Positions 1 to 64,000 of a stretch of DNA of 64,000 nt are shown piece by piece. The position numbers were made by a program, and so were the translations under genes. The first letter of the stretch is position 1. Each line of letters begins with the position of its first letter. The notes below the pieces were generated by a model. The model saw only the letters and a program-made list of their open reading frames with translations. It was not told where the DNA came from and did no database searches. Source of the DNA: Candidatus Endomicrobiellum devescovinae (GTDB taxonomy: Bacteria > Elusimicrobiota > Endomicrobiia > Endomicrobiales > Endomicrobiaceae); contig JAIRYK010000022.1 in the NCBI GenBank assembly GCA_031267795.1, positions 62,001 to 126,000 of the forward strand, in the 5' to 3' direction.

Positions 1-147
1 GTATGAGAAAAACCTGAAGTCAGCGCTGTACGAACCGTAACTTAATATGCCCGTAGTAGGCGTATCAAGCACATATGTTTTGCTGGCATAAAGAAAAGAA
101 ACACAACATAAGACCGCAGCAAACGACCCTAATATTTTCTTCAACAT
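1..147 (-). CDS. N-terminus of an exported protein (partial)
   Basis: Only the first 49 codons are present; the gene runs off the left edge. The start ATG at 147 is preceded by a good ribosome site (AGAGGAG). The protein opens with a typical signal peptide: Lys-Lys after MLKK is followed by a hydrophobic stretch ending near LYAS. The mature part begins TYVLDTPTTGILSYGSYS, a Gly/Ser/Tyr-rich segment that would suit a beta-rich envelope protein. The family cannot be named from so little sequence. The call of an exported protein is firm and the outer-membrane placement is only a guess. Confidence 0.6.
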   Translation of the reverse strand, partial: MLKKILGSFAAVLCCVSFLYASKTYVLDTPTTGILSYGSYSADFRFFSY

Positions 148-223
148 TTATATCTCCTCTCAGCCTGTCTAATTATATAACTTACAACGTCTAAAATCAA
201 TTTTTAGCTTTGTAAAAAACTGA

Positions 224-730
224 CTAATAGTGGTGTAGAGAGTTTAAAATATTATTTACAACTTGTCTCGGCGTTAATCCATCAGTATTAAAGGCATAAT
301 CGCAGTCTGAATATACTTCTTTTCTTAATTCTAAAAGTCTTTTTATTTCATCTAAAGGATTTTCGTGCTTTAAGAGCGGTCTTGTTGAATCAGATTTGAC
401 TCTGTCATATATCACTTCGGGAGAAGCGTAAAGATTTATCATTATTCCCTTATTTCCTAAAAGTTTAATGTTTGACGGATTAAGAACAGCCCCTCCTCCA
501 CAAGATATTACAGAAGGGTGCTCTTGTTGCGATAAAGTTCTTATAATTTCTGATTCCGTTTGTCTAAACTCTTTTTCGCCAAACTTTTCAAAAATCATGC
601 TTATTGAAAGCCCTATTTTTTTCTCTATCAAAGCGTCAGTATCAAAAAAAACTCTGTGGAGTTCTTCTGAAAGAAGCTTCCCAGTAACAGATTTTCCGAC
701 ACCCATAAAACCTGTTAAAACTAAATTCAT
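224..730 (-). CDS. aroK: Shikimate kinase
   Basis: Phosphorylates shikimate with ATP to shikimate 3-phosphate in the common aromatic pathway, in the cytosol. The 168-residue length is normal for AroK. Seen: P-loop GFMGVGKS at residues 7-14, the FFDTD shikimate-binding region near residue 30, the EFRQTE arginine region near 55, the GGG turn near 79 and the STRPLL lid near 115. The start overlaps the aroC stop by one base (TAATG), so the two are co-translated. Adjacent aroC performs a later step of the same pathway. The P-loop and lid are intact, so an active enzyme is expected. Confidence 0.95.
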   Translation of the reverse strand: MNLVLTGFMGVGKSVTGKLLSEELHRVFFDTDALIEKKIGLSISMIFEKFGEKEFRQTESEIIRTLSQQEHPSVISCGGGAVLNPSNIKLLGNKGIMINLYASPEVIYDRVKSDSTRPLLKHENPLDEIKRLLELRKEVYSDCDYAFNTDGLTPRQVVNNILNSLHHY

Positions 731-1887
731 TATAATGATTTTATCCTTTCTTTGTAATCGCTTACTCTTTTCTTAATATCTTCAATAGAATCTCCACCGA
801 ATTTTTCTGCTAAAGCTTTAGCAAGCTCTATGGCAACTGAAGCCTCAGCAATAACACCCGCAGCAGGAACCGCACAAACGTCACTTCTAACAGTCTCTGC
901 TTTTGCTGATTCTTTTGTTTTTAGATTTACTGAGTTAAGGGCATTTACAAGCGAAGGTATGGGTTTCATTGTACAAGTTATAACTATAGGCTCACCATTG
1001 CTCATTCCACCTTCTATACCGCCAGCTCTGTTAGTTTCTCTATAAAAATCTTTTGTTTTATCGTAGAAAATCTCATCATGAGCTTTTGAACCGAAAAGCT
1101 CTGCAAGTTTGACTCCATCTCCAAACTCAACAGCTTTCATAGCCTGAATAGAAATTAAGGCTTGGGCAAGTCGTCCGTCAAGTTTTAAATCATGCTGGAC
1201 ATGGCTTCCAAGACCAACGGGAACATTCTTAGCTACAACTATAATCTTACCACCAAGCGTATCACCCTTTAAAGAAGCTACTTCTATCAATTTTTTCATT
1301 TTCTTATCAGCTTCAACATCTGGAGATCTCAGCTCAGAGCTTTCAACATTATCCCAAAACTTTTCTTCTTCAATTGAAATGTTTTCAACAGCAACGCTTC
1401 CAATTTGCGAAGTGTAAGACATAACACTTATACCAACCTCTCTTAAAAGAGCTTTGCACACAGCTCCAGCTGCCACTCTAGCTGCTGTTTCTCTAGCAGA
1501 CGCTCTTTCAAGAATATCTCTAAAATCTTCTAAACCGTACTTCATAAGACCAGGCAGATCAGCATGCCCGGGGCGAGGACTTAAAAGAGGAGCGCTACTA
1601 GACTCTTTTGAAAAAGGCGACATTATGTCTGCCCAATTTTTAAAATCTTTATTGAAAATAAGCATAGCTACTGGAGAACCCAAAGACTTGCAGCGGCGTA
1701 TGCCTGATAAAATTTTTACTTTATCAGTTTCTATACTCATTCTTTTGCCCCTGCCATAACCTTTTTGTCTTCTCGCAAGTTCTAAATTTATATTATCAAT
1801 ACCTATAATAAGTCCAGCAGGAATCCCTTCAACAATTGCTACCAAAGCTTCTCCGTGAGATTCTCCAGCAGTAGTAAACCTGATCAT
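730..1887 (-). CDS. aroC: Chorismate synthase
   Basis: Converts 5-enolpyruvylshikimate 3-phosphate to chorismate using reduced FMN; it is the last common step to the aromatic amino acids and folates. The N-terminus MIRFTTAGESHG carries the family signature GESHG, and the length (385 residues) is typical. A longer frame begins with GTG at 1899, but that GTG overlaps the ribosome site GGAG lying six bases before the ATG at 1887, so the ATG is the likely start. The C-terminal region keeps the RSDVCAVPAAGVIAEA segment that contributes to the FMN/substrate site. It sits upstream of aroK with a one-base overlap. Confidence 0.95.
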   Translation of the reverse strand: MIRFTTAGESHGEALVAIVEGIPAGLIIGIDNINLELARRQKGYGRGKRMSIETDKVKILSGIRRCKSLGSPVAMLIFNKDFKNWADIMSPFSKESSSAPLLSPRPGHADLPGLMKYGLEDFRDILERASARETAARVAAGAVCKALLREVGISVMSYTSQIGSVAVENISIEEEKFWDNVESSELRSPDVEADKKMKKLIEVASLKGDTLGGKIIVVAKNVPVGLGSHVQHDLKLDGRLAQALISIQAMKAVEFGDGVKLAELFGSKAHDEIFYDKTKDFYRETNRAGGIEGGMSNGEPIVITCTMKPIPSLVNALNSVNLKTKESAKAETVRSDVCAVPAAGVIAEASVAIELAKALAEKFGGDSIEDIKKRVSDYKERIKSL

Positions 1888-1950
1888 AATTTTCTCCACA
1901 GCAAATTAATGTGTATATATTAATTATTATAACATAAGTATTTTCAATAC

Positions 1951-1980
1951 AAAAATTCCCACGTAAATTTTAACGTGAGA
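1951..1980 (-). terminator. Probable intrinsic terminator after purB
   Basis: An inverted repeat pairing CACGT with ACGTG (plus one outer pair after a mismatch) lies between purB and aroC, followed on the minus strand by AATTTTTG. The stem is short and T-rich flanks occur on both sides, so efficiency is uncertain. It would end the nucleotide operon before aroC. Confidence 0.4.
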
Positions 1981-2046
1981 GTTTTTGTTAAATATATGAA
2001 AAGTTTTTCTTGTTAAACTAAACGACTTTTTTCTTAAACTTAGACT

Positions 2047-3342
2047 TTATTTTTTAAATAATCGTTTAAAAATATATCCTACATTTTTAAATTGAGATTT
2101 TACGTCGCAATCTTTTCTAATCTCATTAGGATTCATATATTTTTTTATGTCTTGGCTTCTAAGACATGCTTCCTCAAAAGATATTTTGTTATCCCTTGCA
2201 TCAAATGCTGCAGCCTGCGTCATTGCATAAGCATCTTCTCTAGATACGCCTTTGTCCACCAAAGAGAGAAGCGCAGTCCCAGAAAAAATAATATCTTTTG
2301 TTTTGTCTATGTTTGCCTGCATGTTTTTAGGGTAAACATTAAGACCTGACAATAACCCTTGCATTCTGATAAGCATGTAGTGTAAAACTATTGAAGCATC
2401 GGGAAACATAATCCTTTCCGTGGAAGAATGGCTTATGTCGCGCTCGTGCCACAACGCTATATTTTCCATAGCGGTAACAGCATATCCCCTTAAAAGGCGA
2501 GCAAGTCCGCAGATATTTTCCGAAATTATAGGGTTTCTTTTGTGCGGCATAGCAGACGATCCTTTTTGCCCTTTCGTAAACGGCTCTTCAGCTTCCGCTA
2601 CTTCCGTCCTTTGTAAATGTCTTATTTCTACGGCAATCCTTTCAAGACATGCACCGACGTGTGCCAAAGTAGAAAAATAAATTGAATGTCTGTCGCGGGG
2701 AACGATTTGCGTAGAAACAGGTTCTGGCTTCAATCCCATTTTTTTGCATACATACTTCTCAACGCTAGGATCCAAATGAGCCATAGTGCCAACTGCACCT
2801 GAAATTTTACCATAGCTTACAGTCTCAAGAGCAAAATTCAATCTATTTAAAGACCTCATAATTTCACTGTACCAAGAAGCTACCTTTAATCCAAAAGTCA
2901 TCGGCTCTGCATGCACACCGTGAGTTCTTCCCATTATAGGAGTCATCTTATACTTATTTGCCAACTTTGCCGTTATAACAGACAATTTCTTAGTCTCTTC
3001 TATAAGAAGTTCTGTAGCTTGTCTAAGCTGCGCACCAGTAGCTGTGTCTAAAACATCGGAAGACGTCATACCTAAATGTAAAAAACGTCCTTCATGACCA
3101 ACAGTCTCAACAACGCTAGTAAGAAAAGCTATAACGTCGTGCTTAACTGTAAGTTCTATTTTGGCTATTTTTTTAACATTTATTTTTGCTTTTTTCTTTA
3201 TGGTCTCCACAGCTTTTTTGGGAACTGTGCCTAACTTTGACATAGCTTCCGCTGCAAAAATTTCAACTTCAAGCATTTTTTTAAATCTGTTTTCATCTGA
3301 CCAAACTGCAGCCATTTCAGGCTTAGTATAACGAGAAATCAT
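2047..3342 (-). CDS. purB: Adenylosuccinate lyase
   Basis: Cleaves SAICAR to AICAR in de novo purine synthesis and adenylosuccinate to AMP, releasing fumarate each time. The 431-residue length is normal. The fumarase/aspartase superfamily signature GSSAMPHKRNP is visible near residue 265, with the substrate motifs TSSDVLDT (about 93) and GRTHGVHAEP (about 138). Its ribosome site AAGAGG is the same sequence that encodes the last codons of purN, and a copy of that purN tail sits directly upstream at 3344-3403. The ancestral order was therefore purN-purB with the purN stop two bases before this ATG; the DUF1016 gene now separates them. Confidence 0.96.
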   Translation of the reverse strand: MISRYTKPEMAAVWSDENRFKKMLEVEIFAAEAMSKLGTVPKKAVETIKKKAKINVKKIAKIELTVKHDVIAFLTSVVETVGHEGRFLHLGMTSSDVLDTATGAQLRQATELLIEETKKLSVITAKLANKYKMTPIMGRTHGVHAEPMTFGLKVASWYSEIMRSLNRLNFALETVSYGKISGAVGTMAHLDPSVEKYVCKKMGLKPEPVSTQIVPRDRHSIYFSTLAHVGACLERIAVEIRHLQRTEVAEAEEPFTKGQKGSSAMPHKRNPIISENICGLARLLRGYAVTAMENIALWHERDISHSSTERIMFPDASIVLHYMLIRMQGLLSGLNVYPKNMQANIDKTKDIIFSGTALLSLVDKGVSREDAYAMTQAAAFDARDNKISFEEACLRSQDIKKYMNPNEIRKDCDVKSQFKNVGYIFKRLFKK

Positions 3343-3343
3343 T

Positions 3344-3403
3344 TTTAACCTCTTAAATTTTCTTCTATAACTTTTTTAATTGCCTGTGGGTATATTTTAT
3401 GCT
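3344..3403 (-). repeat. 60-bp direct repeat, copy A (purN tail duplicate)
   Basis: This stretch is identical at all 60 positions to 4487-4546, the true 3' end of purN. It carries the last purN codons, the stop and the AAGAGG used as ribosome site by purB. It has no upstream purN body and cannot be translated as PurN. With copy B it brackets the DUF1016 gene. Confidence 0.95.
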
Positions 3404-3421
3404 TTATTCTTATATTTCTAA

Positions 3422-3446
3422 ATTTTCCAGACAATATCTAGAAAAT
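3422..3446. repeat. 25-bp palindrome, copy 1 (3' of DUF1016 gene)
   Basis: An imperfect palindrome with arms ATTTTCCAGACA and TATCTAGAAAAT around a single central base, beginning just beyond the DUF1016 stop. It differs from the copy inside the gene (4145-4169) at only three of 25 positions. On the plus strand it is followed by six T, so it may also act as a terminator there. Confidence 0.8.
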
Positions 3447-3449
3447 TTT

Positions 3450-4454
3450 TTAATCATTTAATATTTCTTTTACTTTGTTTTCTAATAATTTCTTATCAGG
3501 TAAATATAACTGATATTTTGAAACAAAAATTTTATTTGAAAGTCCGCCTGTAGCATATTTTACAAGAAATTCATTTTTATCAGCGGCTATAATGATTCCT
3601 ATTGGATCATTATCACCTTCAACATTTTCTTCATCCTTAAAGTAATTCAAATACAGATTCATTTGCCCAATATCTTGGTGTTTAACTTTTGAAGATTTTA
3701 AGTCAATAAGAACAAAACATTTTAATATTCTGTGATAAAAAACTAAATCAATGTAATAATGCTCGTTATCTATTGTAATTTTGTGTTGCCTTGCAACAAA
3801 AGAGAAGCCATTGCCTAATTCTAATAGAAATTTCTGCAAATTATCAATCAATTTCCTTTCCAAAGTTCTTTCTTTAATAATTTGCCCTTTTGGTAATTCA
3901 TAAAATTCAAAAATATACGGATCTTTGATGGTATCTTTTGGACTTGCTATTTCTTGCCCTTTGTTTGCAAGAGCCAACACTCCCTTTTTATCTTTGCTTA
4001 ACGCTAATCGTTGAAACAAAGCTGTTTTTATCTGTCTTTTTAATTCTCTGAAACTCCAATTTTCTTTTATTGACTGCTTCTCATAAAAAGACCTTGCTAA
4101 ATCGTCGGATACCGTTAAAAGTTCTGAATAATGGCTCCAACTTAATTTTCCAGACAGTGTCTGGAAAATTGGGTATTTAATATAGAACTGTCTGCATAAA
4201 TATATTGAACTTTTACTAAAACCATTACCATTTTTATATTTCAAATCTTTTGAAATTTTTGATAACAAAGAACTTCCGTAAACTGCTTTTTCTTTACCCT
4301 TCTGTTCGTATTCAACAATATATCTTCCGATTTCCCAATTTGCTTTTATCAATTCATTATTTATAGCTTTAAAAGCATTTTCCTTTGCTCTTTGAACTAA
4401 ATTTGTAATATTATTGATAAGTTGATTGTACATCTTATTATTGGTAAGTTTCAC
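3450..4454 (-). CDS. DUF1016/YhcG-family PD-(D/E)XK nuclease
   Basis: 334 residues of the YhcG (DUF1016) family: an N-terminal helical DNA-binding half (roughly 1-150, with WEIGRYIVEYEQ and LSWSHYSELL) and a C-terminal PD-(D/E)XK nuclease half. Catalytic candidates are Asp236 in YYIDLVFYH, Asp251-Leu-Lys253 in FVLIDLKSSK and Gln264 in QMNLYLNYF. Most relatives have Glu where this one has Asp251, a conservative change. The start is GTG at 4454, six bases after AGAGG. The family is linked to mobile DNA and defence loci, but its substrate is not well established. It lies between purN and purB, which are otherwise operon partners, and is flanked by a perfect 60-bp repeat, so it is an inserted gene. 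A palindrome within codons about 97-104 recurs after its stop. Confidence 0.88.
   Translation of the reverse strand: MKLTNNKMYNQLINNITNLVQRAKENAFKAINNELIKANWEIGRYIVEYEQKGKEKAVYGSSLLSKISKDLKYKNGNGFSKSSIYLCRQFYIKYPIFQTLSGKLSWSHYSELLTVSDDLARSFYEKQSIKENWSFRELKRQIKTALFQRLALSKDKKGVLALANKGQEIASPKDTIKDPYIFEFYELPKGQIIKERTLERKLIDNLQKFLLELGNGFSFVARQHKITIDNEHYYIDLVFYHRILKCFVLIDLKSSKVKHQDIGQMNLYLNYFKDEENVEGDNDPIGIIIAADKNEFLVKYATGGLSNKIFVSKYQLYLPDKKLLENKVKEILND
4145..4169. repeat. 25-bp palindrome, copy 2 (inside DUF1016 gene)
   Basis: Perfect 12-bp arms (ATTTTCCAGACA and its complement) around one central G, within the coding sequence for the residues FQTLSGKL of the DUF1016 protein. The near-identical copy at 3422-3446 lies just past the stop codon. 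A perfect palindrome inside a coding region is unexpected by chance and suggests a recognition or recombination site. Confidence 0.85.
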
Positions 4455-4486
4455 TAAATACCTCTATTATATTATCCTTATGCCCA

Positions 4487-4546
4487 TTTAACCTCTTAAA
4501 TTTTCTTCTATAACTTTTTTAATTGCCTGTGGGTATATTTTATGCT
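4487..4546 (-). repeat. 60-bp direct repeat, copy B (3' end of purN)
   Basis: This is the authentic purN 3' end with its stop codon at 4488-4490. It is identical over 60 bp to 3344-3403, 1143 bp away. Beyond the repeat the two flanks diverge quickly. Complete identity in an AT-rich, decaying genome points to a recent event. Confidence 0.95.
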
Positions 4547-5087
4547 CTACTTCTAAAACTTTTCTTGCCACTTCTTCAGGAGTATCGCTCTTAGAGACTT
4601 CTACTTCTTTCTGCAGAATTATTTTGCCAGAATCATATTCTTCATTTGCAAAATGCACAGTTGCTCCAGATTTTTTTTCCCCTGCTTTTACAACAGCCTC
4701 GTGAACAAAATGCCCATACATACCTTTGCCGCCAAATTTTGGAAGAAGAGCAGGGTGAATGTTTAAAATTCTTCCATTGTAAACATTCAATATTTCTTTA
4801 TCTATCATTCTCATATAGCCAGCAAGGCAGACTAAGTCGGCATTTGCGGCTTGAAGTTCTGCAAGAACTTCCTTGTTAAAAGATTCGTCATCTTTAAAAC
4901 TCTTTCTTTCTATACAAACAGATTTTATATTTTCTTTTTTTGCTCTTTCCAAAACAAAGGCATTTGTATTGTTTGAAATAACCAAAACGACTTCAGCCAG
5001 ACCTTTTAATACGCCGAACTTGTGCGCATCTACTATAGCTTGCATATTAGAGCCGCCGCCGGAAGCTAAAATTACAAGCCTAATCAT
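4488..5087 (-). CDS. purN: Phosphoribosylglycinamide formyltransferase
   Basis: Transfers a formyl group from 10-formyl-tetrahydrofolate to GAR, giving FGAR (third step of purine synthesis). 199 residues, normal for PurN. Seen: ASGGGSNMQAI phosphate loop at 8-18, the catalytic Asn/His in ILNIHPALLPKFGG near 107-120, and the Asp of EEYDSGKI near 150. The start overlaps the purM stop (ATGA), so translation is coupled. The last 19 codons are duplicated downstream of the inserted DUF1016 gene; the copy fused to this gene is complete, so PurN is intact. Confidence 0.96.
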   Translation of the reverse strand: MIRLVILASGGGSNMQAIVDAHKFGVLKGLAEVVLVISNNTNAFVLERAKKENIKSVCIERKSFKDDESFNKEVLAELQAANADLVCLAGYMRMIDKEILNVYNGRILNIHPALLPKFGGKGMYGHFVHEAVVKAGEKKSGATVHFANEEYDSGKIILQKEVEVSKSDTPEEVARKVLEVEHKIYPQAIKKVIEENLRG

Positions 5088-6046
5088 ATAATTTCAACGC
5101 CTCTATTTCCTTTTTTAGTATAACCTATGGCTTTAGCACCTTTGAAAAACTTTTTAACTTGCAAAGCTATCTCAGGGCGAACAATCAAAACCATTCCTAT
5201 TCCCATGTTAAGAGTTCTATAAATATCATCCTGCGGAACTTTTCCTTTTTCTTGAACAAGTTTAAAAATTTCAGGGACTTTCCAAGAATTTCTTTCAATT
5301 ACTACTCTAATACTTTCTGGGAGAATTCTTTCTATTTTATCGTAAAAACTTCCGCCTGTAATATGGGCTATGCCGACTATATTTTGTTTGTTTGAGTTAA
5401 ACTTTGAAAGAGCTGCTAAAACTTCTTTAACATAAATTTTAGTCGGAGCAAGTAGCTGTTTTGAGTATCTTTTAAGTTCTGCGTCAGAAAAAACTTTTCT
5501 TATAAGAGAATATCCATTTGAGTGCGGACCGCTTGAAGGAAGACCTATTACAACATCGCCAGATTTTATCTTCTTGCCGTTTATTTGTTTGCCCTTCTCA
5601 ATTATTCCTACTGAAAAACCAGCTAAATCATATTCGCCGTCTTTGTAGAAGCCAGGCATTTCTGCAGTTTCTCCGCCGATAAGAGAAGAGCCTGATAACT
5701 CGCAGCCTTTGGCTATACCCTTTATAACTTGTTCGGCTTGACCTACGTTTAACTTTCCGCAAGCAAAATAATCCAAAAAGAAAAGAGGCTTGGCGCCAAC
5801 GCATATCAAATCATTTACATTCATAGCTACTAAATCTATCCCTACTGTGTCATGCTTATTAAGAAGAAATGCAAGTTTTAATTTTGTCCCTACTCCATCA
5901 GTTGAACTTACAAGATTGTATCTCGTTCCATTTATCGGAAAAAGCCCACCGAACCCTCCGATTTTAGGTAGCTTCTTTTTCAACCTTTTTACAAGATCAT
6001 TTCCTGCATCAATGTTTACTCCTGCACTCTTATATGTTATAGACAT
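5084..6046 (-). CDS. purM: Phosphoribosylformylglycinamidine cyclo-ligase (AIR synthetase)
   Basis: Closes the imidazole ring: FGAM plus ATP gives AIR. 320 residues, slightly short of the usual 340-350, with the shortening mostly at the N-terminus, which begins SITYKSAGVNIDAGN. The ATP/substrate motifs STDGVGTK (about 48), GGETAEMPGFY (about 119) and GLPSSGPHSNGYSL (about 170) are all present. A GAGGA site precedes the ATG at 6046. It overlaps purN by four bases and follows nhaC with a 19-base gap. Confidence 0.96.
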   Translation of the reverse strand: MSITYKSAGVNIDAGNDLVKRLKKKLPKIGGFGGLFPINGTRYNLVSSTDGVGTKLKLAFLLNKHDTVGIDLVAMNVNDLICVGAKPLFFLDYFACGKLNVGQAEQVIKGIAKGCELSGSSLIGGETAEMPGFYKDGEYDLAGFSVGIIEKGKQINGKKIKSGDVVIGLPSSGPHSNGYSLIRKVFSDAELKRYSKQLLAPTKIYVKEVLAALSKFNSNKQNIVGIAHITGGSFYDKIERILPESIRVVIERNSWKVPEIFKLVQEKGKVPQDDIYRTLNMGIGMVLIVRPEIALQVKKFFKGAKAIGYTKKGNRGVEII

Positions 6047-6065
6047 TTATATTTTCCTCTTTTTA

Positions 6066-7370
6066 TTAGTTTACAATTGGGCTTTTCTTATCAACAAATA
6101 AAATAAATAATATGCTGACAATTATCAAAGCATGGCAATAATACACTCGTGGCAAAATGCTAAGAGGCGAGATACCCGCAAGAGACGCCGCAAGCAAAAC
6201 TTGCGTGCCATGCGGAAGCAATCCTTTTACCCCACAAGCAAATACTTCAAGTATTGTTGCGGAATAATGCGGAGAAATTCCGTTGTGTTTGGCTATGCCT
6301 TTGGCTATTTTACCGCAACAAATTATAGCTATGACATTGTTTGACAGGAGAAACGTAAACATAGACGCCAACCCGCCTATAATAAACTGAGGCATTTTGG
6401 ATTCTGTTTTGTTTCTTAAACGTTCAGATATAATGCGCGCAACTTCTTTTACAGCATCGCTGCCTATAAGACCGGACAAACCGCCGACCATTAAACCAAG
6501 TAAAAGAACTCCATATACTTTCAAAAATCCGGCATTTATATCGTTGCAAAACTGCATCATACTATAATCGGCGTGGCAGCAATGCCCTATAATTCCTGAA
6601 AATAGTATGCTAAGAGTCAAACAAACCAAAATATTTACTCTATTAAAAGCCAAAACCAGCAAAATAATGTAAGGGGAAATCAAGATTAATGAAAAATCAT
6701 GACCGTGTATCTTATCTACCGTCACTGTTGCGGACAAACACATGGCAAAAATAGTTATTAAAGTAGCAATAGCAGCTATACGAAGATTTATATTGAATTT
6801 CTTTTTGACATTTGCACCTTGAGAAGATATGGACACAATCGTAGTGTCCGAAACTAGCGATAAATTATCTCCAAAGAAAGCTCCTCCTACTACTGCGCCC
6901 ATAGCAACAGGCATAGAAATACCGCTGGCGTGCAGACAAAAATCAGCCGCAACCGGTCCTACGGCGGCTACCGTACCGAGAGCCGAACCTATTGCAGTTG
7001 ATAAAAAAGCAGATATTAGAAATATGCCTATCAATAAAAACTTTGCAGGGACAAATGATATTGTACAATTTACCAAAGACTCAATTGAGCCTATGCTTTT
7101 AGTAACTTCTCCAAATGCACCAGCTAAAAGAAAGATCATGCACATATAAACTATATCTTTTTCACCTATTCCAGCTAGAAACTCCGCAGTTTTTTCTTCT
7201 GAAGGTTTGCGATTTCTAACCCATGCCAAAATTATTGAAGGTATTATTGCAATTACAGGAGGAACAATAGCAAACGCCTTCTCATAGCCCATTAAAGAAA
7301 AGTACACCCCGCTACCGACAAAAATAAATACAAAAAGCAAAATCGGAGCAAATGTCCATAATATATTCAT
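6066..7370 (-). CDS. nhaC: NhaC-family Na+/H+ antiporter
   Basis: An integral membrane protein of 434 residues with about ten to twelve hydrophobic segments. The NhaC-family core GAFFGDNLSLVSDTTI near residue 165 and the SNNVIAIICCGKIAKGI region near 350 support Na+/H+ or related cation-coupled exchange. A TTG six bases upstream extends the frame, but the GAGGAAG ribosome site is correctly spaced only for the ATG at 7370. It sits inside the nucleotide operon between pyrE and purM with no obvious pathway link. Substrate specificity cannot be told from sequence; organic-acid antiporters of the same fold are an alternative. Confidence 0.85.
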   Translation of the reverse strand: MNILWTFAPILLFVFIFVGSGVYFSLMGYEKAFAIVPPVIAIIPSIILAWVRNRKPSEEKTAEFLAGIGEKDIVYMCMIFLLAGAFGEVTKSIGSIESLVNCTISFVPAKFLLIGIFLISAFLSTAIGSALGTVAAVGPVAADFCLHASGISMPVAMGAVVGGAFFGDNLSLVSDTTIVSISSQGANVKKKFNINLRIAAIATLITIFAMCLSATVTVDKIHGHDFSLILISPYIILLVLAFNRVNILVCLTLSILFSGIIGHCCHADYSMMQFCNDINAGFLKVYGVLLLGLMVGGLSGLIGSDAVKEVARIISERLRNKTESKMPQFIIGGLASMFTFLLSNNVIAIICCGKIAKGIAKHNGISPHYSATILEVFACGVKGLLPHGTQVLLAASLAGISPLSILPRVYYCHALIIVSILFILFVDKKSPIVN

Positions 7371-7424
7371 AATCAACTTCCTCGCTTAAAAAATAACAAA
7401 GCGCAAATCTGAAAGAACAACGCT

Positions 7425-8000
7425 TTATTTCCTGCTTCCGGGCTTAACTGCAATACTGCCCTCTTTACACATAGGGCAATCTTCTTCTTTATAACTTTTT
7501 ACTTCCAAACTTAAGAGAGAAAATTTTGGAACGCCAAAATCAACTTTTCCCGCACTTCTGTCAACAAGAGACACAACCGCAACAACTTGCACACTATTTG
7601 CTTTCAGCGTTTCTATAACTTCTCTGGTTGAAAGTCCAGTAGTTATAACATCTTCCACCACTAAAACTTTTTCATTAGAGCTTACTGAAAAACCTCTCCG
7701 CAAGAGAACTTTACCGTCAACTCTTTCTGTAAATATTGCTCTTACGCTTAAAGCTCTGCCCATTTCCTGACCAATAACAATACCGCCTATTGCGGGAGAA
7801 ACAACCACATCAACTTTTATGTTGTTTTCTTTTATTTTTTTTGCAAGATCTTCCCCAAGCCTTTCGGCTTCTTTAGGGTGCTGTAAAATTAAAGCTGACT
7901 GAAAATATGTATCCGAATGTAAACCGCTGGATAATTTAAAATGTCCATTTAAAAGAGCATTATTTCTTTTGAATAGTTCTCTTACATCTTCCTGTAGCAT
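7425..8000 (-). CDS. pyrE: Orotate phosphoribosyltransferase
   Basis: Joins orotate to PRPP to make OMP. 191 residues. The PRPP-binding motif VLVVEDVITTGLS lies at 112-124 and the flexible-loop Arg/Lys cluster near 92-102. The C-terminal tail has a DCPMCKEG pair of cysteines, seen in one PyrE subgroup. The start ATG lies inside the last codons of the LysE-like gene (41-bp overlap), with an AGGAG ribosome site also encoded there, so its translation is tied to that gene. It works directly before PyrF, two genes upstream in the same transcript. Confidence 0.96.
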   Translation of the reverse strand: MLQEDVRELFKRNNALLNGHFKLSSGLHSDTYFQSALILQHPKEAERLGEDLAKKIKENNIKVDVVVSPAIGGIVIGQEMGRALSVRAIFTERVDGKVLLRRGFSVSSNEKVLVVEDVITTGLSTREVIETLKANSVQVVAVVSLVDRSAGKVDFGVPKFSLLSLEVKSYKEEDCPMCKEGSIAVKPGSRK

Positions 8001-8640
8001 TTTTCATCTCCTTCATTTCTCTATTTCTTATGCTTCTTATACCCAAAAATATCAATACACAACCCATAATCGCATTTATTATATGTACAAAAATGCTAGG
8101 CAAAAATCTTCCTACAATACTGCCGACCAAACAAACAAAAATCATAAATATCGGAGTAGCAAGCAAAAATCCAAAAGCAAAAACACCGGATTTTTTTAAA
8201 TCCATATTTCGTTTGCTTATCTCAAGAGAAAAAATCCCAGTAATAAATAAAATTGTTATAGGATTTGCAATAGTCAACCCAAATAGCCACAAAAATAAAT
8301 CGCGTCCTTGGAATGAAGGTGAATCTACAACATGTCCTGCCGTTATAAATAAGACACCAAATGTAATCAGAACCGTTCCAACGACAACATCAAAAATTCT
8401 CTGATAAGACTTTAATTTCTTTATAATGGCAGATATTGAAAAAACAGCCAGACTTATATAAACAACGTCAGCAAGGGTTATTCCTATAATACCTATAATC
8501 AATTTGCTTAAAGGTAAAGATAGAGACAAACGAAAAACTAAGAGACAAATAGGACCTATTCCACCAATCTGCAGTAAAAGCCCAGTTTTTAATCCGTCAA
8601 CAAACAATTTTTCTGATTCTTTTGATGTCAACATCATCAT
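7960..8640 (-). CDS. LysE/RhtB-family exporter
   Basis: 226 residues with about six membrane segments and the LysE-superfamily N-terminal pattern GLLLQIGGIGPICLLVFRLS, where small residues replace the usual GPxxL region. Family members export amino acids or related metabolites; the substrate here is unknown. The ATG overlaps the pyrF stop (TAATG) and the C-terminus overlaps pyrE by 41 bp, so it is fixed in the pyrimidine operon. A role in exporting a nucleotide-pathway metabolite is possible but is speculation from position only. Confidence 0.75.
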   Translation of the reverse strand: MMMLTSKESEKLFVDGLKTGLLLQIGGIGPICLLVFRLSLSLPLSKLIIGIIGITLADVVYISLAVFSISAIIKKLKSYQRIFDVVVGTVLITFGVLFITAGHVVDSPSFQGRDLFLWLFGLTIANPITILFITGIFSLEISKRNMDLKKSGVFAFGFLLATPIFMIFVCLVGSIVGRFLPSIFVHIINAIMGCVLIFLGIRSIRNREMKEMKNATGRCKRTIQKK

Positions 8641-9281
8641 TATAGCAATGTTCTCTCATAAATATTCTTAGCAACTTCAATAGGGTTTTCCGCTTCTAAT
8701 ATAGGTCTTCCTATAACTATAAAATCAGCTCCTTCCTTTATTGCTGTTTCAGGAGTGGCAACTCTTTTTTGGTCATCGTTTGTTTTTGCCAGTCTTATGC
8801 CGGGAGTTACCACGTTAAATTCTTTTCCGCATTCTTTTTTGATTAAAGATATTTCCAGCGGCGAAGATATTACGCCATCTATGCCGCATGTCTTTGTAAG
8901 TTTTGCTCTTCTTAAGACTTCTTCAGGCATAGTAATCTGACTTGTTAAAACAGTTACAGCCCATATTTTAGGTCTATTCTCAACAGAAGCAGCAGCTTTG
9001 AGCATTTCTTCCCCGCCAATTGAATGGACTGTTAAACTAAAAACCCCTAACTCTCTTGCTGACTCTACAGAACGCTTTACTGTAGCGGGAATATCATGGA
9101 ATTTTAAATCCAAAAAAACTTCTTTACCGTTGTCTTTTATTATTTTTATTATTTCTTTTCCCGCCTTCAGAAATAAAATAGGACCAACTTTATAGACGTC
9201 TATGTATGGACTTGTTTCTTTTACAAGGTTCTCGGCTTTTTGAAGGTCATAAACGTCCAAAGCTAATATTGTCTTTTTCAT
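8640..9281 (-). CDS. pyrF: Orotidine 5'-phosphate decarboxylase
   Basis: Decarboxylates OMP to UMP, the final step of the pathway. 213 residues (type 1). The catalytic Asp-Lys-Asp array is in FLDLKFHDIP (Asp58, Lys60, Asp63) and the phosphate-binding end is VTPGIRL (about 165) and GRPI (about 196). The start has AGGGA five bases upstream. A ten-base gap separates it from pyrD. Confidence 0.97.
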   Translation of the reverse strand: MKKTILALDVYDLQKAENLVKETSPYIDVYKVGPILFLKAGKEIIKIIKDNGKEVFLDLKFHDIPATVKRSVESARELGVFSLTVHSIGGEEMLKAAASVENRPKIWAVTVLTSQITMPEEVLRRAKLTKTCGIDGVISSPLEISLIKKECGKEFNVVTPGIRLAKTNDDQKRVATPETAIKEGADFIVIGRPILEAENPIEVAKNIYERTLL

Positions 9282-9291
9282 CGCAATCCCT

Positions 9292-10215
9292 CTAACAAAT
9301 ATTTTTTACAGTATTAACAGCGCCTATTATCTCTTTTACAGATTTTACATTCTTTTCTTTTAATATTCTTTCAATTTCTTCAATAATTTTGATTAAATTT
9401 TTAGGAGACACCAAACTTGCGCTGCCAATGCTTACAACCGTTGCGCCCGCAAGCATAAATTCAACTGCATCTTCGCCTGTCGTTATTCCGCCGCAGCCTA
9501 AAATAGGTATCTTTACATTTTGATATGCGTCATAAACGCATCGCACTGACATTGGTTTAATGCAAGCTCCCGACATGCCACCTTTAACAGTAGAAAGTTT
9601 TGGTTTAAAAGTTTTTACGTCTATAGCCATAGCAGGATAAGTATTTGCCAAAGTTATACCGTCTGCTCCTGCATTTTGAACCGTCACAGCAAGTTCGGAA
9701 ATATCCGTAACCAGCGGCGACAATTTTGCAATAATGGGAACATTTGAAACTTTCTTTACGCTTTTGACAACGTCTTGCATTAAAGGTAAATCATGACATA
9801 CTATTTTCTTTTTTAAATTCGGGCAAGATAAGTTCAGTTCTATTGCAGACACACCTGAATACATGTTCAATATCTTTACAGTTTCAACATACTCGTTTAC
9901 TGAACCTCCAGCAACGCTTACTATAACAGGAGAGCCTATTTTCCTCAAATTATTAAGAGGCTCCCCAACAAAAGCTTTAACTCCCATATTTTGCAGACCT
10001 ATTGTATTCAACATTCCTGAAGTAACTTCGGCAATCCTTGGCTGCGCATTCCCGGAACGCGGTTCTAAAGTAATCGTTTTTGTTACAATCGCACCCAGCT
10101 TTTCCAAAGGTATTAAATCGGCAAGCTCATACCCATAGCCAAAAGTTCCCGATGCTGTAAACACAGGGTTCTTAAATTTAATCCCAGCAAATTTTATACT
10201 TAAATCAGGTTTCAT
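9292..10215 (-). CDS. pyrD: Dihydroorotate dehydrogenase, class 1B catalytic subunit
   Basis: Oxidises dihydroorotate to orotate with FMN; electrons pass through PyrK to NAD+. 307 residues. The catalytic Cys131 is in ELNLSCPNLKK, as in class 1 enzymes, and GCGGI and GASLV-type FMN phosphate motifs are seen in the C-terminal third. Class 1B is supported by pyrK in the same operon. The start overlaps the stop of the preceding nuclease gene (ATGA) and has no clear ribosome site of its own, so its translation probably depends on ribosomes finishing the nuclease gene. Confidence 0.96.
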   Translation of the reverse strand: MKPDLSIKFAGIKFKNPVFTASGTFGYGYELADLIPLEKLGAIVTKTITLEPRSGNAQPRIAEVTSGMLNTIGLQNMGVKAFVGEPLNNLRKIGSPVIVSVAGGSVNEYVETVKILNMYSGVSAIELNLSCPNLKKKIVCHDLPLMQDVVKSVKKVSNVPIIAKLSPLVTDISELAVTVQNAGADGITLANTYPAMAIDVKTFKPKLSTVKGGMSGACIKPMSVRCVYDAYQNVKIPILGCGGITTGEDAVEFMLAGATVVSIGSASLVSPKNLIKIIEEIERILKEKNVKSVKEIIGAVNTVKNIC

Positions 10216-10832
10216 TTTGAATTATCAAATATTCTCTTTACTAAAGATTTTCTTGCATAAAAAGCTCTTGTAATTGAGCCGTGTCCAATGCCTTTTGTTC
10301 TTGCTTGTATCCATTTTCCATCTTTGCCTGTTAAAGAAGCAAACCCACTATTTTTAAGCTTATTTCTTATAAAATCATAATCTTTTTTTATCTCGGCAAT
10401 TAAATTGCCATCATTTGTAAAGTCAAAACTTGTTACTTTCAACAATTCCGCATCTTCAGCGTTTTTGCCATTCCACTTGACTGCGCAAAAAACTATTGAC
10501 TTTAATTTTGACCAACAGTGGCTATCATAAAACTCCATCTCTAAAAGTTCTTTAGGGTTTATCATAGTTATTGCCATTGTCTCTTTTGGCACAAATTCGC
10601 CTTTGCGTTCGCAAAAACTTACTGACTTCAGCTCAAAATTCAATCCGTTTGGAGCTTTTGAGATATTAGTATTCAATCCTGCCAATTTTTCAAGAACTAA
10701 ACCTTTCCAGCCTTTATTTTGTTTGCCTGTTTCAAAAGTCGTAACCTTGTACTCCAGAGCCAAATCTCTTAAATTCTGCCCGACGTATTTACGCAAATTG
10801 ATTATTGCACTAGCTCTTGTGATTATCTTCAT
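10212..10832 (-). CDS. MutH/Sau3AI-family endonuclease (GATC type)
   Basis: 206 residues resembling MutH and Sau3AI: GWKGLVLEKLAG (residues 41-52) matches the MutH GW-G-LE segment, FELKS (66-70) is the ExK catalytic pair (Glu67, Lys69), and SHCWSKLKSIVFC (about 104-116) matches the MutH SHxRxKLKRVLW region. Family members cut at GATC. The metal-binding Asp expected about seven residues before Glu67 is not seen (Ala60, Asn62), so activity is uncertain. It overlaps the methyltransferase stop and the pyrD start by ATGA junctions. With the adjacent DpnA-like methyltransferase it forms a type II restriction-modification pair; a solitary methyl-directed nickase is the alternative. Confidence 0.8.
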   Translation of the reverse strand: MKIITRASAIINLRKYVGQNLRDLALEYKVTTFETGKQNKGWKGLVLEKLAGLNTNISKAPNGLNFELKSVSFCERKGEFVPKETMAITMINPKELLEMEFYDSHCWSKLKSIVFCAVKWNGKNAEDAELLKVTSFDFTNDGNLIAEIKKDYDFIRNKLKNSGFASLTGKDGKWIQARTKGIGHGSITRAFYARKSLVKRIFDNSK

Positions 10833-11716
10833 TTCTTTTTTTTATCCGCTCTATATTTTCCACTTTTTTCAAGAAGATATTGTTGTCCAAAACTTTTATG
10901 ATTCAAGCAATTTAAAGTCTTATCTTCATTATCTTCTGAAACTAAATCTTTATATCTTTTTACAGATAAATCTAAATATTTCTCTTCAGTATCAATCCCA
11001 ATAAATTTTCTACCATTTATAACAGCAGCTATTCCAGTTGTTGAACTGCCTGCGAAAGGATCAAGCACAGTATATCCTTCATTTGTGCTCGCCAAAACAA
11101 TTCTCTTCAACAAATCTAAAGGCTTTTGTGTCGGATGTTTGCCAAATAGTTTTTCAGAAGGTTTTGGAGTTCCAATTGACCACACGCTGCGCATCTGCGT
11201 TCCGTCTTTTTTTAAAGAATCTTCCTTCCATTTTCCATTTTTCATTAAATTATAGTTAAAAGTATGCTTGCCTTTCTTATCTTTACGCGCCCATATCAAA
11301 GTTTCATGGCTTGCTGTAAAAAAACGACAGCTTAAATTTGGGGCAGCATTTGGCTTGAACCAAATTATATCGTTTAAGAAATGGTATCCATTTATTTCAA
11401 GCGCTACTCCACACTGATAGATAGAATGATATGTTCCGCTCACCCAAATAGTTCCATTATCTTTTAGAACTCTTTTGCACTCTTTGAGCCACTCTATATG
11501 AAATTCTAAATTTTTAATAGAACCTTGCCCTATATCCCAATCGCCTTTTTTAACGCTTGCGCGTTTTCCTGAACGACATGTGAAAGAACCGTTTGACAAA
11601 AAATATGGAGGATCAGCAAATATCATATCTATAGAATTTTCGGAAAGTCCTTGCAATACTTTTATACAATCACCTTTGTACAAAACAAAATTATTGCTAT
11701 GAAAATATTCTGCCAT
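10829..11716 (-). CDS. Beta-class adenine methyltransferase, DpnA-like (GATC)
   Basis: 295 residues in beta-class motif order: DPPY at 35-38 (MIFADPPYFLSNG) comes before the target-domain segment NLSCRFFTASHETLIWARK (127-145), HPTQKP (194-199) and the SAM motif DPFAGSST (219-226). The wording around DPPY, the KGDWD segment and NLSCR closely follow M2.DpnII (DpnA), an N6-adenine methylase of GATC. The ATG directly follows the pyrK stop (TAAATG). It presumably protects host GATC sites from the nuclease encoded next. The last 30 residues are Lys-rich and look like a non-conserved tail. Confidence 0.9.
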   Translation of the reverse strand: MAEYFHSNNFVLYKGDCIKVLQGLSENSIDMIFADPPYFLSNGSFTCRSGKRASVKKGDWDIGQGSIKNLEFHIEWLKECKRVLKDNGTIWVSGTYHSIYQCGVALEINGYHFLNDIIWFKPNAAPNLSCRFFTASHETLIWARKDKKGKHTFNYNLMKNGKWKEDSLKKDGTQMRSVWSIGTPKPSEKLFGKHPTQKPLDLLKRIVLASTNEGYTVLDPFAGSSTTGIAAVINGRKFIGIDTEEKYLDLSVKRYKDLVSEDNEDKTLNCLNHKSFGQQYLLEKSGKYRADKKKK

Positions 11717-12472
11717 TTATAATTCCACTTGCTCTATTTTAAATACAGGACCGTCTTTGCATGTCATCTTTATTTTGCCATCCACTTTTACAGCACAGCC
11801 TTGGCAATTACCTAATCCGCACGCCATTTTTTCCTCCAATGATGCAAAACCTTTTACATTCTTAAGCTTGGCAATCTCCATAACCTTTTTCAACATTGGA
11901 GCGGGACCACAAGCAAATATTATGTCGTCAGATTTTAAATTCTTCTCTAATACGTCCGTTATATAACCTCTATACCCTTTTGAACCATCTTCCGTTGAGA
12001 CTTCTACTTTCCAACCTAATTTCTTAAATTTATCAAGACACAACAAATCCTTTGATGAGCGAGCACCATAGTACAATATTCCTTTCTTGTCTAATTTCAT
12101 GGCAAGAAAATGTACCGATGCTATCCCGGTACCGCCAGCAACAATGACATGATTAAAAGCCTTGTAAGTTTCTAAATCATAACCTTTGCCTAATGGTCCT
12201 AAAAGACGTATTTCACCTGAGGAAATACCAGAAAGAATCATTGTGCCTTTGCCTACAACTTTATACAAAAAACTTAACGTATCTTTTTTTATAGAATGCA
12301 CGCTTATTGGTCTGCGTAAAAAAACACCGGGAACTTCTATCATAAAAAATTGACCCGGAGAGCAATGTTTTAAAACATTGCCTGTTTTAACTTCTAATTC
12401 AAAATAACCTCTACAAACTTCTTTATTTGAAATTATCTCGTAATTTTTATCAAATCTTTTAGCTGTACACAC
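11717..12472 (-). CDS. pyrK: Dihydroorotate dehydrogenase electron-transfer subunit
   Basis: An FAD and [2Fe-2S] protein of 251 residues that carries electrons from PyrD to NAD+. The cluster ligands are Cys218, Cys223, Cys226 and Cys238 in CGLGNCQGC...TC. The flavin-binding RRPIS (about 54) and nucleotide motif GGTGIA (113-118) are present. The start is GTG at 12472 with AGGA upstream. In most genomes pyrD follows directly; here the restriction-modification pair is interposed. Confidence 0.95.
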   Translation of the reverse strand: MCTAKRFDKNYEIISNKEVCRGYFELEVKTGNVLKHCSPGQFFMIEVPGVFLRRPISVHSIKKDTLSFLYKVVGKGTMILSGISSGEIRLLGPLGKGYDLETYKAFNHVIVAGGTGIASVHFLAMKLDKKGILYYGARSSKDLLCLDKFKKLGWKVEVSTEDGSKGYRGYITDVLEKNLKSDDIIFACGPAPMLKKVMEIAKLKNVKGFASLEEKMACGLGNCQGCAVKVDGKIKMTCKDGPVFKIEQVEL

Positions 12473-12487
12473 TCTTAATCCTCGTTA

Positions 12488-13759
12488 TTATTTCTGCCAG
12501 ACTATGTTACCGCCTACTATAGTCATAACAGCACCACCTTTAAACTTTCTTCCTATAAAAGGTGAATTTTTGCTTTTTGAAAATATGCTTTCTTTAGTAA
12601 AATCATAGTGATATTTAGTATCTATTATTGTTATATCGGCAATACTACCTTCTTTGAGAGAACCCCTGCCTGTAAGATTAAATATTTTTGCAGGATTTAA
12701 AGTCATCTTGGCAACAGCTTCAGAAAGACTTAAAACTCCATTATTCACAAGCTCATTTAAAACCAAACTTAACATAGTTTCAAACCCTATAATGCCAAAA
12801 GGAGCTAAATCAAATTCTCTGTTTTTTTCTTCCTGCGTATGCGGAGCATGATCAGTAGCTATACAGTCTATCGTGCCATCTGCTAGCCCTTTTTTGATAG
12901 CTTCTACATCTCTTTTTTCTCTTAAAGGAGGATTCATTTTAGTATTGGCATCATATACTTTAACAATATCGTCAGTAAGCGTAAAATAATGAGGACAAGT
13001 TTCAGCAGTAACTTTTATACCTTTCTTTTTAGCTTGTCTTACTAAATCAACAGAACCTTCAGTTGAAACATGGGCTATATGCAGATAACCACCCGTAAGC
13101 TCAGCAAGCATTATATCGCGACTTATCATGATTTCTTCAGCCTGCCTTGGTATCCCTCTAAATCCCAATATCATTGAATTTTTGCCTTCATTCATTGATC
13201 CATTTTTGCTAAGCTCCTTATCTTCGCTATGGGAAATAACAGGAAGTTTAAACATCTTGGTATATTCTAAAGTTCTGCGCATTATCTGAGAGCTTCTTAT
13301 AGGAAGACCATCGTCGCTTACAGCAACAATGCCAGCTTTCTTTAAAACTCCAATTTCTGAAAGCTCAACTCCTAAAGAACCTTTTGTTGCGCACCCTATG
13401 GGAAAAACGTTTACAATTCCTTCTTTCTGAGCTTTGAAGATAATAAATTCAACAGTCGGAGCATTGTCTATCGGAGGTTTAGTATTAGGCATGCATAAAA
13501 CAGTAGTAATTCCACCTTTTGCAGCTGACCGCGTGCCTGTATAAATTGTCTCTTTATCCTCTTGCCCCGGTTCTCTCAAGTGAGCATGGACGTCTATTAG
13601 ACCCGGCACTGCAATTTTACCACTTCCGTCAATAATTTCACTCTTGCCGTCTTCAGAGAACTTTGAAACTATTTTACCGTTTTCAATTAAAATATCACTG
13701 ACAACATCTTTATTCTGCGACGGATCAACAATTCTTATATTTTTAATTTGATGACGCAT
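12488..13759 (-). CDS. pyrC: Dihydroorotase (class I)
   Basis: Cyclises carbamoyl-aspartate to dihydroorotate at a zinc centre. 423 residues, class I. Metal ligands His58 and His60 lie in [10 protein letters not shown]; other ligands are in HSED (about 177), HIAHVS (about 228) and ATDHAPH (about 302). It starts 17 bases inside the end of pyrB with AGAGG in the pyrB coding sequence, giving translational coupling. In class I enzymes this subunit often complexes with PyrB. Confidence 0.96.
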
Positions 13760-14678
13760 TTTTCCTCTTTTTTAAAAGATATAAAACTGCCATTCTGACG
13801 GCTATGCCATTTGTTACTTGCTCGTTGATTACCGCATTTGGACTGTCAGCTACTTCGGAAGAAATTTCTATACCTCTATTCATAGGTCCAGGGTGCATAA
13901 TTAAAACTTCTGGTTTTGCTTTGCTAAGCCTTTCTTTTGTTAGTTGGTATAATTCTACATACTCGTGAACTGACGGGAACAAATTTTCTTGCTGGCGTTC
14001 AAGCTGTATTCTTAAGATGTTTACTACATCGGCTTTTTTTACTGCCTCGTCTAAATCGTAATATATTTTTACACCCAAATCTTTTATATTTTCAGGGATT
14101 AAAGTTGGCGGTCCCGACACTGCAACTTCAGCACCCATTTTAGTTAATGCCCAAATATTAGATTTTGCAACTCTTGAATGAACAATATCGCCGACAAGGA
14201 GCACTTTTAAGCCTTCAATTTTTTTCTTTTTATCATATATCGTATATAAATCAAGAAGCCCTTGAGTTGGGTGCTCGTGAAAACCATCACCTGCATTTAT
14301 TACTGAAGCGTTAAGATTTCTTGCCAGAATATTCGAGGCTCCAGCCAGCGAATGCCTGATAATTATATAATCAGCTTTCATAGCTTCAAGCGTTTTGCCT
14401 GTATCTATTAGACTTTCGCCTTTAACTACGCTTGAAGTACTAACCGCAATATTTACGACATCTGCTGAAAGCCTTTTTGCAGCAATTTCAAAAGAATTTC
14501 TTGTGCGAGTTGAAGGTTCGTAAAAAAGCGTTACTACTGTCTTGCCAATCAAAGTTGGAGCTTTTTTAACAGATCTAGTGAAAAGACTTTTAAAGGGTTT
14601 TACTGCGTTTAAAATTGTCTGTAAGTCTTTTTTATCCAGATGCTCAAGACCAAGCAAGTCTTTGCAGTTAAGGGACAT
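13743..14678 (-). CDS. pyrB: Aspartate carbamoyltransferase catalytic subunit
   Basis: Condenses carbamoyl phosphate and aspartate. 311 residues. The carbamoyl-phosphate loop [13 protein letters not shown] (52-64) and HPTQGLLD (about 139), HPGPMNRG (about 262) are intact. AAGGAG precedes the ATG. No regulatory PyrI gene is adjacent. The gene upstream is the pyrR remnant, which would normally attenuate this transcript. Confidence 0.97.
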
Positions 14679-14730
14679 CTTTGCTCCTTATGTTTATATC
14701 GTTTCTCTTTAAGATCGCATTTGGCAACCG

Positions 14731-15260
14731 CTAACTTACAAGGACTTTATCTTCGCCGTTTATTTCCTTACAATCAACTTTTATGAATTTTTTTGTTTCG
14801 TATTTAACTCCAACGTATTTAGCCTCTATAGGTAGTTCCCTAAAACCTCTATCAACTCAAACCGCAAGCTGAATAGATTTTGGTCTGCCAAAATCTGTAA
14901 GAACATCTAAAGCGGCTCTTACCGTTCTCCCGTAAAAAGGACATCGTCAACCAAAATTATATTTTTTCTGTTTAAATCAAATGGTATAACCGTATCTTTT
15001 ATTATAGGCATGTCAGATTCAAAGTCATCAAGATCATCTCTGTGAAGGGTAATATCTAAAGTTCCAAACAGAATTTCAGACTCTTTTACACTGGAAAGCT
15101 TTGCAATTTCAGAAATGATCCTCTTTGCAAGAAACACTCCTTTGCTTTGTATGCCAACAACAGCAAAATCGCTTATATTGCGATTGTCAGCAAAAATTTC
15201 TGTAGAAATTGTCCTTAGCGCATCTTGAAAGGCATTAGAATCTAATATAATTTCTGCCAT
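14731..15260 (-). pseudogene. pyrR: Broken pyrR (pyr attenuator / uracil phosphoribosyltransferase)
   Basis: The open frame 14919-15260 gives the first 113 residues of PyrR, ending just after the PRPP motif LVDDVLFTGE. Reading on in the next frame restores the family sequence: RTVRAALDVLTDFGRPKSIQ and later DRGFRELPIEAKYVGV, to a TAG at 14731. One base is missing near 14926-14931 (the frame should read TGRTVR), and a TGA at 14857-14859 interrupts LAV-VDRG. Two independent lesions make sequence error unlikely. The ATG lies one base after the purE stop. Loss would remove UMP-dependent attenuation of the pyr genes. Confidence 0.92.
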
Positions 15261-15261
15261 T

Positions 15262-15795
15262 TTATTTTTTCAAACCTGTTATATATTTTTTAAAACCGTC
15301 TTTTTGAAGTTTAAGATCTTCTTTTACTACAAGCTCAGCAAGTTTTATTTTGTAAGATTTTAATTTTGCTTTCAAGTCGTCGTTAGCTACTGCAATTATT
15401 TGAACTGCTAAAATCGCTGCATTTATAGCTCCCGCTTTTCCTACTGCAACAGTAGCCACAGGTACACCTTTAGGCATTTGCGATATGGACAGCAAAGCAT
15501 CAAAGCCTGCCAAATGCTTGCACTCCACAGGAACGCCTATTACCGGGAGAATAGTTTCTGAAGCGATAACTCCCGGAAGAGCTGCAGACATACCAGCTAC
15601 TGCTATAAAAACTTTTGCGCCGGAACTTTCGGCTCCATTTATGCACTGCTTTAAATGTTCAGCCGTTCTGTGAGCAGAAGCTATGTTCACGCTATAAAAA
15701 AGTTTAAACTCATCTAAAACTTTGATTGTTTCATCAACTAAAGCCAAATCAGATCCTGACCCTGCGATAATTGCCACATCAGTTCTGTTTTCCAT
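15262..15795 (-). CDS. purE: PurE (N5-CAIR mutase or AIR carboxylase)
   Basis: Makes CAIR in purine synthesis. 177 residues. The phosphate loop GSGSDLALVDE (13-23), SAHRTAEH (about 40) and the QMPKGVPVATVAVG segment are conserved. The usual AAHLPG stretch reads SAALPG, so the class (PurK-dependent mutase or direct AIR carboxylase) is not clear; no purK is in the window. It starts 17 bases within purD. Confidence 0.92.
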   Translation of the reverse strand: MENRTDVAIIAGSGSDLALVDETIKVLDEFKLFYSVNIASAHRTAEHLKQCINGAESSGAKVFIAVAGMSAALPGVIASETILPVIGVPVECKHLAGFDALLSISQMPKGVPVATVAVGKAGAINAAILAVQIIAVANDDLKAKLKSYKIKLAELVVKEDLKLQKDGFKKYITGLKK

Positions 15796-17062
15796 TTAAA
15801 GCCCTCCCTGCAATATCTTTCCTGTAATGTATCCCTTCAAACTTTATCATAGAAACATTTAAATAAACTTTGTCTATAGCGCTTTTTATATCAGAAGCGA
15901 CTGAAACAATGTTCAACACTCTTCCACCCGAAGTAACAATCTTTCCGTTTTCTAATTTCGTTCCTGCATGGAACACCATACTATCTTTGTCTCTTATATT
16001 CTCAAGACCTTTTATTTCAAAACCTTTCTTGAAGCTCCTTGGGTATCCTCCTGAAGCCAAAACTACACAAACTGAAAATATTTTTTTCCAATTTATTTTT
16101 AAGTTTGCAAGATTTTTGTCTAAAATTGCTTCGCAAATATCAACGAAATCTGTATCAAGCAGCGGAAGAACAGCCTGAGTTTCAGGATCTCCAAAACGAC
16201 AATTAAACTCTAAAACATAAGGACTAGATCCGTTCATAATGATCCCTACGTACAAAACACCCTTATAGTCAAGTTTCTCTGCTTTAATTCCATCAATAAC
16301 TTTACGGATTATAGTATCTTCAACTTTCTTATTTAATTCTTCTGTAGCTAATGGTGCTGGAGCATAAGCACCCATACCGCCAGTATTTGGACCTTTATCG
16401 TTATCGTTTACTCTTTTGTGATCTTGAGAGGCAGGCATCGCAGAGTAAGCTTCACCATCAGTAAATACTAAATATGAAAGTTCCGGTCCGTCTACATATT
16501 CTTCTATAATTATATTAGTTCCTGCTTCTCCTAAAACTTTTTCCTCCATCATTTGTTTAACGGCACTTGTGGCATCTTCTCTACCGCTACAAATATAAAC
16601 ACCTTTGCCTGCGGCAAGACCATCAGCTTTAACTACAACTTTCTTATTTGCTTCCCAATTTGCAAGGAATTTTAATGCATTGTCAGCATTTGAAAAACTA
16701 TTATATTGCGCCGTAGGAATTCCGTATTTATACATAAACTCTTTTGAGTATATCTTGCTTGATTCCAATCTCGCAGCGGCTTTAGAAGGACTTACTATTC
16801 TTAAACCTCTTTCTTTAAAGTAATCTACTATACCCAACGACAAAGGAACTTCTGGACCTACAAAAGTAAAATCTATATCGTTTGCCTTAACAAAATCAGC
16901 GAGTTTGTTAAAATCATCAGCACTAATGTCTGCATTTTCAGCAACTTGAGATATTCCACCATTTCCAGGCACGCAATATACTTTTTCAATCTTAGAACTT
17001 TCTGCAAATTTCCAACATATAGCATGCTCTCTACCTCCAGACCCAACAACCAACACTTTCAT
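15779..17062 (-). CDS. purD: Phosphoribosylamine-glycine ligase (GAR synthetase)
   Basis: ATP-grasp enzyme joining glycine to phosphoribosylamine. 427 residues, full length. N-terminal VVGSGGREHAICWK (5-18), the grasp region KADGLAAGKGVYI (about 146-158), and GVLYVGIIMNGSSPYVLEFNCRFGDPETQ-type C-terminal motif (read in parts around 285-310) are intact. It overlaps purE by 17 bp. Confidence 0.96.
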   Translation of the reverse strand: MKVLVVGSGGREHAICWKFAESSKIEKVYCVPGNGGISQVAENADISADDFNKLADFVKANDIDFTFVGPEVPLSLGIVDYFKERGLRIVSPSKAAARLESSKIYSKEFMYKYGIPTAQYNSFSNADNALKFLANWEANKKVVVKADGLAAGKGVYICSGREDATSAVKQMMEEKVLGEAGTNIIIEEYVDGPELSYLVFTDGEAYSAMPASQDHKRVNDNDKGPNTGGMGAYAPAPLATEELNKKVEDTIIRKVIDGIKAEKLDYKGVLYVGIIMNGSSPYVLEFNCRFGDPETQAVLPLLDTDFVDICEAILDKNLANLKINWKKIFSVCVVLASGGYPRSFKKGFEIKGLENIRDKDSMVFHAGTKLENGKIVTSGGRVLNIVSVASDIKSAIDKVYLNVSMIKFEGIHYRKDIAGRALNGKQN

Positions 17063-17091
17063 TCAATCTCCCATCTATATAAAAATTTGAT

Positions 17092-17403
17092 TTAGAAAAT
17101 ATATTTTTCAAAAAACTTAACTATTAAAATAAAAGAAGCTAAGGCAAGAATAAATGTAATTAGTATTGACTTCCAATATTGATTAACAACTTTGCTTGTT
17201 TTGCTTGAAGATAATGAGTTTTCTATAACCTCAAGAGCGAATTGACTGCGTATTTCTTTACTTAAATCGGCATATTCTGAAAAATATCCGCATGAACAAT
17301 TTTCAGTTACCCATTTTCTTTTTACCATACAGAAAATTCTGCCGTTTCCTTGTTCGTCAAGACTATTGTCTCCTTGGTAAAGACAGTTTACGCAATAACC
17401 CAT
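17092..17403 (-). CDS. Small Cys-rich membrane-anchored protein, unknown
   Basis: 103 residues, family not recognised. The N-terminal half has five cysteines (Cys4, Cys7, Cys25, Cys36, Cys38) in a CxxC...CxC arrangement suggestive of a zinc ribbon; the last 25 residues form one membrane segment (ILITFILALASFILIVKFF). The topology suggests a cytosolic metal-binding head with a C-terminal anchor. GGCGGG lies seven bases before the ATG. It sits between the LTA-synthase-like gene and purD on the same strand, 29 bases upstream of purD. Confidence 0.7.
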   Translation of the reverse strand: MGYCVNCLYQGDNSLDEQGNGRIFCMVKRKWVTENCSCGYFSEYADLSKEIRSQFALEVIENSLSSSKTSKVVNQYWKSILITFILALASFILIVKFFEKYIF

Positions 17404-17581
17404 TTTGCCCGCCTTTTTTGCAAAATTTTGAACCTAATGAGCTGAATAAATTTTACAAAATAATGCATTTAATGGCAACGAATACAATTGTACCCTATTA
17501 TTTCTTTAATTTTGGATTATTAATTAGCTATCCAAGGGCTTAAATGAGTTGCGTATGCATTTCGTAGAAAAGTTATCTTTT

Positions 17582-19603
17582 TTACTTTTCTGTGTTTTTT
17601 ATTAGGTATTCTGAAATTGCTATTCCAGACAGATAATGTTTAATCATGTCATTAGCCCAAAGCGTATCGGAATAAGGAAGAAGTTCTCTATATTTATTTT
17701 TATTCCAAACAGAACATGAAAAATCTTCACTAAAAAAATTGTACTCAACGACACCTTTATTGCTCATTATTACTCCATTGTCTATAGAGATAATATTATT
17801 TTTAGCTTTATCTGAAATAAGACTTTGCCCCATAGCCATATATTCGCTGTTTGACAGGGAAATATCATAAAGCGTAGGCATTATGTCTAAATGCGAGCCA
17901 AAAACAGAAACATCTATATTTAATGGTTTAATATCCTTTGGGATATACAAATAGAAAGGGACACTCAAAGCGTCTAAAAGTCTTTCATTAGGGTATGACA
18001 AACAATCCATAAAATTGTGATCGCCTGTAACAGCTATGATTGTATTGCTTGCATATTTTGAATTTTTTATCTTTGTTATAAATCTGCCAAGCATCTCATT
18101 TGAATACTGATAAACAGCAAGTCTCTTTTGGGCTAAACTTTTGTTTACAATATTCTGCTCCAACTCTTTTGGAATTTTAATAGGCATAGCTTTGTAATTG
18201 TCAGGTAGAGAATACGGCGGATGGTTGGTAGTAGTCATTACATAAATAAATTTTCTTTTATTATCTTTACTTAAAATTTCAAATAAATACCCAAATAAAT
18301 CTTCGTCATACACTCCCCATTGATTGCGTGGATAAGAATTGCTCATACTTGCTTCACCAAGAACATTGTCAAATTCCAAACTCGGCATAAAATTGCCTAT
18401 GTTTCTCCAACCAGTATTGCCACCGTATATAAATGTTGTTTCATAGTTATTTTTCTTATATGGAACCGGTCCGGCAAAATTATATTTTTTATAAGCATAT
18501 TTTGACTGCACTATGTACCACGAATTAGAGCACCTTGCCACATTTGTCATCGCTCCCTCAATGCTGCCAATGGTGCCTACATGGGCTGGAAGGAAATTAT
18601 AAAAAACAATATCCTCATCAAGATGTTTTTTCATTTCACCTAAAATATTAAATATTTTAGAATTGTATCTTATAAGCCCAGAACCAAAACTTTCAACCAT
18701 AATAAAAATTACATTAGGTTTGATATTTTCAATTTTTTCGTTACGCCGAGTATAATTGATTAAAGATTGTTCTGGTTGTTCAGGTATCTGGTTAATGTCT
18801 AAATTTAAATAATCAGCAAAAGCGCACCTGATATTTCCTTTGTAACCTGTCTTAGCGGCATAATCAAAATCTTTCTGCTTATTTTTAACTTCTATCGCTT
18901 CTTGCAGCGTATAGACCCCATTTATTGCTACTTTATTTAAAAATGTATTCAATGAAACTTGAGCATCATCCATGCCTAAAGGAAAAATTCCAAACGATCC
19001 TCTAGCAGCTATAAAATTAACTGTTATCATCAAAATCGCAATTAGTATTTTTGAAACTGAAACCTTCTTTTTATTTTCAGAAATGTTTTTATATTTAAAC
19101 TTCAATATAAATTTTGAAACAACAAAAGTTAGAATGTATGATAAAATGAAACTACCTATAACCAAAAACATATTATAATTTTCAGCCAGCGTTGATATTA
19201 AAGCACTTGTATCATCTTCAAACAGCCCAAAAACCATAATATTTAGATGATTTTGAAAATACGAATAATAGCAGAAATCTATTCCAAGTAAAACAAATAA
19301 ACTTCCCACTGCAATAGTATAATAAAATGCCACATAACGACTGATTTTGTTGTAGAACCCTTCTTTATTAGAAAATAAAAGCGTAACAAAAGCTAAAGTT
19401 ACAGGCATATTTAGATAAGCCAAAACTGCCAAATCGTATCGTACGCCTAAGAAAAATGCTCTCACTATATCTAATCCAAAACCATCAAAATTTATACCTT
19501 TGCCGTAGTATTTAAAAAATATAAATCTTAACGCCGACATAAGTATTAGAAATATAAGATTAAGAGAGAGCCATTTAGAAAATAACGATTTAAAATTTTT
19601 CAT
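17582..19603 (-). CDS. LTA-synthase-like membrane phosphotransferase (copy 1)
   Basis: 673 residues: five membrane segments in the first 200 residues, then an extracytoplasmic alkaline-phosphatase-fold domain as in LtaS, MdoB and EptA relatives. Metal-site residues appear in NVIFIMVESFG (Glu304), TNHPPY and VTGDHNF. The nucleophile position, Thr in LtaS and MdoB, is Ser347 in GTIGSIEG. Family enzymes move phosphoglycerol or similar head groups onto envelope glycans; the substrate here is unknown. A paralogue is at 26642-28621. AAAGGA precedes the ATG. Inserted between purQ and the purD unit, with no link to purine metabolism. Confidence 0.85.
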   Translation of the reverse strand: MKNFKSLFSKWLSLNLIFLILMSALRFIFFKYYGKGINFDGFGLDIVRAFFLGVRYDLAVLAYLNMPVTLAFVTLLFSNKEGFYNKISRYVAFYYTIAVGSLFVLLGIDFCYYSYFQNHLNIMVFGLFEDDTSALISTLAENYNMFLVIGSFILSYILTFVVSKFILKFKYKNISENKKKVSVSKILIAILMITVNFIAARGSFGIFPLGMDDAQVSLNTFLNKVAINGVYTLQEAIEVKNKQKDFDYAAKTGYKGNIRCAFADYLNLDINQIPEQPEQSLINYTRRNEKIENIKPNVIFIMVESFGSGLIRYNSKIFNILGEMKKHLDEDIVFYNFLPAHVGTIGSIEGAMTNVARCSNSWYIVQSKYAYKKYNFAGPVPYKKNNYETTFIYGGNTGWRNIGNFMPSLEFDNVLGEASMSNSYPRNQWGVYDEDLFGYLFEILSKDNKRKFIYVMTTTNHPPYSLPDNYKAMPIKIPKELEQNIVNKSLAQKRLAVYQYSNEMLGRFITKIKNSKYASNTIIAVTGDHNFMDCLSYPNERLLDALSVPFYLYIPKDIKPLNIDVSVFGSHLDIMPTLYDISLSNSEYMAMGQSLISDKAKNNIISIDNGVIMSNKGVVEYNFFSEDFSCSVWNKNKYRELLPYSDTLWANDMIKHYLSGIAISEYLIKNTEK

Positions 19604-19628
19604 GCTATCCTTTTTCTTATAAAATTAG

Positions 19629-19648
19629 ATTCCCGCTTTCGCGGGAAT
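19629..19648. repeat. REP-like GC-rich hairpin
   Basis: An 8-bp perfect stem ATTCCCGC/GCGGGAAT around a four-base loop, strikingly GC-rich against its AT-rich surroundings. On the minus strand it reads ATTCCCGCGAAAGCGGGAAT, preceded nearby by GTCATT, which resembles dispersed REP-like elements known in several bacterial genomes. It has no following T-run, so it is not a good intrinsic terminator. Confidence 0.55.
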
Positions 19649-19709
19649 AAAATGACTGCCATATAAATCTGCTAAGGTACAACAGCAAAGGCAATAATCT
19701 AAAGATTTG

Positions 19710-20495
19710 TTATTTTACGAAATCAACGGCATTTTGAAATATTATTTTCCCCCAACCATATTCGCCGTCAAAACCTTCTCTTGCAGGATGTTGAAGAGCA
19801 AACATATATCGTTCAGGGTGAGGCATAAGACCAAAAATATTTCCTTTTGTGTTACAAATTCCCGCAATCTGTTCAACAGAACCATTTGGAGCTAGAGGAT
19901 ATTCTGGAATTGCACCATTTCTAGTTGAGTATCTAAATACAATCTGATTATTTTTATTTAATTCTTCCAAAAGTTTAAAGTTTACGGGAATAAATTTCCC
20001 CTCACCATGCGCTACAGGCAAAGTTATTATGTCAGGGAGATTTTTTGTCCAAATACAATTAGATTCGTTCTTAACTTTTTTTTCTGTTTTTAAATAAACC
20101 CAACGACATTCAAACTTATCCGAATCGTTGTAAGAAAGCGTTGAAACTTGCTCAAACAGTTTAGGCTCAGGGAGCAAACCCATCTTAACCAAAACTTGAA
20201 AACCATTGCATATGCCTATAACAGGCTTACCACTTAAAGAGAATTTTTTTATCTTATCTCCAAGTTTATTTTTGATCTCATTAGCTAATACTTTTCCTGA
20301 AGCTATGTCGTCGCCGTAAGAAAATCCTCCCGGGAAAGCTAAGATGTCGTATTCAAAAATTTTATCTTTATTTTCTATAAGAGAGTTGATATGTACTCGT
20401 TCAGCCACTGCTGAGCACATCTCAAAGGCGGCTTGCGTTTCATAGTCGCAATTTGTGCCTGCAGTTCTTAAAATCAATGCTTTTACTTTTTTCAT
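19710..20495 (-). CDS. purQ: FGAM synthase subunit PurQ (glutaminase)
   Basis: Class I glutamine amidotransferase feeding ammonia to PurL. 261 residues. The nucleophile Cys96 is in GICNGFQ, and the His-Glu partners in MPHPERYMF (about 229-236). GGSFSYGD-type oxyanion region appears as PGGFSYGDD (55-63). At 261 residues it is longer than the 220-230 usual for PurQ of PurS-type complexes. It follows purL with a 17-base gap. Confidence 0.96.
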   Translation of the reverse strand: MKKVKALILRTAGTNCDYETQAAFEMCSAVAERVHINSLIENKDKIFEYDILAFPGGFSYGDDIASGKVLANEIKNKLGDKIKKFSLSGKPVIGICNGFQVLVKMGLLPEPKLFEQVSTLSYNDSDKFECRWVYLKTEKKVKNESNCIWTKNLPDIITLPVAHGEGKFIPVNFKLLEELNKNNQIVFRYSTRNGAIPEYPLAPNGSVEQIAGICNTKGNIFGLMPHPERYMFALQHPAREGFDGEYGWGKIIFQNAVDFVK

Positions 20496-20512
20496 ATTTT
20501 ATCCTATCTCAT

Positions 20513-22924
20513 TTACCAGCTTATAGTATTGCGCCAAGCTTTTAAAAGATTTCTTGATTTCTCTTTTACTTTTATTTTATTTTTTGTGCTTTCAAAAATC
20601 ACATATTTATCTTCTGTTACGCAACCAACTTCAGCAAAAACACAACTCTTAAAAATCTCTCTGAACTTAGATTCATTTTCAGGTATTACTTCAACTATAA
20701 ATCTACCGTTTGACTCAGAAAAAAGTATTTCGGCAGCACTTAACTTACCTTTAGTTCTGATTGCATCTATATCAACTTTTACACCTTTATCCCCAGCAAA
20801 AGCCATTTCACTTATTGCAACTGCAAGACCACCTTCAGAACAATCGTGGCAAGACTCTATTAAGCCATTGTTTATAGCTTTATAAATTCTCTTCATTACT
20901 TCTTTTGATTCTTTTGGATACACGACAGGAACAATCCCGTCTTTAATATTTTTTATCTTTGCAAGAACGGAACCAGCAATCTCATTTCTCGTAACGCCAA
21001 GAACAAATATTTTATTTCCATCATTTTTAAGCGGCATTGTAACTGTATTTGCGGCATTTTCTATAACGCCCATTGCGGATATTAAAAGCGCTGGCGGTAT
21101 AGAATATTTTTTTCCGCCAATGGAGTACTCATTATGCAAACTGTCTTTGCCAGATATAAAAGGAATGTCAAATGCTTTTGACATATCGTAACAAGCATTT
21201 GCTGCTCTTACTAAACTCCCTAAAATTTCAGGTTTGTTAGGATTTCCCCAGCAAAAATTGTCAAGAAGTGACATTTTTTCTACATCTGCGCCAACAGCCA
21301 CAGCATTTCTTAAAGATTCTTCTATAGCAGAAGCAGCCATTTTATACGTATTTATTTTCCCATAGCTAGGATTTAATCCATTAGATAAAACAACTCCCTT
21401 TTTAGTTCCATTCACCGATGTATAAGGAAATATAACAGATGCGTCACCGGGTCCTGAAACCTCTATATCTGTACCTTGCAAAGGCTTTACAATAGTTTGA
21501 CCTTGTACTTCGTGGTCGTATTGCCTTATAATCCATTCTTTTGAACATACGTTTAAATCTGAAAGAGCAGATTTCAAAGTTTTTGAAAGGTCAGCCGAAG
21601 TCATTTTAATAGGTTTCTGAACCTTTTCTTCTTTTATTTTGCAAACAGCAGGTCTTTTAGGCTTTGGAATTCCATCATGTAAAAAAGACATATCCATACT
21701 CGCCACAACATGACCATTATACTTTAACGTCAATTTTTTATCTTTTGTAAATTCTCCGACAAATACAGCTTCAACATTTTCTTTCTTAAATAGTTCAACT
21801 ATTCGTTTCTTATTTTTCGGCGGAACTGCAAACACCATTCTTTCTTGAGCTTCGGAAATCCATATTTCCCAAGGTACAAGTCCGTCATATTTTAAAGGCA
21901 CTTTATCTAAGTAAACAATAGCCCCTGTCTTTTCGCCAAGCTCGCCTATAGCGCTGGATAGCCCTCCAGCTCCGCAATCGGTAACAGCCCTATAAAGGTT
22001 CAGATCTCTAGCTTTGAGCATTGTATCTAAAACTTTCTTTTCAACTATTGGGTTTCCTATCTGAACAGCGCTTACGTCAGACTCTTGATCAAGCTGTATG
22101 GAAGAAAACGTCGCTCCATGTATTCCGTCTCTGCCTGTTCTTCCGCCAACAACTAAAATTAAATCACCTGAATTAACTTTTTTATCAATTTTATTTTTAG
22201 GGATTATTCCCATAGTACCGCAATAAACAAGAGGGTTTGCCATATATCCATCGTCAAAATAAACGGCTCCGTTTACGGTGGGTATTCCCATTCTATTGCC
22301 GTAATCCCTCACACCTGCCACAACGCCTTTAGCTATTCTCTTCGGGTGATGCATACCTTCAGGTACTTGAGAATCTTTTGTGTCAGGATTACCAAAACAA
22401 AACACGTCGGTATTTGCTAAAGGTTTAGCGCCAAGCCCAACGCCTAATATGTCTCTTATAACACCACCTATTCCCGTGGCAGAACCTCCGTATGGCTCAA
22501 GAGCCGATGGATGATTATGGGTCTCAACTTTAAAAGCTACTCCGTTTTTGGCGTCAAATTCTATTATACCGGCATTGTCTTTAAATACCGATAGACACCA
22601 CTTTTTGTTTAATTCCATAGTAGCTTTAAAAACAGTTTCTTTTAAAAGGTTATTGTAAGTTCTTTTTGTTTTTTTGGAATATTTTTCTTCTGTATATTCT
22701 ATTATCCCAGTAAGCGTTTTATGCTTACAATGTTCGCTCCATGTCTGCGCTATTGTCTCTATTTCCACATCTGTGGGGTTTCTTTTTAACTTTCTAAAAT
22801 AAGGCTGTACGGATTTCATTTCGTCAAGCGACAAAGAAAGAACATTTTTAGCGCTAAGATCTATTAACTCTTTGTCCGACAAATTTAAAATTTCTATAGT
22901 TCTGCAACTAGTTTTATTTTTCAT
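20513..22924 (-). CDS. purL: FGAM synthase subunit PurL
   Basis: Converts FGAR to FGAM with ATP and ammonia from PurQ. 803 residues, about 60-80 longer than common small PurL but far short of the 1300-residue fused form, agreeing with separate purS and purQ. Motifs: WSEHCKHK (62-69), VETHNHPSALEPYGGSATG (residues about 135-153) and SCHDCSEGGLAVA (about 697). Overlaps purS by four bases (ATGA). Confidence 0.96.
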   Translation of the reverse strand: MKNKTSCRTIEILNLSDKELIDLSAKNVLSLSLDEMKSVQPYFRKLKRNPTDVEIETIAQTWSEHCKHKTLTGIIEYTEEKYSKKTKRTYNNLLKETVFKATMELNKKWCLSVFKDNAGIIEFDAKNGVAFKVETHNHPSALEPYGGSATGIGGVIRDILGVGLGAKPLANTDVFCFGNPDTKDSQVPEGMHHPKRIAKGVVAGVRDYGNRMGIPTVNGAVYFDDGYMANPLVYCGTMGIIPKNKIDKKVNSGDLILVVGGRTGRDGIHGATFSSIQLDQESDVSAVQIGNPIVEKKVLDTMLKARDLNLYRAVTDCGAGGLSSAIGELGEKTGAIVYLDKVPLKYDGLVPWEIWISEAQERMVFAVPPKNKKRIVELFKKENVEAVFVGEFTKDKKLTLKYNGHVVASMDMSFLHDGIPKPKRPAVCKIKEEKVQKPIKMTSADLSKTLKSALSDLNVCSKEWIIRQYDHEVQGQTIVKPLQGTDIEVSGPGDASVIFPYTSVNGTKKGVVLSNGLNPSYGKINTYKMAASAIEESLRNAVAVGADVEKMSLLDNFCWGNPNKPEILGSLVRAANACYDMSKAFDIPFISGKDSLHNEYSIGGKKYSIPPALLISAMGVIENAANTVTMPLKNDGNKIFVLGVTRNEIAGSVLAKIKNIKDGIVPVVYPKESKEVMKRIYKAINNGLIESCHDCSEGGLAVAISEMAFAGDKGVKVDIDAIRTKGKLSAAEILFSESNGRFIVEVIPENESKFREIFKSCVFAEVGCVTEDKYVIFESTKNKIKVKEKSRNLLKAWRNTISW

Positions 22925-23376
22925 TTTATTTTATACTCTTGGACTAATGTGTTGGCTAATAATTTTACAGCTATTTTATTTAAAACGTCTTGAGAGGCGT
23001 TTCCGTGTAAATAATATTTATGCCCTGTTTTAACTTTAACATCTTTAGTAATCCCCAAATCTTTTATGGCTTTTGCAACGCTTTCAGAAACAGTATCTGT
23101 AACACCTTTTTTATACAAAACTTCTATAATTGGATTTTTGGATTTTTTTTCTTGCGTACCAAAACCAACTTTAAATCCTTCAGTTATTTTATCGCTGAGC
23201 AGTTCTGAAGCTATCGTTTTAGCTTCACTCTTATTTATATCTCCATCTATAATATAGAATGGAGAATAGTCAACTTTTTTTACGCCTTTAATACCAATAC
23301 CTAAGATGTCGGACAACACATGCTCTCCGCGAGAATCTTTAAACCCTTCCTTTGTAAAAATATCTATCTCAAACAT
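22921..23376 (-). CDS. purS: PurS, tandem two-domain form
   Basis: PurS bridges PurL and PurQ and is normally about 80 residues acting as a dimer. This protein has 151 residues and reads as two PurS-like units: residues about 1-70 (EGFKDSRGEHVLSDILGIGI... with TEGFKVGFG) and about 80-151 (KGVTDTVSESVAKAIKDLGI... with LVQEYKIK). Each has the helix followed by the alternating strand pattern. A covalent pseudo-dimer is the natural reading. It starts inside the last codons of purC with GGAG upstream. Confidence 0.9.
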   Translation of the reverse strand: MFEIDIFTKEGFKDSRGEHVLSDILGIGIKGVKKVDYSPFYIIDGDINKSEAKTIASELLSDKITEGFKVGFGTQEKKSKNPIIEVLYKKGVTDTVSESVAKAIKDLGITKDVKVKTGHKYYLHGNASQDVLNKIAVKLLANTLVQEYKIK

Positions 23377-24253
23377 TAAAAATTTCTCCAGTCAATTTTT
23401 CGTACGCAGTGACGTATTTTTCCATAGTTTTTTCAACAACCTCTTTTGGAAGAACAGGAGCTGGAGAAGACTTATCCCAATTTATACTCTCAAGATAATC
23501 TCTGATGTATTGTTTATCAAGACTGTCTTGAGGCTTGCCTTCTTCATATTTGCTCATTTCCCAAAATCTTGAAGAATCTGGCGTAAAAATTTCATCTATC
23601 AGTATCAGATTATTGTCATAAAAACCAAATTCTAACTTCGTATCTGCAACTATTATGCCCTTTGTCAAAGCATAATCACTGATTTTTTTATAAAGCTCTA
23701 TTGAAATTCTCTTTAAACTTTCTGCAGTGTCTTTTCCAACTCTTTTTACAGTCTCTTCAAAAGAAATATTTTCATCGTGCTTACCGCCTTCTTCTTTGCT
23801 TGACGGCGTGAAAATAGGCTCGGGCAGTCTAGAAGATTCTTTTAATCCCGACAGTAATTTTATTGCGCAAACTGTTTGAGATTTTTGATATTCTTTCCAA
23901 CCTGAACCCGCTAAGTACCCCCTAACTATACATTCAATATCTAGTCTGTTGGCTTTTTTCACTATCATTGACCTGTCGCGGAGATATTCATATTTCTTAA
24001 GTCCCGTAGGAAATGTATTAAAATCTCCAGTGATAATATGATTCGGAACTATCCCATAAACAAAATCAAACCAGAACATTGAAAGTTTGTGCAAAACCTT
24101 GCCCTTATTTGGAATAAGAGTAGGGAGCACATGGTCAAACGCCGAAATTCTGTCAGAAGCTACTATGAGGTAGCTCTGACCTAAGTCATAAACATTTCTA
24201 ACCTTGCCTTTATGCACTAAAGGAAGGTTTATGCTGTTTTCTTGATCGCTCAT
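23369..24253 (-). CDS. purC: SAICAR synthetase
   Basis: Joins aspartate to CAIR. 294 residues, the longer yeast-like variant rather than the 240-residue type. Motifs: HKGKVRNVYDLG (14-25), SDRISAFD (33-40), the nucleotide-binding ECIVRGYLAGSGW region near 106 and FIPDSSRF-like FTPDSSRFW near 225. First gene of the purine transcript: AGAGGGA precedes the ATG at 24253 and a candidate promoter lies 32-59 bases upstream. Confidence 0.95.
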   Translation of the reverse strand: MSDQENSINLPLVHKGKVRNVYDLGQSYLIVASDRISAFDHVLPTLIPNKGKVLHKLSMFWFDFVYGIVPNHIITGDFNTFPTGLKKYEYLRDRSMIVKKANRLDIECIVRGYLAGSGWKEYQKSQTVCAIKLLSGLKESSRLPEPIFTPSSKEEGGKHDENISFEETVKRVGKDTAESLKRISIELYKKISDYALTKGIIVADTKLEFGFYDNNLILIDEIFTPDSSRFWEMSKYEEGKPQDSLDKQYIRDYLESINWDKSSPAPVLPKEVVEKTMEKYVTAYEKLTGEIFNV

Positions 24254-24284
24254 TTTTGATTCCCTCTTACGTTTTATAGTAAAA

Positions 24285-24312
24285 ATTATATAAATTTTAT
24301 ATTAATTTTTCA
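24285..24312 (-). promoter_or_regulatory. Candidate promoter of the purC operon
   Basis: On the minus strand a TATAAT box (24285-24290) lies 16 bases after TGAAAA (24307-24312). The -10 is perfect and the -35 is weak; in such AT-rich DNA chance matches are common. Position directly upstream of the first purine gene supports it. No purine riboswitch or clear operator was seen. Confidence 0.4.
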
Positions 24313-24368
24313 TTATTTCTTTCTTTAGGAAATTATAAGAAAAAGCAGTATAAGGATTTTAAACAGGT

Positions 24369-24408
24369 AAAAAACAAGGCTCATTAGATTTTAATCTAAG
24401 GAGCCTTG
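24369..24408 (-). terminator. Intrinsic terminator after the SurA-N gene
   Basis: A stem of 15 pairs with one mismatch (outer CAAGGCTC/GAGCCTTG, inner TTAGATT/AATCTAA, two-base loop) followed on the minus strand by six T (24369-24374). It ends the peptidase-bactofilin-SurA-N transcript and isolates the purC operon. Confidence 0.88.
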
Positions 24409-24424
24409 TAAAGCGAGTAGTTTA

Positions 24425-25087
24425 CTAAGCCACTTTAAAGATTATATCGTTGCTTACTACATTTGAATTTCTTATTGCCCCAACATACCACTCTGTTAAA
24501 ATTACATTTACTTTTGTAAAAAACAAATCGTTTTTATGTACAGGAGGATTTTGCTTGCTTGCAGACTCAACTTCGTAATTCCACAGTTTTACGGAAGACG
24601 CCATTACCATTTTTACTTTGTTTGCCATCAGCTGCTTTTTTCTAAGACTTTCATAATCTTTAGGCTTCATCTGTATGGTATTTAGAAATGCCGTGTACTT
24701 AAGTATATTAAAAGAGTCGCCATCTTTAAATTCTAAAGAGTTTTGTAAATCGGATTTCAATTCTTCGTCTGTAACTATAATCCCATATTTTTTAGCTTCC
24801 TGACAAAGCAGCTCAGTTTGTACTAATGTCTGAATAACTCTTGCCTTAATTTCATTTAATTCTTTTTCATCCAAAGGTTTGTTTGTAGCCTGTTGATAGC
24901 TTTTTACTGAACTTTTATAAATTGAATAAAATAAATTCATTGGGATTTTTGTTCCATTTATTTTAGCAGCAAAATCCGAAGATTTGTTAAATAAGTATGA
25001 TCCCGCTCCAAGAAATATTCCACCTAAAAAAGTTAGTATAGTTACAATAAAAATCGCACGCATATGCTTTCTAAAAAAATTCATCAT
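24425..25087 (-). CDS. SurA/PpiD N-domain membrane-anchored protein
   Basis: 220 residues: a short cytosolic start, one membrane segment (residues about 11-32), then a SurA_N-type helical chaperone domain (AAKINGTKIPMNLFYSIYKS onward, with LVQTELLCQEAKKYGIIVTD). The parvulin PPIase domain found in SurA and PpiD is absent, and the protein ends soon after the second half of the chaperone fold. It would act in the periplasm. The ATG overlaps the bactofilin stop. It could be a C-terminally shortened PpiD or a complete small variant; no residual PPIase frame lies between its stop and the terminator. Confidence 0.75.
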   Translation of the reverse strand: MMNFFRKHMRAIFIVTILTFLGGIFLGAGSYLFNKSSDFAAKINGTKIPMNLFYSIYKSSVKSYQQATNKPLDEKELNEIKARVIQTLVQTELLCQEAKKYGIIVTDEELKSDLQNSLEFKDGDSFNILKYTAFLNTIQMKPKDYESLRKKQLMANKVKMVMASSVKLWNYEVESASKQNPPVHKNDLFFTKVNVILTEWYVGAIRNSNVVSNDIIFKVA

Positions 25088-25458
25088 TTCGTTTCCGCTC
25101 CATTGATTTTTTCTTTTATTGTCATTGAAGATTTTCCATAGAATTGTGCTCCTTCTGCTATGGAAAGCGCATTTGTTTTTATGTCTCCGAATATCTTTGC
25201 AGAAGGAAGAAGTTCTATGTTTTCTGCAGCGTTGATATTTCCCTTTACGACTCCACCAGCCAATATAATATTGCCTTCTATGTCTCCAGTTATTTCAGCT
25301 GTTTCGCCTATTATTACGACTCCGGCATAAATATTTCCAGAAACTTTGCCATCTATGCGTATAACTTTATCCGTTTTTATTGTCCCTTCAAAAACTGCAT
25401 TTCGTCCGATGAGAGTTTCCACTTCGTCAAGTGAATTTTTTGCTTTTTTCTTAAGCAT
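25084..25458 (-). CDS. Bactofilin
   Basis: Polymer-forming cytoskeletal protein (DUF583), 124 residues. After a charged N-terminal tail the core from about residue 15 shows the right-handed beta-helix pattern with repeating GxVxGNI/GDIEGNI turns. A longer frame begins at a TTG (25482), but the AAAGGA site is spaced for the ATG at 25458. Bactofilins commonly pair with M23 peptidases to control cell shape; here the upstream M23 gene is broken and overlaps this gene by eight bases. Confidence 0.92.
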   Translation of the reverse strand: MLKKKAKNSLDEVETLIGRNAVFEGTIKTDKVIRIDGKVSGNIYAGVVIIGETAEITGDIEGNIILAGGVVKGNINAAENIELLPSAKIFGDIKTNALSIAEGAQFYGKSSMTIKEKINGAETK

Positions 25459-26448
25459 TGTCATTCCTTTCAGATTTAGCAAAAAAATAATCTGTTAAAT
25501 ATGGCTTCGGATTTATAGCTCTACCTTTAAAGTGAACTTCATAATGCAAGTGAGAACCTGTAGATGAGCCTGTGTTTCCCATTTTGGCAATTATCTGCCC
25601 TCTTGAAACATAAAAACCAGATTTTACCAGTCTCTTTGAGAGATGTCCATAAACAGTTCTGTTCTATAGTTATGTCCATGATCTACCACGATTGTATTGC
25701 CATAACCTGACTGCCAGCCTGAATAGACGACCTTACCATTTGCTGTACAAACTATTGGCGTGTTCACTTTGTTTGCTATATCAAGACCCGAATGAAAATC
25801 TCTTACTAAATATATAGGGTGCATTCTAAAACCATAAACTGAAGTTATTCGCCCATCGCAAGGACAACCGCACGGCATAGCCATAAATAACGACTTTTGT
25901 TTATCTATGTGCGCTATTATCTCATCATAATTTTGCTCCATAAATTTATACTTTTCAGAGAGAATATCTATTTGATGGGAAAGATCTGAATAGTTTAGAG
26001 AATTAGGTTTTCCTGAGAGAATTGAAATTAAAGCATTAGAGTAAGTAGGGGCAGGTCCTCCTTCGCCTAAATTCTGTCCAAGACCTTCTTCTATTATGGA
26101 TCTTTTCGTCCCTAAGGATAGCACACTGCGGATTTTTTCATCGTTCTGCTGGGCTTGTTCCAACATACCTTTTATTTGCTCAAGCTTATATGCAAGCATC
26201 ACCGTCATTATTTTGTTGTCAGCTTTTATTGCGGTATAATCAATGTGTCTGCCCGCAATATAGCCTGACCAAACGGTTATCCATGTCCACGACACAACAA
26301 AAACGCACATAACCATTAGAGAAATGCTAACATTAAAAGGGCTTTTTTTGCCGTGGGGAATAAAAAGTATAGTAATACGCTTCTTAAACCACGTTTTACT
26401 TTTACTGAGCATTTTCATGAAATAATGATACAAAACTATCCTTTTCAT
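25451..26448 (-). pseudogene. Frameshifted M23 (LytM) cell-wall endopeptidase
   Basis: The open frame 25624-26448 encodes a membrane anchor (about 40-65), a coiled-coil stretch (about 75-185) and the first half of an M23 domain (SGLD with the first zinc His, YGNTIVVDHGHNYRT), then goes out of frame. The next frame continues with YGHLSKRLVKSGFYVSRGQI and the second zinc motif SHLHYEVH to a TAA at 25451. The cause is a 5-bp tandem duplication (GTTCT twice, 25656-25665): removing one copy gives HNYRTVYGHLS exactly. The product lacks the HLH zinc ligands, so peptidase activity is lost unless the duplication varies between cells. Confidence 0.93.
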
Positions 26449-26641
26449 TTCAACTTCTTTTGGGAGGAATTCAATTGGAAAAATTTGCTTAGCCTTAGAA
26501 ACTATAAAAATCTATTATTTTAGATTTTGAATTTGCAATTAGCATTTAAATATAGCTATTAATATATCTATGAAATTTATATGAAATATAATTTTTAGTA
26601 AAATATAATATTATTAAAATTAACGAGAGGTTTTTTAATAT

Positions 26642-28621
26642 ATGTCCAAAAAGTTTAATTTTGAAAATTATATTGATTGCGTAGTTAAAATAATTCCGCT
26701 AAATGTAGCGGCACTGGCAGCAATGACTCTCTATAGAATATTTTTCTTTTTTTTCTTCAAAAATATTGCACTGTTTGGACATTTTAGAGACATATTTAAT
26801 GCATTTGTTCTAGGTTTGCGTTTTGATTTATCAATTCTGGCGTATATAAATTCTTTTGTGATTCTCATTTTTACGATTCTTTTGTTGATAAGAAATCTAA
26901 GGTTATTCAAAAAAGCAATATTCATTATAAAACTTTGGTATTGTCTTTCTTTCATAGCAATAGCTTTAGCTACTGCCATTGATTTTGGGTTTTATATTTG
27001 TTTCGGGGAACACGTAAATATATTATTGTTTGATTTTTTTGACGATGACACTTTTGCTTTGATAAAAACAATTATCTCTGATTGGCGTTTTTATATAGCT
27101 TTGCCTGCATTGATTTTAGTCGTGTTTATAATATGCAAAATTGTTTCTATAAGCACAAAAGAACTTCTTAATATACGTCGTCTTATAAACTCTTCTTATT
27201 TGAATGTTTTTGTTAAAATACTTATTGTTCTTTTAATACCGCTTATAACATTTTTATTTGCAAGAGGTACGGTTTCAATGTTTCCTTTAGGAAAGTTCCA
27301 TGCGCAAATATCTACAAACTCATTCATAAACAATATAGCGCTAACAGCAGCGCACTCAATTACAGACGCAATTCAAGCGAAAACTGAACAAAGCAGAGAT
27401 AAAATAAATATTGCAAAAAAACTTGGTTTAGATGAGGAAGATATCGATTTATCAATATTTAGCAAAATATCAATTAAAAATACTGAAGCCGAAGAGATAA
27501 AGCCAAACGTGGTCTTTATAGTTTTGGAAAGTTTTGGGGAACTTCCCGTTTTGTATAATAGCGAAAAATTTAACATACTTGGAGAGCTGAAGAAACATTT
27601 TGACGAAGATTTGGTTTTGTATAATTTTTTACCAGCTGGCGTAATAACAATACATTGCTTGGAATCAACAATTCTTAACATGCCTCAAAGACCTTTTTCT
27701 ATTCAGGTAACGCAAAGCCCTAAAGCGTATAAACATTTTTCAAGCTCTTTAATTTTGCCTTATAAAAAGTCCGGTTACGTTACAAAAGCTGTTTACGGAG
27801 GGAGTCTCGCTTGGCGTGGGCTTGAAGACTTTTTAAAAGCGCAAGGATTTGACGAAATATATGGAGAGGGCTCTATAAAAAATGAACATCGTCACGAGTG
27901 GGGTATTAATGATGCTCAGTTTTTTGAAATTGTTTTAAGAGAGCTGAAAAATAATAATAAACCTCAATTTATTTATGCAATGTCCACAGCGACCCATCCT
28001 CCTTATAAAACGCCTCCATATTATAAACCTTTAAAACTTGAAATTCCTAAAGAACTTGAACATATGATGCCAGGGGAACCGCATCTTAAAAGAATTTTTG
28101 AAACTTATCAGTTTGCCAATAGGGAAGCCTCTAAATTTTTGGATATTGTAAAAAATTCTGAATTTAAGGATAACACTATAGTTGTTATAACAGGCGACCA
28201 TAATCTTAGAGAAGTTAAAGCTTTTGTTCCTGAAGAACTGTTTAAAAGATACGCTGTTCCTATGTATTTATATGTACCAGAGAAATTGAAGAAAAAAATT
28301 GATGCAAATATCACAGCATGCCATATTGATATAGCGCCTACTCTTTACGATTTGTCACTTTCACAAGTAGAGTATATAGCTGCAGGAGTAAGCATGTTGG
28401 ACCAAGACAAAAATCATATAGCATTTAACAGCAACGGTTTCATATTATCAAGAGATAAAGCCGTCTTATTTAACATAGAAAACGGAAAAATTTTATATTT
28501 TAATTTTGACGCTAAATCTAAAATACTTTCTTTAACGGAGCCAACTGATGAGCACAATTTTATGTTAGAATACTATAAGAGAACTATATCAGCTTCAGAT
28601 ATGTATATAAATCAAAAATAA
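26642..28621 (+). CDS. LTA-synthase-like membrane phosphotransferase (copy 2, Cys variant)
   Basis: 659 residues, a paralogue of the gene at 17582-19603 with the same layout: about five membrane segments, then the alkaline-phosphatase fold (VVFIVLESFGELPV with Glu296, THPPY, VITGDHNL). The nucleophile position aligned with Ser347 of copy 1 and Thr of LtaS is Cys339 (TIHCLES). The CxPxR signal that would convert Cys to formylglycine, as in sulfatases, is absent. The gene is either altered in chemistry or no longer a transferase. A GAGAGG precedes the ATG by eleven bases. First of a short plus-strand unit with lemA and htpX. Confidence 0.85.
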   Translation: MSKKFNFENYIDCVVKIIPLNVAALAAMTLYRIFFFFFFKNIALFGHFRDIFNAFVLGLRFDLSILAYINSFVILIFTILLLIRNLRLFKKAIFIIKLWYCLSFIAIALATAIDFGFYICFGEHVNILLFDFFDDDTFALIKTIISDWRFYIALPALILVVFIICKIVSISTKELLNIRRLINSSYLNVFVKILIVLLIPLITFLFARGTVSMFPLGKFHAQISTNSFINNIALTAAHSITDAIQAKTEQSRDKINIAKKLGLDEEDIDLSIFSKISIKNTEAEEIKPNVVFIVLESFGELPVLYNSEKFNILGELKKHFDEDLVLYNFLPAGVITIHCLESTILNMPQRPFSIQVTQSPKAYKHFSSSLILPYKKSGYVTKAVYGGSLAWRGLEDFLKAQGFDEIYGEGSIKNEHRHEWGINDAQFFEIVLRELKNNNKPQFIYAMSTATHPPYKTPPYYKPLKLEIPKELEHMMPGEPHLKRIFETYQFANREASKFLDIVKNSEFKDNTIVVITGDHNLREVKAFVPEELFKRYAVPMYLYVPEKLKKKIDANITACHIDIAPTLYDLSLSQVEYIAAGVSMLDQDKNHIAFNSNGFILSRDKAVLFNIENGKILYFNFDAKSKILSLTEPTDEHNFMLEYYKRTISASDMYINQK

Positions 28622-28633
28622 CAGGAGATAAAA

Positions 28634-29200
28634 ATGCACACAGCGCTTTTGGTTGTTATTGTTTTGATCATTCTTGCGGGAACTTATATCCTTGCAACTT
28701 ATAACAAGTTGGTAACACTTAAAAACAGAGTAAAAGAAGCATGGAGCGATATAGAAGTACAGATGAAACGCAGATACGACTTAATTCCAAACCTTGTTGA
28801 AACAGTAAAAGGATACGCCGCACATGAAAAAAACACTTTAGACGCAGTCATAAAAGCAAGAAATGCAGCTATTTCAGCAACTGGAGATATATCAAGCAAG
28901 GCTCAAGCGGAAAATGCTTTGTCGGGAACATTGAAGTCTCTTTTTGCATTATCAGAGAATTACCCAAATCTAAAAGCAAATCAAAACTTTTTGGAACTAC
29001 AGAGAGAGCTTACTGATACAGAAAACAAAATACAAGCAAGCCGCAGGTTTTATAATTCAAACGTTTTATCTTTAAACACAAAACTTGATATGTTTCCAAG
29101 TAACGCAATAGGCAGAGCCTTTGAGTTTACAAAACAAGAATTCTTTAAACTTGACGAGAGCGAGCAAGAAGCAAGAAAACCTGTTAAAGTTTCTTTTTAA
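28634..29200 (+). CDS. lemA: LemA family protein
   Basis: 188 residues: one N-terminal membrane segment (5-23) then the LemA helical domain with YNKLVTLKNRVKEAWSDIEV, QMKRRYDLIPNLVETVKGYA, ELTDTENKIQASRRFYN and NLPSN-type end FPSNAIGRAFEF. Function is not settled in the family. It is commonly paired with HtpX-like metalloproteases, as here (six bases before htpX), suggesting envelope stress or membrane-protein quality control. AGGAGA precedes the ATG. Confidence 0.92.
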   Translation: MHTALLVVIVLIILAGTYILATYNKLVTLKNRVKEAWSDIEVQMKRRYDLIPNLVETVKGYAAHEKNTLDAVIKARNAAISATGDISSKAQAENALSGTLKSLFALSENYPNLKANQNFLELQRELTDTENKIQASRRFYNSNVLSLNTKLDMFPSNAIGRAFEFTKQEFFKLDESEQEARKPVKVSF

Positions 29201-29206
29201 TTTACT

Positions 29207-30208
29207 ATGCCAAAGATAACAACTTATGATTTTATAGAATCAAACACAAAAAAGACAATACTGCTTATGGTTCTGTTTCCGTTAACACTTGCAGGGTTGG
29301 TTTACTTGTGTTTGTTGTTTGTAAGCTTCATAAAAGTTTCAGACAGGAGCTTGGCTGCATATAATCTTTCAACCTTTACAGTTGCCAATGAGATAGCTAT
29401 ATATATTATTCCAATAATTTCTATCCTTGCAATTTTCTGGATTCTGATAAGTTATTATGCAGGTCAATCTTTTATTTTATCAACAGCCGGAGCCGTTGAA
29501 CTTACAAAACAAAATGCTCCTGAAGTTGTGATGATTGTTGAAAATATTGCCATAGCAGCAGGACTTCCAATGCCTAAAGTTTATTCAATAAATGACGAAG
29601 GACTTAACGCTTTTGCCACAGGAAGAGACCCTCAGCATTCTTACGTTGTTCTAACCAAAGGCATTATTAATAATCTAGAAAAATCTGAGCTTGAAGGTGT
29701 TATCGCACACGAAATGGTGCATATCGGCAACAGAGACATTCGCCTAATGCTTATAATGATTGTATGCATAAGTTTTGCAACTGTAATTGCAGAAATACTG
29801 TTGCGTACGGCGCTTATTACAAGATCATCAGGAAATTCTAAAAATAACAATAACGCAATACAGGTATTTCTCTTTGTTTTGGCTATATCTCTTTATGTAT
29901 ATGGATATTTAGTAGCTCCATTGATAAAATTAGCTGTATCAAGGACAAGAGAATACCAAGCTGACGCTACGGCAGCTTTGATAACTAGAAACCCTCAAGG
30001 GTTGATAGGAGCATTGCAAAAAATATCTGGACACTCAACAGTTAAAAATCTAAGCGATAAACAAACAATGTCGCCGATGTGTATTGCAAACCCTCTAGCT
30101 AAAAACAAACAAAATTCATTTTTTGCAAAAGTTTCAGGGCTCTTTGCAACACACCCGCCTATTGAAAAAAGAATTAAAGTATTGCAAGCTATGGATGGAA
30201 CAAAATAG
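29207..30208 (+). CDS. htpX: HtpX-like M48 membrane metalloprotease
   Basis: 333 residues. Two N-terminal membrane segments, the zinc motif HEMVH (168-172) and the third ligand in SRTREYQADA (Glu near 248), plus two more membrane segments between. M48B proteases degrade damaged membrane proteins. Operon partner of lemA. Ends with ATHPPIEKRIKVLQAM, the usual HtpX C-terminus. Confidence 0.93.
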   Translation: MPKITTYDFIESNTKKTILLMVLFPLTLAGLVYLCLLFVSFIKVSDRSLAAYNLSTFTVANEIAIYIIPIISILAIFWILISYYAGQSFILSTAGAVELTKQNAPEVVMIVENIAIAAGLPMPKVYSINDEGLNAFATGRDPQHSYVVLTKGIINNLEKSELEGVIAHEMVHIGNRDIRLMLIMIVCISFATVIAEILLRTALITRSSGNSKNNNNAIQVFLFVLAISLYVYGYLVAPLIKLAVSRTREYQADATAALITRNPQGLIGALQKISGHSTVKNLSDKQTMSPMCIANPLAKNKQNSFFAKVSGLFATHPPIEKRIKVLQAMDGTK

Positions 30209-30347
30209 AAAATTTATGAAGTTAAGACAGCAATGAGAAAAAAAATCTTTATGTATTATTAGTGAATATAGTAAAGTTATCGTCTGAGAGATTATTTTAG
30301 TGTTTTTTGGAAAGGTAGATTTGTATAAAAAATTAGTCGTAGATATT

Positions 30348-30381
30348 ATAAGCCCCTGAGTTTATCTACTCAGGGGCTTAT
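30348..30381 (+). terminator. Hairpin downstream of htpX
   Basis: Perfect stem of 13 pairs (ATAAGCCCCTGAG with CTCAGGGGCTTAT) and an eight-base loop, followed by GTTTCAAATTT rather than a clean T-run. It lies between convergent genes and is the natural end for the plus-strand unit. Confidence 0.6.
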
Positions 30382-30404
30382 GTTTCAAATTTATAAGATA
30401 ATAA

Positions 30405-30440
30405 ACCTCCCGCATAAACAAATATATTTATGCGGGAGGT
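30405..30440 (-). terminator. Hairpin downstream of the 30449 gene
   Basis: Perfect 14-pair stem ACCTCCCGCATAAA/TTTATGCGGGAGGT with an eight-base loop, just after the stop of the minus-strand gene. The sequence following on the minus strand (TTATTATC) is only moderately T-rich. Confidence 0.6.
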
Positions 30441-30448
30441 AAGAATTA

Positions 30449-30802
30449 TTACCTAAAAGCTCCTAAGGCTACTCCTAATCCTGCACCTCCATATACACCT
30501 GCTGTTAGTGGATAACCTTTCCTTGCTCCCTCAATTGCCCCACTTACTCCTCCCAGTATTGATATTGTCCATATGTGTGCAGATATTAAATCTAACGTAA
30601 CCTTAAACGCTGCCACTCCTGCCATTGGAGTTGCGAAAAGTGATACTACTCCTCCAACTGCAGTTCCTATTGCTATTGCTGCTATTGGAGCTGCTACTGC
30701 TCCTTCTATTGCCCCTACTACTCCATCTGTCACAGAACAAAAACCGCTCACAGGAAAACACAACAATGTTAAAATAACTACTAGACTTAAAGCTTTTTTC
30801 AT
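30449..30802 (-). CDS. Small Gly/Ala-rich exported protein, unknown
   Basis: 117 residues, not recognised. A signal peptide (MKKALSLVVILTLLCFPVSG, cleavage near GFCS) is followed by long small-residue hydrophobic stretches (AAPIAAIAIGTAVGGVVSLF; AGVYGGAGLGVALGAF), compatible with membrane insertion by glycine-zipper-like packing. A strong AAGGAGGG ribosome site suggests high expression. Its own terminator follows. Confidence 0.7.
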   Translation of the reverse strand: MKKALSLVVILTLLCFPVSGFCSVTDGVVGAIEGAVAAPIAAIAIGTAVGGVVSLFATPMAGVAAFKVTLDLISAHIWTISILGGVSGAIEGARKGYPLTAGVYGGAGLGVALGAFR

Positions 30803-30914
30803 ACACCCTCCTTATATTATTTATGCTTTTGAAGTCTATAATACTTTTTGATTATTTTGTAATAATTTTGTGAATTTATTGTGAAAAATTAAAGTTTAGG
30901 AAAGTTATTAGAAG

Positions 30915-31670
30915 CTAAAAAATGTTTACTAATATGGGGCAGTGGTCAGAGCCTAATGTTGAACTTTCAATTTCAGCAGATTTAAGATTTTTGACTGCGT
31001 TTTTTGAAACAAAGAAATAGTCTATTCTCCATCCTACATTTCTTGATCTTGCAGCAGTTTTGTAGTCCCACCAAGTATAATTGCCGGGTTCTTTATTGAA
31101 ATATCTAAATGCATCTATAAATCCTGCGTTTACAAGTTTATCAAATCTTTCTCTTTCTTTAGGCATAAAGCCTGAATTATTTTCGTTTTGAGCAGGTCTT
31201 GCCAAATCTATTGGAAAGTGAGCAGTATTATAATCTCCGCAAATGATTACTTTTTTATCTTTGAATTGTTTAAGATATGCAATAAAATAATCGTAAAAAT
31301 CTATTTTATATTTAAGACGTTCTTCGGAAGCTCCACCGTTGGGAAAGTAAATATTAAAAAGTATAAAATCTTTAAAATCAAGCCTTAAAATTCTTCCCTC
31401 ATTGTCAAAAAGTTTGTTTTCAATGCTTGTAGTGACGTTTTCAGGCTTAATATTTGACCATACGGCAACGCCGCTGTAACCTTTCTTTTTAGCTGGCGAA
31501 CAATAAAAACTATACCCTACAACTTCCCTCATATCTTTAGGAAATTGCATTTCATCTGCTTTAGTTTCCTGCACACAAACTATATCGGCATTTTCCTTTT
31601 TAAACCAATCAAGAAAAATTTTTTTATATATAGCTCTTATGCCGTTTATATTCCACGAAACTATTTTCAT
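30915..31670 (-). CDS. xth: Exodeoxyribonuclease III / AP endonuclease
   Basis: 251 residues of the exonuclease III family: WNINGIRA (6-13), QETKADE with metal-binding Glu (about 36), GDYNTAH (about 150), the WWDYK and WRIDYF segments, and the catalytic SDHCPI (about 242). Acts on abasic sites in base excision repair. Single gene between two exported-protein genes. Confidence 0.95.
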   Translation of the reverse strand: MKIVSWNINGIRAIYKKIFLDWFKKENADIVCVQETKADEMQFPKDMREVVGYSFYCSPAKKKGYSGVAVWSNIKPENVTTSIENKLFDNEGRILRLDFKDFILFNIYFPNGGASEERLKYKIDFYDYFIAYLKQFKDKKVIICGDYNTAHFPIDLARPAQNENNSGFMPKERERFDKLVNAGFIDAFRYFNKEPGNYTWWDYKTAARSRNVGWRIDYFFVSKNAVKNLKSAEIESSTLGSDHCPILVNIF

Positions 31671-31681
31671 TATATTCCTTT

Positions 31682-31718
31682 AAAAAAATTGCGGAGAAGC
31701 TCTTAACTTCCCCGCAAT
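31682..31718 (-). terminator. Intrinsic terminator after the 31737 gene
   Basis: Stem ATTGCGG-GAAG/CTTC-CCGCAAT with one mismatch, seven-base loop, followed on the minus strand by seven T. It lies 19 bases past the stop at 31737. Confidence 0.85.
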
Positions 31719-31736
31719 GTAAAGATATTCTTAAAA

Positions 31737-32237
31737 CTAAAATCTTGCGTTTACAATAATCATGACTGGAAGTTTGCCGTCTTTAATAAAATTTAAAAAT
31801 CCTATCTGTATTCCATTCATGTTTTCAGTCATATTTAAAAAACCTAATTGAAGACCACTTACTGATTTTGCCATGTTAAAGAATCCCCATTGGACTCCAG
31901 TAACTTCACCTTCATTCCAGTTTACCGCACTAAAAGAAACCCCTTTAAAAGTTTCTGACATAGAAAGAAGTCCTGTTTGAAGACCCACAAATTGCTTTGA
32001 TATTGTAACTATTCCTGTTTGCCAACCTTTTGCATCATCGGTTTGAGAATAAATAATATTCCAGCCTACTCCTCTAAGGTTAGGTGTATAGGTTCCTATA
32101 CCTATTTCTAACCCACAGACCGAGTCATTGTTTGGGACAGCGATTTTGTCCCACAGAGACAATTTGATAGGAGTTCCTGCAAACGATACGGCAGCAAATG
32201 CAAACACTGTACATAATGCCAGCAATACTTTTTTCAT
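31737..32237 (-). CDS. Exported protein with GxQxGxxN surface repeats
   Basis: 166 residues. A clear signal peptide (MKKVLLALCTVFAFAAVSFA, cleaved at SFA-GT) is followed by short repeats of the form GLQTGLLSM, GVQWGFFNM, GLQLGFLNM and GIQIGFLNF. This periodic pattern is known from bacterial surface-repeat proteins and predicts a stacked beta structure; the exact function is unknown. It has its own strong terminator and an upstream gap of 82 bases. Confidence 0.75.
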   Translation of the reverse strand: MKKVLLALCTVFAFAAVSFAGTPIKLSLWDKIAVPNNDSVCGLEIGIGTYTPNLRGVGWNIIYSQTDDAKGWQTGIVTISKQFVGLQTGLLSMSETFKGVSFSAVNWNEGEVTGVQWGFFNMAKSVSGLQLGFLNMTENMNGIQIGFLNFIKDGKLPVMIIVNARF

Positions 32238-32319
32238 GAATCCTCCTTTTCTAAAACTGCGACAACAGTGTCTAACGACTTAAAAAGGACTTACAAAAAT
32301 TATTTTTTTCATTCTCTTT

Positions 32320-32901
32320 TTAATAACCTAAAAATCTGACAATATCGTCTTTCAATTTATTAAAACCTGCTTTTTTCTTTGCGCTTACTGTAAACACTAA
32401 AGATTTATCTATTCCAAAATATTGTGCTGCTTTAGTTTTAACTTCATCTTCAGTTATAATATCTGGTAGTTTATCAAACTTATTTGCAATAATTTTAAAC
32501 GGAATGTTATACTCTCTAAGCCAACAAACCATATCAAAATCTAACTCTGTAGGACCTACAAAAGCATCTATTATTATATAAACAGTTTTTTTGTTTTTCC
32601 TTTGAACTATACATTCTTCTATCATCTTATTCCAAAGTTCTTTTTCTTCAAAACTTACTCTTGCAAAACCATAGCCGGGCAAATCTATCATCCACTTTTT
32701 CATAGCGACACTGTAAACGTTTATGCTTCTTGTTCTGCCTGGCGTTTTTGAAGTTCTCGCCAAATTCTTCTGAGAGCACAAAGCGTTTATGACGCTGCTT
32801 TTGCCTACATTAGACCTACCGGATAAAATAACCTCAGCCATACTTTGAGGAAGTAATTTTGCATTTGACTCTGCCCTAAAAAATACCGTCTTTTCAAGCA
32901 T
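32320..32901 (-). CDS. engB: Ribosome biogenesis GTPase EngB (YsxC/YihA)
   Basis: GTPase needed for large-subunit assembly. 193 residues. G1 GRSNVGKSS (27-35), G2 TPGRT, G3 DLPGYGFA (about 74-81), G4 NKFD (about 140) and G5 VSAKK are complete. It ends a run of genes starting at the PTS cluster, two bases after the YccA-like gene. Confidence 0.96.
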   Translation of the reverse strand: MLEKTVFFRAESNAKLLPQSMAEVILSGRSNVGKSSVINALCSQKNLARTSKTPGRTRSINVYSVAMKKWMIDLPGYGFARVSFEEKELWNKMIEECIVQRKNKKTVYIIIDAFVGPTELDFDMVCWLREYNIPFKIIANKFDKLPDIITEDEVKTKAAQYFGIDKSLVFTVSAKKKAGFNKLKDDIVRFLGY

Positions 32902-32903
32902 TT

Positions 32904-33614
32904 CTAATTTCTCGTTCTGGAAAGAAGTCTAAGTATTTCAAGATAAAGCCATACGAGCGTTACCATTAAAGCAAAAGAGCTGTACCATTCCATATATTTA
33001 GGTGCTCCATACTGTGCACCTCGTTCAATTAAATCAAAATCTATAATGAGATTTAAAGAGGCAATAGCAACTATTATAAGACTAATTATTATACCAAGAC
33101 CCGAAGAATCTGACAAAAAATTAAATCCTCTTGCACCAAAAGCGCCCATCAATAAATCAATTAAATATACAAGAGCTATAGCAAATGTTGAAAGTATAAC
33201 GACTTTCTTAAACCTTGGCGTGGCTCTGAGCATTCCTGTTTTATAAGCTGCAAGCATACAAAACAGAACGCACATCGTCAACAGAACGGCATTTACGACA
33301 ATGCCGGGGTATGATTTTTCAAAATAAATGGAAATGACTCCCAAAACAAGACCTTCGCAAACAGCATAAATAGGCGATAAAAAAGGCGACAAATTCATCT
33401 TAAAAGATGAAATTATAGCCAAGACAAAACCTCCTAACAATATAGGCAACGTCAACGGCGTTATAATACTTGGGTGAGTCCAAGAATAAAATGCGCCTGC
33501 GGCAAGCAAAACCCATAAAATTATACTTTTGTTTATTGTACCAGAAACTGTCATAACTTCTGCGTTTCTGACAGGCGTTTGAAAAACGCTGTCTTTCAAA
33601 AGCGGATTACTCAT
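32904..33614 (-). CDS. Bax inhibitor-1/YccA-family membrane protein
   Basis: 236 residues with seven membrane segments, the YccA/BI-1 arrangement. Relatives modulate FtsH or leak calcium; the role here is unknown. Segment YCVYEGLVLGxIS-like text appears as AVCEGLVLGVISIYFE near 85. Two-base gaps on both sides place it in the nudix-engB transcript. Confidence 0.85.
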   Translation of the reverse strand: MSNPLLKDSVFQTPVRNAEVMTVSGTINKSIILWVLLAAGAFYSWTHPSIITPLTLPILLGGFVLAIISSFKMNLSPFLSPIYAVCEGLVLGVISIYFEKSYPGIVVNAVLLTMCVLFCMLAAYKTGMLRATPRFKKVVILSTFAIALVYLIDLLMGAFGARGFNFLSDSSGLGIIISLIIVAIASLNLIIDFDLIERGAQYGAPKYMEWYSSFALMVTLVWLYLEILRLLSRTRN

Positions 33615-33616
33615 AA

Positions 33617-34057
33617 CTATCCTCCAATAACTTTATCGTAAGCTAATTTTATAATTTTTTTTTGATTAGCAAAAGAAAGAAACTCTTGGGCTTTTTTTAT
33701 GTCTGCCCATTCTAATTTTGATATTTCATTTTTATCAAAATCTAAAGCATCTTCCAAAGCTAAAGCAAGAAAATAAACCGAATGCTTTTCAACTAAGCGT
33801 CCTTTTGTTTCATCTAAAACGCCATTAATTAAATACACATCTTCTTGTCTGAAATTTTCAACAAATTTTACATTTTTTATTCCTGTTTCTTCAAAAATTT
33901 CTCGTTTAGCAGTTTCAGTTTCGCTTTCTCCGTTTTCAATATGACCTTTTGGAAAACCCCATCTGTTGCTTCTTTTAGAATTAACAAGTAGAAAAATAGG
34001 AACACCATCTTGCGTCATCTTATAGACTACAGCCCCGCAGGAAGTTTCTTTAAGCAT
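33617..34057 (-). CDS. Nudix hydrolase (Ap4A hydrolase-like)
   Basis: 146 residues. Complete Nudix box at 38-60 ([20 protein letters not shown] then TGI) preceded by WGFPKG, typical of asymmetrical bis(5'-nucleosyl)-tetraphosphatases. Substrate assignment rests on that preceding motif and overall size and is tentative. It overlaps the end of ptsI by eight bases. Confidence 0.85.
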
Positions 34058-35804
34058 TTATACCTCTTGTTTCATAAAACAAATCAATCTCTTTCAAAAT
34101 TGACTTACTATCTTCTAATTTTAAAACTTTATCCGCTATAGTTTTACAATCCACAAATGACATACTTCTTACTATTTTTTTAATTGTTGCAATTTGCGAC
34201 GGAGATACGCTAAATTCATCAAGACCCATACCTAAAATAACAGGCGTGTACTTTGGCTCTCCTGCCATTTCTCCACACATAGCAACTTTTATTCCAGCTT
34301 TATGTCCTTCGTCAATAGTACGTTTTATAAACCTCAAAATTGCTGGATGCATAGGTTCATATAAATAGGCGACGTTTTCGTTAACCCTATCCACAGCTAG
34401 TGTATATTGTATCAAATCATTAGTTCCTATTGATACAAAATCTACTTCTTTTGCAATGGAATCAATTACTGCTACAGCTGACGGTACTTCTATCATAACG
34501 CCAACTTCCATATTTTCATCAAACTTTATGTTTTCTTTTCTTAAATTTTCTTTCACTTTGTCAAGAATAGCATTTGCGGCTCTTAGTTCGGCAAGACCTG
34601 AAATCATTGGATACATCAATTTTACTTTTCCTAAAACAGAAACTCTCAAAATAGCCCTTAACTGGCTTATAAATATTTCAGGGTATTTAAGACACAATCT
34701 TATAGATCTTAATCCCAAAAACGGATTAGATTCAAAACCTAGATTTAATAATCCCATTTTAGTAAGTTTATCGCCTCCCAAGTCAAACGTTCTTATTGTA
34801 ATGGCATAAGGCGATATTTGTTGTACTACTTTAGAGTACGTATCAAAATGCTCCTCTTCCGTAGGGATAGAATCGCGATTAAAATATATTGTTTCTGTTC
34901 TGTAGAGTCCTATGCCCACTGCGCCTTTATTCAAAATAAGCGGCACTTCATCCGAATGGTCAATATTGGCAAAAATAAAAATTTTGTGATTATCTGTAGT
35001 TTCTGACGTTAAATTTTTAAGTTTTTCTAATTCTACCGTTCTTGACAATTGCAAATCGTATTTATTTTTGTAATGCAGCAAAGTTTTGGAAGAGGGATTT
35101 AATATAACTTCGCCTTTATCGCCATCAATTATTACTGTTTCGCCAGCTTTAACAAGCGAAGATATATTTTTAAGTCCTACTACAGCAGGTATGGCAAGCC
35201 CTTGCGCGATAATCGCTGTATGGGAAGTCTTTCCACCAATATCTGTAGCAAATCCTGCAATCTTTTTTCCTCTAACCGATACTGTATCAGCCGGTGTTAA
35301 ATTGTTTGCGATAATGATAGATTCTTCATCTACTCTTGCAAGATTTTTTCCTTTTTTGCCAAAAAGATTTGCAAGAATTTTTTTGCCTACATCTTGAATA
35401 TCAACTTTTCTTTCTTTGAAAAAGTTATCATTTATATTCTCAAAAGAACGAATAATCTTATCAAGAACTTTAAAAAGAGCATATTCGGCATTGACACCGT
35501 CAGCGATAAGTTTATATACGTCTTTTTTTAATGTAGGATCATCTAAAATCAAAATGTGAACGTCTGCTATATGGGCATAATTTTCCCCAAGAACATCATT
35601 AATTTTGTTGTATGTAACCGTGAATTCGCTTCTAGTTTTTTCTATAGCATCTTCAAACCGTTTCCTTTCAGCTTCTCTAAAAGATTTGGGAATTTCTTTA
35701 CGGATGAAACAAAAATCTTCTTCTTCTAGAAGAAAAACTTTCCCTATGGCAACTCCCGGAGACGCAGCAATACCTTCTAGAACTATATCTCTATCAACAA
35801 ACAT
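34050..35804 (-). CDS. ptsI: PTS enzyme I
   Basis: Takes phosphate from PEP and passes it to HPr. 584 residues, full length. The phosphorylated His195 is in [10 protein letters not shown] (190-199). PEP-binding Arg motifs RTFDLGGDK and [11 protein letters not shown] and the C-terminal GEMAGEP are present. It lies eight bases after ptsH in the same transcript as the mannose-family IIABCD genes. Confidence 0.97.
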
Positions 35805-35812
35805 ATTAGCTC

Positions 35813-36076
35813 CTATTCGCCAAATTTCGAATCAAACAAGGTTTCTACGGCACCAATAGCCTCATATTCATCAGGACCATCTGCAATGAATTTTAATTTG
35901 CTTCCGTAAGCAGCTGCTAATGCCATAACACCCATTACACTTTTAGCATCAACCTCAAAATCATCTTTTAAAATTTTAACGTCTGATTGATATTTACTTA
36001 GAGTTTGCACAAGAGTTGCAGCAGGTCTTGCGTGTAACCCTGCTTTATTTGAAACGACTATAATTTTTTCTTTCAT
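35813..36076 (-). CDS. ptsH: HPr phosphocarrier protein
   Basis: 87 residues. Catalytic His15 in GLHARPAA and regulatory Ser46 in AKSVMGVM are both conserved. Ser46 is the target of HPr kinase, encoded at 41457-42395, so both catalytic and regulatory phosphorylation are likely. It follows IID after a single base. Confidence 0.97.
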
Positions 36077-36077
36077 T

Positions 36078-36860
36078 TTATATTCCTAAAACAGATATTA
36101 TTATGCATATAATTAAAACAGAAAACATAGAAAATATTGGACCGAATTTACTTGCTGCAAAAAACGAAAATAAAAAGATCGCTATATATACAAATAAATC
36201 AATATAATCTGAATTGAAAAGCCTTCCTTCATTACTAAAACCAAAAACGGCTAAATATAAAGAAAAAGCTGCAAGAAACATTATAAAGACTCCAAAACGA
36301 ATAGTATCTGACATTGAGTTAAAATAAACTAAAGCTTTCATACTATTACTACCATATTTGAAGCCTTCGTATAAAAGAGAAATTCTCGTCCATAAATGTA
36401 AGGAATTATAAAGCAATATAAAAACAATCGGCGCTAAAATAATATACTCTGCTAATCTAGTAGCGAATATAGCCATTATAGCCATAGACAAAAATGATAA
36501 CATAGTTCTAAGGTCTCCATAGAAAAAAGGCTCACCTATAGCTGCAAGAGGACCTGCCATATTACTTTTAATTCTCTTCATATCGCGTATTATTTCTATG
36601 CGATTAGCCGGGTCCATCTTGGCTATTTCTTTTTCCATGTTGGCAACTATCCCTACTATCATGCCAACCATATAAGGTTGAGTATTAAAGTACCCTACAT
36701 GCCTTAAAAGAGCTTCCTTTTTCTCTTTTTCTACAGTGTAAAGCACGTCAAAAATTGGTCTTAATATAAAAACAAAACCTATATTTTGCATTCGCTCGTA
36801 ATTCCACAATGATTGCAGAAAAAAACTTCTTATGAAAATTCTAGAATACAGTTTAATCAT
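36078..36860 (-). CDS. PTS mannose-family subunit IID
   Basis: 260 residues. N-terminal SFFLQSLWNYERMQNIGF and GFFNTQPYM-like GYFNTQPYMVGMIVG mark the IID family; the C-terminal third is membranous. Works with IIC as the sugar channel. Overlaps IIC by eight bases. Sugar specificity (mannose, glucose, glucosamine or other) cannot be read from sequence. Confidence 0.93.
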   Translation of the reverse strand: MIKLYSRIFIRSFFLQSLWNYERMQNIGFVFILRPIFDVLYTVEKEKKEALLRHVGYFNTQPYMVGMIVGIVANMEKEIAKMDPANRIEIIRDMKRIKSNMAGPLAAIGEPFFYGDLRTMLSFLSMAIMAIFATRLAEYIILAPIVFILLYNSLHLWTRISLLYEGFKYGSNSMKALVYFNSMSDTIRFGVFIMFLAAFSLYLAVFGFSNEGRLFNSDYIDLFVYIAIFLFSFFAASKFGPIFSMFSVLIICIIISVLGI

Positions 36861-37494
36861 TTCTGGAATCCCTCAGAAATAAAGCTCTTATATTAGTCAA
36901 ATTATACGCCACTCCAAAACCTGCCACTGGAAATAAATACCATGCTTTCGCTAATCCCTCTAAAATATATTTCGGCAATACTGCATAAATATCACAAAGT
37001 AATTTGCCTCCGACTGCAATAGCAAATAAATAAAACAAAAAAGCCCTTAAAAGAAAAAGAAGTAACCCTAACCAAATACCAATTTCTATACGCCAATTTT
37101 TAATATCTTTAATGCCGCCTTCTACCCAATACATTATTTTAACGTTAAGCTTTCTACCTAATATATCAATCCACCTGTATAAATAAGCAAAAGGAATAGC
37201 TAAAAGTATGCTTAAAATCGCCGCATCTTTAAACCCTGGGAAATACGTGCATGCCCAAAAAGTAGATAAAATAGCTATCATTGAAACGTCTATAATAACA
37301 GCTACTCCCATAGGAATAGTTTTTATCCAAAATAATTCTGATATAGTCCCTATACAAAGACCTGTAATCGCATCGCCTGAAAAAAAACCAATAATCGGAG
37401 CACAAAATATAGGACGATAAATCATAAACTGTCCAAAAGCTGTTATGTCCGCGCTGCACAATGCTCCGATAAAAGAAACAAGAAAAATATTCAC
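36853..37494 (-). CDS. PTS mannose-family subunit IIC
   Basis: 213 residues, strongly hydrophobic with several membrane segments; the start FGQFMIYRPIFCAPIIGFF and GxxTGLxIGxxxELxW pattern (GLCIGTISELFWI) identify the family. Shorter than the roughly 260 residues of E. coli ManY. Four bases separate it from the GH57 gene. Confidence 0.9.
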   Translation of the reverse strand: MNIFLVSFIGALCSADITAFGQFMIYRPIFCAPIIGFFSGDAITGLCIGTISELFWIKTIPMGVAVIIDVSMIAILSTFWACTYFPGFKDAAILSILLAIPFAYLYRWIDILGRKLNVKIMYWVEGGIKDIKNWRIEIGIWLGLLLFLLRAFLFYLFAIAVGGKLLCDIYAVLPKYILEGLAKAWYLFPVAGFGVAYNLTNIRALFLRDSRND

Positions 37495-37498
37495 AATT

Positions 37499-39601
37499 TT
37501 ATAATCCTTTTTGTTTCTTTAAATTTGCGCTTGTAGTAAAAGAAAACGTTTTAATTTCATCCGGCTTGATCAAAAATTTTACAAGAGGAATCACAACAGT
37601 TCCTTGATAAGTTTTCTCAAACCCATTGTCTGAATTTGAAACAGTTTCAATAGGATAAACAAAAACTTCGCTTTTTTCAGAAAACTTAACTTCAATTTCC
37701 ATATTTAAATAACTATCGTATCTTTTCCATATATCAACAGTCTTTAGAACCGAAGAATCATCTCCGCTTTTTGATGTAAATGCAAAAACCTGTTCTGGAG
37801 CAAAACAAATATCTAAATTTTCATTTGAATTATTCTTTATTTCGTATTTAACGCCATAACCATTCAGCGTAGTGGAAATTTCTTTTGTAACTTTAACGTC
37901 TTTACCGTCAACTTTTCCGTACCTGCAAAGGACGAGCCTTGAATTCTTTTTTAAAAATTTTCTGTTATGATTTATCTGAGATTTGTACTCCCCTGCAAAA
38001 AAATCACCCTTTTCTTCATAACGATCAAACATACATTCTTCATACGTCACGTTATTTGCAAAAAAATGATCTATTAACGATGCTCTTTTATACTTGTCAT
38101 ACACCAAATACTTATCAAGATCCATTTCTTTCACTCTTATTAAATCGCTATGTATATTATGAACTTGAGAATCATCGTCATTTATAAGAAGCATTTTCCC
38201 CAAATTATCTTTAAGTTTTTTATGATAAGATTCATATCTTCTTGTCAAAACGTCAAGCAGATTATGATGAAACTTAAAAACGTCCCATTCAAAGATTGAC
38301 CCGCCGTTTGAAGGCGACACATAGATATTTTGCGTCTTACTTTCATACAAATATTCTTCACGCGAATCGCAGTTAAAGCCAAAAACATTCCAAGACGCCC
38401 TTCTAAGCATAGTTCTATTATAAAATTCCTCTGCCTTTAACAACATGCTGTAAGCAGCGTTTCTTAAATGAGGCAAATATAAACCGCCAAAAACTCCGTG
38501 CCAATAAGCACAATTACACTGCCCGGCATACAAGTCATGCATAGCCTTTTCGCTATGGCGCTTATTATGTTCCAAACATTTTTCAATTTTTTCACTTACG
38601 TAAATCATTTTTTTATGCAGGTTATTTGCTTCTTCATATTTCGTCAAAAAATTTCTCCAGAAGCCACCGTGCAGGAATCTCTTTACTTCATTGTCGTACT
38701 TATATTTTTCCAAAACATTTTCAAAAGATTGTTGCGCTTCAACAGGCAAAGTCCATTCTGCCATTTCATCATACGAAGAACATGGTAAATATACTCTGCC
38801 CGAAGACTTTCTTGTCTTTAAAATTTCTGAAAATGTTATCGTCTCAACAATATCAGAGTTTTCTTCTAAAGCCGTTAAAAATTTTTCAAGCCATTCATTT
38901 TCATAAACATGCTTGTATGTTGTCGGCCACATCCCAAACTTTTCTCCATCATCAGCCATAACTACAACAGGATCTGTCCCCGGATTTTCTTTCACAAGTT
39001 TCTTGAAATATTCTATTATGTCTTCAACTATACCAAAAGGGACTAAATATCTCATTTTTTTGCTTATCGGGAAAATATTAAGATTATATCCTTCATCTTC
39101 AGTAGTATAATAGCCGGTTAACATTTCTGCATCCATCCCTGCTGCAATAAAATGAGAATCGTCCAAGACGATGTATTCGCCTCCAGTCTCAGACAAGATT
39201 TTTGCCATGCCCGGTTCCCACACTCTTTCAGCAAGCCAAATTCCTTTGGCTTCTTTACAATCAAAAGTTTTTTTTATGTACTTAGTGAGCCTATTTATTT
39301 GCCCTAACTTATCTCTGTCGGGAATTGAAGCCATCAACGGCTCATAATATCCTCCTGACAATATTTCAAGATTTCCGATATGCACAAGTTTTTTTACATT
39401 TTTTATATAATCAGGATGTTCCTTCTCAAAATATTCCCAAATCATTCCACTGGCATGCATATTCCATTTTATCTTTGAATGGTTTAACATAATATCCATA
39501 AAAGGCTTATATGCCATGCGATAAGCCTTCTCAAAAACCCAACCAAAATTCCCAATAGGCTGATGATTGTGAGTACAAAAAATAAATTTAACTTTGCTCA
39601 T
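37499..39601 (-). CDS. GH57 alpha-glucanotransferase / alpha-amylase
   Basis: 700 residues, cytosolic (no signal peptide). All five GH57 regions are visible: HNHQP (11-15), GGYYEPLM (83-90), WLAERVWEP with the catalytic Glu125, ADDGEKFGMWP with the general-acid Asp217 or 218, and the YDEMAEWTLP segment near 290. The C-terminal DUF1925/DUF1926-type region matches archaeal 4-alpha-glucanotransferase. It would rearrange or degrade cytosolic alpha-glucan such as glycogen. The gene is embedded between PTS IIB and IIC with a four-base overlap to IIB, so it is co-expressed with sugar uptake. Amylase versus transferase activity is not decided. Confidence 0.9.
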   Translation of the reverse strand: MSKVKFIFCTHNHQPIGNFGWVFEKAYRMAYKPFMDIMLNHSKIKWNMHASGMIWEYFEKEHPDYIKNVKKLVHIGNLEILSGGYYEPLMASIPDRDKLGQINRLTKYIKKTFDCKEAKGIWLAERVWEPGMAKILSETGGEYIVLDDSHFIAAGMDAEMLTGYYTTEDEGYNLNIFPISKKMRYLVPFGIVEDIIEYFKKLVKENPGTDPVVVMADDGEKFGMWPTTYKHVYENEWLEKFLTALEENSDIVETITFSEILKTRKSSGRVYLPCSSYDEMAEWTLPVEAQQSFENVLEKYKYDNEVKRFLHGGFWRNFLTKYEEANNLHKKMIYVSEKIEKCLEHNKRHSEKAMHDLYAGQCNCAYWHGVFGGLYLPHLRNAAYSMLLKAEEFYNRTMLRRASWNVFGFNCDSREEYLYESKTQNIYVSPSNGGSIFEWDVFKFHHNLLDVLTRRYESYHKKLKDNLGKMLLINDDDSQVHNIHSDLIRVKEMDLDKYLVYDKYKRASLIDHFFANNVTYEECMFDRYEEKGDFFAGEYKSQINHNRKFLKKNSRLVLCRYGKVDGKDVKVTKEISTTLNGYGVKYEIKNNSNENLDICFAPEQVFAFTSKSGDDSSVLKTVDIWKRYDSYLNMEIEVKFSEKSEVFVYPIETVSNSDNGFEKTYQGTVVIPLVKFLIKPDEIKTFSFTTSANLKKQKGL

Positions 39602-40107
39602 TTGTCTGCCTCACAAACGGTCTGATGTTCTTTTTTTAATATGTGCATAATATCTCTTTTTTCATCATCTGGAAGAACTCTGCCTTCTATTTCAATCCCA
39701 CTAGAGTATATTTGCTTTAAACTCTCAATTTCTTCATTATTCACACATATATTCTCCATCAGCTGTTTTTTGCCTGATATAAAATGCATTCCACCAATAT
39801 TTAAAGATTTGATTCTTAAACCTCTCTCCAACATATACACAACATCTGATGGCTGAGTAACTAAAATCATAACTTTTTCTTTGTCGTAGTCTCCATTAAG
39901 TAGTGAAGCTGTCGCATCTTTAAGAGTCTTTACATCAAGCTTTATAAAACTTGGCAAAGCCATCCCCATAAGGATCTGTTGTGTTTTATCGCTTGCAGCT
40001 GAATCCGAAACAACTAAAACAGTATCTACATCAAGACTTTTAAGCCAACCTTGCACTATTTGACCGTGTACTAATCTGTCATCAATTCTGATCAAAACTA
40101 TGGACAT
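39598..40107 (-). CDS. PTS mannose-family subunit IIB
   Basis: 169 residues. The phosphorylated His14 is in IDDRLVHGQIVQGW, the family hallmark. Receives phosphate from IIA and hands it to sugar at IIC/IID. Its stop overlaps the GH57 start (ATGA). Confidence 0.95.
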   Translation of the reverse strand: MSIVLIRIDDRLVHGQIVQGWLKSLDVDTVLVVSDSAASDKTQQILMGMALPSFIKLDVKTLKDATASLLNGDYDKEKVMILVTQPSDVVYMLERGLRIKSLNIGGMHFISGKKQLMENICVNNEEIESLKQIYSSGIEIEGRVLPDDEKRDIMHILKKEHQTVCEADK

Positions 40108-40119
40108 TATGGGTTCCCT

Positions 40120-40554
40120 CTATATAATTGACATGGAAGACTCTTCTAATACCTTTTTTATATTTACTATACTTTTTTGTCCATTAATCAATACTTTATT
40201 AGCAAGCTCAGACAAATTTATATCCGTTTTGCTTAACATCACAGCAGACAGTATCATCGGAAGATTTACTCCTGAAATAACTTCAAATTTTAAACCTGTA
40301 ACTTTCAAATCTGCGCAAGCGCGGATAGAAGCGTTGCAAGGAGTGCCTCCAAACATATCGGCAAGCACTAAAACACCGTCTTTATCACTTACGTCTCTTA
40401 GAAGATTTAAAATACGTAAACGCATCTGTTCCAAATTGTCGTTTAAGCCAAGCGCAACAAAATAAAGATTAGGTTGCTTACCAGATATAGCCATAGTAGC
40501 ATCTACCAGCTCAGAAGCTAGACCGCAATGAGCTGCCACAATAATCTTAATCAT
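40120..40554 (-). CDS. PTS mannose-family subunit IIA
   Basis: 144 residues. Phosphorylation site His9 in VAAHCGLASEL and the VLVLADMFGGTPCNAS segment (about 80-95) identify the family. Most relatives have THG at the active site where this has AHC. Start overlaps the rapZ stop (ATGA). Confidence 0.93.
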   Translation of the reverse strand: MIKIIVAAHCGLASELVDATMAISGKQPNLYFVALGLNDNLEQMRLRILNLLRDVSDKDGVLVLADMFGGTPCNASIRACADLKVTGLKFEVISGVNLPMILSAVMLSKTDINLSELANKVLINGQKSIVNIKKVLEESSMSII

Positions 40555-41453
40555 CTGCCCTTCTTATAAGTTTCAGATATTAATTTTCCATTATTACAAC
40601 CTCTCAGAATGTCTCTGTGGCTAAGCTTCACTTTGTATTTTCTGCTTTTCAAAAAAGCAGCTAGCTTTTCAGCTGTAAAAACAGATCTGTGGCGTCCGCC
40701 AGTACATCCTATTGCAATAGTTAGGTAACTCTTCCCTTCATTTATGTAACCTGGGAGAGTGCTTTCAATAAGTTTTGAAAATTCTTTAAAAAATACTTTA
40801 AACTCCTTATGTTTTTCTATATATCTTTGAACAGATTTGTCACGACCTGTTTTATACTTTAATTCGTGGACATAATTAGGATTTGTTATAAAACGCACAT
40901 CGTAAACTATATCTGCGTCGTTTGGAACGCCGTATTTATAGCCAAAAGATACAACTGAAATGTTTAAATATCGTTTTTCAAATTGCTGAATATCAACAAG
41001 AACTGAAATTACTTTTTTCAACTCTCCTATTGTAAGATTTGAAGTGTCAATAACTTCGTCAGCAACGCTAAAAATATTATCTAGTATTTTTCTTTCCTGC
41101 TTTATTCCCTCACGAACCGATTTGCCACTAGGGTGGTGGTGGCGAGTTTCTGAATAACGTCTTAAAATAATATCAGCGGAAGCTGTAAAAAAAATAACTT
41201 TATAACTGATTTTTTTGGTTTTTAGAACTGCAAGAAAATTTTTGAATCCTGAAAGATGTTCTCCGGCTCGGGAGTCTATGCCTATTGCAATGTTTTTATA
41301 TTTTTTGGAATCCTTTACGCATATGTCTATAAAATCAACAATCATCTCAACAGGCATATTATCAACACAAACAAACCCAAAATCTTCAAAAATTTTGAGC
41401 GCCTGACTCTTGCCTGCTCCCGACATACCTGAAATTATATATAATTTAGTCAT
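40551..41453 (-). CDS. rapZ: RNase adapter / nucleotide-binding protein RapZ (YvcJ)
   Basis: 300 residues. P-loop GMSGAGKS (9-16), DNMP motif (about 31-34) and the C-terminal GCTGGRHRSV (about 249-258). In E. coli it directs RNase E to GlmZ and senses glucosamine 6-phosphate; in Bacillus the orthologue binds UDP-GlcNAc. The RNA partner here is unknown. Same operon as PTS regulators. Confidence 0.95.
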   Translation of the reverse strand: MTKLYIISGMSGAGKSQALKIFEDFGFVCVDNMPVEMIVDFIDICVKDSKKYKNIAIGIDSRAGEHLSGFKNFLAVLKTKKISYKVIFFTASADIILRRYSETRHHHPSGKSVREGIKQERKILDNIFSVADEVIDTSNLTIGELKKVISVLVDIQQFEKRYLNISVVSFGYKYGVPNDADIVYDVRFITNPNYVHELKYKTGRDKSVQRYIEKHKEFKVFFKEFSKLIESTLPGYINEGKSYLTIAIGCTGGRHRSVFTAEKLAAFLKSRKYKVKLSHRDILRGCNNGKLISETYKKGR

Positions 41454-41456
41454 GGA

Positions 41457-42395
41457 CTATTGATTATTTAGTTCTTGACGCAGTTTAGAGTCTAATGCTT
41501 TAGCGGTAAAATGTCCCTTGTTTTTTAGCCTTTGATTTAAACTTGCCGTCTCAATAAGAATAGCAATATTTCTGCCGGGTGCAATAGGAATTGTAATCTC
41601 AGGAACCTCAACACCTAAATACTCTACATAATAGTCATCAATCCCGATTCTATCATACTTTTTAAGCTGGTCCCACTCTTCAAGTTTTATAACTAGCTCC
41701 ATTTTGGACTTATATAAAATATTTCCTACGCCAAAAAGTTCTTTAATGTCTATAATTCCTATACCTCTTACTTCTATCAAATGCCTTGTAATATCTAAAC
41801 CACTTCCTGTTAAAAATTTCCCTGAAGAAAGTTTCTTTATATTAACTATATCGTCAGCAATAAATTTGTGTCCTCTTTTAACAAGTTCAAGTACGCATTC
41901 TGATTTTCCTATCCCAGATTTTCCTACAATTAAAACCCCAAGTCCATAAACATTTACCATAACACCGTGTATTTTAATTGAAGGCGCAAGCTTATTGTCT
42001 AAGTAATAATTTAAATCCCTAGCGAAAGGAGAAGCTGTTAAAGGCGTCTTTAAAAGAGGAACGTCTAAATCAGAAAAAACTTTAAGCATAGCGTCTGTAG
42101 GTGGCAAATCTCTAGTTAAAATACAAGCTACAGCTTTTTCATTTGAAAAAATTTTAGTCAACACTTTTATCTGAGAATCATTATCCAAATGACTAAAATA
42201 TGTATATTCTGTTATGCCTATAACCTGTATGCGCTCATATGGAAAATGTTCTAAGAAACCAGCTAAAGCAAGACCCGGTCTGTTTATATCAGGCACAGTA
42301 ATACGCCTACAAATACCGCCTTTTCCAGCTAACAGTTTGAATTTGAAAACCCCGCTTTTCTCTTTAATAAGAACATCTACGTCCATAGTCATCAA
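41457..42395 (-). CDS. hprK: HPr kinase/phosphorylase
   Basis: 312 residues. The P-loop GKSGIGKSE and following EL-KRGHKFIADD (about 155-180) and the HprK signature EVRGIGIIDIKELFG (about 206-220) are complete. It phosphorylates HPr on Ser46, which is conserved in ptsH here. The ATG overlaps the ptsN stop. Confidence 0.95.
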   Translation of the reverse strand: MMTMDVDVLIKEKSGVFKFKLLAGKGGICRRITVPDINRPGLALAGFLEHFPYERIQVIGITEYTYFSHLDNDSQIKVLTKIFSNEKAVACILTRDLPPTDAMLKVFSDLDVPLLKTPLTASPFARDLNYYLDNKLAPSIKIHGVMVNVYGLGVLIVGKSGIGKSECVLELVKRGHKFIADDIVNIKKLSSGKFLTGSGLDITRHLIEVRGIGIIDIKELFGVGNILYKSKMELVIKLEEWDQLKKYDRIGIDDYYVEYLGVEVPEITIPIAPGRNIAILIETASLNQRLKNKGHFTAKALDSKLRQELNNQ

Positions 42396-42850
42396 TAAGC
42401 ATCCTCTTGCTGTATAAGCTTTACTACTTCTTGCGTAGTTTTAGCTTCTTTTATGGCTTGTCTTAAAAATTTATCTTTAAACAATCTTGAAATTCTTGAC
42501 AAAGCCTTCAAATGTTGTCCAGCAACTTCAACAGGTCCAACTAAAAGGAAAATTATATGAACAGGTTCGCCATCAAGAGAATTAAATTCTATGCCTTTAC
42601 GAGATATACCAAGAACTCCTATTTGTTCATGCAAAAGATCAGTCTTACCATGAGGGAGGGCAACGCCCTGACCGATTCCTGTTGAACCGAGTCTTTCTCT
42701 TTCTAAGACAATATTTATTATATCATCGCTGTTTTTAATCTTTTTAGTATTTTTTAAAACTTCAGCCAGCTCTACAATCGCCGACTTCTTATCTGTTGCT
42801 TTCAGGTCGACAATTATTGCGTCCTGACTTAAAAAATCCATAATCTTCAT
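42392..42850 (-). CDS. ptsN: EIIA-Ntr type PTS regulatory protein
   Basis: 152 residues, fructose/nitrogen-type EIIA with the phosphorylated His67 in GVALPHGKT. In proteobacteria PtsN regulates potassium and nitrogen status; no sugar-specific membrane domain is attached here. Lies between hpf and hprK, the order found near rpoN in many genomes. Confidence 0.93.
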   Translation of the reverse strand: MKIMDFLSQDAIIVDLKATDKKSAIVELAEVLKNTKKIKNSDDIINIVLERERLGSTGIGQGVALPHGKTDLLHEQIGVLGISRKGIEFNSLDGEPVHIIFLLVGPVEVAGQHLKALSRISRLFKDKFLRQAIKEAKTTQEVVKLIQQEDAY

Positions 42851-42865
42851 CTACTTTCTCCTATT

Positions 42866-43423
42866 TTACATTTCATTGGGTTCTAAAAGAATTACAGACC
42901 CACTGTCATTGCGGTAAAGAACGCTTACTTTGTCGTTCAGTCCGTCTTTAAACATATATACTTTATAACCTAGATTGTCCATCTCGTTGATTGCTTCTTC
43001 AACCGTAACAGGTTGTAAATCAAAGCGCTTTATTTCTGAAATTTTTGTTCTTGAATCTTCCATAGTATCATAAGAAAATGCTTCTTCAATATTGCGTTTC
43101 TTATCTTTTAAAATTGCGAGTTTGTCTTTTCTATGAACTTTTTTTGAGATATCTTTTTGTTTTCTGAGTTGTTTTTCAAGTTTGTCTGAGGCGAAATCTA
43201 TTGAGGCGTATAAGTTTGTTGATTCTTCTTTTGATCTGAAAGAAATTTTTCCGGAGTGTAAAATTATTTCAGTTATCTGTCTGTTTTTTTCAACTGACAA
43301 AATAATATGGACAAAAACGTCAGTTGTATTGAAAAATTTTTCATATTTTGTAATTTTTTTTCGCACGTAAGAGTCTATGGAATCTGTCAGTTTAAGATGT
43401 CTTGCTGTTATGTTAATCTGCAT
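42866..43423 (-). CDS. hpf: Ribosome hibernation-promoting factor, long form
   Basis: 185 residues: N-terminal S30AE domain (MQINITARHLKLTDSIDSYV) and C-terminal dimerisation domain ending YKVYMFKDGLNDKVSVLYR, so the long form that makes 100S ribosomes. A longer upstream frame exists, but AAGGAG lies directly before the ATG at 43423. A good promoter is 26-54 bases upstream. Confidence 0.93.
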   Translation of the reverse strand: MQINITARHLKLTDSIDSYVRKKITKYEKFFNTTDVFVHIILSVEKNRQITEIILHSGKISFRSKEESTNLYASIDFASDKLEKQLRKQKDISKKVHRKDKLAILKDKKRNIEEAFSYDTMEDSRTKISEIKRFDLQPVTVEEAINEMDNLGYKVYMFKDGLNDKVSVLYRNDSGSVILLEPNEM

Positions 43424-43448
43424 TCCTCTCTCCTTTACGATACTATTT

Positions 43449-43477
43449 AATATACAAAATTTATGTACGTTTGTTAA
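43449..43477 (-). promoter_or_regulatory. Candidate sigma-70 promoter of the hpf-PTS operon
   Basis: On the minus strand TTAACA and TATATT are spaced by exactly 17 bases, located in the 89-base gap between lptB and hpf. This would allow the regulators and PTS genes to be transcribed apart from the LPS operon. Confidence 0.5.
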
Positions 43478-43512
43478 ATCATCAAGAAAATTCAACAAAT
43501 TTCTATTTTTAT

Positions 43513-44232
43513 CTACATCTTGAAATTATCGCCAAGATACACTTTCTTTGCTTTAGGGTTCTCCAATAGTTTTTTGGCGCTTCCCTCAAGTAAGATTTTT
43601 CCTTCATAAATAATGTAAGCTCTGTCAATAATTTCAAGAGTTTCTCTTACGTTGTGGTCTGTTATTAAAATTCCCAATCCTCTGTCTCTAAGACTTCTTA
43701 TAATCTTTTGTATATCATCAACAGTAATTGGATCAATTCCTACAAAAGGTTCGTCCAAAAGTAAAAATTTAGGATTGGTTACTAGAGCCCTTGCAATTTC
43801 AAGTCTTCTTTTTTCGCCGCCTGAAAGAGTAACGCTCATCTGTTTCCTGAGCCTTGTAAGACCAAAATCTTCAAGCAACGAGTCAACTTTTTCCTGTTGC
43901 TCGCTTTTTGAAACAGTAAGCATTTGAGCAACAGCCATTAAATTGTCTTCTACGCTCAAACCGCGAAAGATTGATGGCTCTTGAGCAAGATAACTGACTC
44001 CTGCGCGTGCTCTTTGATACATAGGCCAATCAGTAACCTCGTTGTCTCCCAAATAAACGCTTCCGTCATATGGTTTAACAAGACCGACAGTCATATAAAA
44101 AGTTGTGGTTTTTCCGGCTCCGTTAGGACCAAGCAAACCTACAATCTCGCCTTGTCTAACGCTTATGCTTATGCCGTTTACAACCATTCTGTGCTTATAT
44201 TTTTTAAATAATTCTTCAGTTCTTAGTATCAT
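43513..44232 (-). CDS. lptB: LPS export ABC ATPase
   Basis: 239 residues. Walker A GPNGAGKTT (35-43), Q-loop, signature LSGGEKRR (about 136-143), Walker B FLLLDEPFVGIDP and switch His in TDHNVRE are complete. Powers LPS extraction with LptFG and LptC. Start overlaps lptA by 17 bp. In many genomes rpoN follows; it is missing here. Confidence 0.96.
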   Translation of the reverse strand: MILRTEELFKKYKHRMVVNGISISVRQGEIVGLLGPNGAGKTTTFYMTVGLVKPYDGSVYLGDNEVTDWPMYQRARAGVSYLAQEPSIFRGLSVEDNLMAVAQMLTVSKSEQQEKVDSLLEDFGLTRLRKQMSVTLSGGEKRRLEIARALVTNPKFLLLDEPFVGIDPITVDDIQKIIRSLRDRGLGILITDHNVRETLEIIDRAYIIYEGKILLEGSAKKLLENPKAKKVYLGDNFKM

Positions 44233-44902
44233 TTATTGTATCTTCCATTTCTATTTTGCCTTTAACATCTCCTTCCATAAATATTTTTTTAACATCATTA
44301 TTATCGTAAAAAATTATTTTATTAGCTTCATAAAGTTGTTTTCTGCCTTCATACCCAACTTCGGCAACAGGTCTTTTTTTATCTTTTTTAAATATTGCCC
44401 CGCATGTCTTTTGATCAAACGTAGCATTATCGGAGCGAATAGTACCTGAAGATGTAACAACAAACACATCGCCGTATGCTTCTATGTTTTCACCGTTCTT
44501 ATCAAATTGCATCTCTTCCGCCCATATTATAACAGGCGTTGACGAACCTTTGACAAAATATTTTACTGAAGTTTTTTTACCCCTACCCCACAGCTTGCCT
44601 TTTCCTGCATTTGTATTGTATTTGGCAAAACTTCCCGACGCTTCAACTCTCTCACCGTTTGTAAATTTTGACACAATTTTTACATTTCCAGAAGCCAAAA
44701 ATTCTGAATGTTTTTTATCAAAAGATGTTTTGTCAGCAATTATTTCCGTATTTTTATTGTCAAACGTTTTAGATTCAAATATTGAATCCTGAGCGCAAGA
44801 AACCGCTGTGCTAAAAAAAACAACAGATAACAAAACAACAAAATCAATCAAGAACTGTTCGCTGATTCTTAATAGTAACTGTTTCAAGTTTAGTATCTGC
44901 AT
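44216..44902 (-). CDS. lptA: LptA (OstA-like periplasmic LPS transport protein)
   Basis: 228 residues with a signal peptide ending near VSCAQDS and an OstA domain (EIIADKTSFDKKHSEFLASG, VEASGSFAKY, EAYGDVFV, FMEGDVKG). The frame extends to 44950, but GAGG before the ATG at 44902 fits better; even so it overlaps lptC by 59 bp. A TTG at the lptC stop is another possible start but would leave a signal peptide lacking basic residues. LptA bridges inner and outer membranes. Confidence 0.85.
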   Translation of the reverse strand: MQILNLKQLLLRISEQFLIDFVVLLSVVFFSTAVSCAQDSIFESKTFDNKNTEIIADKTSFDKKHSEFLASGNVKIVSKFTNGERVEASGSFAKYNTNAGKGKLWGRGKKTSVKYFVKGSSTPVIIWAEEMQFDKNGENIEAYGDVFVVTSSGTIRSDNATFDQKTCGAIFKKDKKRPVAEVGYEGRKQLYEANKIIFYDNNDVKKIFMEGDVKGKIEMEDTINDTKN

Positions 44903-45374
44903 CAAACCTCGTTCCGTATATCGTCTGTCCAGGCTTTTTAATTTTAACATTGTTATCGCTATAAATTAAATTCTTTTTTGCATTGTACATTAAATTTGTA
45001 GTTTGCAAGTGCTCATTATTTGCTGTGTCAATAACGCATTTGCCTATTCCTTCAACATCGTATGTTTCCAAATTTATATCAGCGCCTTCTGCAATAAGCG
45101 TAGAAGCATAATTACCATTATCATAAAACTTTACTATGGGAAGCTTTAAATGAGCAATACTATCCTTTTCATCTATAATAGCCGATTCTGCTTCTATTAT
45201 CATTTTTAGTTTTCCATCTTCGGTTTGAGTTATAGTAAATTTTTCTATAGTACGCTCAGACATTGGCGGCATTTCTTCAATAACAATTTTTTCTGATTTA
45301 CATCCTCCTAAAAACAAAAAAATAGAAAAAAGAGCAGATATGCACAAAATAAATCTTTTTTTATAAAAATTCAT
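44844..45374 (-). CDS. lptC: LptC (LPS export, lipoprotein form)
   Basis: 176 residues with an N-terminal hydrophobic segment and lipobox LFLGGC, so probably lipid-anchored. The rest fits the LptC beta-jellyroll (FTITQTEDGKLKMIIEAESA; GKCVIDTANNEHLQTTNLMY). Located between lpxL and lptA with overlaps at both ends. Confidence 0.85.
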   Translation of the reverse strand: MNFYKKRFILCISALFSIFLFLGGCKSEKIVIEEMPPMSERTIEKFTITQTEDGKLKMIIEAESAIIDEKDSIAHLKLPIVKFYDNGNYASTLIAEGADINLETYDVEGIGKCVIDTANNEHLQTTNLMYNAKKNLIYSDNNVKIKKPGQTIYGTRFDADTKLETVTIKNQRTVLD

Positions 45375-46291
45375 GCTCTATCCTTTACCTCTTCAGGCTT
45401 TGTTTTCCATCTGTCATGAAACCAAACCCATTGCTCAGGATACCGCTTTATATGCTCTTCCAAAATAGATGTGATATCTTGCGTAAGTTTTTCAACATCT
45501 TTTTCAAAATCGTCTGTTTTTGTAAAGCTTATCGGACCATTAACCACAGTTTTGTGTTTATATTCGTCTATTCTTTGATCAAACGCTACATAAACGTCTG
45601 CTTCAGTTTTTAAAGCTAAAACAGCAAGCCCTGAAGGCGTCCACGCTTTTTGACCGAAAAAATTAACAAAAACTCCAGCAACATCTACGTCTTGATCTAT
45701 AAGCATCGCTATAGTTTCGCCTCTTTTTAAAGCTCTTAAAAGCTTAATTCCAGAGTCTGGAGCTTCTCTTAATATAACTTTTATATTCTTGTTCTTCCTG
45801 TATTCAACAAGCATGTCGTTAAGACCGTCAATATAAATTTTCTTTGCTACGACGTTTACGGGAATACCCATTTCTGCCATTATAGCAGCGGTTATTTCCC
45901 AGTTCCCCGTATGGGCGCTTGCAAAAAGTATCCCTTTGCCATTTTTCAAGCTTTCTTGTATATGATCAAGTTTTTCAACAAAAGCTATGCTTCTCATGAA
46001 TTTAGAATTCATGCGGGGAAAATTTGCAAGCTCAAAAAAATTCCTCGCTTCAAGAGAAAATATTTTTTTTACCATTCTTTTTATATCTTCATTGGACTTT
46101 TCAGGAAAACATTTCTTTAAATTCCTTCTAGCACTTCTCGCTCCATCTATAGCAACATAATAAGCTATCCTGCCAAAGAAAGAACTAAGAAACCCAACTG
46201 AAAATTTATAAGGCAAAATTAAAACTAACTTTGAAAAAACATATGCGCCATAATAATATATTCTTCTGCGAACTTTTTTAAAATCTAGCAT
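45371..46291 (-). CDS. lpxL: Lipid A late acyltransferase (LpxL/HtrB family)
   Basis: 306 residues. The family catalytic motif is ASAHTGNWE (His with Glu four residues later), followed by MLIDQDVDVAGVFVNFFG and the C-terminal YPEQWVWFHDRWK. Adds a secondary acyl chain to lipid A at the inner membrane. A GTG at 46318 extends the frame, but GGAAAG is spaced for the ATG at 46291. Overlaps the end of kdsC by seven bases. Confidence 0.92.
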   Translation of the reverse strand: MLDFKKVRRRIYYYGAYVFSKLVLILPYKFSVGFLSSFFGRIAYYVAIDGARSARRNLKKCFPEKSNEDIKRMVKKIFSLEARNFFELANFPRMNSKFMRSIAFVEKLDHIQESLKNGKGILFASAHTGNWEITAAIMAEMGIPVNVVAKKIYIDGLNDMLVEYRKNKNIKVILREAPDSGIKLLRALKRGETIAMLIDQDVDVAGVFVNFFGQKAWTPSGLAVLALKTEADVYVAFDQRIDEYKHKTVVNGPISFTKTDDFEKDVEKLTQDITSILEEHIKRYPEQWVWFHDRWKTKPEEVKDRA

Positions 46292-46821
46292 TCGTATCTT
46301 TCCAAAACTTTTTTCCACTCGCCTAAAGCCTTTATTATAATCTCTATCATCTCCCTAACCACTCCATCACCGCCGTTAAGAGCTGAAACAAAGCTCACAG
46401 CTTCTTTCGCATCAGCACAAGCATCAGAGGGACACGACGAAAGACCTACGGATTTTAAGACAGGCACATCAACAATATCGTCCCCTATGTATGCTATTTG
46501 TGACAAGTCTAAATTTTCTTTTTCTGCTATTCTTACAAGAGCTTCTTTCTTGCTCATACAATTTTGAATCAAATAATCTATCTTTATCTCAGCCGCACGA
46601 GTTTCAACTTGAACTGATCCTCTTCCTGTAATCCATGCAGTTTTGATTCTTGGGGACGTCTTTGACAATAAATTATATCCCATACCGTCTTTAACATTCC
46701 ATATTTTAACCTCATCTCCATTATTAAAAATAATTATCTCGCCGTGCGTTAAAACGCCGTCCACATCGCAGGCAAGAAGTTTGATATTCTTGGCTTTTTC
46801 CAAAATTTCAATATTATTCAT
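46285..46821 (-). CDS. kdsC: Kdo 8-phosphate phosphatase
   Basis: HAD-family enzyme of 178 residues, releasing Kdo from Kdo 8-phosphate. Nucleophile Asp19 and Asp21 in CDVDGVLTHG; GDDIVDVPVLK carries the C-terminal Asp pair (about 118). Start overlaps the small membrane-protein gene by one base (TAATG). Confidence 0.94.
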   Translation of the reverse strand: MNNIEILEKAKNIKLLACDVDGVLTHGEIIIFNNGDEVKIWNVKDGMGYNLLSKTSPRIKTAWITGRGSVQVETRAAEIKIDYLIQNCMSKKEALVRIAEKENLDLSQIAYIGDDIVDVPVLKSVGLSSCPSDACADAKEAVSFVSALNGGDGVVREMIEIIIKALGEWKKVLERYEC

Positions 46822-47039
46822 TATTCTGTCGCAACCTTGCTTGAGTTTCCGCCGTTAAGCCAAGGAGTAATTTCGGGGCTTATTTGTCTCATATAAGGCT
46901 TTAAAACTATATTTAAGGTAAAAAAAATAACTGTTAAAAATCCAATAACAATTGCAAAAGTTTTTAAATACCATTCATAAGAAGGCTTCCATAAAACATC
47001 TTTCTCTCTTTTAATTTCAACTGAGTTCTCATGTTTCAT
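46821..47039 (-). CDS. Small single-pass membrane protein in the Kdo operon
   Basis: 72 residues, unknown family. A basic, charged N-terminus (about 25 residues) is followed by one membrane segment (FAIVIGFLTVIFFTLNIVL) and an extracytoplasmic tail. Four-base overlap with kdsA and one-base overlap with kdsC make co-translation certain and the gene real. A scaffold or regulator of Kdo synthesis at the membrane is a guess from context. Confidence 0.75.
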   Translation of the reverse strand: MKHENSVEIKREKDVLWKPSYEWYLKTFAIVIGFLTVIFFTLNIVLKPYMRQISPEITPWLNGGNSSKVATE

Positions 47040-47860
47040 TTTACCGCCTTGTCTATAGCTTTGATATGTTTTAGAAACTGCTTAAAGTTCTTTAATTCCA
47101 AACTATTTGCTCCATCAGAAAGAGCTTTATCGGGATTATCGTGAACTTCTAAAAATAACGCAGCAACGCCTACTGCCGCAGCCGCTTTTGCAAGAGGAAA
47201 AACAAATTCTCTATTGCCACCGCTGCAAATTCCTTGTCCTCCTGGAAGCTGAACGCTGTGAGTAGCATCAAAAACAACAGGGTATCCGGTTTTCTTCATT
47301 ATCTCCAAACCTCTAAAATCAACTATTAAGTTGTGATAACCAAATGAAGCGCCTCGTTCCGTCAAAGTCAGTTTATTATTGCCAAAACTTTCAGCTTTTT
47401 TAATAACATTAGTCATATCTTCAGGAGCTAAAAATTGTCCTTTTTTTATATTGATAGGTTTACCAGTAAGAGCACATGCTTTTATTAAATCTGTCTGACG
47501 GGACAAAAATGCGGGAATCTGCAAAAAATCCACAACTTCCGCGGCTATATGTGCTTGGATTTCATTATGAACGTCGGTAATTACAGGTACTTTTAACTGT
47601 TCTCTTATCCTACCTAAAATCTTCAAACCTTCTTCTACGCCGGGACCTCTAAAAGAGCTAAAGGAAGAACGATTAGCTTTGTCGTAAGAAGCTTTAAAAA
47701 TAAATGAAATTTTTAATTCCGACGTTATCTTTTTTAAACTTGCCGCTAAAGTTAAAGCGTGTTTTTCACTTTCAATAACACAAGGTCCTGCTATTACAAC
47801 AAAAGGTCTATCATTTGCTAAAGTAACATTTTTGCCTATTTTTACTCGTTTTATACACAT
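47036..47860 (-). CDS. kdsA: Kdo 8-phosphate synthase
   Basis: 274 residues; condenses PEP and arabinose 5-phosphate. Motifs: FVVIAGPCVIES (about 21-32), FKASYDKANRSS (about 55-66), FRGPG, DATHSVQLPGG. The frame reaches 47899, but AAGGAA before the ATG at 47860 sets the start and removes overlap with kdsB. Confidence 0.95.
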   Translation of the reverse strand: MCIKRVKIGKNVTLANDRPFVVIAGPCVIESEKHALTLAASLKKITSELKISFIFKASYDKANRSSFSSFRGPGVEEGLKILGRIREQLKVPVITDVHNEIQAHIAAEVVDFLQIPAFLSRQTDLIKACALTGKPINIKKGQFLAPEDMTNVIKKAESFGNNKLTLTERGASFGYHNLIVDFRGLEIMKKTGYPVVFDATHSVQLPGGQGICSGGNREFVFPLAKAAAAVGVAALFLEVHDNPDKALSDGANSLELKNFKQFLKHIKAIDKAVK

Positions 47861-47870
47861 ACATTTTTCC

Positions 47871-48596
47871 TTACTGCAAATATTTTTCAACTTTCGCAAT
47901 ATCTTTCGGAGTGTCCACTCCTACAGAGTCTTTCTTGGACACTACAATTTTGATTTTTTTGCCGTTTTCAAGAGCCCTCAACTGCTCAAGACTTTCGGTT
48001 CTTTCTAAAAGAGTACTTTTAGTCTTAGAAAAATCTAGTAAAAACTTTCTTTTGTATCCGTATATCCCCATATGCTTGTAATATTTTATCTTCATGCCGT
48101 CTCTATTAAACGGGATTGCAAACCTTGAAAAATACAAAGCGTACATATCCTTGTCAAAAACAACTTTTACAACATTAGGGTTACTTATTGAATCAACATC
48201 TTTTATTGGAAAAGCCGCAGTTATATACTCAACGGTATTATCTTTTTTAAGCGACTTTATAATCTCGTCTATGAGCACCGGATCTATTAAAGGTTCATCG
48301 CCTTGAACATTAATAAAAATTCCAAATCTTTTTAAAAATTTTGACGCAACAAAAGCTATTCTATCTGTACCGCTTTTGCAAGATTTAGGAGTCATAAAAA
48401 CATCAATCTTAAGACTTTTTACAAAATCATAAACCCTTTTGTCATCCGTAGCAACTGCAATATAATCAACTTTTTTACATTTTTTTACTTGCTCAACAGT
48501 ATGCTCAATAAGAGGCTTTCCTTTTATTACAGCTAACGGCTTGCCTGGAAACCTACTTGAACCGTATCTTGAAGGAATAATTACAGCTGTTTTCAT
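47871..48596 (-). CDS. kdsB: CMP-Kdo synthetase
   Basis: Activates Kdo with CTP. 241 residues. Nucleotide-binding IPSRYGSSRFPGKPLA (7-22), and QGDEPLIDP (about 96-104) with the metal-binding Asp. Stop ten bases before kdsA; start overlaps the rfaE1 stop by four bases. Confidence 0.96.
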   Translation of the reverse strand: MKTAVIIPSRYGSSRFPGKPLAVIKGKPLIEHTVEQVKKCKKVDYIAVATDDKRVYDFVKSLKIDVFMTPKSCKSGTDRIAFVASKFLKRFGIFINVQGDEPLIDPVLIDEIIKSLKKDNTVEYITAAFPIKDVDSISNPNVVKVVFDKDMYALYFSRFAIPFNRDGMKIKYYKHMGIYGYKRKFLLDFSKTKSTLLERTESLEQLRALENGKKIKIVVSKKDSVGVDTPKDIAKVEKYLQ

Positions 48597-49576
48597 TTGT
48601 TATAAAAATCCTTAACAACTTCTTCAAGCTCTTGAGGATTTGTAGTCGCTGTACCAAGTTTACCGACTACTATTCCTGCAGCGAAGTTTGCAATTTCAGC
48701 TGCACTTAGCAAGTCTGCCTTAGCAGCCAAAGCCAACGTCATAGTGGAAATAACTGTATCGCCAGCTCCAGTAACGTCATAAACTTCTTTTGCTCTTGTG
48801 GGAATATTCGTAATTTTATTATTAGGCTCTATAAGGGTCATTCCTTTTTCGCCGCGCGTGATAACGACTGAATTTGATCCTAAAGTCTTCAAAATTTTCT
48901 TGCCTAAAACCGCTATATCTTTGTCAGTTTTTATATTTTTTAATCCCATACCTTCTATCGCTTCTTTTTCATTGGGAGTCATTGTTGTAATTTTTTTGTA
49001 TTTTTTGAAGAGATCTATCTTAGGGTCCACTGTGACAGGAATTTTGTATTTTCTTGCAAGAGCAATTGTTTTTTTAAGAACAATCGGACTTACTACGCCT
49101 TTGCCATAATCGGAAATTATCACTGCGTTTGCTTTCGGAATAGTCTCTTCTATGTTTTTTATAATTTTCAGTTCGGTGGAACGCTCAAAAATACCCTTTA
49201 CTTCTTTATCTACCCTAACTACTTGCTGACTTGCAGCAATAATTCTTGTTTTTATAATCGTCGGACGATGAGAACTATAAACTAAATAATCGTAATTTAT
49301 ATTTTTTTCCGAAAGCATTTCTATTAAAGTTTTTCCTGTAATATCCTCGCCAATCGCACTAACTATAAACGCTTTGCCGCCTAATGCCGTTATGTTATTT
49401 GCTACATTTGCAGCGCCGCCAAGAACTTCGGTCTCCTTTGTAACCTCAACAACAGGAACCGGAGCCTCAGGGGAAATTCTTACAACCTTTCCCCATATAA
49501 ATTTATCTACCATAGTATCACCGACAACCAAAACTGTTTGTTTTTTAAATAAAGAAATCAATTTTAATAATTCCAT
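48593..49576 (-). CDS. rfaE1: Heptose 7-phosphate kinase (HldE N-domain, RfaE1)
   Basis: 327 residues of the PfkB family covering only the kinase half of HldE: GDTMVDKFIWG (19-29), LGGAANVANN (52-61) and the anion-hole motif VTGAGDT (about 268-274). The nucleotidyltransferase half (RfaE2) is not attached and is not in the window. Makes heptose 1,7-bisphosphate for the LPS inner core. Confidence 0.93.
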   Translation of the reverse strand: MELLKLISLFKKQTVLVVGDTMVDKFIWGKVVRISPEAPVPVVEVTKETEVLGGAANVANNITALGGKAFIVSAIGEDITGKTLIEMLSEKNINYDYLVYSSHRPTIIKTRIIAASQQVVRVDKEVKGIFERSTELKIIKNIEETIPKANAVIISDYGKGVVSPIVLKKTIALARKYKIPVTVDPKIDLFKKYKKITTMTPNEKEAIEGMGLKNIKTDKDIAVLGKKILKTLGSNSVVITRGEKGMTLIEPNNKITNIPTRAKEVYDVTGAGDTVISTMTLALAAKADLLSAAEIANFAAGIVVGKLGTATTNPQELEEVVKDFYNK

Positions 49577-49612
49577 CTCTTGCTCCGAGTTAATAAAGTT
49601 GTCAACGTTTAC

Positions 49613-50575
49613 TTATAAATAAGATTTATTTTTTAGATAAGAACAGTAATCTTTAACAGAATCTTCCAACTCCATGAAAGGTTTGTTGTATCCAGCTTTT
49701 CTCAAATTATCCATTTTTGCTTCGGTAAAATATTGATACTTAGCCCTTAAATAATCCGGCATGTCTATATACTCAATATTTTCTTTTTTACCAACCGCTG
49801 CAAACATTGATTTTGCAACATCGCTCCATGTTCTTGACTTTCCTGTCCCTAAATTAAATATGCCGGTCTTTGAAGGATTTTGAAATAAAAAGTACATTAC
49901 ATCTACAACGTCTTTTATATAGACAAAATCCCTGCGTTGTCCGCCGTCAGGATAGTTCTCATTGTAGGACTTAAACAATTTTATCAGCCCCTTTTGAGAC
50001 ACTTCATCATAATTTTTACATATTACGCTTCTCATATCGCTCTTGTGGTACTCGTTAGGACCAAAAACATTAAAGAATTTTATCCCAGCAGTCTTATTTA
50101 TATAGTTATTGTTTAAGAGCCACAAATCAAACATATGTTTTGAGTATCCGTACATATTAAGAGGCGACAGATTTTTTATTTTTGTCAAATCGTCGTCATA
50201 ACCCAACTCACCATTGCCGTAAGTAGCGGCAGAGGACGCATAAATAAACGGTATTCCCAGCTCAAAAGCCCACAAAGCTAAAACTTTAGAATATTCATAA
50301 TTATTTTTTATGTAGTAGTTTGCGTCGGTTAAAGTTGTGGAGCTGCATGCCCCAAGATGTACTATTACCTGAGGTTTTGGGACTTGTCTGCTAATTACAG
50401 CGTTGAAAAAATCATTTTTTTGTATATAATCGTAATAACTTTTACCTACTAAATTCTTCCATTTCTCGTCTTTGTCCAAATGATCTACAACCAAAACGTC
50501 TTTTATTCCTTCCTGATTTAATTTCCAAAGAAAACAACTGCCGATAAAGCCTGCTCCGCCAGTTAAGATTATCAT
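49613..50575 (-). CDS. hldD: ADP-heptose 6-epimerase
   Basis: 320 residues, extended SDR: GGAGFIGS (6-13), YxxxK motif YGYSKHMFD (about 138-146) and the family's HLGACSSTT (about 69-77). Converts ADP-D,D- to ADP-L,D-heptose. The frame extends to 50614, but GAGGG before the ATG at 50575 indicates the true start. First gene of the LPS transcript. Confidence 0.95.
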   Translation of the reverse strand: MIILTGGAGFIGSCFLWKLNQEGIKDVLVVDHLDKDEKWKNLVGKSYYDYIQKNDFFNAVISRQVPKPQVIVHLGACSSTTLTDANYYIKNNYEYSKVLALWAFELGIPFIYASSAATYGNGELGYDDDLTKIKNLSPLNMYGYSKHMFDLWLLNNNYINKTAGIKFFNVFGPNEYHKSDMRSVICKNYDEVSQKGLIKLFKSYNENYPDGGQRRDFVYIKDVVDVMYFLFQNPSKTGIFNLGTGKSRTWSDVAKSMFAAVGKKENIEYIDMPDYLRAKYQYFTEAKMDNLRKAGYNKPFMELEDSVKDYCSYLKNKSYL

Positions 50576-50675
50576 TATACCCTCTTGCGTTTTAGACAGA
50601 TTACGAGAGTACATTCTATAAAAAGATACTTTTTTATGTCAATTTATAGATTCGCCTTTGTTATTAAAAAATAGT

Positions 50676-53600
50676 TCAAAACTTAAAATTTGCTCCCAAA
50701 TTTATACCTGTGTTGGTTTTAGCTCCTGTCTTTAAAGTCAGACCTGCATTTACAGATATTGAGTCTGTAATTTGTACAAAACCACCGCAACCGTAATCAA
50801 AATATCCCGGCTTTGTAGAAACTTCAGAAAGTTCAACGTTACCTGCTTTTGTGTCAACATGATTATTTACGTTATACATATAAGATGTTTTAATATATAC
50901 GTTCCAATTGTTCTTATTGTAAATAAAATTTATTCCAGGGGCTACATTTAATCCTTTTAAATAACCTGAGCTCATATTAATCTGTCCATAGTCTGAGTTC
51001 CACTTGCTATCTCCGTAAAGATTAAAAGAAGTTAAAAAGTTCGGCTGCAAAGTTATACCTATATTTTGAGTAAAGTTTACGTCAAAATTATAAGCGCATT
51101 TCGCCGCAATGCCAAAAAACCAGTTACTTAAAGAATCTTTTTTACCTTCCATAGACATATTATTTTCATAGCCACCACCATGTAAACGTCCCGATGGCTC
51201 CGCCATGCAATCCTGTTTGATTCATACTAACGTCTGAATACTTTTGATTTCCTCCGGTATATGCTGCATACACTGTAGGCATAAATTTCCAGTCCTTATT
51301 TAAATCTAAAACCAACAAGTCAAGACCACTTATTAAACCGTATATTTCGCTCTTTACATCAATGCCTTTAGTCATTTCCATATCTTCATAACCGCCATAT
51401 GTTTTAAACCATAAATTCTCTCCGCTATCATCTCCCAAAAGCTTATTTCTATCTAAGAATATATGATCAAATAGAGTGTTGTTAGCCATAAGTTGATTAT
51501 TAAGCATTACAAGCTTAGCAACCGAATCCCTATAAGCAGGTTTATTAACTTGATCAAAATCTAGAGCAAGCTTGTATTTACCACCTCCCAAAGATGAAAA
51601 ATTGTATAAGCCAATGGCGGTATTTACTTTATCTGTACCGACAACAAAAGAAACGTTAGAGTCTATTCCTCTTTCTGCACTAAAAACTTGCACTATAACC
51701 TCGCTGTCTTCAGGAGAACCGTCTATAAGATTAAAATCAAACACTTCAATGATTCCCCCCGGCACTTCACTTATACTTTTAATTCTACCACCAAAATTAT
51801 AGTTGTCAGATTCTTTTGTTTTAGCATTTACATCTATATAAAAAATCGCCTCTACCCCAACATTAAAATCACCAGAAAATCTATTGTTTAGAATCTTTCC
51901 AGATTTGGAATCAATTGAAGAATAACCGTCCATTGTAAGGTTATCTCCGGTTATTGCATCGCCTCTTTGTTTTATTGAAGACAAATTATTTATGGTTATA
52001 TATCCTCCACCTATGAAACCTGAAGCGTCAATAAGAAACTCCGATCCGTTGGTTACCAGCAAACGACCTCCTGTTTGTTTATATACGCTTCCGCTTGAAT
52101 TTTTGATACCGTCTAACACCAAATTACCTTTATCAAGACTTACTACTCCTTTCCATATATCTGCTCCGCCACTGATATATAAATTAACACTATCAGCATG
52201 GATATTAAGTTCGCTGCCTTTATCTATTATTACCACACTATTTGAAGATATGCTATCTAAATTATTATTTAAAGATAAGAATGATCCGTCTCCTGAGATT
52301 TGCAATACGGCATTATTAATATTTAGAACCGAAGACGAGCTTTTCGCAGCATGATCAGTTGCATACCAATTTAAAATTCCTCCTGTAATTGTGCTGATAC
52401 CGCCAAAAAATTTACCATAGACATTTGTGTTGCCATCTGTTTGCGTAAAACTGCCGACATATTTTGAATTATCACTATTTATGCCTAATGTTAAGTCTCC
52501 ATAACTACTTTTTATTATATTAGCGGCATTGTTATTTCCAGATGTTCCTCCGGTTATGTTTACATTTCCTGCTTGCCCATCTATAATAATAGTTCCATCA
52601 TTATAAATATCGTTTACTTGCCCTCCTGCAGAATTATTTACGAATAATATATCCGAGGATAATCCAGAAGCTAATTCTATTTGACCGTTAACATCATTAT
52701 ATATGGCTCCACCAGCTGTACCGGCAGAATTACTTGAAAACAAGACAGTTCCTAAAACATTGGCTCCTATAGAAATTGAACCCGAGCTGTTATATATAGC
52801 TCCACCACTTGAAACTGCAGTATTACTGTCAAATTTAGCTATAGATATGGATATATCTCCATTTTTATGGCTAATAGCGCCTCCATTTGTGCCGGCAGAA
52901 TTTCCTATAAAGTAAATGTTACTAAGAGTAAGAACTCCGCTATCTTGGAACACTGCTCCGCCGCTATATACAGCGCTACTGTTTTGAATAGTAACACCTA
53001 TAATACTTACAGTAGATCCGTTTACCATTCTCAAAACAGCTCCATTACCCGATTCATCACCATCATCAGCATTTGAAGCATACGCATCTTGAACAGTCAA
53101 ATCTGTTAAATCAAATATAGCAGTCGTATCTCCCCAAATTTTAAACAAAGAGCCTGATGTGCCAGAAGTGCTTTTTCCTGAAAGGACAGATGCGTACCTA
53201 TCATGCCCAAATACCGAGAATGTACCACTTGCCATTTGATGCAAAGTAGTTCCATTAGAATACGTTGTTTTATTTGGTATCTGAAATGATCTTGCTCCTG
53301 AAACAGACATACTATTTATATTTACCATGTCTAATGTAATTTCTGTAGAAATAGTAAAGCTGCTAAAGTAAATGCCAAAGCGATTAGGCGTAGTAGTTAT
53401 TATATATGCAAAATTTGTATTGGCAGCATATTGTTCAATTGTTTGATTTTGAAATGTAAGAGCTCCGTCGTTTTGATATGTCAAAACAGTTACAGTAGCG
53501 CCAATAATAGGACTATAAGACGGATCATCCATTAAATAAATTTTGTCAATTTGTATTTCAGCTCCCGACGCAGTGGGACTAGTAACATACAAAGTATCAG

Positions 53601-55545
53601 AAGTCAGATTTCCAGATGCGCTGTTAGCCACCTTAAACCTCAACGATGCATTGGTGACACCTAAATTGTTAAAAGTATATGTGGATACGGTCGTAGAAGA
53701 AGAAGCTAAATCTAACACTGAATCAGCAAAAGAGTATATTGTATTTCCTGAATAATCAGTACCTTTCAATTTTACAATGCTATTATTAAAAATTATTGTG
53801 TTCTTACCGCCATTATCTATTTTTGAGAGGCTATAGCTTGCTGGAACAAAGTTATCTCCAGATCCAGGTATCCCGCTCCAAAAGTTAGCAATAGAGCTAT
53901 TACCTTTAAAAGTTAATCCTACTCCATTTTGTACCCCTGGAAAAACATTTGTAAGCATCAAATTTCTCGTCCAATGGTTTAACGTAGCGCCATCGTAAAG
54001 ATTTACATTGTAAGTAATGTAACTTTCTGTAGAACATACTTTTAGAATACCACCATATATGTCGTTGATTCCTCCAAACATTATTCCTTCGCACTGCGTT
54101 TCTCCACCTGTCTGATTAAACTGTCCTTTAAATTTAGAGTTGTCGCTTGTATTTGCAAGGTATATCATTCCGCCGTTACTTTTAACTACTGTTCCATTCC
54201 CCGCCATTCCTCCACCAAAATAAATTTGTCCAAAGCTTCCGTTAATATATAAAACTGATCCTGCAGCGGCAAATATATCGCTTCCTTGAAAAGCGCTATT
54301 TCCTAAAAAAGTTATATCTCCATCGGCGACGGAAGTTAAATAAATGTTGCCCTTAGCGTTGTATATTGCACCACCTAAAGACGCACTGTTGTTTTGAAAA
54401 ACAGAGCTGCTTACTATATACAAATCCAAATCTGAATAATTATAAATAGCTCCACCGTTTGAAACCGCACTATTGCCGTTCCAGTTGCTAGATAAATACA
54501 TAGCGCCTGAGGATTGCCCCTTGTTTATATAATTATAAATTGCTCCGCCTGAATCTGACGCACTGTTGTCATTAAATGTTGCGCTAATAATATAAACATT
54601 TGTTCCGCCGTAAGGAGAATTTCCATTCTTACCGATAGAGCTATAGATAGCACCACCGCAACTTGAAGCTTGATTGCTAGTAAAAGTTCCGAAAATATTG
54701 AATGAGTTATTAGTATTTCCACCTTCAGCTTCGTTAGAAATTGCTCCGCCGTTTATAGCAGAATTATTGGCAAACTGTCCGGACTCTATAAATGTATTTA
54801 CTCCATTATTAACGTTAGAGACAGAGTTTGCAATGGCTCCGCCATTGCCAGCAGAAGCAGAATTATTTGAAAACACATTATTTCCAATAATTGTGTATGA
54901 GCTTATTACATTCCCACCGCCAACGACATAATTATAAATAGCGCCACCGTTGCCTGCGGAAGCGCTGTTTTGGCTAAACATTCCAGTCGTAACACTAAAA
55001 GAAATAGGGTTTTGAGAATTGTTTGAAGCCATATAAATAGCTCCACCAGATAAAGCAGAATTATTGACAAAAACAGAATCGGTTAAATAAAAAAAGTTGT
55101 TGGGAAGCTGACTCTGAGTCTGTGTATGTAGATAAACAGCCCCTCCGTTAGAACCTGAAGTGTCTCCTATAAAAGTCAACCAGCCAAGTTGAAAGTTATG
55201 CGAACCCACACCATCTCCACTCAATTCTATGGCACCATTTGACGCTTGAGAAAATGTCAGCGAAGATAAAGAAACATCAAGACCGTCATTCCAATTTGGA
55301 ACAAATCTTAAAATGTTTGAATTTACAGTAAGCCTTTCAGCTCCCGAAGATCCAAAAATAGAAATTGTAGCAGTCCTTTGGTTAACAGGATCAAGGGTTA
55401 TATCATTTTGAACTTTTATGGTATTAATACCGCTATTATTGAAATTTTGAGAAAAATCTGAAGAATTGGAAACATCAACTGCAAAAGTATTACTGTAGAA
55501 AGTCAAGATCAAAAGCATAAAAACAATGTACAATTTTGTTTTCAT
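50676..55545 (-). pseudogene. Frameshifted Pmp-like autotransporter
   Basis: The open frame 51166-55545 (1459 residues) has a signal peptide (cleavage near TFA-VD), a beta-helical passenger with 13 GGA(I/V) repeats in the context NNSA..GGAIYN, as in chlamydial Pmp proteins, and the start of an autotransporter barrel (ENLWFKTYGGYEDMEM near residue 1385). It stops at TFTWWWL. The next frame continues YENNMSMEGKKDSLSNWFFG to GINLGANFKF at 50676, ending in the Phe typical of outer-membrane barrels. Removing one base near 51180 restores TFTGGGYENN. As read, the barrel is truncated and the passenger could not be surface-anchored. Sequence error or phase variation are alternatives to decay. Confidence 0.9.
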
Positions 55546-55708
55546 AAAAAACCTCTTTTAAGATTTTAATTATGACTAATTTCTACAATGTTATTTTCAA
55601 TGCTTTATGTTGTATGTTTAAACTTTTTACTTTTTAAATATGGATAGGATTGTAGCTTAAAATAATATACATTGGTTGATGATATAATTTTTGATAAAAT
55701 ATATCAAT

Positions 55709-56746
55709 ATGACAAAATATATTTATTCTATACTATATAAAGCAGTTAGCACTTGTAATTTAGATAAAAGTGAAATATTGTATCTTTTAAAAACAGAAGA
55801 AAACGCTAAAATTTTTTCTGCGGCAGATAAAGTAAGAAAAGAACATGTCGGCGATAAAGTACATTTGCGTGCTTTAATAGAATTTTCAAATTATTGTAAA
55901 CAAAACTGTTTGTATTGTGGTCTTAGAAGAGGTAATGCAAAAGTAACAAGATACCGTTTAGATCCTCAAGAAATAATAAATTTGGCAAAGAAAGCTGCAG
56001 AATATGGCTACAAAACGATTGTTTTGCAGTCAGGTGAAGATTTATACTATACGATTGATAGAATGTCAAAAATAATTTCTGAAATAAAGAAATTTGATAC
56101 TGCCGTTACTTTAAGCATAGGCGAGAAAACTTTTGAAGAATACAAAGCGTACCGCGAAGCCGGAGCAGACAGATACTTGTTGCGAATAGAAACGACAGAC
56201 GAAGTTCTGTATGACAAACTTAATCCTGGAATGAGTTTAAAAAATAGGATGCGGTGTTTAGAGGACATAAAAAGATTAGGTTATGAAGTAGGTTCAGGCA
56301 TAATGGTTGGTCTTCCCGGACAAACGATAGAAAGCATAGCCAAAGACATAATTTATCTTAAATCTATACCTGTTGACATGGCGGGGATTGGTCCTTTTAT
56401 TTATCATCCAGATACCCCTATTGAAAAAACAGAAGGCAATTGTTTTGAATTGGCTCTCAAAGTTATGGCGATATTGCGTTTGCTTATGCCTGATATAAAT
56501 ATTCCTGCGACAACTGCGATGGAAACTTTAAATCCTAACGGACGGTTGATAGCATTGCAATGTGGGGCAAACGTAGTTATGCCAAACGCTACGGAAACAG
56601 CATACAGAAAGCATTATGAAATTTATCCCGGCAAAATTTGTATAGGCGATTCGCCAAAACATTGTAGGTTTTGTATAGAAAACAAAATTAAGTCTATAAA
56701 TAGAAATGTGGCTGAAAGTAAAGGTTATCATAGATCAAATAGTTGA
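55709..56746 (+). CDS. hydE: [FeFe]-hydrogenase maturase HydE (radical SAM)
   Basis: 345 residues from the ATG; a TTG at 55691 would add six. The radical-SAM cluster motif is CKQNCLYCGLRR (Cys63, Cys67, Cys70), followed by VLQSGED, SIGEKTFEEY, RYLLRIETTD and MVGLPGQT, all HydE features. Builds part of the H-cluster ligand set. HydF, HydG and hydrogenase subunits are not in the window. No strong ribosome site is visible. A biotin-synthase-like paralogue such as PylB is less likely given the context wording. Confidence 0.85.
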   Translation: MTKYIYSILYKAVSTCNLDKSEILYLLKTEENAKIFSAADKVRKEHVGDKVHLRALIEFSNYCKQNCLYCGLRRGNAKVTRYRLDPQEIINLAKKAAEYGYKTIVLQSGEDLYYTIDRMSKIISEIKKFDTAVTLSIGEKTFEEYKAYREAGADRYLLRIETTDEVLYDKLNPGMSLKNRMRCLEDIKRLGYEVGSGIMVGLPGQTIESIAKDIIYLKSIPVDMAGIGPFIYHPDTPIEKTEGNCFELALKVMAILRLLMPDINIPATTAMETLNPNGRLIALQCGANVVMPNATETAYRKHYEIYPGKICIGDSPKHCRFCIENKIKSINRNVAESKGYHRSNS

Positions 56747-56779
56747 TCTATGACGGAAAAATACGAAAAGGACGCAAAA

Positions 56780-57850
56780 ATGAAGATACTCGTAGGGTTA
56801 AGTGGCGGCGTTGACTCGGCTATAGCCGCATATTTATTAAAAGAGCAAGGGTATGAAGTAATCGGTGCAATGATGTCTGTATGGGACGATTCTATTCCCA
56901 GTCCGAAAAATAAAGACGTTGACGCCTGTCTGGGACCTGAAGACAAAGATATTGAGACTGTGCATAAAATAGCAGATTTCCTTAAAATATCTGTACATAT
57001 TTTGGACTGTAGAGAAGAATACAAAAAAGTTGTTATTGAAAACTTTAGAAATGAGTACAAAGAAGGACGCACGCCAAATCCTTGCGTGTGGTGCAATGCT
57101 TATATTAAGTTTGGCGTCCTTCCATTAACGGCGAGAAAAAACGGAATAACATTTAATAAATTTGCTACTGGACATTATGCAAACATCGCATTCAATAAGT
57201 CCTTAAATATGTATCAGTTACGCAAGGCAAAAGATGCCACCAAAGATCAAACTTATTTTCTATACAGACTCAATCAAAAGATTCTTTCTGAAACGATTTT
57301 TCCTCTTGGAGAGCTTACAAAAGAACAAGTCAGAGAAATAGCAAAAAAAATACAACTACCAGTGGCAGAAAAACCAGATAGTCAAGATTTTTATTGTGGC
57401 GACTACAATGACATACTGCAATTTCCGGCAACTCCGGGAGACATTATGGACAAAACTGGAAAAGTTTTAGGCAAGCACGCTGGAATATGGAACTATACTA
57501 TAGGAAAACGCAAAGGTCTTGGGCTTTCTGGCGGAACAAAAGATCCCTTATATGTTATAAATATTTTGGCTAAACAAAATGTTGTGATTGTTGGAACTAA
57601 AGAAGACTTATATTCTTCATCGCTTATAACAAGAAAAGTAACATGGGGTTCAATTCCCGTACCGAAAAAGCCTATTGAAGCAAGCGTAAAAATACGCCAA
57701 CAACACACGGCTACAAAAGCTGTTATAACGCCTATAGGAAATGACGGAGCTAAAGTGGAATTTAAAGAACCTCAAATGTCAATCACAGCAGGGCAAAGCT
57801 GTGTGTTTTATAAAGATAATATTGTTTTTGGTGGCGGAATTATTGCTTGA
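56780..57850 (+). CDS. mnmA: tRNA 2-thiouridylase MnmA
   Basis: 356 residues. PP-loop GLSGGVDSAIAA (6-17), nucleophile Cys in TPNPCVWCN (about 100-108), the TGHYA segment, the catalytic partner Cys in SQDFYCGDY (about 200) and GKRKGLGLSGG near 250. Thiolates U34 of Lys, Glu and Gln tRNAs. A frame starting at 56750 exists, but AAAGGA before the ATG at 56780 fits better. Confidence 0.93.
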   Translation: MKILVGLSGGVDSAIAAYLLKEQGYEVIGAMMSVWDDSIPSPKNKDVDACLGPEDKDIETVHKIADFLKISVHILDCREEYKKVVIENFRNEYKEGRTPNPCVWCNAYIKFGVLPLTARKNGITFNKFATGHYANIAFNKSLNMYQLRKAKDATKDQTYFLYRLNQKILSETIFPLGELTKEQVREIAKKIQLPVAEKPDSQDFYCGDYNDILQFPATPGDIMDKTGKVLGKHAGIWNYTIGKRKGLGLSGGTKDPLYVINILAKQNVVIVGTKEDLYSSSLITRKVTWGSIPVPKKPIEASVKIRQQHTATKAVITPIGNDGAKVEFKEPQMSITAGQSCVFYKDNIVFGGGIIA

Positions 57851-58047
57851 TCAAATAAAGTTCCACTTTTTGACTCTTTTCACTCTCAAAATCCTTCCTT
57901 TTTACTCTATCCGATAAACTTATGAACTAAATAAATCACATATTTTTTAAAAAAATTCAACAAATTTTTCAAAAGCAATTATTATAATTATTAAAATCTA
58001 AAGAAACTAGATTGTAGTACATTTTAAATTATTAAGGAGAAGTTAAA

Positions 58048-58707
58048 GTGTTAAAATTAGTATCAGTAGTATTCGTGTTTTTTGTAACAGCCCAATGCTG
58101 GGCGGCTCCAGTTCACAGAAGTAATCTTCAAGATTCTTGCGCCCCTGAAGAAGATAGAGAGCTAACTCAAGAAGAAATAGAAGAACAAAACGAAGCTCTA
58201 CAACAAGTTCTACAACGAAGACTAGAAAGAGATCCCATGTTAGTTACTAGAAGGCTACAAGAAGAAATGAGACTAGCAGAACAAATAGCACAAAGAGAAG
58301 CAGAAGTAAACAGAACTCTAATGGCTCTCCCGCGACCACACCGAGTAGCAAGAATAAATGCATTAAGAAACAGAGCAGGCGCACGAGTAGCTGAACAAGA
58401 CTTGATGTTAGTAGCAAGGTATGGTACTGGCTTGGTGGGTGCCCGACAAAGATTAGCTAGAATAGAGCGGCAAACAGAAGTGCTAAGAAACAGATTAGCA
58501 GAAGTGCAAGACCCAAATTGGATAGAATTACAAAGAGGTATAATAGCACAAGCAAGACCAGCAAGACAATAAGCAATAAGAGAAGAAGAAAGGTATATAG
58601 CGGTACAGAGAGAGTTCCAAGCAAGACAAAGAACTGCAATACGAATGATGGAAGAAGTAGAACGCTTAAGAGAAAATGCTGGGAGTTTGGGTTGTTCTGT
58701 TATGTAA
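58048..58707 (+). pseudogene. Secreted Arg-rich coiled-coil gene with internal stop
   Basis: Starts at GTG after AAGGAGAAG. A signal peptide (MLKLVSVVFVFFVTAQCWA) leads to 155 residues rich in Arg, Glu, Gln and Leu with helical heptads. A TAA at 58570-58572 ends the frame, but the same frame continues for 44 more codons of identical character (AIREEERYIAVQREFQARQR ... GCSVM) to a TAA at 58707. The stop is best read as a recent nonsense mutation; the 174-residue product may still be made. Codon choice (many CTA, CGA, AGA) differs from neighbouring genes. No family is recognised. Confidence 0.7.
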
Positions 58708-58774
58708 AACAAATTTAGTTAGCAAGAAAAGAAAGAAATATCCAATAAATTCTGTGTAGGATATTATATTGAAC

Positions 58775-58810
58775 TGCAGGCTCAAGCTGTATTATCAGCT
58801 TGAGCCTGCA
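58775..58810 (+). terminator. Strong hairpin between convergent genes
   Basis: Perfect 15-pair stem TGCAGGCTCAAGCTG with its complement and a six-base loop, followed by TATTTTG. It lies after the Arg-rich gene and before the end of the convergent transporter gene, so it may serve both strands. Confidence 0.75.
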
Positions 58811-58852
58811 TATTTTGTACGTGACTACAATTTACAAAGTTTCTAAATATCT

Positions 58853-60163
58853 CTATCCGAAATGAAAAAGATTGCACAAGTAAATTAAAATTACAAGTCC
58901 ACAAAAAACGTAACGCCCAGTTGGTATAAGCCACTTATTAACCATAACAGATCGTCCACTTTGAATTTCTTTTATAATTCTCTTTGAAAGCAAAATCCAA
59001 AATACAAAAATACCTGTTATAAGAGCGCAAAAAGGAACTAAATGTATTTGCAAAATGTCCATAAGACCATCTATATGCCCATCGGTAAGTATGCTAAAAA
59101 ACGCAGTTATAATTATAGAAATTAAAACTGCGAACTTTCTGGATATTTTTAATTTGCTTTGAATAGACTCTATTATTACCTCTAATATGCTTATGAGAGA
59201 TGTTATAGCTGCAAATAAAATAGCTATAAAGAAGATTCCCATGCAAATTTGCCCTAATGGTATTGTCTTAAAAATATCAGGTATTGTAATAAACATTAAT
59301 GAAGGTCCTGAATTTAAATCTTTACCAAAAGAAAATATTGCAGGAATAATTACTAAAGACGCTAAAATTGAAGCTAAAACACTTAAAATAGCAACATTTT
59401 TTGCAGAATAAATAATATCTTCACTTTTTCTCGCATAAGAACCATATACTATAAGAATAGAGCCTAAAATAGAAAGAGAATAGAAGCTCTGACCTAACGC
59501 CAAAATCCATGTTCTAGCATTTAAAAGCATATGCCATTTTGGAACGAAAAGAAATTCATATCCATTTATAGAGCCTGGAAGAAAAGCAACTCTTACAACC
59601 AAAAGACAAAATAATATAAAGAAAGCAGGCATCATAAGTTTGTTTAATTTCTCTATACCTTTTTCAACTCCGCCGATTATTGACAAACCAGTCATTGCAA
59701 GAGTTAAAACAACCCAGAAAGCTATTCCTTTGCCTGAAATCAAATTAAAATATGAAATGCTGTTTGTACTAAAAAATGCAGAACCAGTTATTGAACCAAA
59801 TAAAAAGCGAACAACCCACGCAACTACCACACTGTACCCTAAACCAATAACAAAAATTACTATAACAGGTATCCAACCTATAAATTCTCCTGCTTTGTTA
59901 TGCCCGCCGCTAAGCCTCAAAGCTTTAGTAAAAGCGCCTATAGGTCCTTTTCCTGTAAGTCTTCCAAAAGTTATTTCACCTATAACTGCAATTAGCCCCA
60001 AGACAAAAACGCAAATAATGTATGGTATCATGAAAGCTGCACCACCAAGCTCACCAACCCTATATGGAAATAGCCATATATTTCCCATTCCTATGGCAGA
60101 ACCTGCAGCGGCGAAAATAAAACCCCATCTTGATGAAAAAAGATCTTTTGAAGAATCGGACAT
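58853..60163 (-). CDS. NSS-family sodium-dependent transporter
   Basis: 436 residues with about eleven membrane segments. The family N-terminus SSRWGFIFAAAGSAIGMGNIW-type pattern (residues 9-30) with the unwound TM1 and sodium-site residues is intact, as is GIEKLNKLMMPAFF. Members import amino acids with sodium. Single gene, own upstream region of 100 bases. Confidence 0.92.
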   Translation of the reverse strand: MSDSSKDLFSSRWGFIFAAAGSAIGMGNIWLFPYRVGELGGAAFMIPYIICVFVLGLIAVIGEITFGRLTGKGPIGAFTKALRLSGGHNKAGEFIGWIPVIVIFVIGLGYSVVVAWVVRFLFGSITGSAFFSTNSISYFNLISGKGIAFWVVLTLAMTGLSIIGGVEKGIEKLNKLMMPAFFILFCLLVVRVAFLPGSINGYEFLFVPKWHMLLNARTWILALGQSFYSLSILGSILIVYGSYARKSEDIIYSAKNVAILSVLASILASLVIIPAIFSFGKDLNSGPSLMFITIPDIFKTIPLGQICMGIFFIAILFAAITSLISILEVIIESIQSKLKISRKFAVLISIIITAFFSILTDGHIDGLMDILQIHLVPFCALITGIFVFWILLSKRIIKEIQSGRSVMVNKWLIPTGRYVFCGLVILIYLCNLFHFG

Positions 60164-60206
60164 TATCGTTCCTTTTAGAAATAATTATCGTTCACAAGAA
60201 TAAGCA

Positions 60207-60240
60207 AACTTGTACTATGTAATTTCGTATAGTACAAGTT
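60207..60240 (-). terminator. Hairpin after glnB
   Basis: Perfect 12-pair stem AACTTGTACTAT/ATAGTACAAGTT with a ten-base loop, 25 bases beyond the glnB stop. The downstream T content is modest. Confidence 0.6.
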
Positions 60241-60264
60241 GACTTATAATATTTATACTCAAAG

Positions 60265-60609
60265 CTAGTTTATAGCCGCCGTACCTATTTCTTTAGTACG
60301 CACTCTCATAACACTTCGCAAATCATAACTGAATATCTTGCCATCGCCGGGATTGCCGGTAAAAGCCGCTTCTTGTATAGCTTTTATAGTCTTTTGCTCC
60401 CATTCTTCGGAAGACACTATAATTTCAAATTTAATTTTTGGACGCATAGTAATACTTACTTCCATACCGCGGACAAGTTCTTGATAGCCTTTCTGTTTGC
60501 CACAACCCATAACTTGTGAAACAGTAACACCGTTAACTTCTATTTTAGCAAGAGCTTCCTTTATATCTTCTAATTTTTCTTCTCTGACTATGGCTTCAAT
60601 TTTTATCAT
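60265..60609 (-). CDS. glnB: P-II nitrogen regulatory protein with altered T-loop
   Basis: 114 residues, P-II fold with GNPGDGKIFSYDL (about 85-97) for ATP binding and VRTKE near the end. The T-loop reads GKQKGYQELVRGMEVSITM: position 51, the uridylylated Tyr of GlnB/GlnK, is Val, and position 46 is also Val. GlnD-type modification is therefore impossible; ligand binding may remain. It follows amtB in the order used for GlnK control of AmtB. Confidence 0.93.
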   Translation of the reverse strand: MIKIEAIVREEKLEDIKEALAKIEVNGVTVSQVMGCGKQKGYQELVRGMEVSITMRPKIKFEIIVSSEEWEQKTIKAIQEAAFTGNPGDGKIFSYDLRSVMRVRTKEIGTAAIN

Positions 60610-60638
60610 AAAATTTCCTCCGCATATTATAACATATA

Positions 60639-61869
60639 CTAATCCAATCCTGTAAACGACGGATATGCACTTTCGCCATGCTCGGATATATCTAAACCTA
60701 CCAATTCTTCTTTTCTTTCAACTCTTAAAGGTATTAACACTTTAACAGTCCATGCACAAAGAAGAGTACCTAAAACAACAATTACAAAAGTTACAAGGAT
60801 ACCTTCAACCTGAGCAAAAAATTGCACAAATTCGCCGTAAATAAGACCTGGCTTGCCGCCATTAATTGATGGATTTACAAAAACGCCTGTAAGCAGTCCG
60901 CCCCAAATACCACCTATGCCATGGCATCCAAAAGCATCTAAAGCGTCATCAATTTTAAACACTTTTTTAATAAGAGCTATGCCACAGTAACAAACAGGAC
61001 TTACTGTCAATCCTATTATTAAAGCCGCCCATACATCAACAAATCCAGCTGCTGGCGTAATGCCAACCAATCCTGCTATAACGCCAGTACATGCACCTAT
61101 AAGTGTAGATTTGCCAGTTTTAAGTATATCTTAACAAAATCCAAATTAACATTCCTGCAGAAGAAGCTACGGCTGTAGTTATAAACGCATGAGCTGCAAG
61201 ACCATTTGCAGCAAGAGCACTTCCAGAATTAAAACCAAACCAACCAAATAATAAAAGCCCCATTCCTAAGAAAACAAACGGCATACTGTGCATTCTATAC
61301 GAAATCTGCATATAATCTACTCTTTTGCCAAGCAAAATAGCTAGGATTAAACCAGTAGTTCCTGAACTTATATGGACGACGTCTCCTCCAGCAAAATCTA
61401 AAGCTCCTATAGTACCGCCGATTATTCCCCCACCCCAAACCATATGAGCTAAAGGATAATATACAAAAATAGACCACAAAGTTATAAAAAGAAACAGCGC
61501 TTTAAATCTCATTCTTCCTGCCACAGAGCCTGTTATAATAGCTGGCGTTATGAGAGCAAAAGCCATTTGAAATGCAACAAAAGCAAAAGTAGGAATTGAA
61601 CCAGTAAGAGAATCTGTATTTATGCCAAAAAGACAGAAATTACTTAAAGAACCTATAAAAAGATTGCCATTTTCGCCAAAAGACAAAGAATACCCAAGCA
61701 AAATGTACAAAACTACTCCTAATCCAATTATAAAAGCGGAATTCATTAAGTTGTTGACCATATTCTTTCTACGCCCCATTCCGCCATAAAAAAACGCCAA
61801 ACCGGGCGTCATAAGCACAACTAACGCTGTACAGATAATGATAAATGCTGTGTCTCCTGCACTAAACAT
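60639..61869 (-). pseudogene. amtB: Frameshifted ammonium transporter
   Basis: Frame 61120-61869 gives the first 249 residues (FFYGGMGRRKN, ALDFAGGDVVHISSG with the pore His). The rest is in the next frame: DILKTGKSTLIGACTGVIAG, then GCHGIGGIWGGLLTG with the second pore His, to 60639. One extra A near 61129-61134 (TTAAGAT for TTAGAT) accounts for the shift; corrected, the protein would be about 409 residues, normal for AmtB. A single-base change leaves sequence error possible. Without correction the transporter is missing its last third. Confidence 0.92.
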
Positions 61870-62216
61870 CTTCTATCCTCCTTAATGTAAAATACTGAAA
61901 TAAACTATTTTTTTAATGTTTTACATCTACAATTTTAATTTTTATTAATTTTATTAAGTAAAAAGCGTTCAAATACATATTTTTTGTACTTGAACGCTTT
62001 GTAATGCCAAATCAAGTATAAGAAGTATATTAACTTTGAAATATCTTGTCAATAAATTATAAAATCTCAATACATCAACCCTCTAGAAAAATATAAATCT
62101 GCAAAATTTTGCAAAAAGCTTATAATTACTTACCTTTACAACTTAAACCTTAAAATGCTAAAAGCTGAACCAACGGAAGTTTTTGGTTTCTGTATTTAAA
62201 TTAAGAAGGAAGTATT
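61870..62216. other. Divergent intergenic region, amtB to the 62217 gene
   Basis: 347 bases without a gene. It holds the hairpin at 61962-62000, a perfect 12-bp palindrome GCAAAATTTTGC (62101-62112) and a TATAAT at 62121-62126 that could be the -10 of the plus-strand gene, though no good -35 is seen. No sigma-54 type GG/GC element for amtB was found. Confidence 0.5.
61962..62000 (-). promoter_or_regulatory. Terminator-like hairpin in the amtB leader
   Basis: Stem AAAGCGTTCAA/TTGAACGCTTT (11 pairs, then one mismatch and three more pairs), followed on the minus strand by TTTTTACTT. It lies 93-131 bases upstream of the amtB start and there is no minus-strand gene before it to terminate. It could be an attenuator in the leader or the end of a lost gene. 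Confidence 0.5.
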
Positions 62217-62465
62217 ATGAAAAAGCTTATTTTGGCGTTTGCGATATGTTGTGCTTTTGCCGTATCAGGTAGCCATGCTTTTGATATGGAATGCGATAGG
62301 CAATGTCATATCTGCGATGAGATGTACAAGCTAAGGGTACGTTTAGGAGGAGAGTATCTTAAAGAAGCTCTAGAGTATTGTCGTAATGCTCTTGATTATT
62401 GCAAAAGCGTCGGGGAGGATTGTTGGCAAGCTACCGGACATCTTAAAGACCACAACGAACTTTAA
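62217..62465 (+). CDS. Small secreted Cys-rich protein, unknown
   Basis: 82 residues. A signal peptide (MKKLILAFAICCAFAVSGSHA, cleaved before FDM) leaves about 60 residues with six cysteines (MECDRQCHICDE ... EYCRNALDYCKSVGEDCW), an arrangement fit for three disulfides or metal binding in a helical hairpin. AAGGAAG precedes the ATG. No family recognised; candidate exported effector or envelope protein. Confidence 0.72.
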   Translation: MKKLILAFAICCAFAVSGSHAFDMECDRQCHICDEMYKLRVRLGGEYLKEALEYCRNALDYCKSVGEDCWQATGHLKDHNEL

Positions 62466-62532
62466 ACCTTGAGATTTGATCTGAAAAAACAAATGCAATC
62501 TGAAGATATTTTTTAGAGTAAAATTTCATGTT

Positions 62533-63294
62533 TTATTTATGCTCAAAGCTTAACATAAGTTTAGCTTCAGCTTTAACAGCTTTAGATTCTTCGTTGAGCG
62601 CCGCTATTCGCACTTTGACAAATCTGTTGTTGGCTTCTCTACCTTCTTTAAGATAGTTTGAAAATTTCTCTTTAAAAGTTTCATCTTTAGGAATTCTAGG
62701 TAACTCGTTATAAGCTTTGGAAATAATCTCTAGTTCAATATTTGCTCTAGCAGCCTCTGCATAAGCTTTGGCAGTTTGAGCATAAGCTTCTGCAGTCTTT
62801 GAAGCTTCAGCAAAAGCCTTATTCCCAGTAATTTTAGTATCGTCTTTGAGATTTTTAGTATCTTTAATGTCAGCCACTATTGCATATAACTTAGCGGCTT
62901 TTTCATAGGCTACTGCTGCTTCATCGTAAGCTTTAGCGACTTCATCGTTGGCTTTAATCACTTCAATATTGTCCCCAATAAGCCTCTTTATACGTTTTTT
63001 TCTTGCTTTTATTGACGTTGACGCATCTTTATTATATTTTTCATTATCTAGTTCCGAATGATTAAAAGCACCTTTTGGAAGAGTCTCTAAAAAAATTTTA
63101 TCAGCTTTAGACAAAACTATAGAGGCTTTGGCATCCTTGAGTTTTGCTTTAGCGTAAGCTACATCTGCTTCAGCACGAGCTTTATCGGCTTCGTTGCAGA
63201 GAAGATAATATTTAAGTTCTCTCGCAATAGCAACAGCTCCATTAACTGTGCAAAAAAAATAACACAACAAAACCGCTAAGATTAATCGCTTCAT
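62533..63294 (-). CDS. Secreted Ala/Lys-rich coiled-coil protein, unknown
   Basis: 253 residues. A signal peptide (MKRLILAVLLCYFFCTVNGAVA) is followed by an almost wholly helical, Ala/Glu/Lys-rich chain with repeats of the type AKAYDEAAVAYEKAAKLYA and ASKTAEAYAQTAKAYAEAA. A frame start at 63306 exists, but GAGG is spaced for the ATG at 63294. Resembles periplasmic or surface coiled-coil proteins in composition only. Function unknown. Confidence 0.7.
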   Translation of the reverse strand: MKRLILAVLLCYFFCTVNGAVAIARELKYYLLCNEADKARAEADVAYAKAKLKDAKASIVLSKADKIFLETLPKGAFNHSELDNEKYNKDASTSIKARKKRIKRLIGDNIEVIKANDEVAKAYDEAAVAYEKAAKLYAIVADIKDTKNLKDDTKITGNKAFAEASKTAEAYAQTAKAYAEAARANIELEIISKAYNELPRIPKDETFKEKFSNYLKEGREANNRFVKVRIAALNEESKAVKAEAKLMLSFEHK

Positions 63295-63455
63295 TTCAAT
63301 CCTCATTGCTTATACAAAAATCATACCTCAATTTTCTCAAAAATACAAATTTTATTGCGTTATTTTGGTTAAAAAAAACAACTTTTTTATCTAATTTCTC
63401 CTGAGTATATTTGCTATTGAATAAATGGCTTTTTCTTGGTGCTTGGTGGCTGGTT

Positions 63456-64000
63456 TTAATAAGATTTGGAATCCATTTTTTGTAAAAATATACTTATCGC
63501 AGGACGACAGATATAATTTGTTAGATAAGATTCAACATAATTCCAAACTTTCTCATCTTCTACGTCAATAAAATCCACGTTGTTTCCAGAACAGTTTGAA
63601 AGTTTTTTTATATTCATTGTCATACGTTCGTCAATAAAGGTATTGTTATTTCTTATATACTCTGAAAAAGAATACCCTGAGAGCTTTAAAAATCTTAAAA
63701 TAAATGAGATCAAGGCTCTTCTGGGCTGTTTGCAAACGCTGAGTATTTCCCAAATTCTTACTATCAAATCGTATTTTTCTGTATTTTCAAGATTGAAAGG
63801 CGCAAATTTATCGCTCACTTCAGCTGCATATAAAGCGCATAAATTTCGCATAAAATTGTTTTTTATTATTGTGTTATTGTTAATAATGCTTGCTCCTGTA
63901 ATTTTCGGTCTTATTGATGGGTGGCTGTTAAAAACATGAAACTCGCTTTCTGTAAGTGTTTCCGTAGCAGACGAAAGCTTTGCCGCTATCTTTTTGGCGC
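63456..64000 (-). CDS. recO: Recombination mediator RecO (partial)
   Basis: The frame is open from the right edge (codon ending at 63998) to the stop at 63456, so the N-terminus is outside the window. The visible part matches the RecO C-terminal helical region: LSSATETLTESEFHVFNS, LCALYAAEVSDKFAPFNLEN, RRALISFILRFLKLSGYSF. The four-Cys zinc finger found in some RecO proteins is absent. RecO loads RecA onto SSB-coated DNA. A Met inside (63851) is not the start. Confidence 0.75.
   Translation of the reverse strand, partial: AKKIAAKLSSATETLTESEFHVFNSHPSIRPKITGASIINNNTIIKNNFMRNLCALYAAEVSDKFAPFNLENTEKYDLIVRIWEILSVCKQPRRALISFILRFLKLSGYSFSEYIRNNNTFIDERMTMNIKKLSNCSGNNVDFIDVEDEKVWNYVESYLTNYICRPAISIFLQKMDSKSY

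What the first reader, a model, noticed from the sequence alone, without database searches (positions are those of the whole stretch)
3344..4546. DUF1016 nuclease gene inserted between purN and purB with a perfect 60-bp copy of the purN 3' end
The sequence 3344-3403 equals 4487-4546 at all 60 positions. The inner copy is the real purN end; the outer copy abuts the purB ATG and supplies its ribosome site. The insertion thus restored both the purN C-terminus and purB translation. Long direct repeats of a gene's 3' end flanking cargo are the usual mark of site-specific integration (att sites), but no integrase is present, so the 1.1-kb unit may be moved in trans or by the encoded nuclease itself. 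Identity suggests a recent event.
Basis: partly seen in the sequence, partly recalled or inferred. Interest (0 to 1): 0.78.

Follow-up and report, generated by a model that had tools for sequence, protein, structure and literature searches.

The report
Single-gene nuclease inserted with target duplication
A lone nuclease gene (DUF1016/YhcG) sits between two purine genes, bracketed by a 60-bp duplication of the spot it entered. Relatives show that such genes have inserted this way more than once, and most of them also hold a DNA palindrome inside their own coding sequence that may be what the protein recognises.

Summary
3344-3403 equals 4487-4546 at all 60 positions and brackets a DUF1016/YhcG nuclease gene. 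It is a true insertion: in the 28 other Endomicrobium purN loci read, purN is followed by purB without it, and the nearest relative (G063) has one copy of the 60 bp. Each copy is in the ancestral context of its neighbour, so both genes stay intact.

This is not an att site: other DUF1016 insertions duplicate other sequences (uvrD-like helicase end 94 bp, radC end 45, starts of other genes 37-89). Direct repeats hug 23 of 212 DUF1016 genes against 6 of 314 control ORFs. This matches 'insertion with long target duplication', known for restriction-modification genes. 'Recent' is not supported: G023 shares it at about 7% divergence.

Beyond the finding, DUF1016_N resembles the palindrome-binding domain of ParB/Noc, and 161 of 212 DUF1016 genes carry a ~27-bp palindrome inside the ORF (controls 11 of 314). 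It lies in the part coding that domain; its arms covary beyond what the protein requires. I propose it is the protein's own binding site. How the gene inserts is inferred.

The parts
4488..5087 (-). purN (phosphoribosylglycinamide formyltransferase), intact
   Evidence: ORF; Formyl_trans_N E 2.7e-54
4487..4546 (-). inner copy of the 60-bp duplication = real 3' end of purN
3404..4486 (-). inserted unique DNA (1,083 bp; with one repeat copy 1,143 bp); absent from G063 and the other empty sites read
3450..4454 (-). DUF1016/YhcG gene, 334 aa, GTG start
   Evidence: PADLOC PDC-S02 E 4.4e-136
3999..4355 (-). codes residues ~34-152, ParB/Noc-like DNA-binding domain
   Evidence: Noc/ParB chains at Z 6.9-8.5; HTH_ParB matches in 19 of 47 family members; hhalign E 1.7e-4, probability 49.8
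4144..4170 (.). in-gene 27-bp palindrome AATTTTCCAGACAGTGTCTGGAAAATT, in the ParB-like coding segment (residues ~95-104)
   Evidence: family-wide tests
3474..3935 (-). codes the PD-(D/E)XK nuclease domain (Pfam stretch 174-327); conserved E212, D236, D251-x-K253 (motif assignment is inference)
3421..3447 (.). trailing imperfect copy of the palindrome, just after the DUF1016 stop; better preserved in G023
3344..3403 (-). outer copy of the 60-bp duplication; recreates the empty-site junction and ribosome site of purB
2047..3342 (-). purB (adenylosuccinate lyase), intact

Best explanation
A solitary nuclease gene of the DUF1016/YhcG family entered the purN-purB junction as a one-gene unit and duplicated 60 bp of target DNA. 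SHOWN: the insertion, the duplication, the empty sites, the same pattern at other genes with other duplicated sequences, and an ORF-internal palindrome typical of the family. INFERRED: this is the mode called 'insertion with long target duplication' for restriction-modification genes. Nicks or ends tens of bases apart on the two strands (or a repair/replication equivalent) are joined to the unit, and filling in copies the stretch between them; the unit's own nuclease is the likeliest source of the break. The direct repeats then allow precise loss, which is the simplest reading of G063, and gene conversion between the copies. INFERRED: the protein is a ParB/Noc-like palindrome-binding domain fused to a PD-(D/E)XK nuclease, and the palindrome inside its own gene is its binding site. 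In the known case of plasmid SCP2, the ParT protein likewise has its parS site inside the parT gene.
For: Empty versus occupied sites: 30 purN loci read (of 41 genus genomes searched): 2 occupied (G000, G023), 28 with purB next after purN and no DUF1016; the G063 junction has one copy, 60 of 60 identical to the repeat. Second case: uvrD-like helicase (Pfam) 3' end, 94 of 94 bp in G022 and a diverged pair in G029, with single-copy empty sites in G016 and G059. Further gene-anchored cases: radC 3' end 43 of 45 bp (L010); gene starts in L137 (~89 bp in two pieces), L224 (75 of 87, right copy opens a 421-codon frame) and L029 (33 of 37, right copy opens a 475-codon frame). Statistics: repeats hugging both gene ends in 23 of 212 DUF1016 genes against 6 of 314 control ORFs, Fisher p 1.3e-5. 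Horizontal movement: the protein is 79-80% identical to two Bacteroidota copies, but 42% to the copies in G022 and G029 of its own genus. ParB kinship: HTH_ParB in 19 of 47 members (E limit 10), best E 3.1e-6, one DUF1016 gene just above the Pfam cut-off (G042:C46), hhalign E 1.7e-4 with probability 49.8, Noc/ParB chains at Z 6.9-8.5 over 93-103 residues. Palindrome: 161 of 212 genes against 11 of 314; at a fixed place 522 of 728 base pairs formed against 308 expected from synonymous shuffling, Z 18.5, 56 genes. Precedents: PMC12260392 passages; PMC3031569 and PMC1643837 passages.
Against: No movement was observed and no nuclease or binding activity is known from these calls. 189 of 212 DUF1016 genes show no hugging repeat; decay may explain this, but it was not shown. 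A first test on 80 named loci was weak: repeats of score 18 or more in 11 of 80 against 8 of 124 shifted windows. Some of the 23 overlap the gene ends or lie in AT-rich simple repeats (e.g. L130, L214, L223), and ten are only 23-31 nt long. The radC site is not a clean empty-site case: relatives carry a different gene after radC, and G054 has further genes between. Control ORFs are stop-to-stop ORFs, some not real genes. The palindromes of different genes share little sequence beyond their plan, so one fixed recognition sequence is excluded. The trailing palindrome is not significantly enriched family-wide (10 of 212 against 7 of 314, p 0.09). Nothing links the palindrome to the 60-bp target, in which I see none. 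Structure confidence is moderate (mean pLDDT 72.7), the Z values are near the level that can be chance for helical folds (note), the window protein itself has no HTH_ParB match, and the hhalign probability is about 50%.
Confidence: 0.62

Rival explanations
1. Site-specific integration of a mini-element at an att site in the purN 3' end, by an integrase in trans.
For: A gene 3' end is duplicated around cargo and restored, as with integrated islands.
Against: DUF1016 insertions duplicate different sequences, 23 to 125 nt, including gene starts; no more than 10 exact bases are shared between different events; no integrase in the unit.
Confidence: 0.06
2. A small circle carrying DUF1016 plus 60 bp of purN end integrated by ordinary homologous recombination (Campbell type); the direct repeat is only its homology arm.
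For: Gives exactly the observed structure, and excision by the reverse route explains the empty site in G063.
Against: A circle must first have picked up the local purN sequence, so this explains spread or re-entry better than the first insertion; it cannot by itself explain different targets.
Confidence: 0.15
3. A passive event: illegitimate, replication-based (template-switch) repair pasted the gene and duplicated the target; DUF1016 plays no part and is kept for defence.
For: PADLOC lists the family as candidate PDC-S02 in its anti-phage library; selection for the cargo alone would keep such events; patchy, often broken copies in the genus.
Against: Repeats hug the gene on both sides more often than control ORFs (23 of 212 against 6 of 314), so the unit tends to be 'just this gene'. 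This does not show that the gene causes it.
Confidence: 0.3
4. The in-gene palindrome is recognised as a structure (cruciform or hairpin) by the resolvase-like nuclease domain, not as a sequence by the ParB-like domain.
For: Arms vary while symmetry is kept; the YhcG nuclease domain was predicted to be nearest YraN/archaeal Holliday junction resolvases (PMC1189080 passages).
Against: Noc/ParB-type DNA-binding domain in the same protein and an experimentally shown in-gene parS for ParT; the Pfam side matches of the nuclease are HSDR_N_2 and NucS_C.
Confidence: 0.3
5. The palindrome acts in the mRNA as a hairpin (regulation or decay), with no DNA role.
For: It folds stably as RNA, z -5.4 for the sense strand.
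Against: Among imperfect pairs, G-T/T-G (16) are no commoner than A-C/C-A (15), so there is no sign that sense-strand G-U pairs are tolerated.
Confidence: 0.12

Closest known systems
Insertion of restriction-modification genes with long, variable target duplication (Nobusato et al. 2000; Furuta et al. 2010; seen here only as described in passages of PMC3031569 and PMC1643837)
   Same: Nuclease gene(s) without transposase or integrase; long duplication of variable length; empty allele in a relative
   Different: One gene, no methyltransferase; an in-gene palindrome typical of the family; a ParB-like domain
ParT of plasmid SCP2 (PMC12260392, passages) and ParB/Noc proteins
   Same: ParB-type DNA-binding domain; for ParT the site (18-bp inverted repeat) lies inside the protein's own gene
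   Different: DUF1016 has a PD-(D/E)XK nuclease domain and no partition partner was sought; palindrome is ~27 bp, its sequence differs from gene to gene; binding untested
E. coli YhcG and PADLOC candidate PDC-S02
   Same: Same family; E. coli K-12 yhcG has three in-gene palindromes and one after the stop
   Different: No flanking repeat found around the K-12 gene; a yhcG match in 4,417 of 5,426 E. coli genomes
REP elements with RAYT transposases (recalled)
   Same: Nuclease gene with nearby palindromes
   Different: Here the palindromes are not dispersed: in one chromosome-sized E. coli record all 3 places lie in or just after yhcG

Membership tests
DUF1016/YhcG family | DUF1016_N and YhcG_C domains over Pfam cut-off | tested here: met
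   141.5 bits (cut-off 32.8) and 198.5 bits (cut-off 32.5)
DUF1016/YhcG family | conserved PD-(D/E)XK residues | tested here: met
   E212, D236 and K253 invariant and D251 at least 90% conserved in 47 sequences; assignment to the motif is inference
Insertion with long target duplication | empty allele with one copy of the duplicated stretch | tested here: met
   purN: G063; uvrD-like: G016, G059
Insertion with long target duplication | duplication long and different at each target | tested here: met
   23-125 nt; at most 10 exact bases shared between different events
Insertion with long target duplication | restriction-modification gene pair | tested here: not met
   only a DUF1016 gene lies between the repeats
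Integrase/att-type genomic island | integrase gene in the element | tested here: not met
   only one gene in the unit
Integrase/att-type genomic island | same att core at every insertion | tested here: not met
   duplicated sequences differ
Insertion sequence | terminal inverted repeats and transposase | tested here: not met
   no inverted repeat of 16 nt or more at the unit ends (shorter ones not tested); no transposase domain
ParB/Noc DNA-binding domain | HTH_ParB profile match | tested here: inconclusive
   19 of 47 members match at E up to 10, best 3.1e-6; not the window protein itself; one gene just over the cut-off; hhalign E 1.7e-4, probability 49.8
ParB/Noc DNA-binding domain | fold of the Noc/ParB DNA-binding domain | tested here: inconclusive
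   12 Noc/ParB entries at Z 6.9-8.5, rmsd 3.0-3.8, 93-103 residues among the 50 rows shown; pLDDT block means 69-91 in residues 31-150
ParB/Noc DNA-binding domain | binds the palindrome | not testable with these tools
   needs protein
REP/RAYT system | palindrome dispersed in the genome | tested here: not met
   found only at DUF1016 sequences in 3 of 41 genus genomes and in one E. coli record
Homing endonuclease | cuts the empty allele at the insertion site | not testable with these tools
   needs an enzyme assay; no such palindrome is visible at the G063 empty site

The most novel reading that the evidence does not exclude
DUF1016 genes are self-addressed mobile nucleases. The same ~27 bp of DNA is both the palindromic site that the protein binds and the code for the part of its ParB-like domain just before the conserved SWSHY motif, so target and reader change together whenever the palindrome changes. 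The nuclease, loaded on its own gene, makes the ends that let this one gene insert elsewhere with a long target duplication. This would be a mobile element made of a single gene that carries its address inside its reading frame.
Probability: 0.15. Interest if true: 0.95.

Novelty: new variant of a known kind. Interest (0 to 1): 0.76.

Why it matters
It gives a widespread family of unknown function (DUF1016/YhcG, a phage-defence candidate) two concrete handles. One is a mode of spread with no transposase in the unit, shown by clean empty and filled sites. The other is a candidate DNA site that can be tested at once, because it sits in the gene itself. A DNA palindrome kept inside coding sequence in bacterial and archaeal members, with arms that change together, is unusual and would be a direct way into how these nucleases choose their target.

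Tried and rejected
Chance repeat: rejected (60 exact bases). Assembly artefact: unlikely (same structure in G023). Dispersed repeat family: pattern CCAGACANTGTCTGG found in 3 of 41 genus genomes, in each only inside DUF1016 sequence. RNA family at the locus: no believable Rfam match in 2900-5200. Solved relative by sequence: none credible. NCBIfam: none. E. coli yhcG as a strain-level test of target duplication: no flanking repeat, but two strains with an empty gltD-nanQ site keep a lone palindrome. Trailing palindrome as a family-wide feature: not significant; an earlier count was 10 of 106 against 12 of 453 other regions. Promoter-like element upstream of some Elusimicrobiota DUF1016 genes: its palindrome does not match the in-gene ones, so it was not used as evidence. 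Plasmid and phage DUF1016 copies were listed (60 of 455 and 15 of 15 records shown) but, apart from H8 and H64, not read. Rows dropped: one search found the anchor motif in 82 loci and lists 22 without it; one search used 56 of 79 anchored genes after removing near-duplicates; searches used 212 of 229 gene calls (too near a contig end, or duplicates); the structure alignment used the window protein and 46 of the 73 stop-free loci. G000 and G023 share one insertion but count as two of the 23.

Full report
OBSERVATION. The direct repeat is real: 3344-3403 and 4487-4546 match at all 60 positions. Between them lies one gene, 3450-4454 on the minus strand, with DUF1016_N and YhcG_C domains; purN is upstream and purB downstream in the same direction. 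In the genome (G000, 1.28 Mb, 24 contigs) this was the one match to the protein.

EMPTY SITES. Of 41 genus genomes searched for PurN I read 30 purN loci. Two are filled (G000, G023); in the other 28 purN is followed by purB, up to about 400 nt on, with no DUF1016 match. The site of G063 reads purN-TTAAGAGGTTAAAAATG-purB and has one copy of the 60 bp, identical at 60 of 60 positions. In the filled site the inner copy is in the context of purN and the outer copy in that of purB. The unit of 1,143 bp thus arrived with a duplication of its target.

AGE. G023 shares the insertion. DNA identity G000-G023 is 93.1% for the DUF gene, 93.1% for purN (first 540 nt) and 94.5% for purB; G000-G063 purN is 96.5% and purB 94.8%. 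In the helicase region on another contig G000-G063 are again the closer pair (94.4% and 93.5% against 89.8% and 91.8% for G000-G023). The simplest history is an insertion before G000 and G023 split and precise loss in G063. Local exchange of the whole block is not excluded, since it is slightly more alike than the helicase region. At one repeat position both copies of G023 differ from both copies of G000, so the copies are either homogenised or arose twice. 'Recent' is therefore not supported.

RECURRENCE. In G022 a different DUF1016 gene (42% identical protein) follows a UvrD-like helicase gene (Pfam) whose last 94 bp are repeated exactly after it. G029 has the same with diverged copies and a stop inside the nuclease gene. 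G016 and G059 have the empty site with one copy. DUF identity G022-G029 is 97.8%, flanks 96.9 and 97.0%, again with bases that agree between the two copies within a genome but differ between genomes. Other gene-anchored cases: radC 3' end 43 of 45 bp in L010 (Pfam name); starts of downstream genes in L137 (57- and 37-nt pieces, ~89 bp in all), L224 (75 of 87 bp, right copy opens a 421-codon frame) and L029 (33 of 37 bp, right copy opens a 475-codon frame). In these gene-anchored cases the DUF gene runs the same way as the duplicated neighbour. The radC case has no clean empty site: four other genomes carry the radC end once in the stretch read, and where I printed what follows it is other DNA or another gene. 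In a survey of 212 distinct DUF1016 genes, repeats hugging both ends (within 130 nt) occur in 23, against 6 of 314 control ORFs from the same loci (Fisher p 1.3e-5); a looser count is 41 of 212 against 19 of 326. The first, smaller test gave 11 of 80 loci against 8 of 124 shifted windows, which is weak. The 23 repeats are 23-125 nt long, ten of them 31 nt or less, and no two from different events share more than 10 exact bases. Some of the 23 are doubtful, and G000/G023 are one event.

WHAT THE GENE IS. The closest proteins found outside the genus are 79-80% identical and come from Bacteroidota, which points to transfer between phyla. PADLOC models call it PDC-S02, a candidate in its anti-phage library. 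Kosinski et al. 2005 (PMC1189080, passages) placed the YhcG nuclease domain nearest YraN-like and archaeal Holliday junction resolvases and left the N-terminal domain without a match. Here the N-terminal domain aligns to Noc and ParB DNA-binding domains (Z 6.9-8.5, rmsd 3.0-3.8, 93-103 residues) in a model of moderate confidence (mean pLDDT 72.7). HTH_ParB matches 19 of 47 family members (best E 3.1e-6) but not the window protein; one DUF1016 gene just passes the Pfam cut-off; and a profile comparison with 20 ParB-type domains gives E 1.7e-4 but only 49.8% probability. Together this makes kinship likely, not proven. ParB binds palindromic parS sites (PMC7022226, passages).

THE PALINDROME. The window gene holds AATTTTCCAGACAGTGTCTGGAAAATT at 4144-4170. 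In 161 of 212 DUF1016 genes, but only 11 of 314 control ORFs, there is such a palindrome; 152 of the 161 lie 240-420 nt from the start. Where the SWSHY-like motif was found, the palindrome as a rule sits just before it. At a fixed position in 56 non-redundant genes, 522 of 728 pairs form, against 308 expected if only the protein mattered (Z 18.5). Arms differ between genes but change together, also between E. coli alleles. G-T/T-G and A-C/C-A imperfections are about equally frequent (16 and 15), so nothing points to RNA. In one chromosome-sized E. coli record (4.9 Mb, deposited as a plasmid) the motif with up to 2 mismatches occurs at 3 places, two in yhcG and one just after it. The window has an imperfect copy just after its stop (3421-3447), better kept in G023; all 11 E. 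coli loci read that keep the yhcG 3' end have one too, but family-wide such trailing copies are not significantly enriched.

READING. The insertion mode matches what Kobayashi and colleagues described for restriction-modification genes: insertion with long, variable target duplication (PMC3031569 and PMC1643837, passages; the original papers were not read, and Furuta 2010 was not held). For the palindrome the nearest precedent is ParT of plasmid SCP2, a ParB-like protein whose parS site, an 18-bp inverted repeat, lies inside its own gene (PMC12260392, passages). I propose that DUF1016 proteins bind the palindrome in their own gene through the ParB-like domain. Whether the nuclease drives insertion is not shown.

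LITERATURE. DUF1016 is mentioned in 10 papers of the library (listing; passages of PMC4316617); YhcG with 'palindrom' in 4 (listing; in PMC7967276 the passages read do not describe a palindrome in yhcG); YhcG with 'nuclease' in 8 (listing); PDC-S02 in 4 (listing). No paper held DUF1016 together with 'long target duplication' or 'direct repeats flanking'. I found no report of the in-gene palindrome or of DUF1016 target duplication in these searches, but most of the listed papers were not opened and the library lacks most subscription papers.

Noticed in passing
L149 1299-1325; L152 3957-3983 (E. coli, gltD-nanQ without yhcG): Two E. coli strains that lack yhcG keep a lone palindrome AATTCGCCAGACAGTGTCTGGCGAATT at the spot where other strains have yhcG followed by a palindrome with different, again matching arms.
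   Followed up: partly
L066, L289, L290 (E. coli yhcG): K-12 yhcG has three in-gene palindromes spaced 39 nt (13 codons); the O157:H7 allele L289 lacks 78 nt relative to L290, i.e. two units, with the frame kept.
   Followed up: partly
L150 1468-2269 (E. coli CUVM53): A yhcG fragment that ends about 90 nt after its in-gene palindrome, followed by a short 'transposase' gene in place of the nuclease part; the same pair of names is listed for several other strains.
   Followed up: no
L160, L170, L173, L208, L210, L249, L252, L268: A conserved promoter-like element (GACA-N5-TTGTC ... CTGCTATGCTATT) lies within 32 nt upstream of the called DUF1016 start in 7 of these 8 Elusimicrobiota loci, with second copies downstream in L249 and L252.
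   Followed up: partly
G036:C20:28843-29142 beside G036:C20:29649-30710: A strong HTH_ParB match (E 1.4e-21, 376-aa frame) lies about 0.5 kb from a DUF1016 gene on the same strand.
   Followed up: no
G004:C43:11835-12004: An extra 170-bp copy (85%) of the uvrD-like 3' end away from the helicase gene, possibly a relic of another insertion.
   Followed up: no
G004, G005, G009, G016, G025: These Endomicrobium genomes hold only short or stop-bearing DUF1016 matches, suggesting repeated gain and decay in the genus.
   Followed up: no
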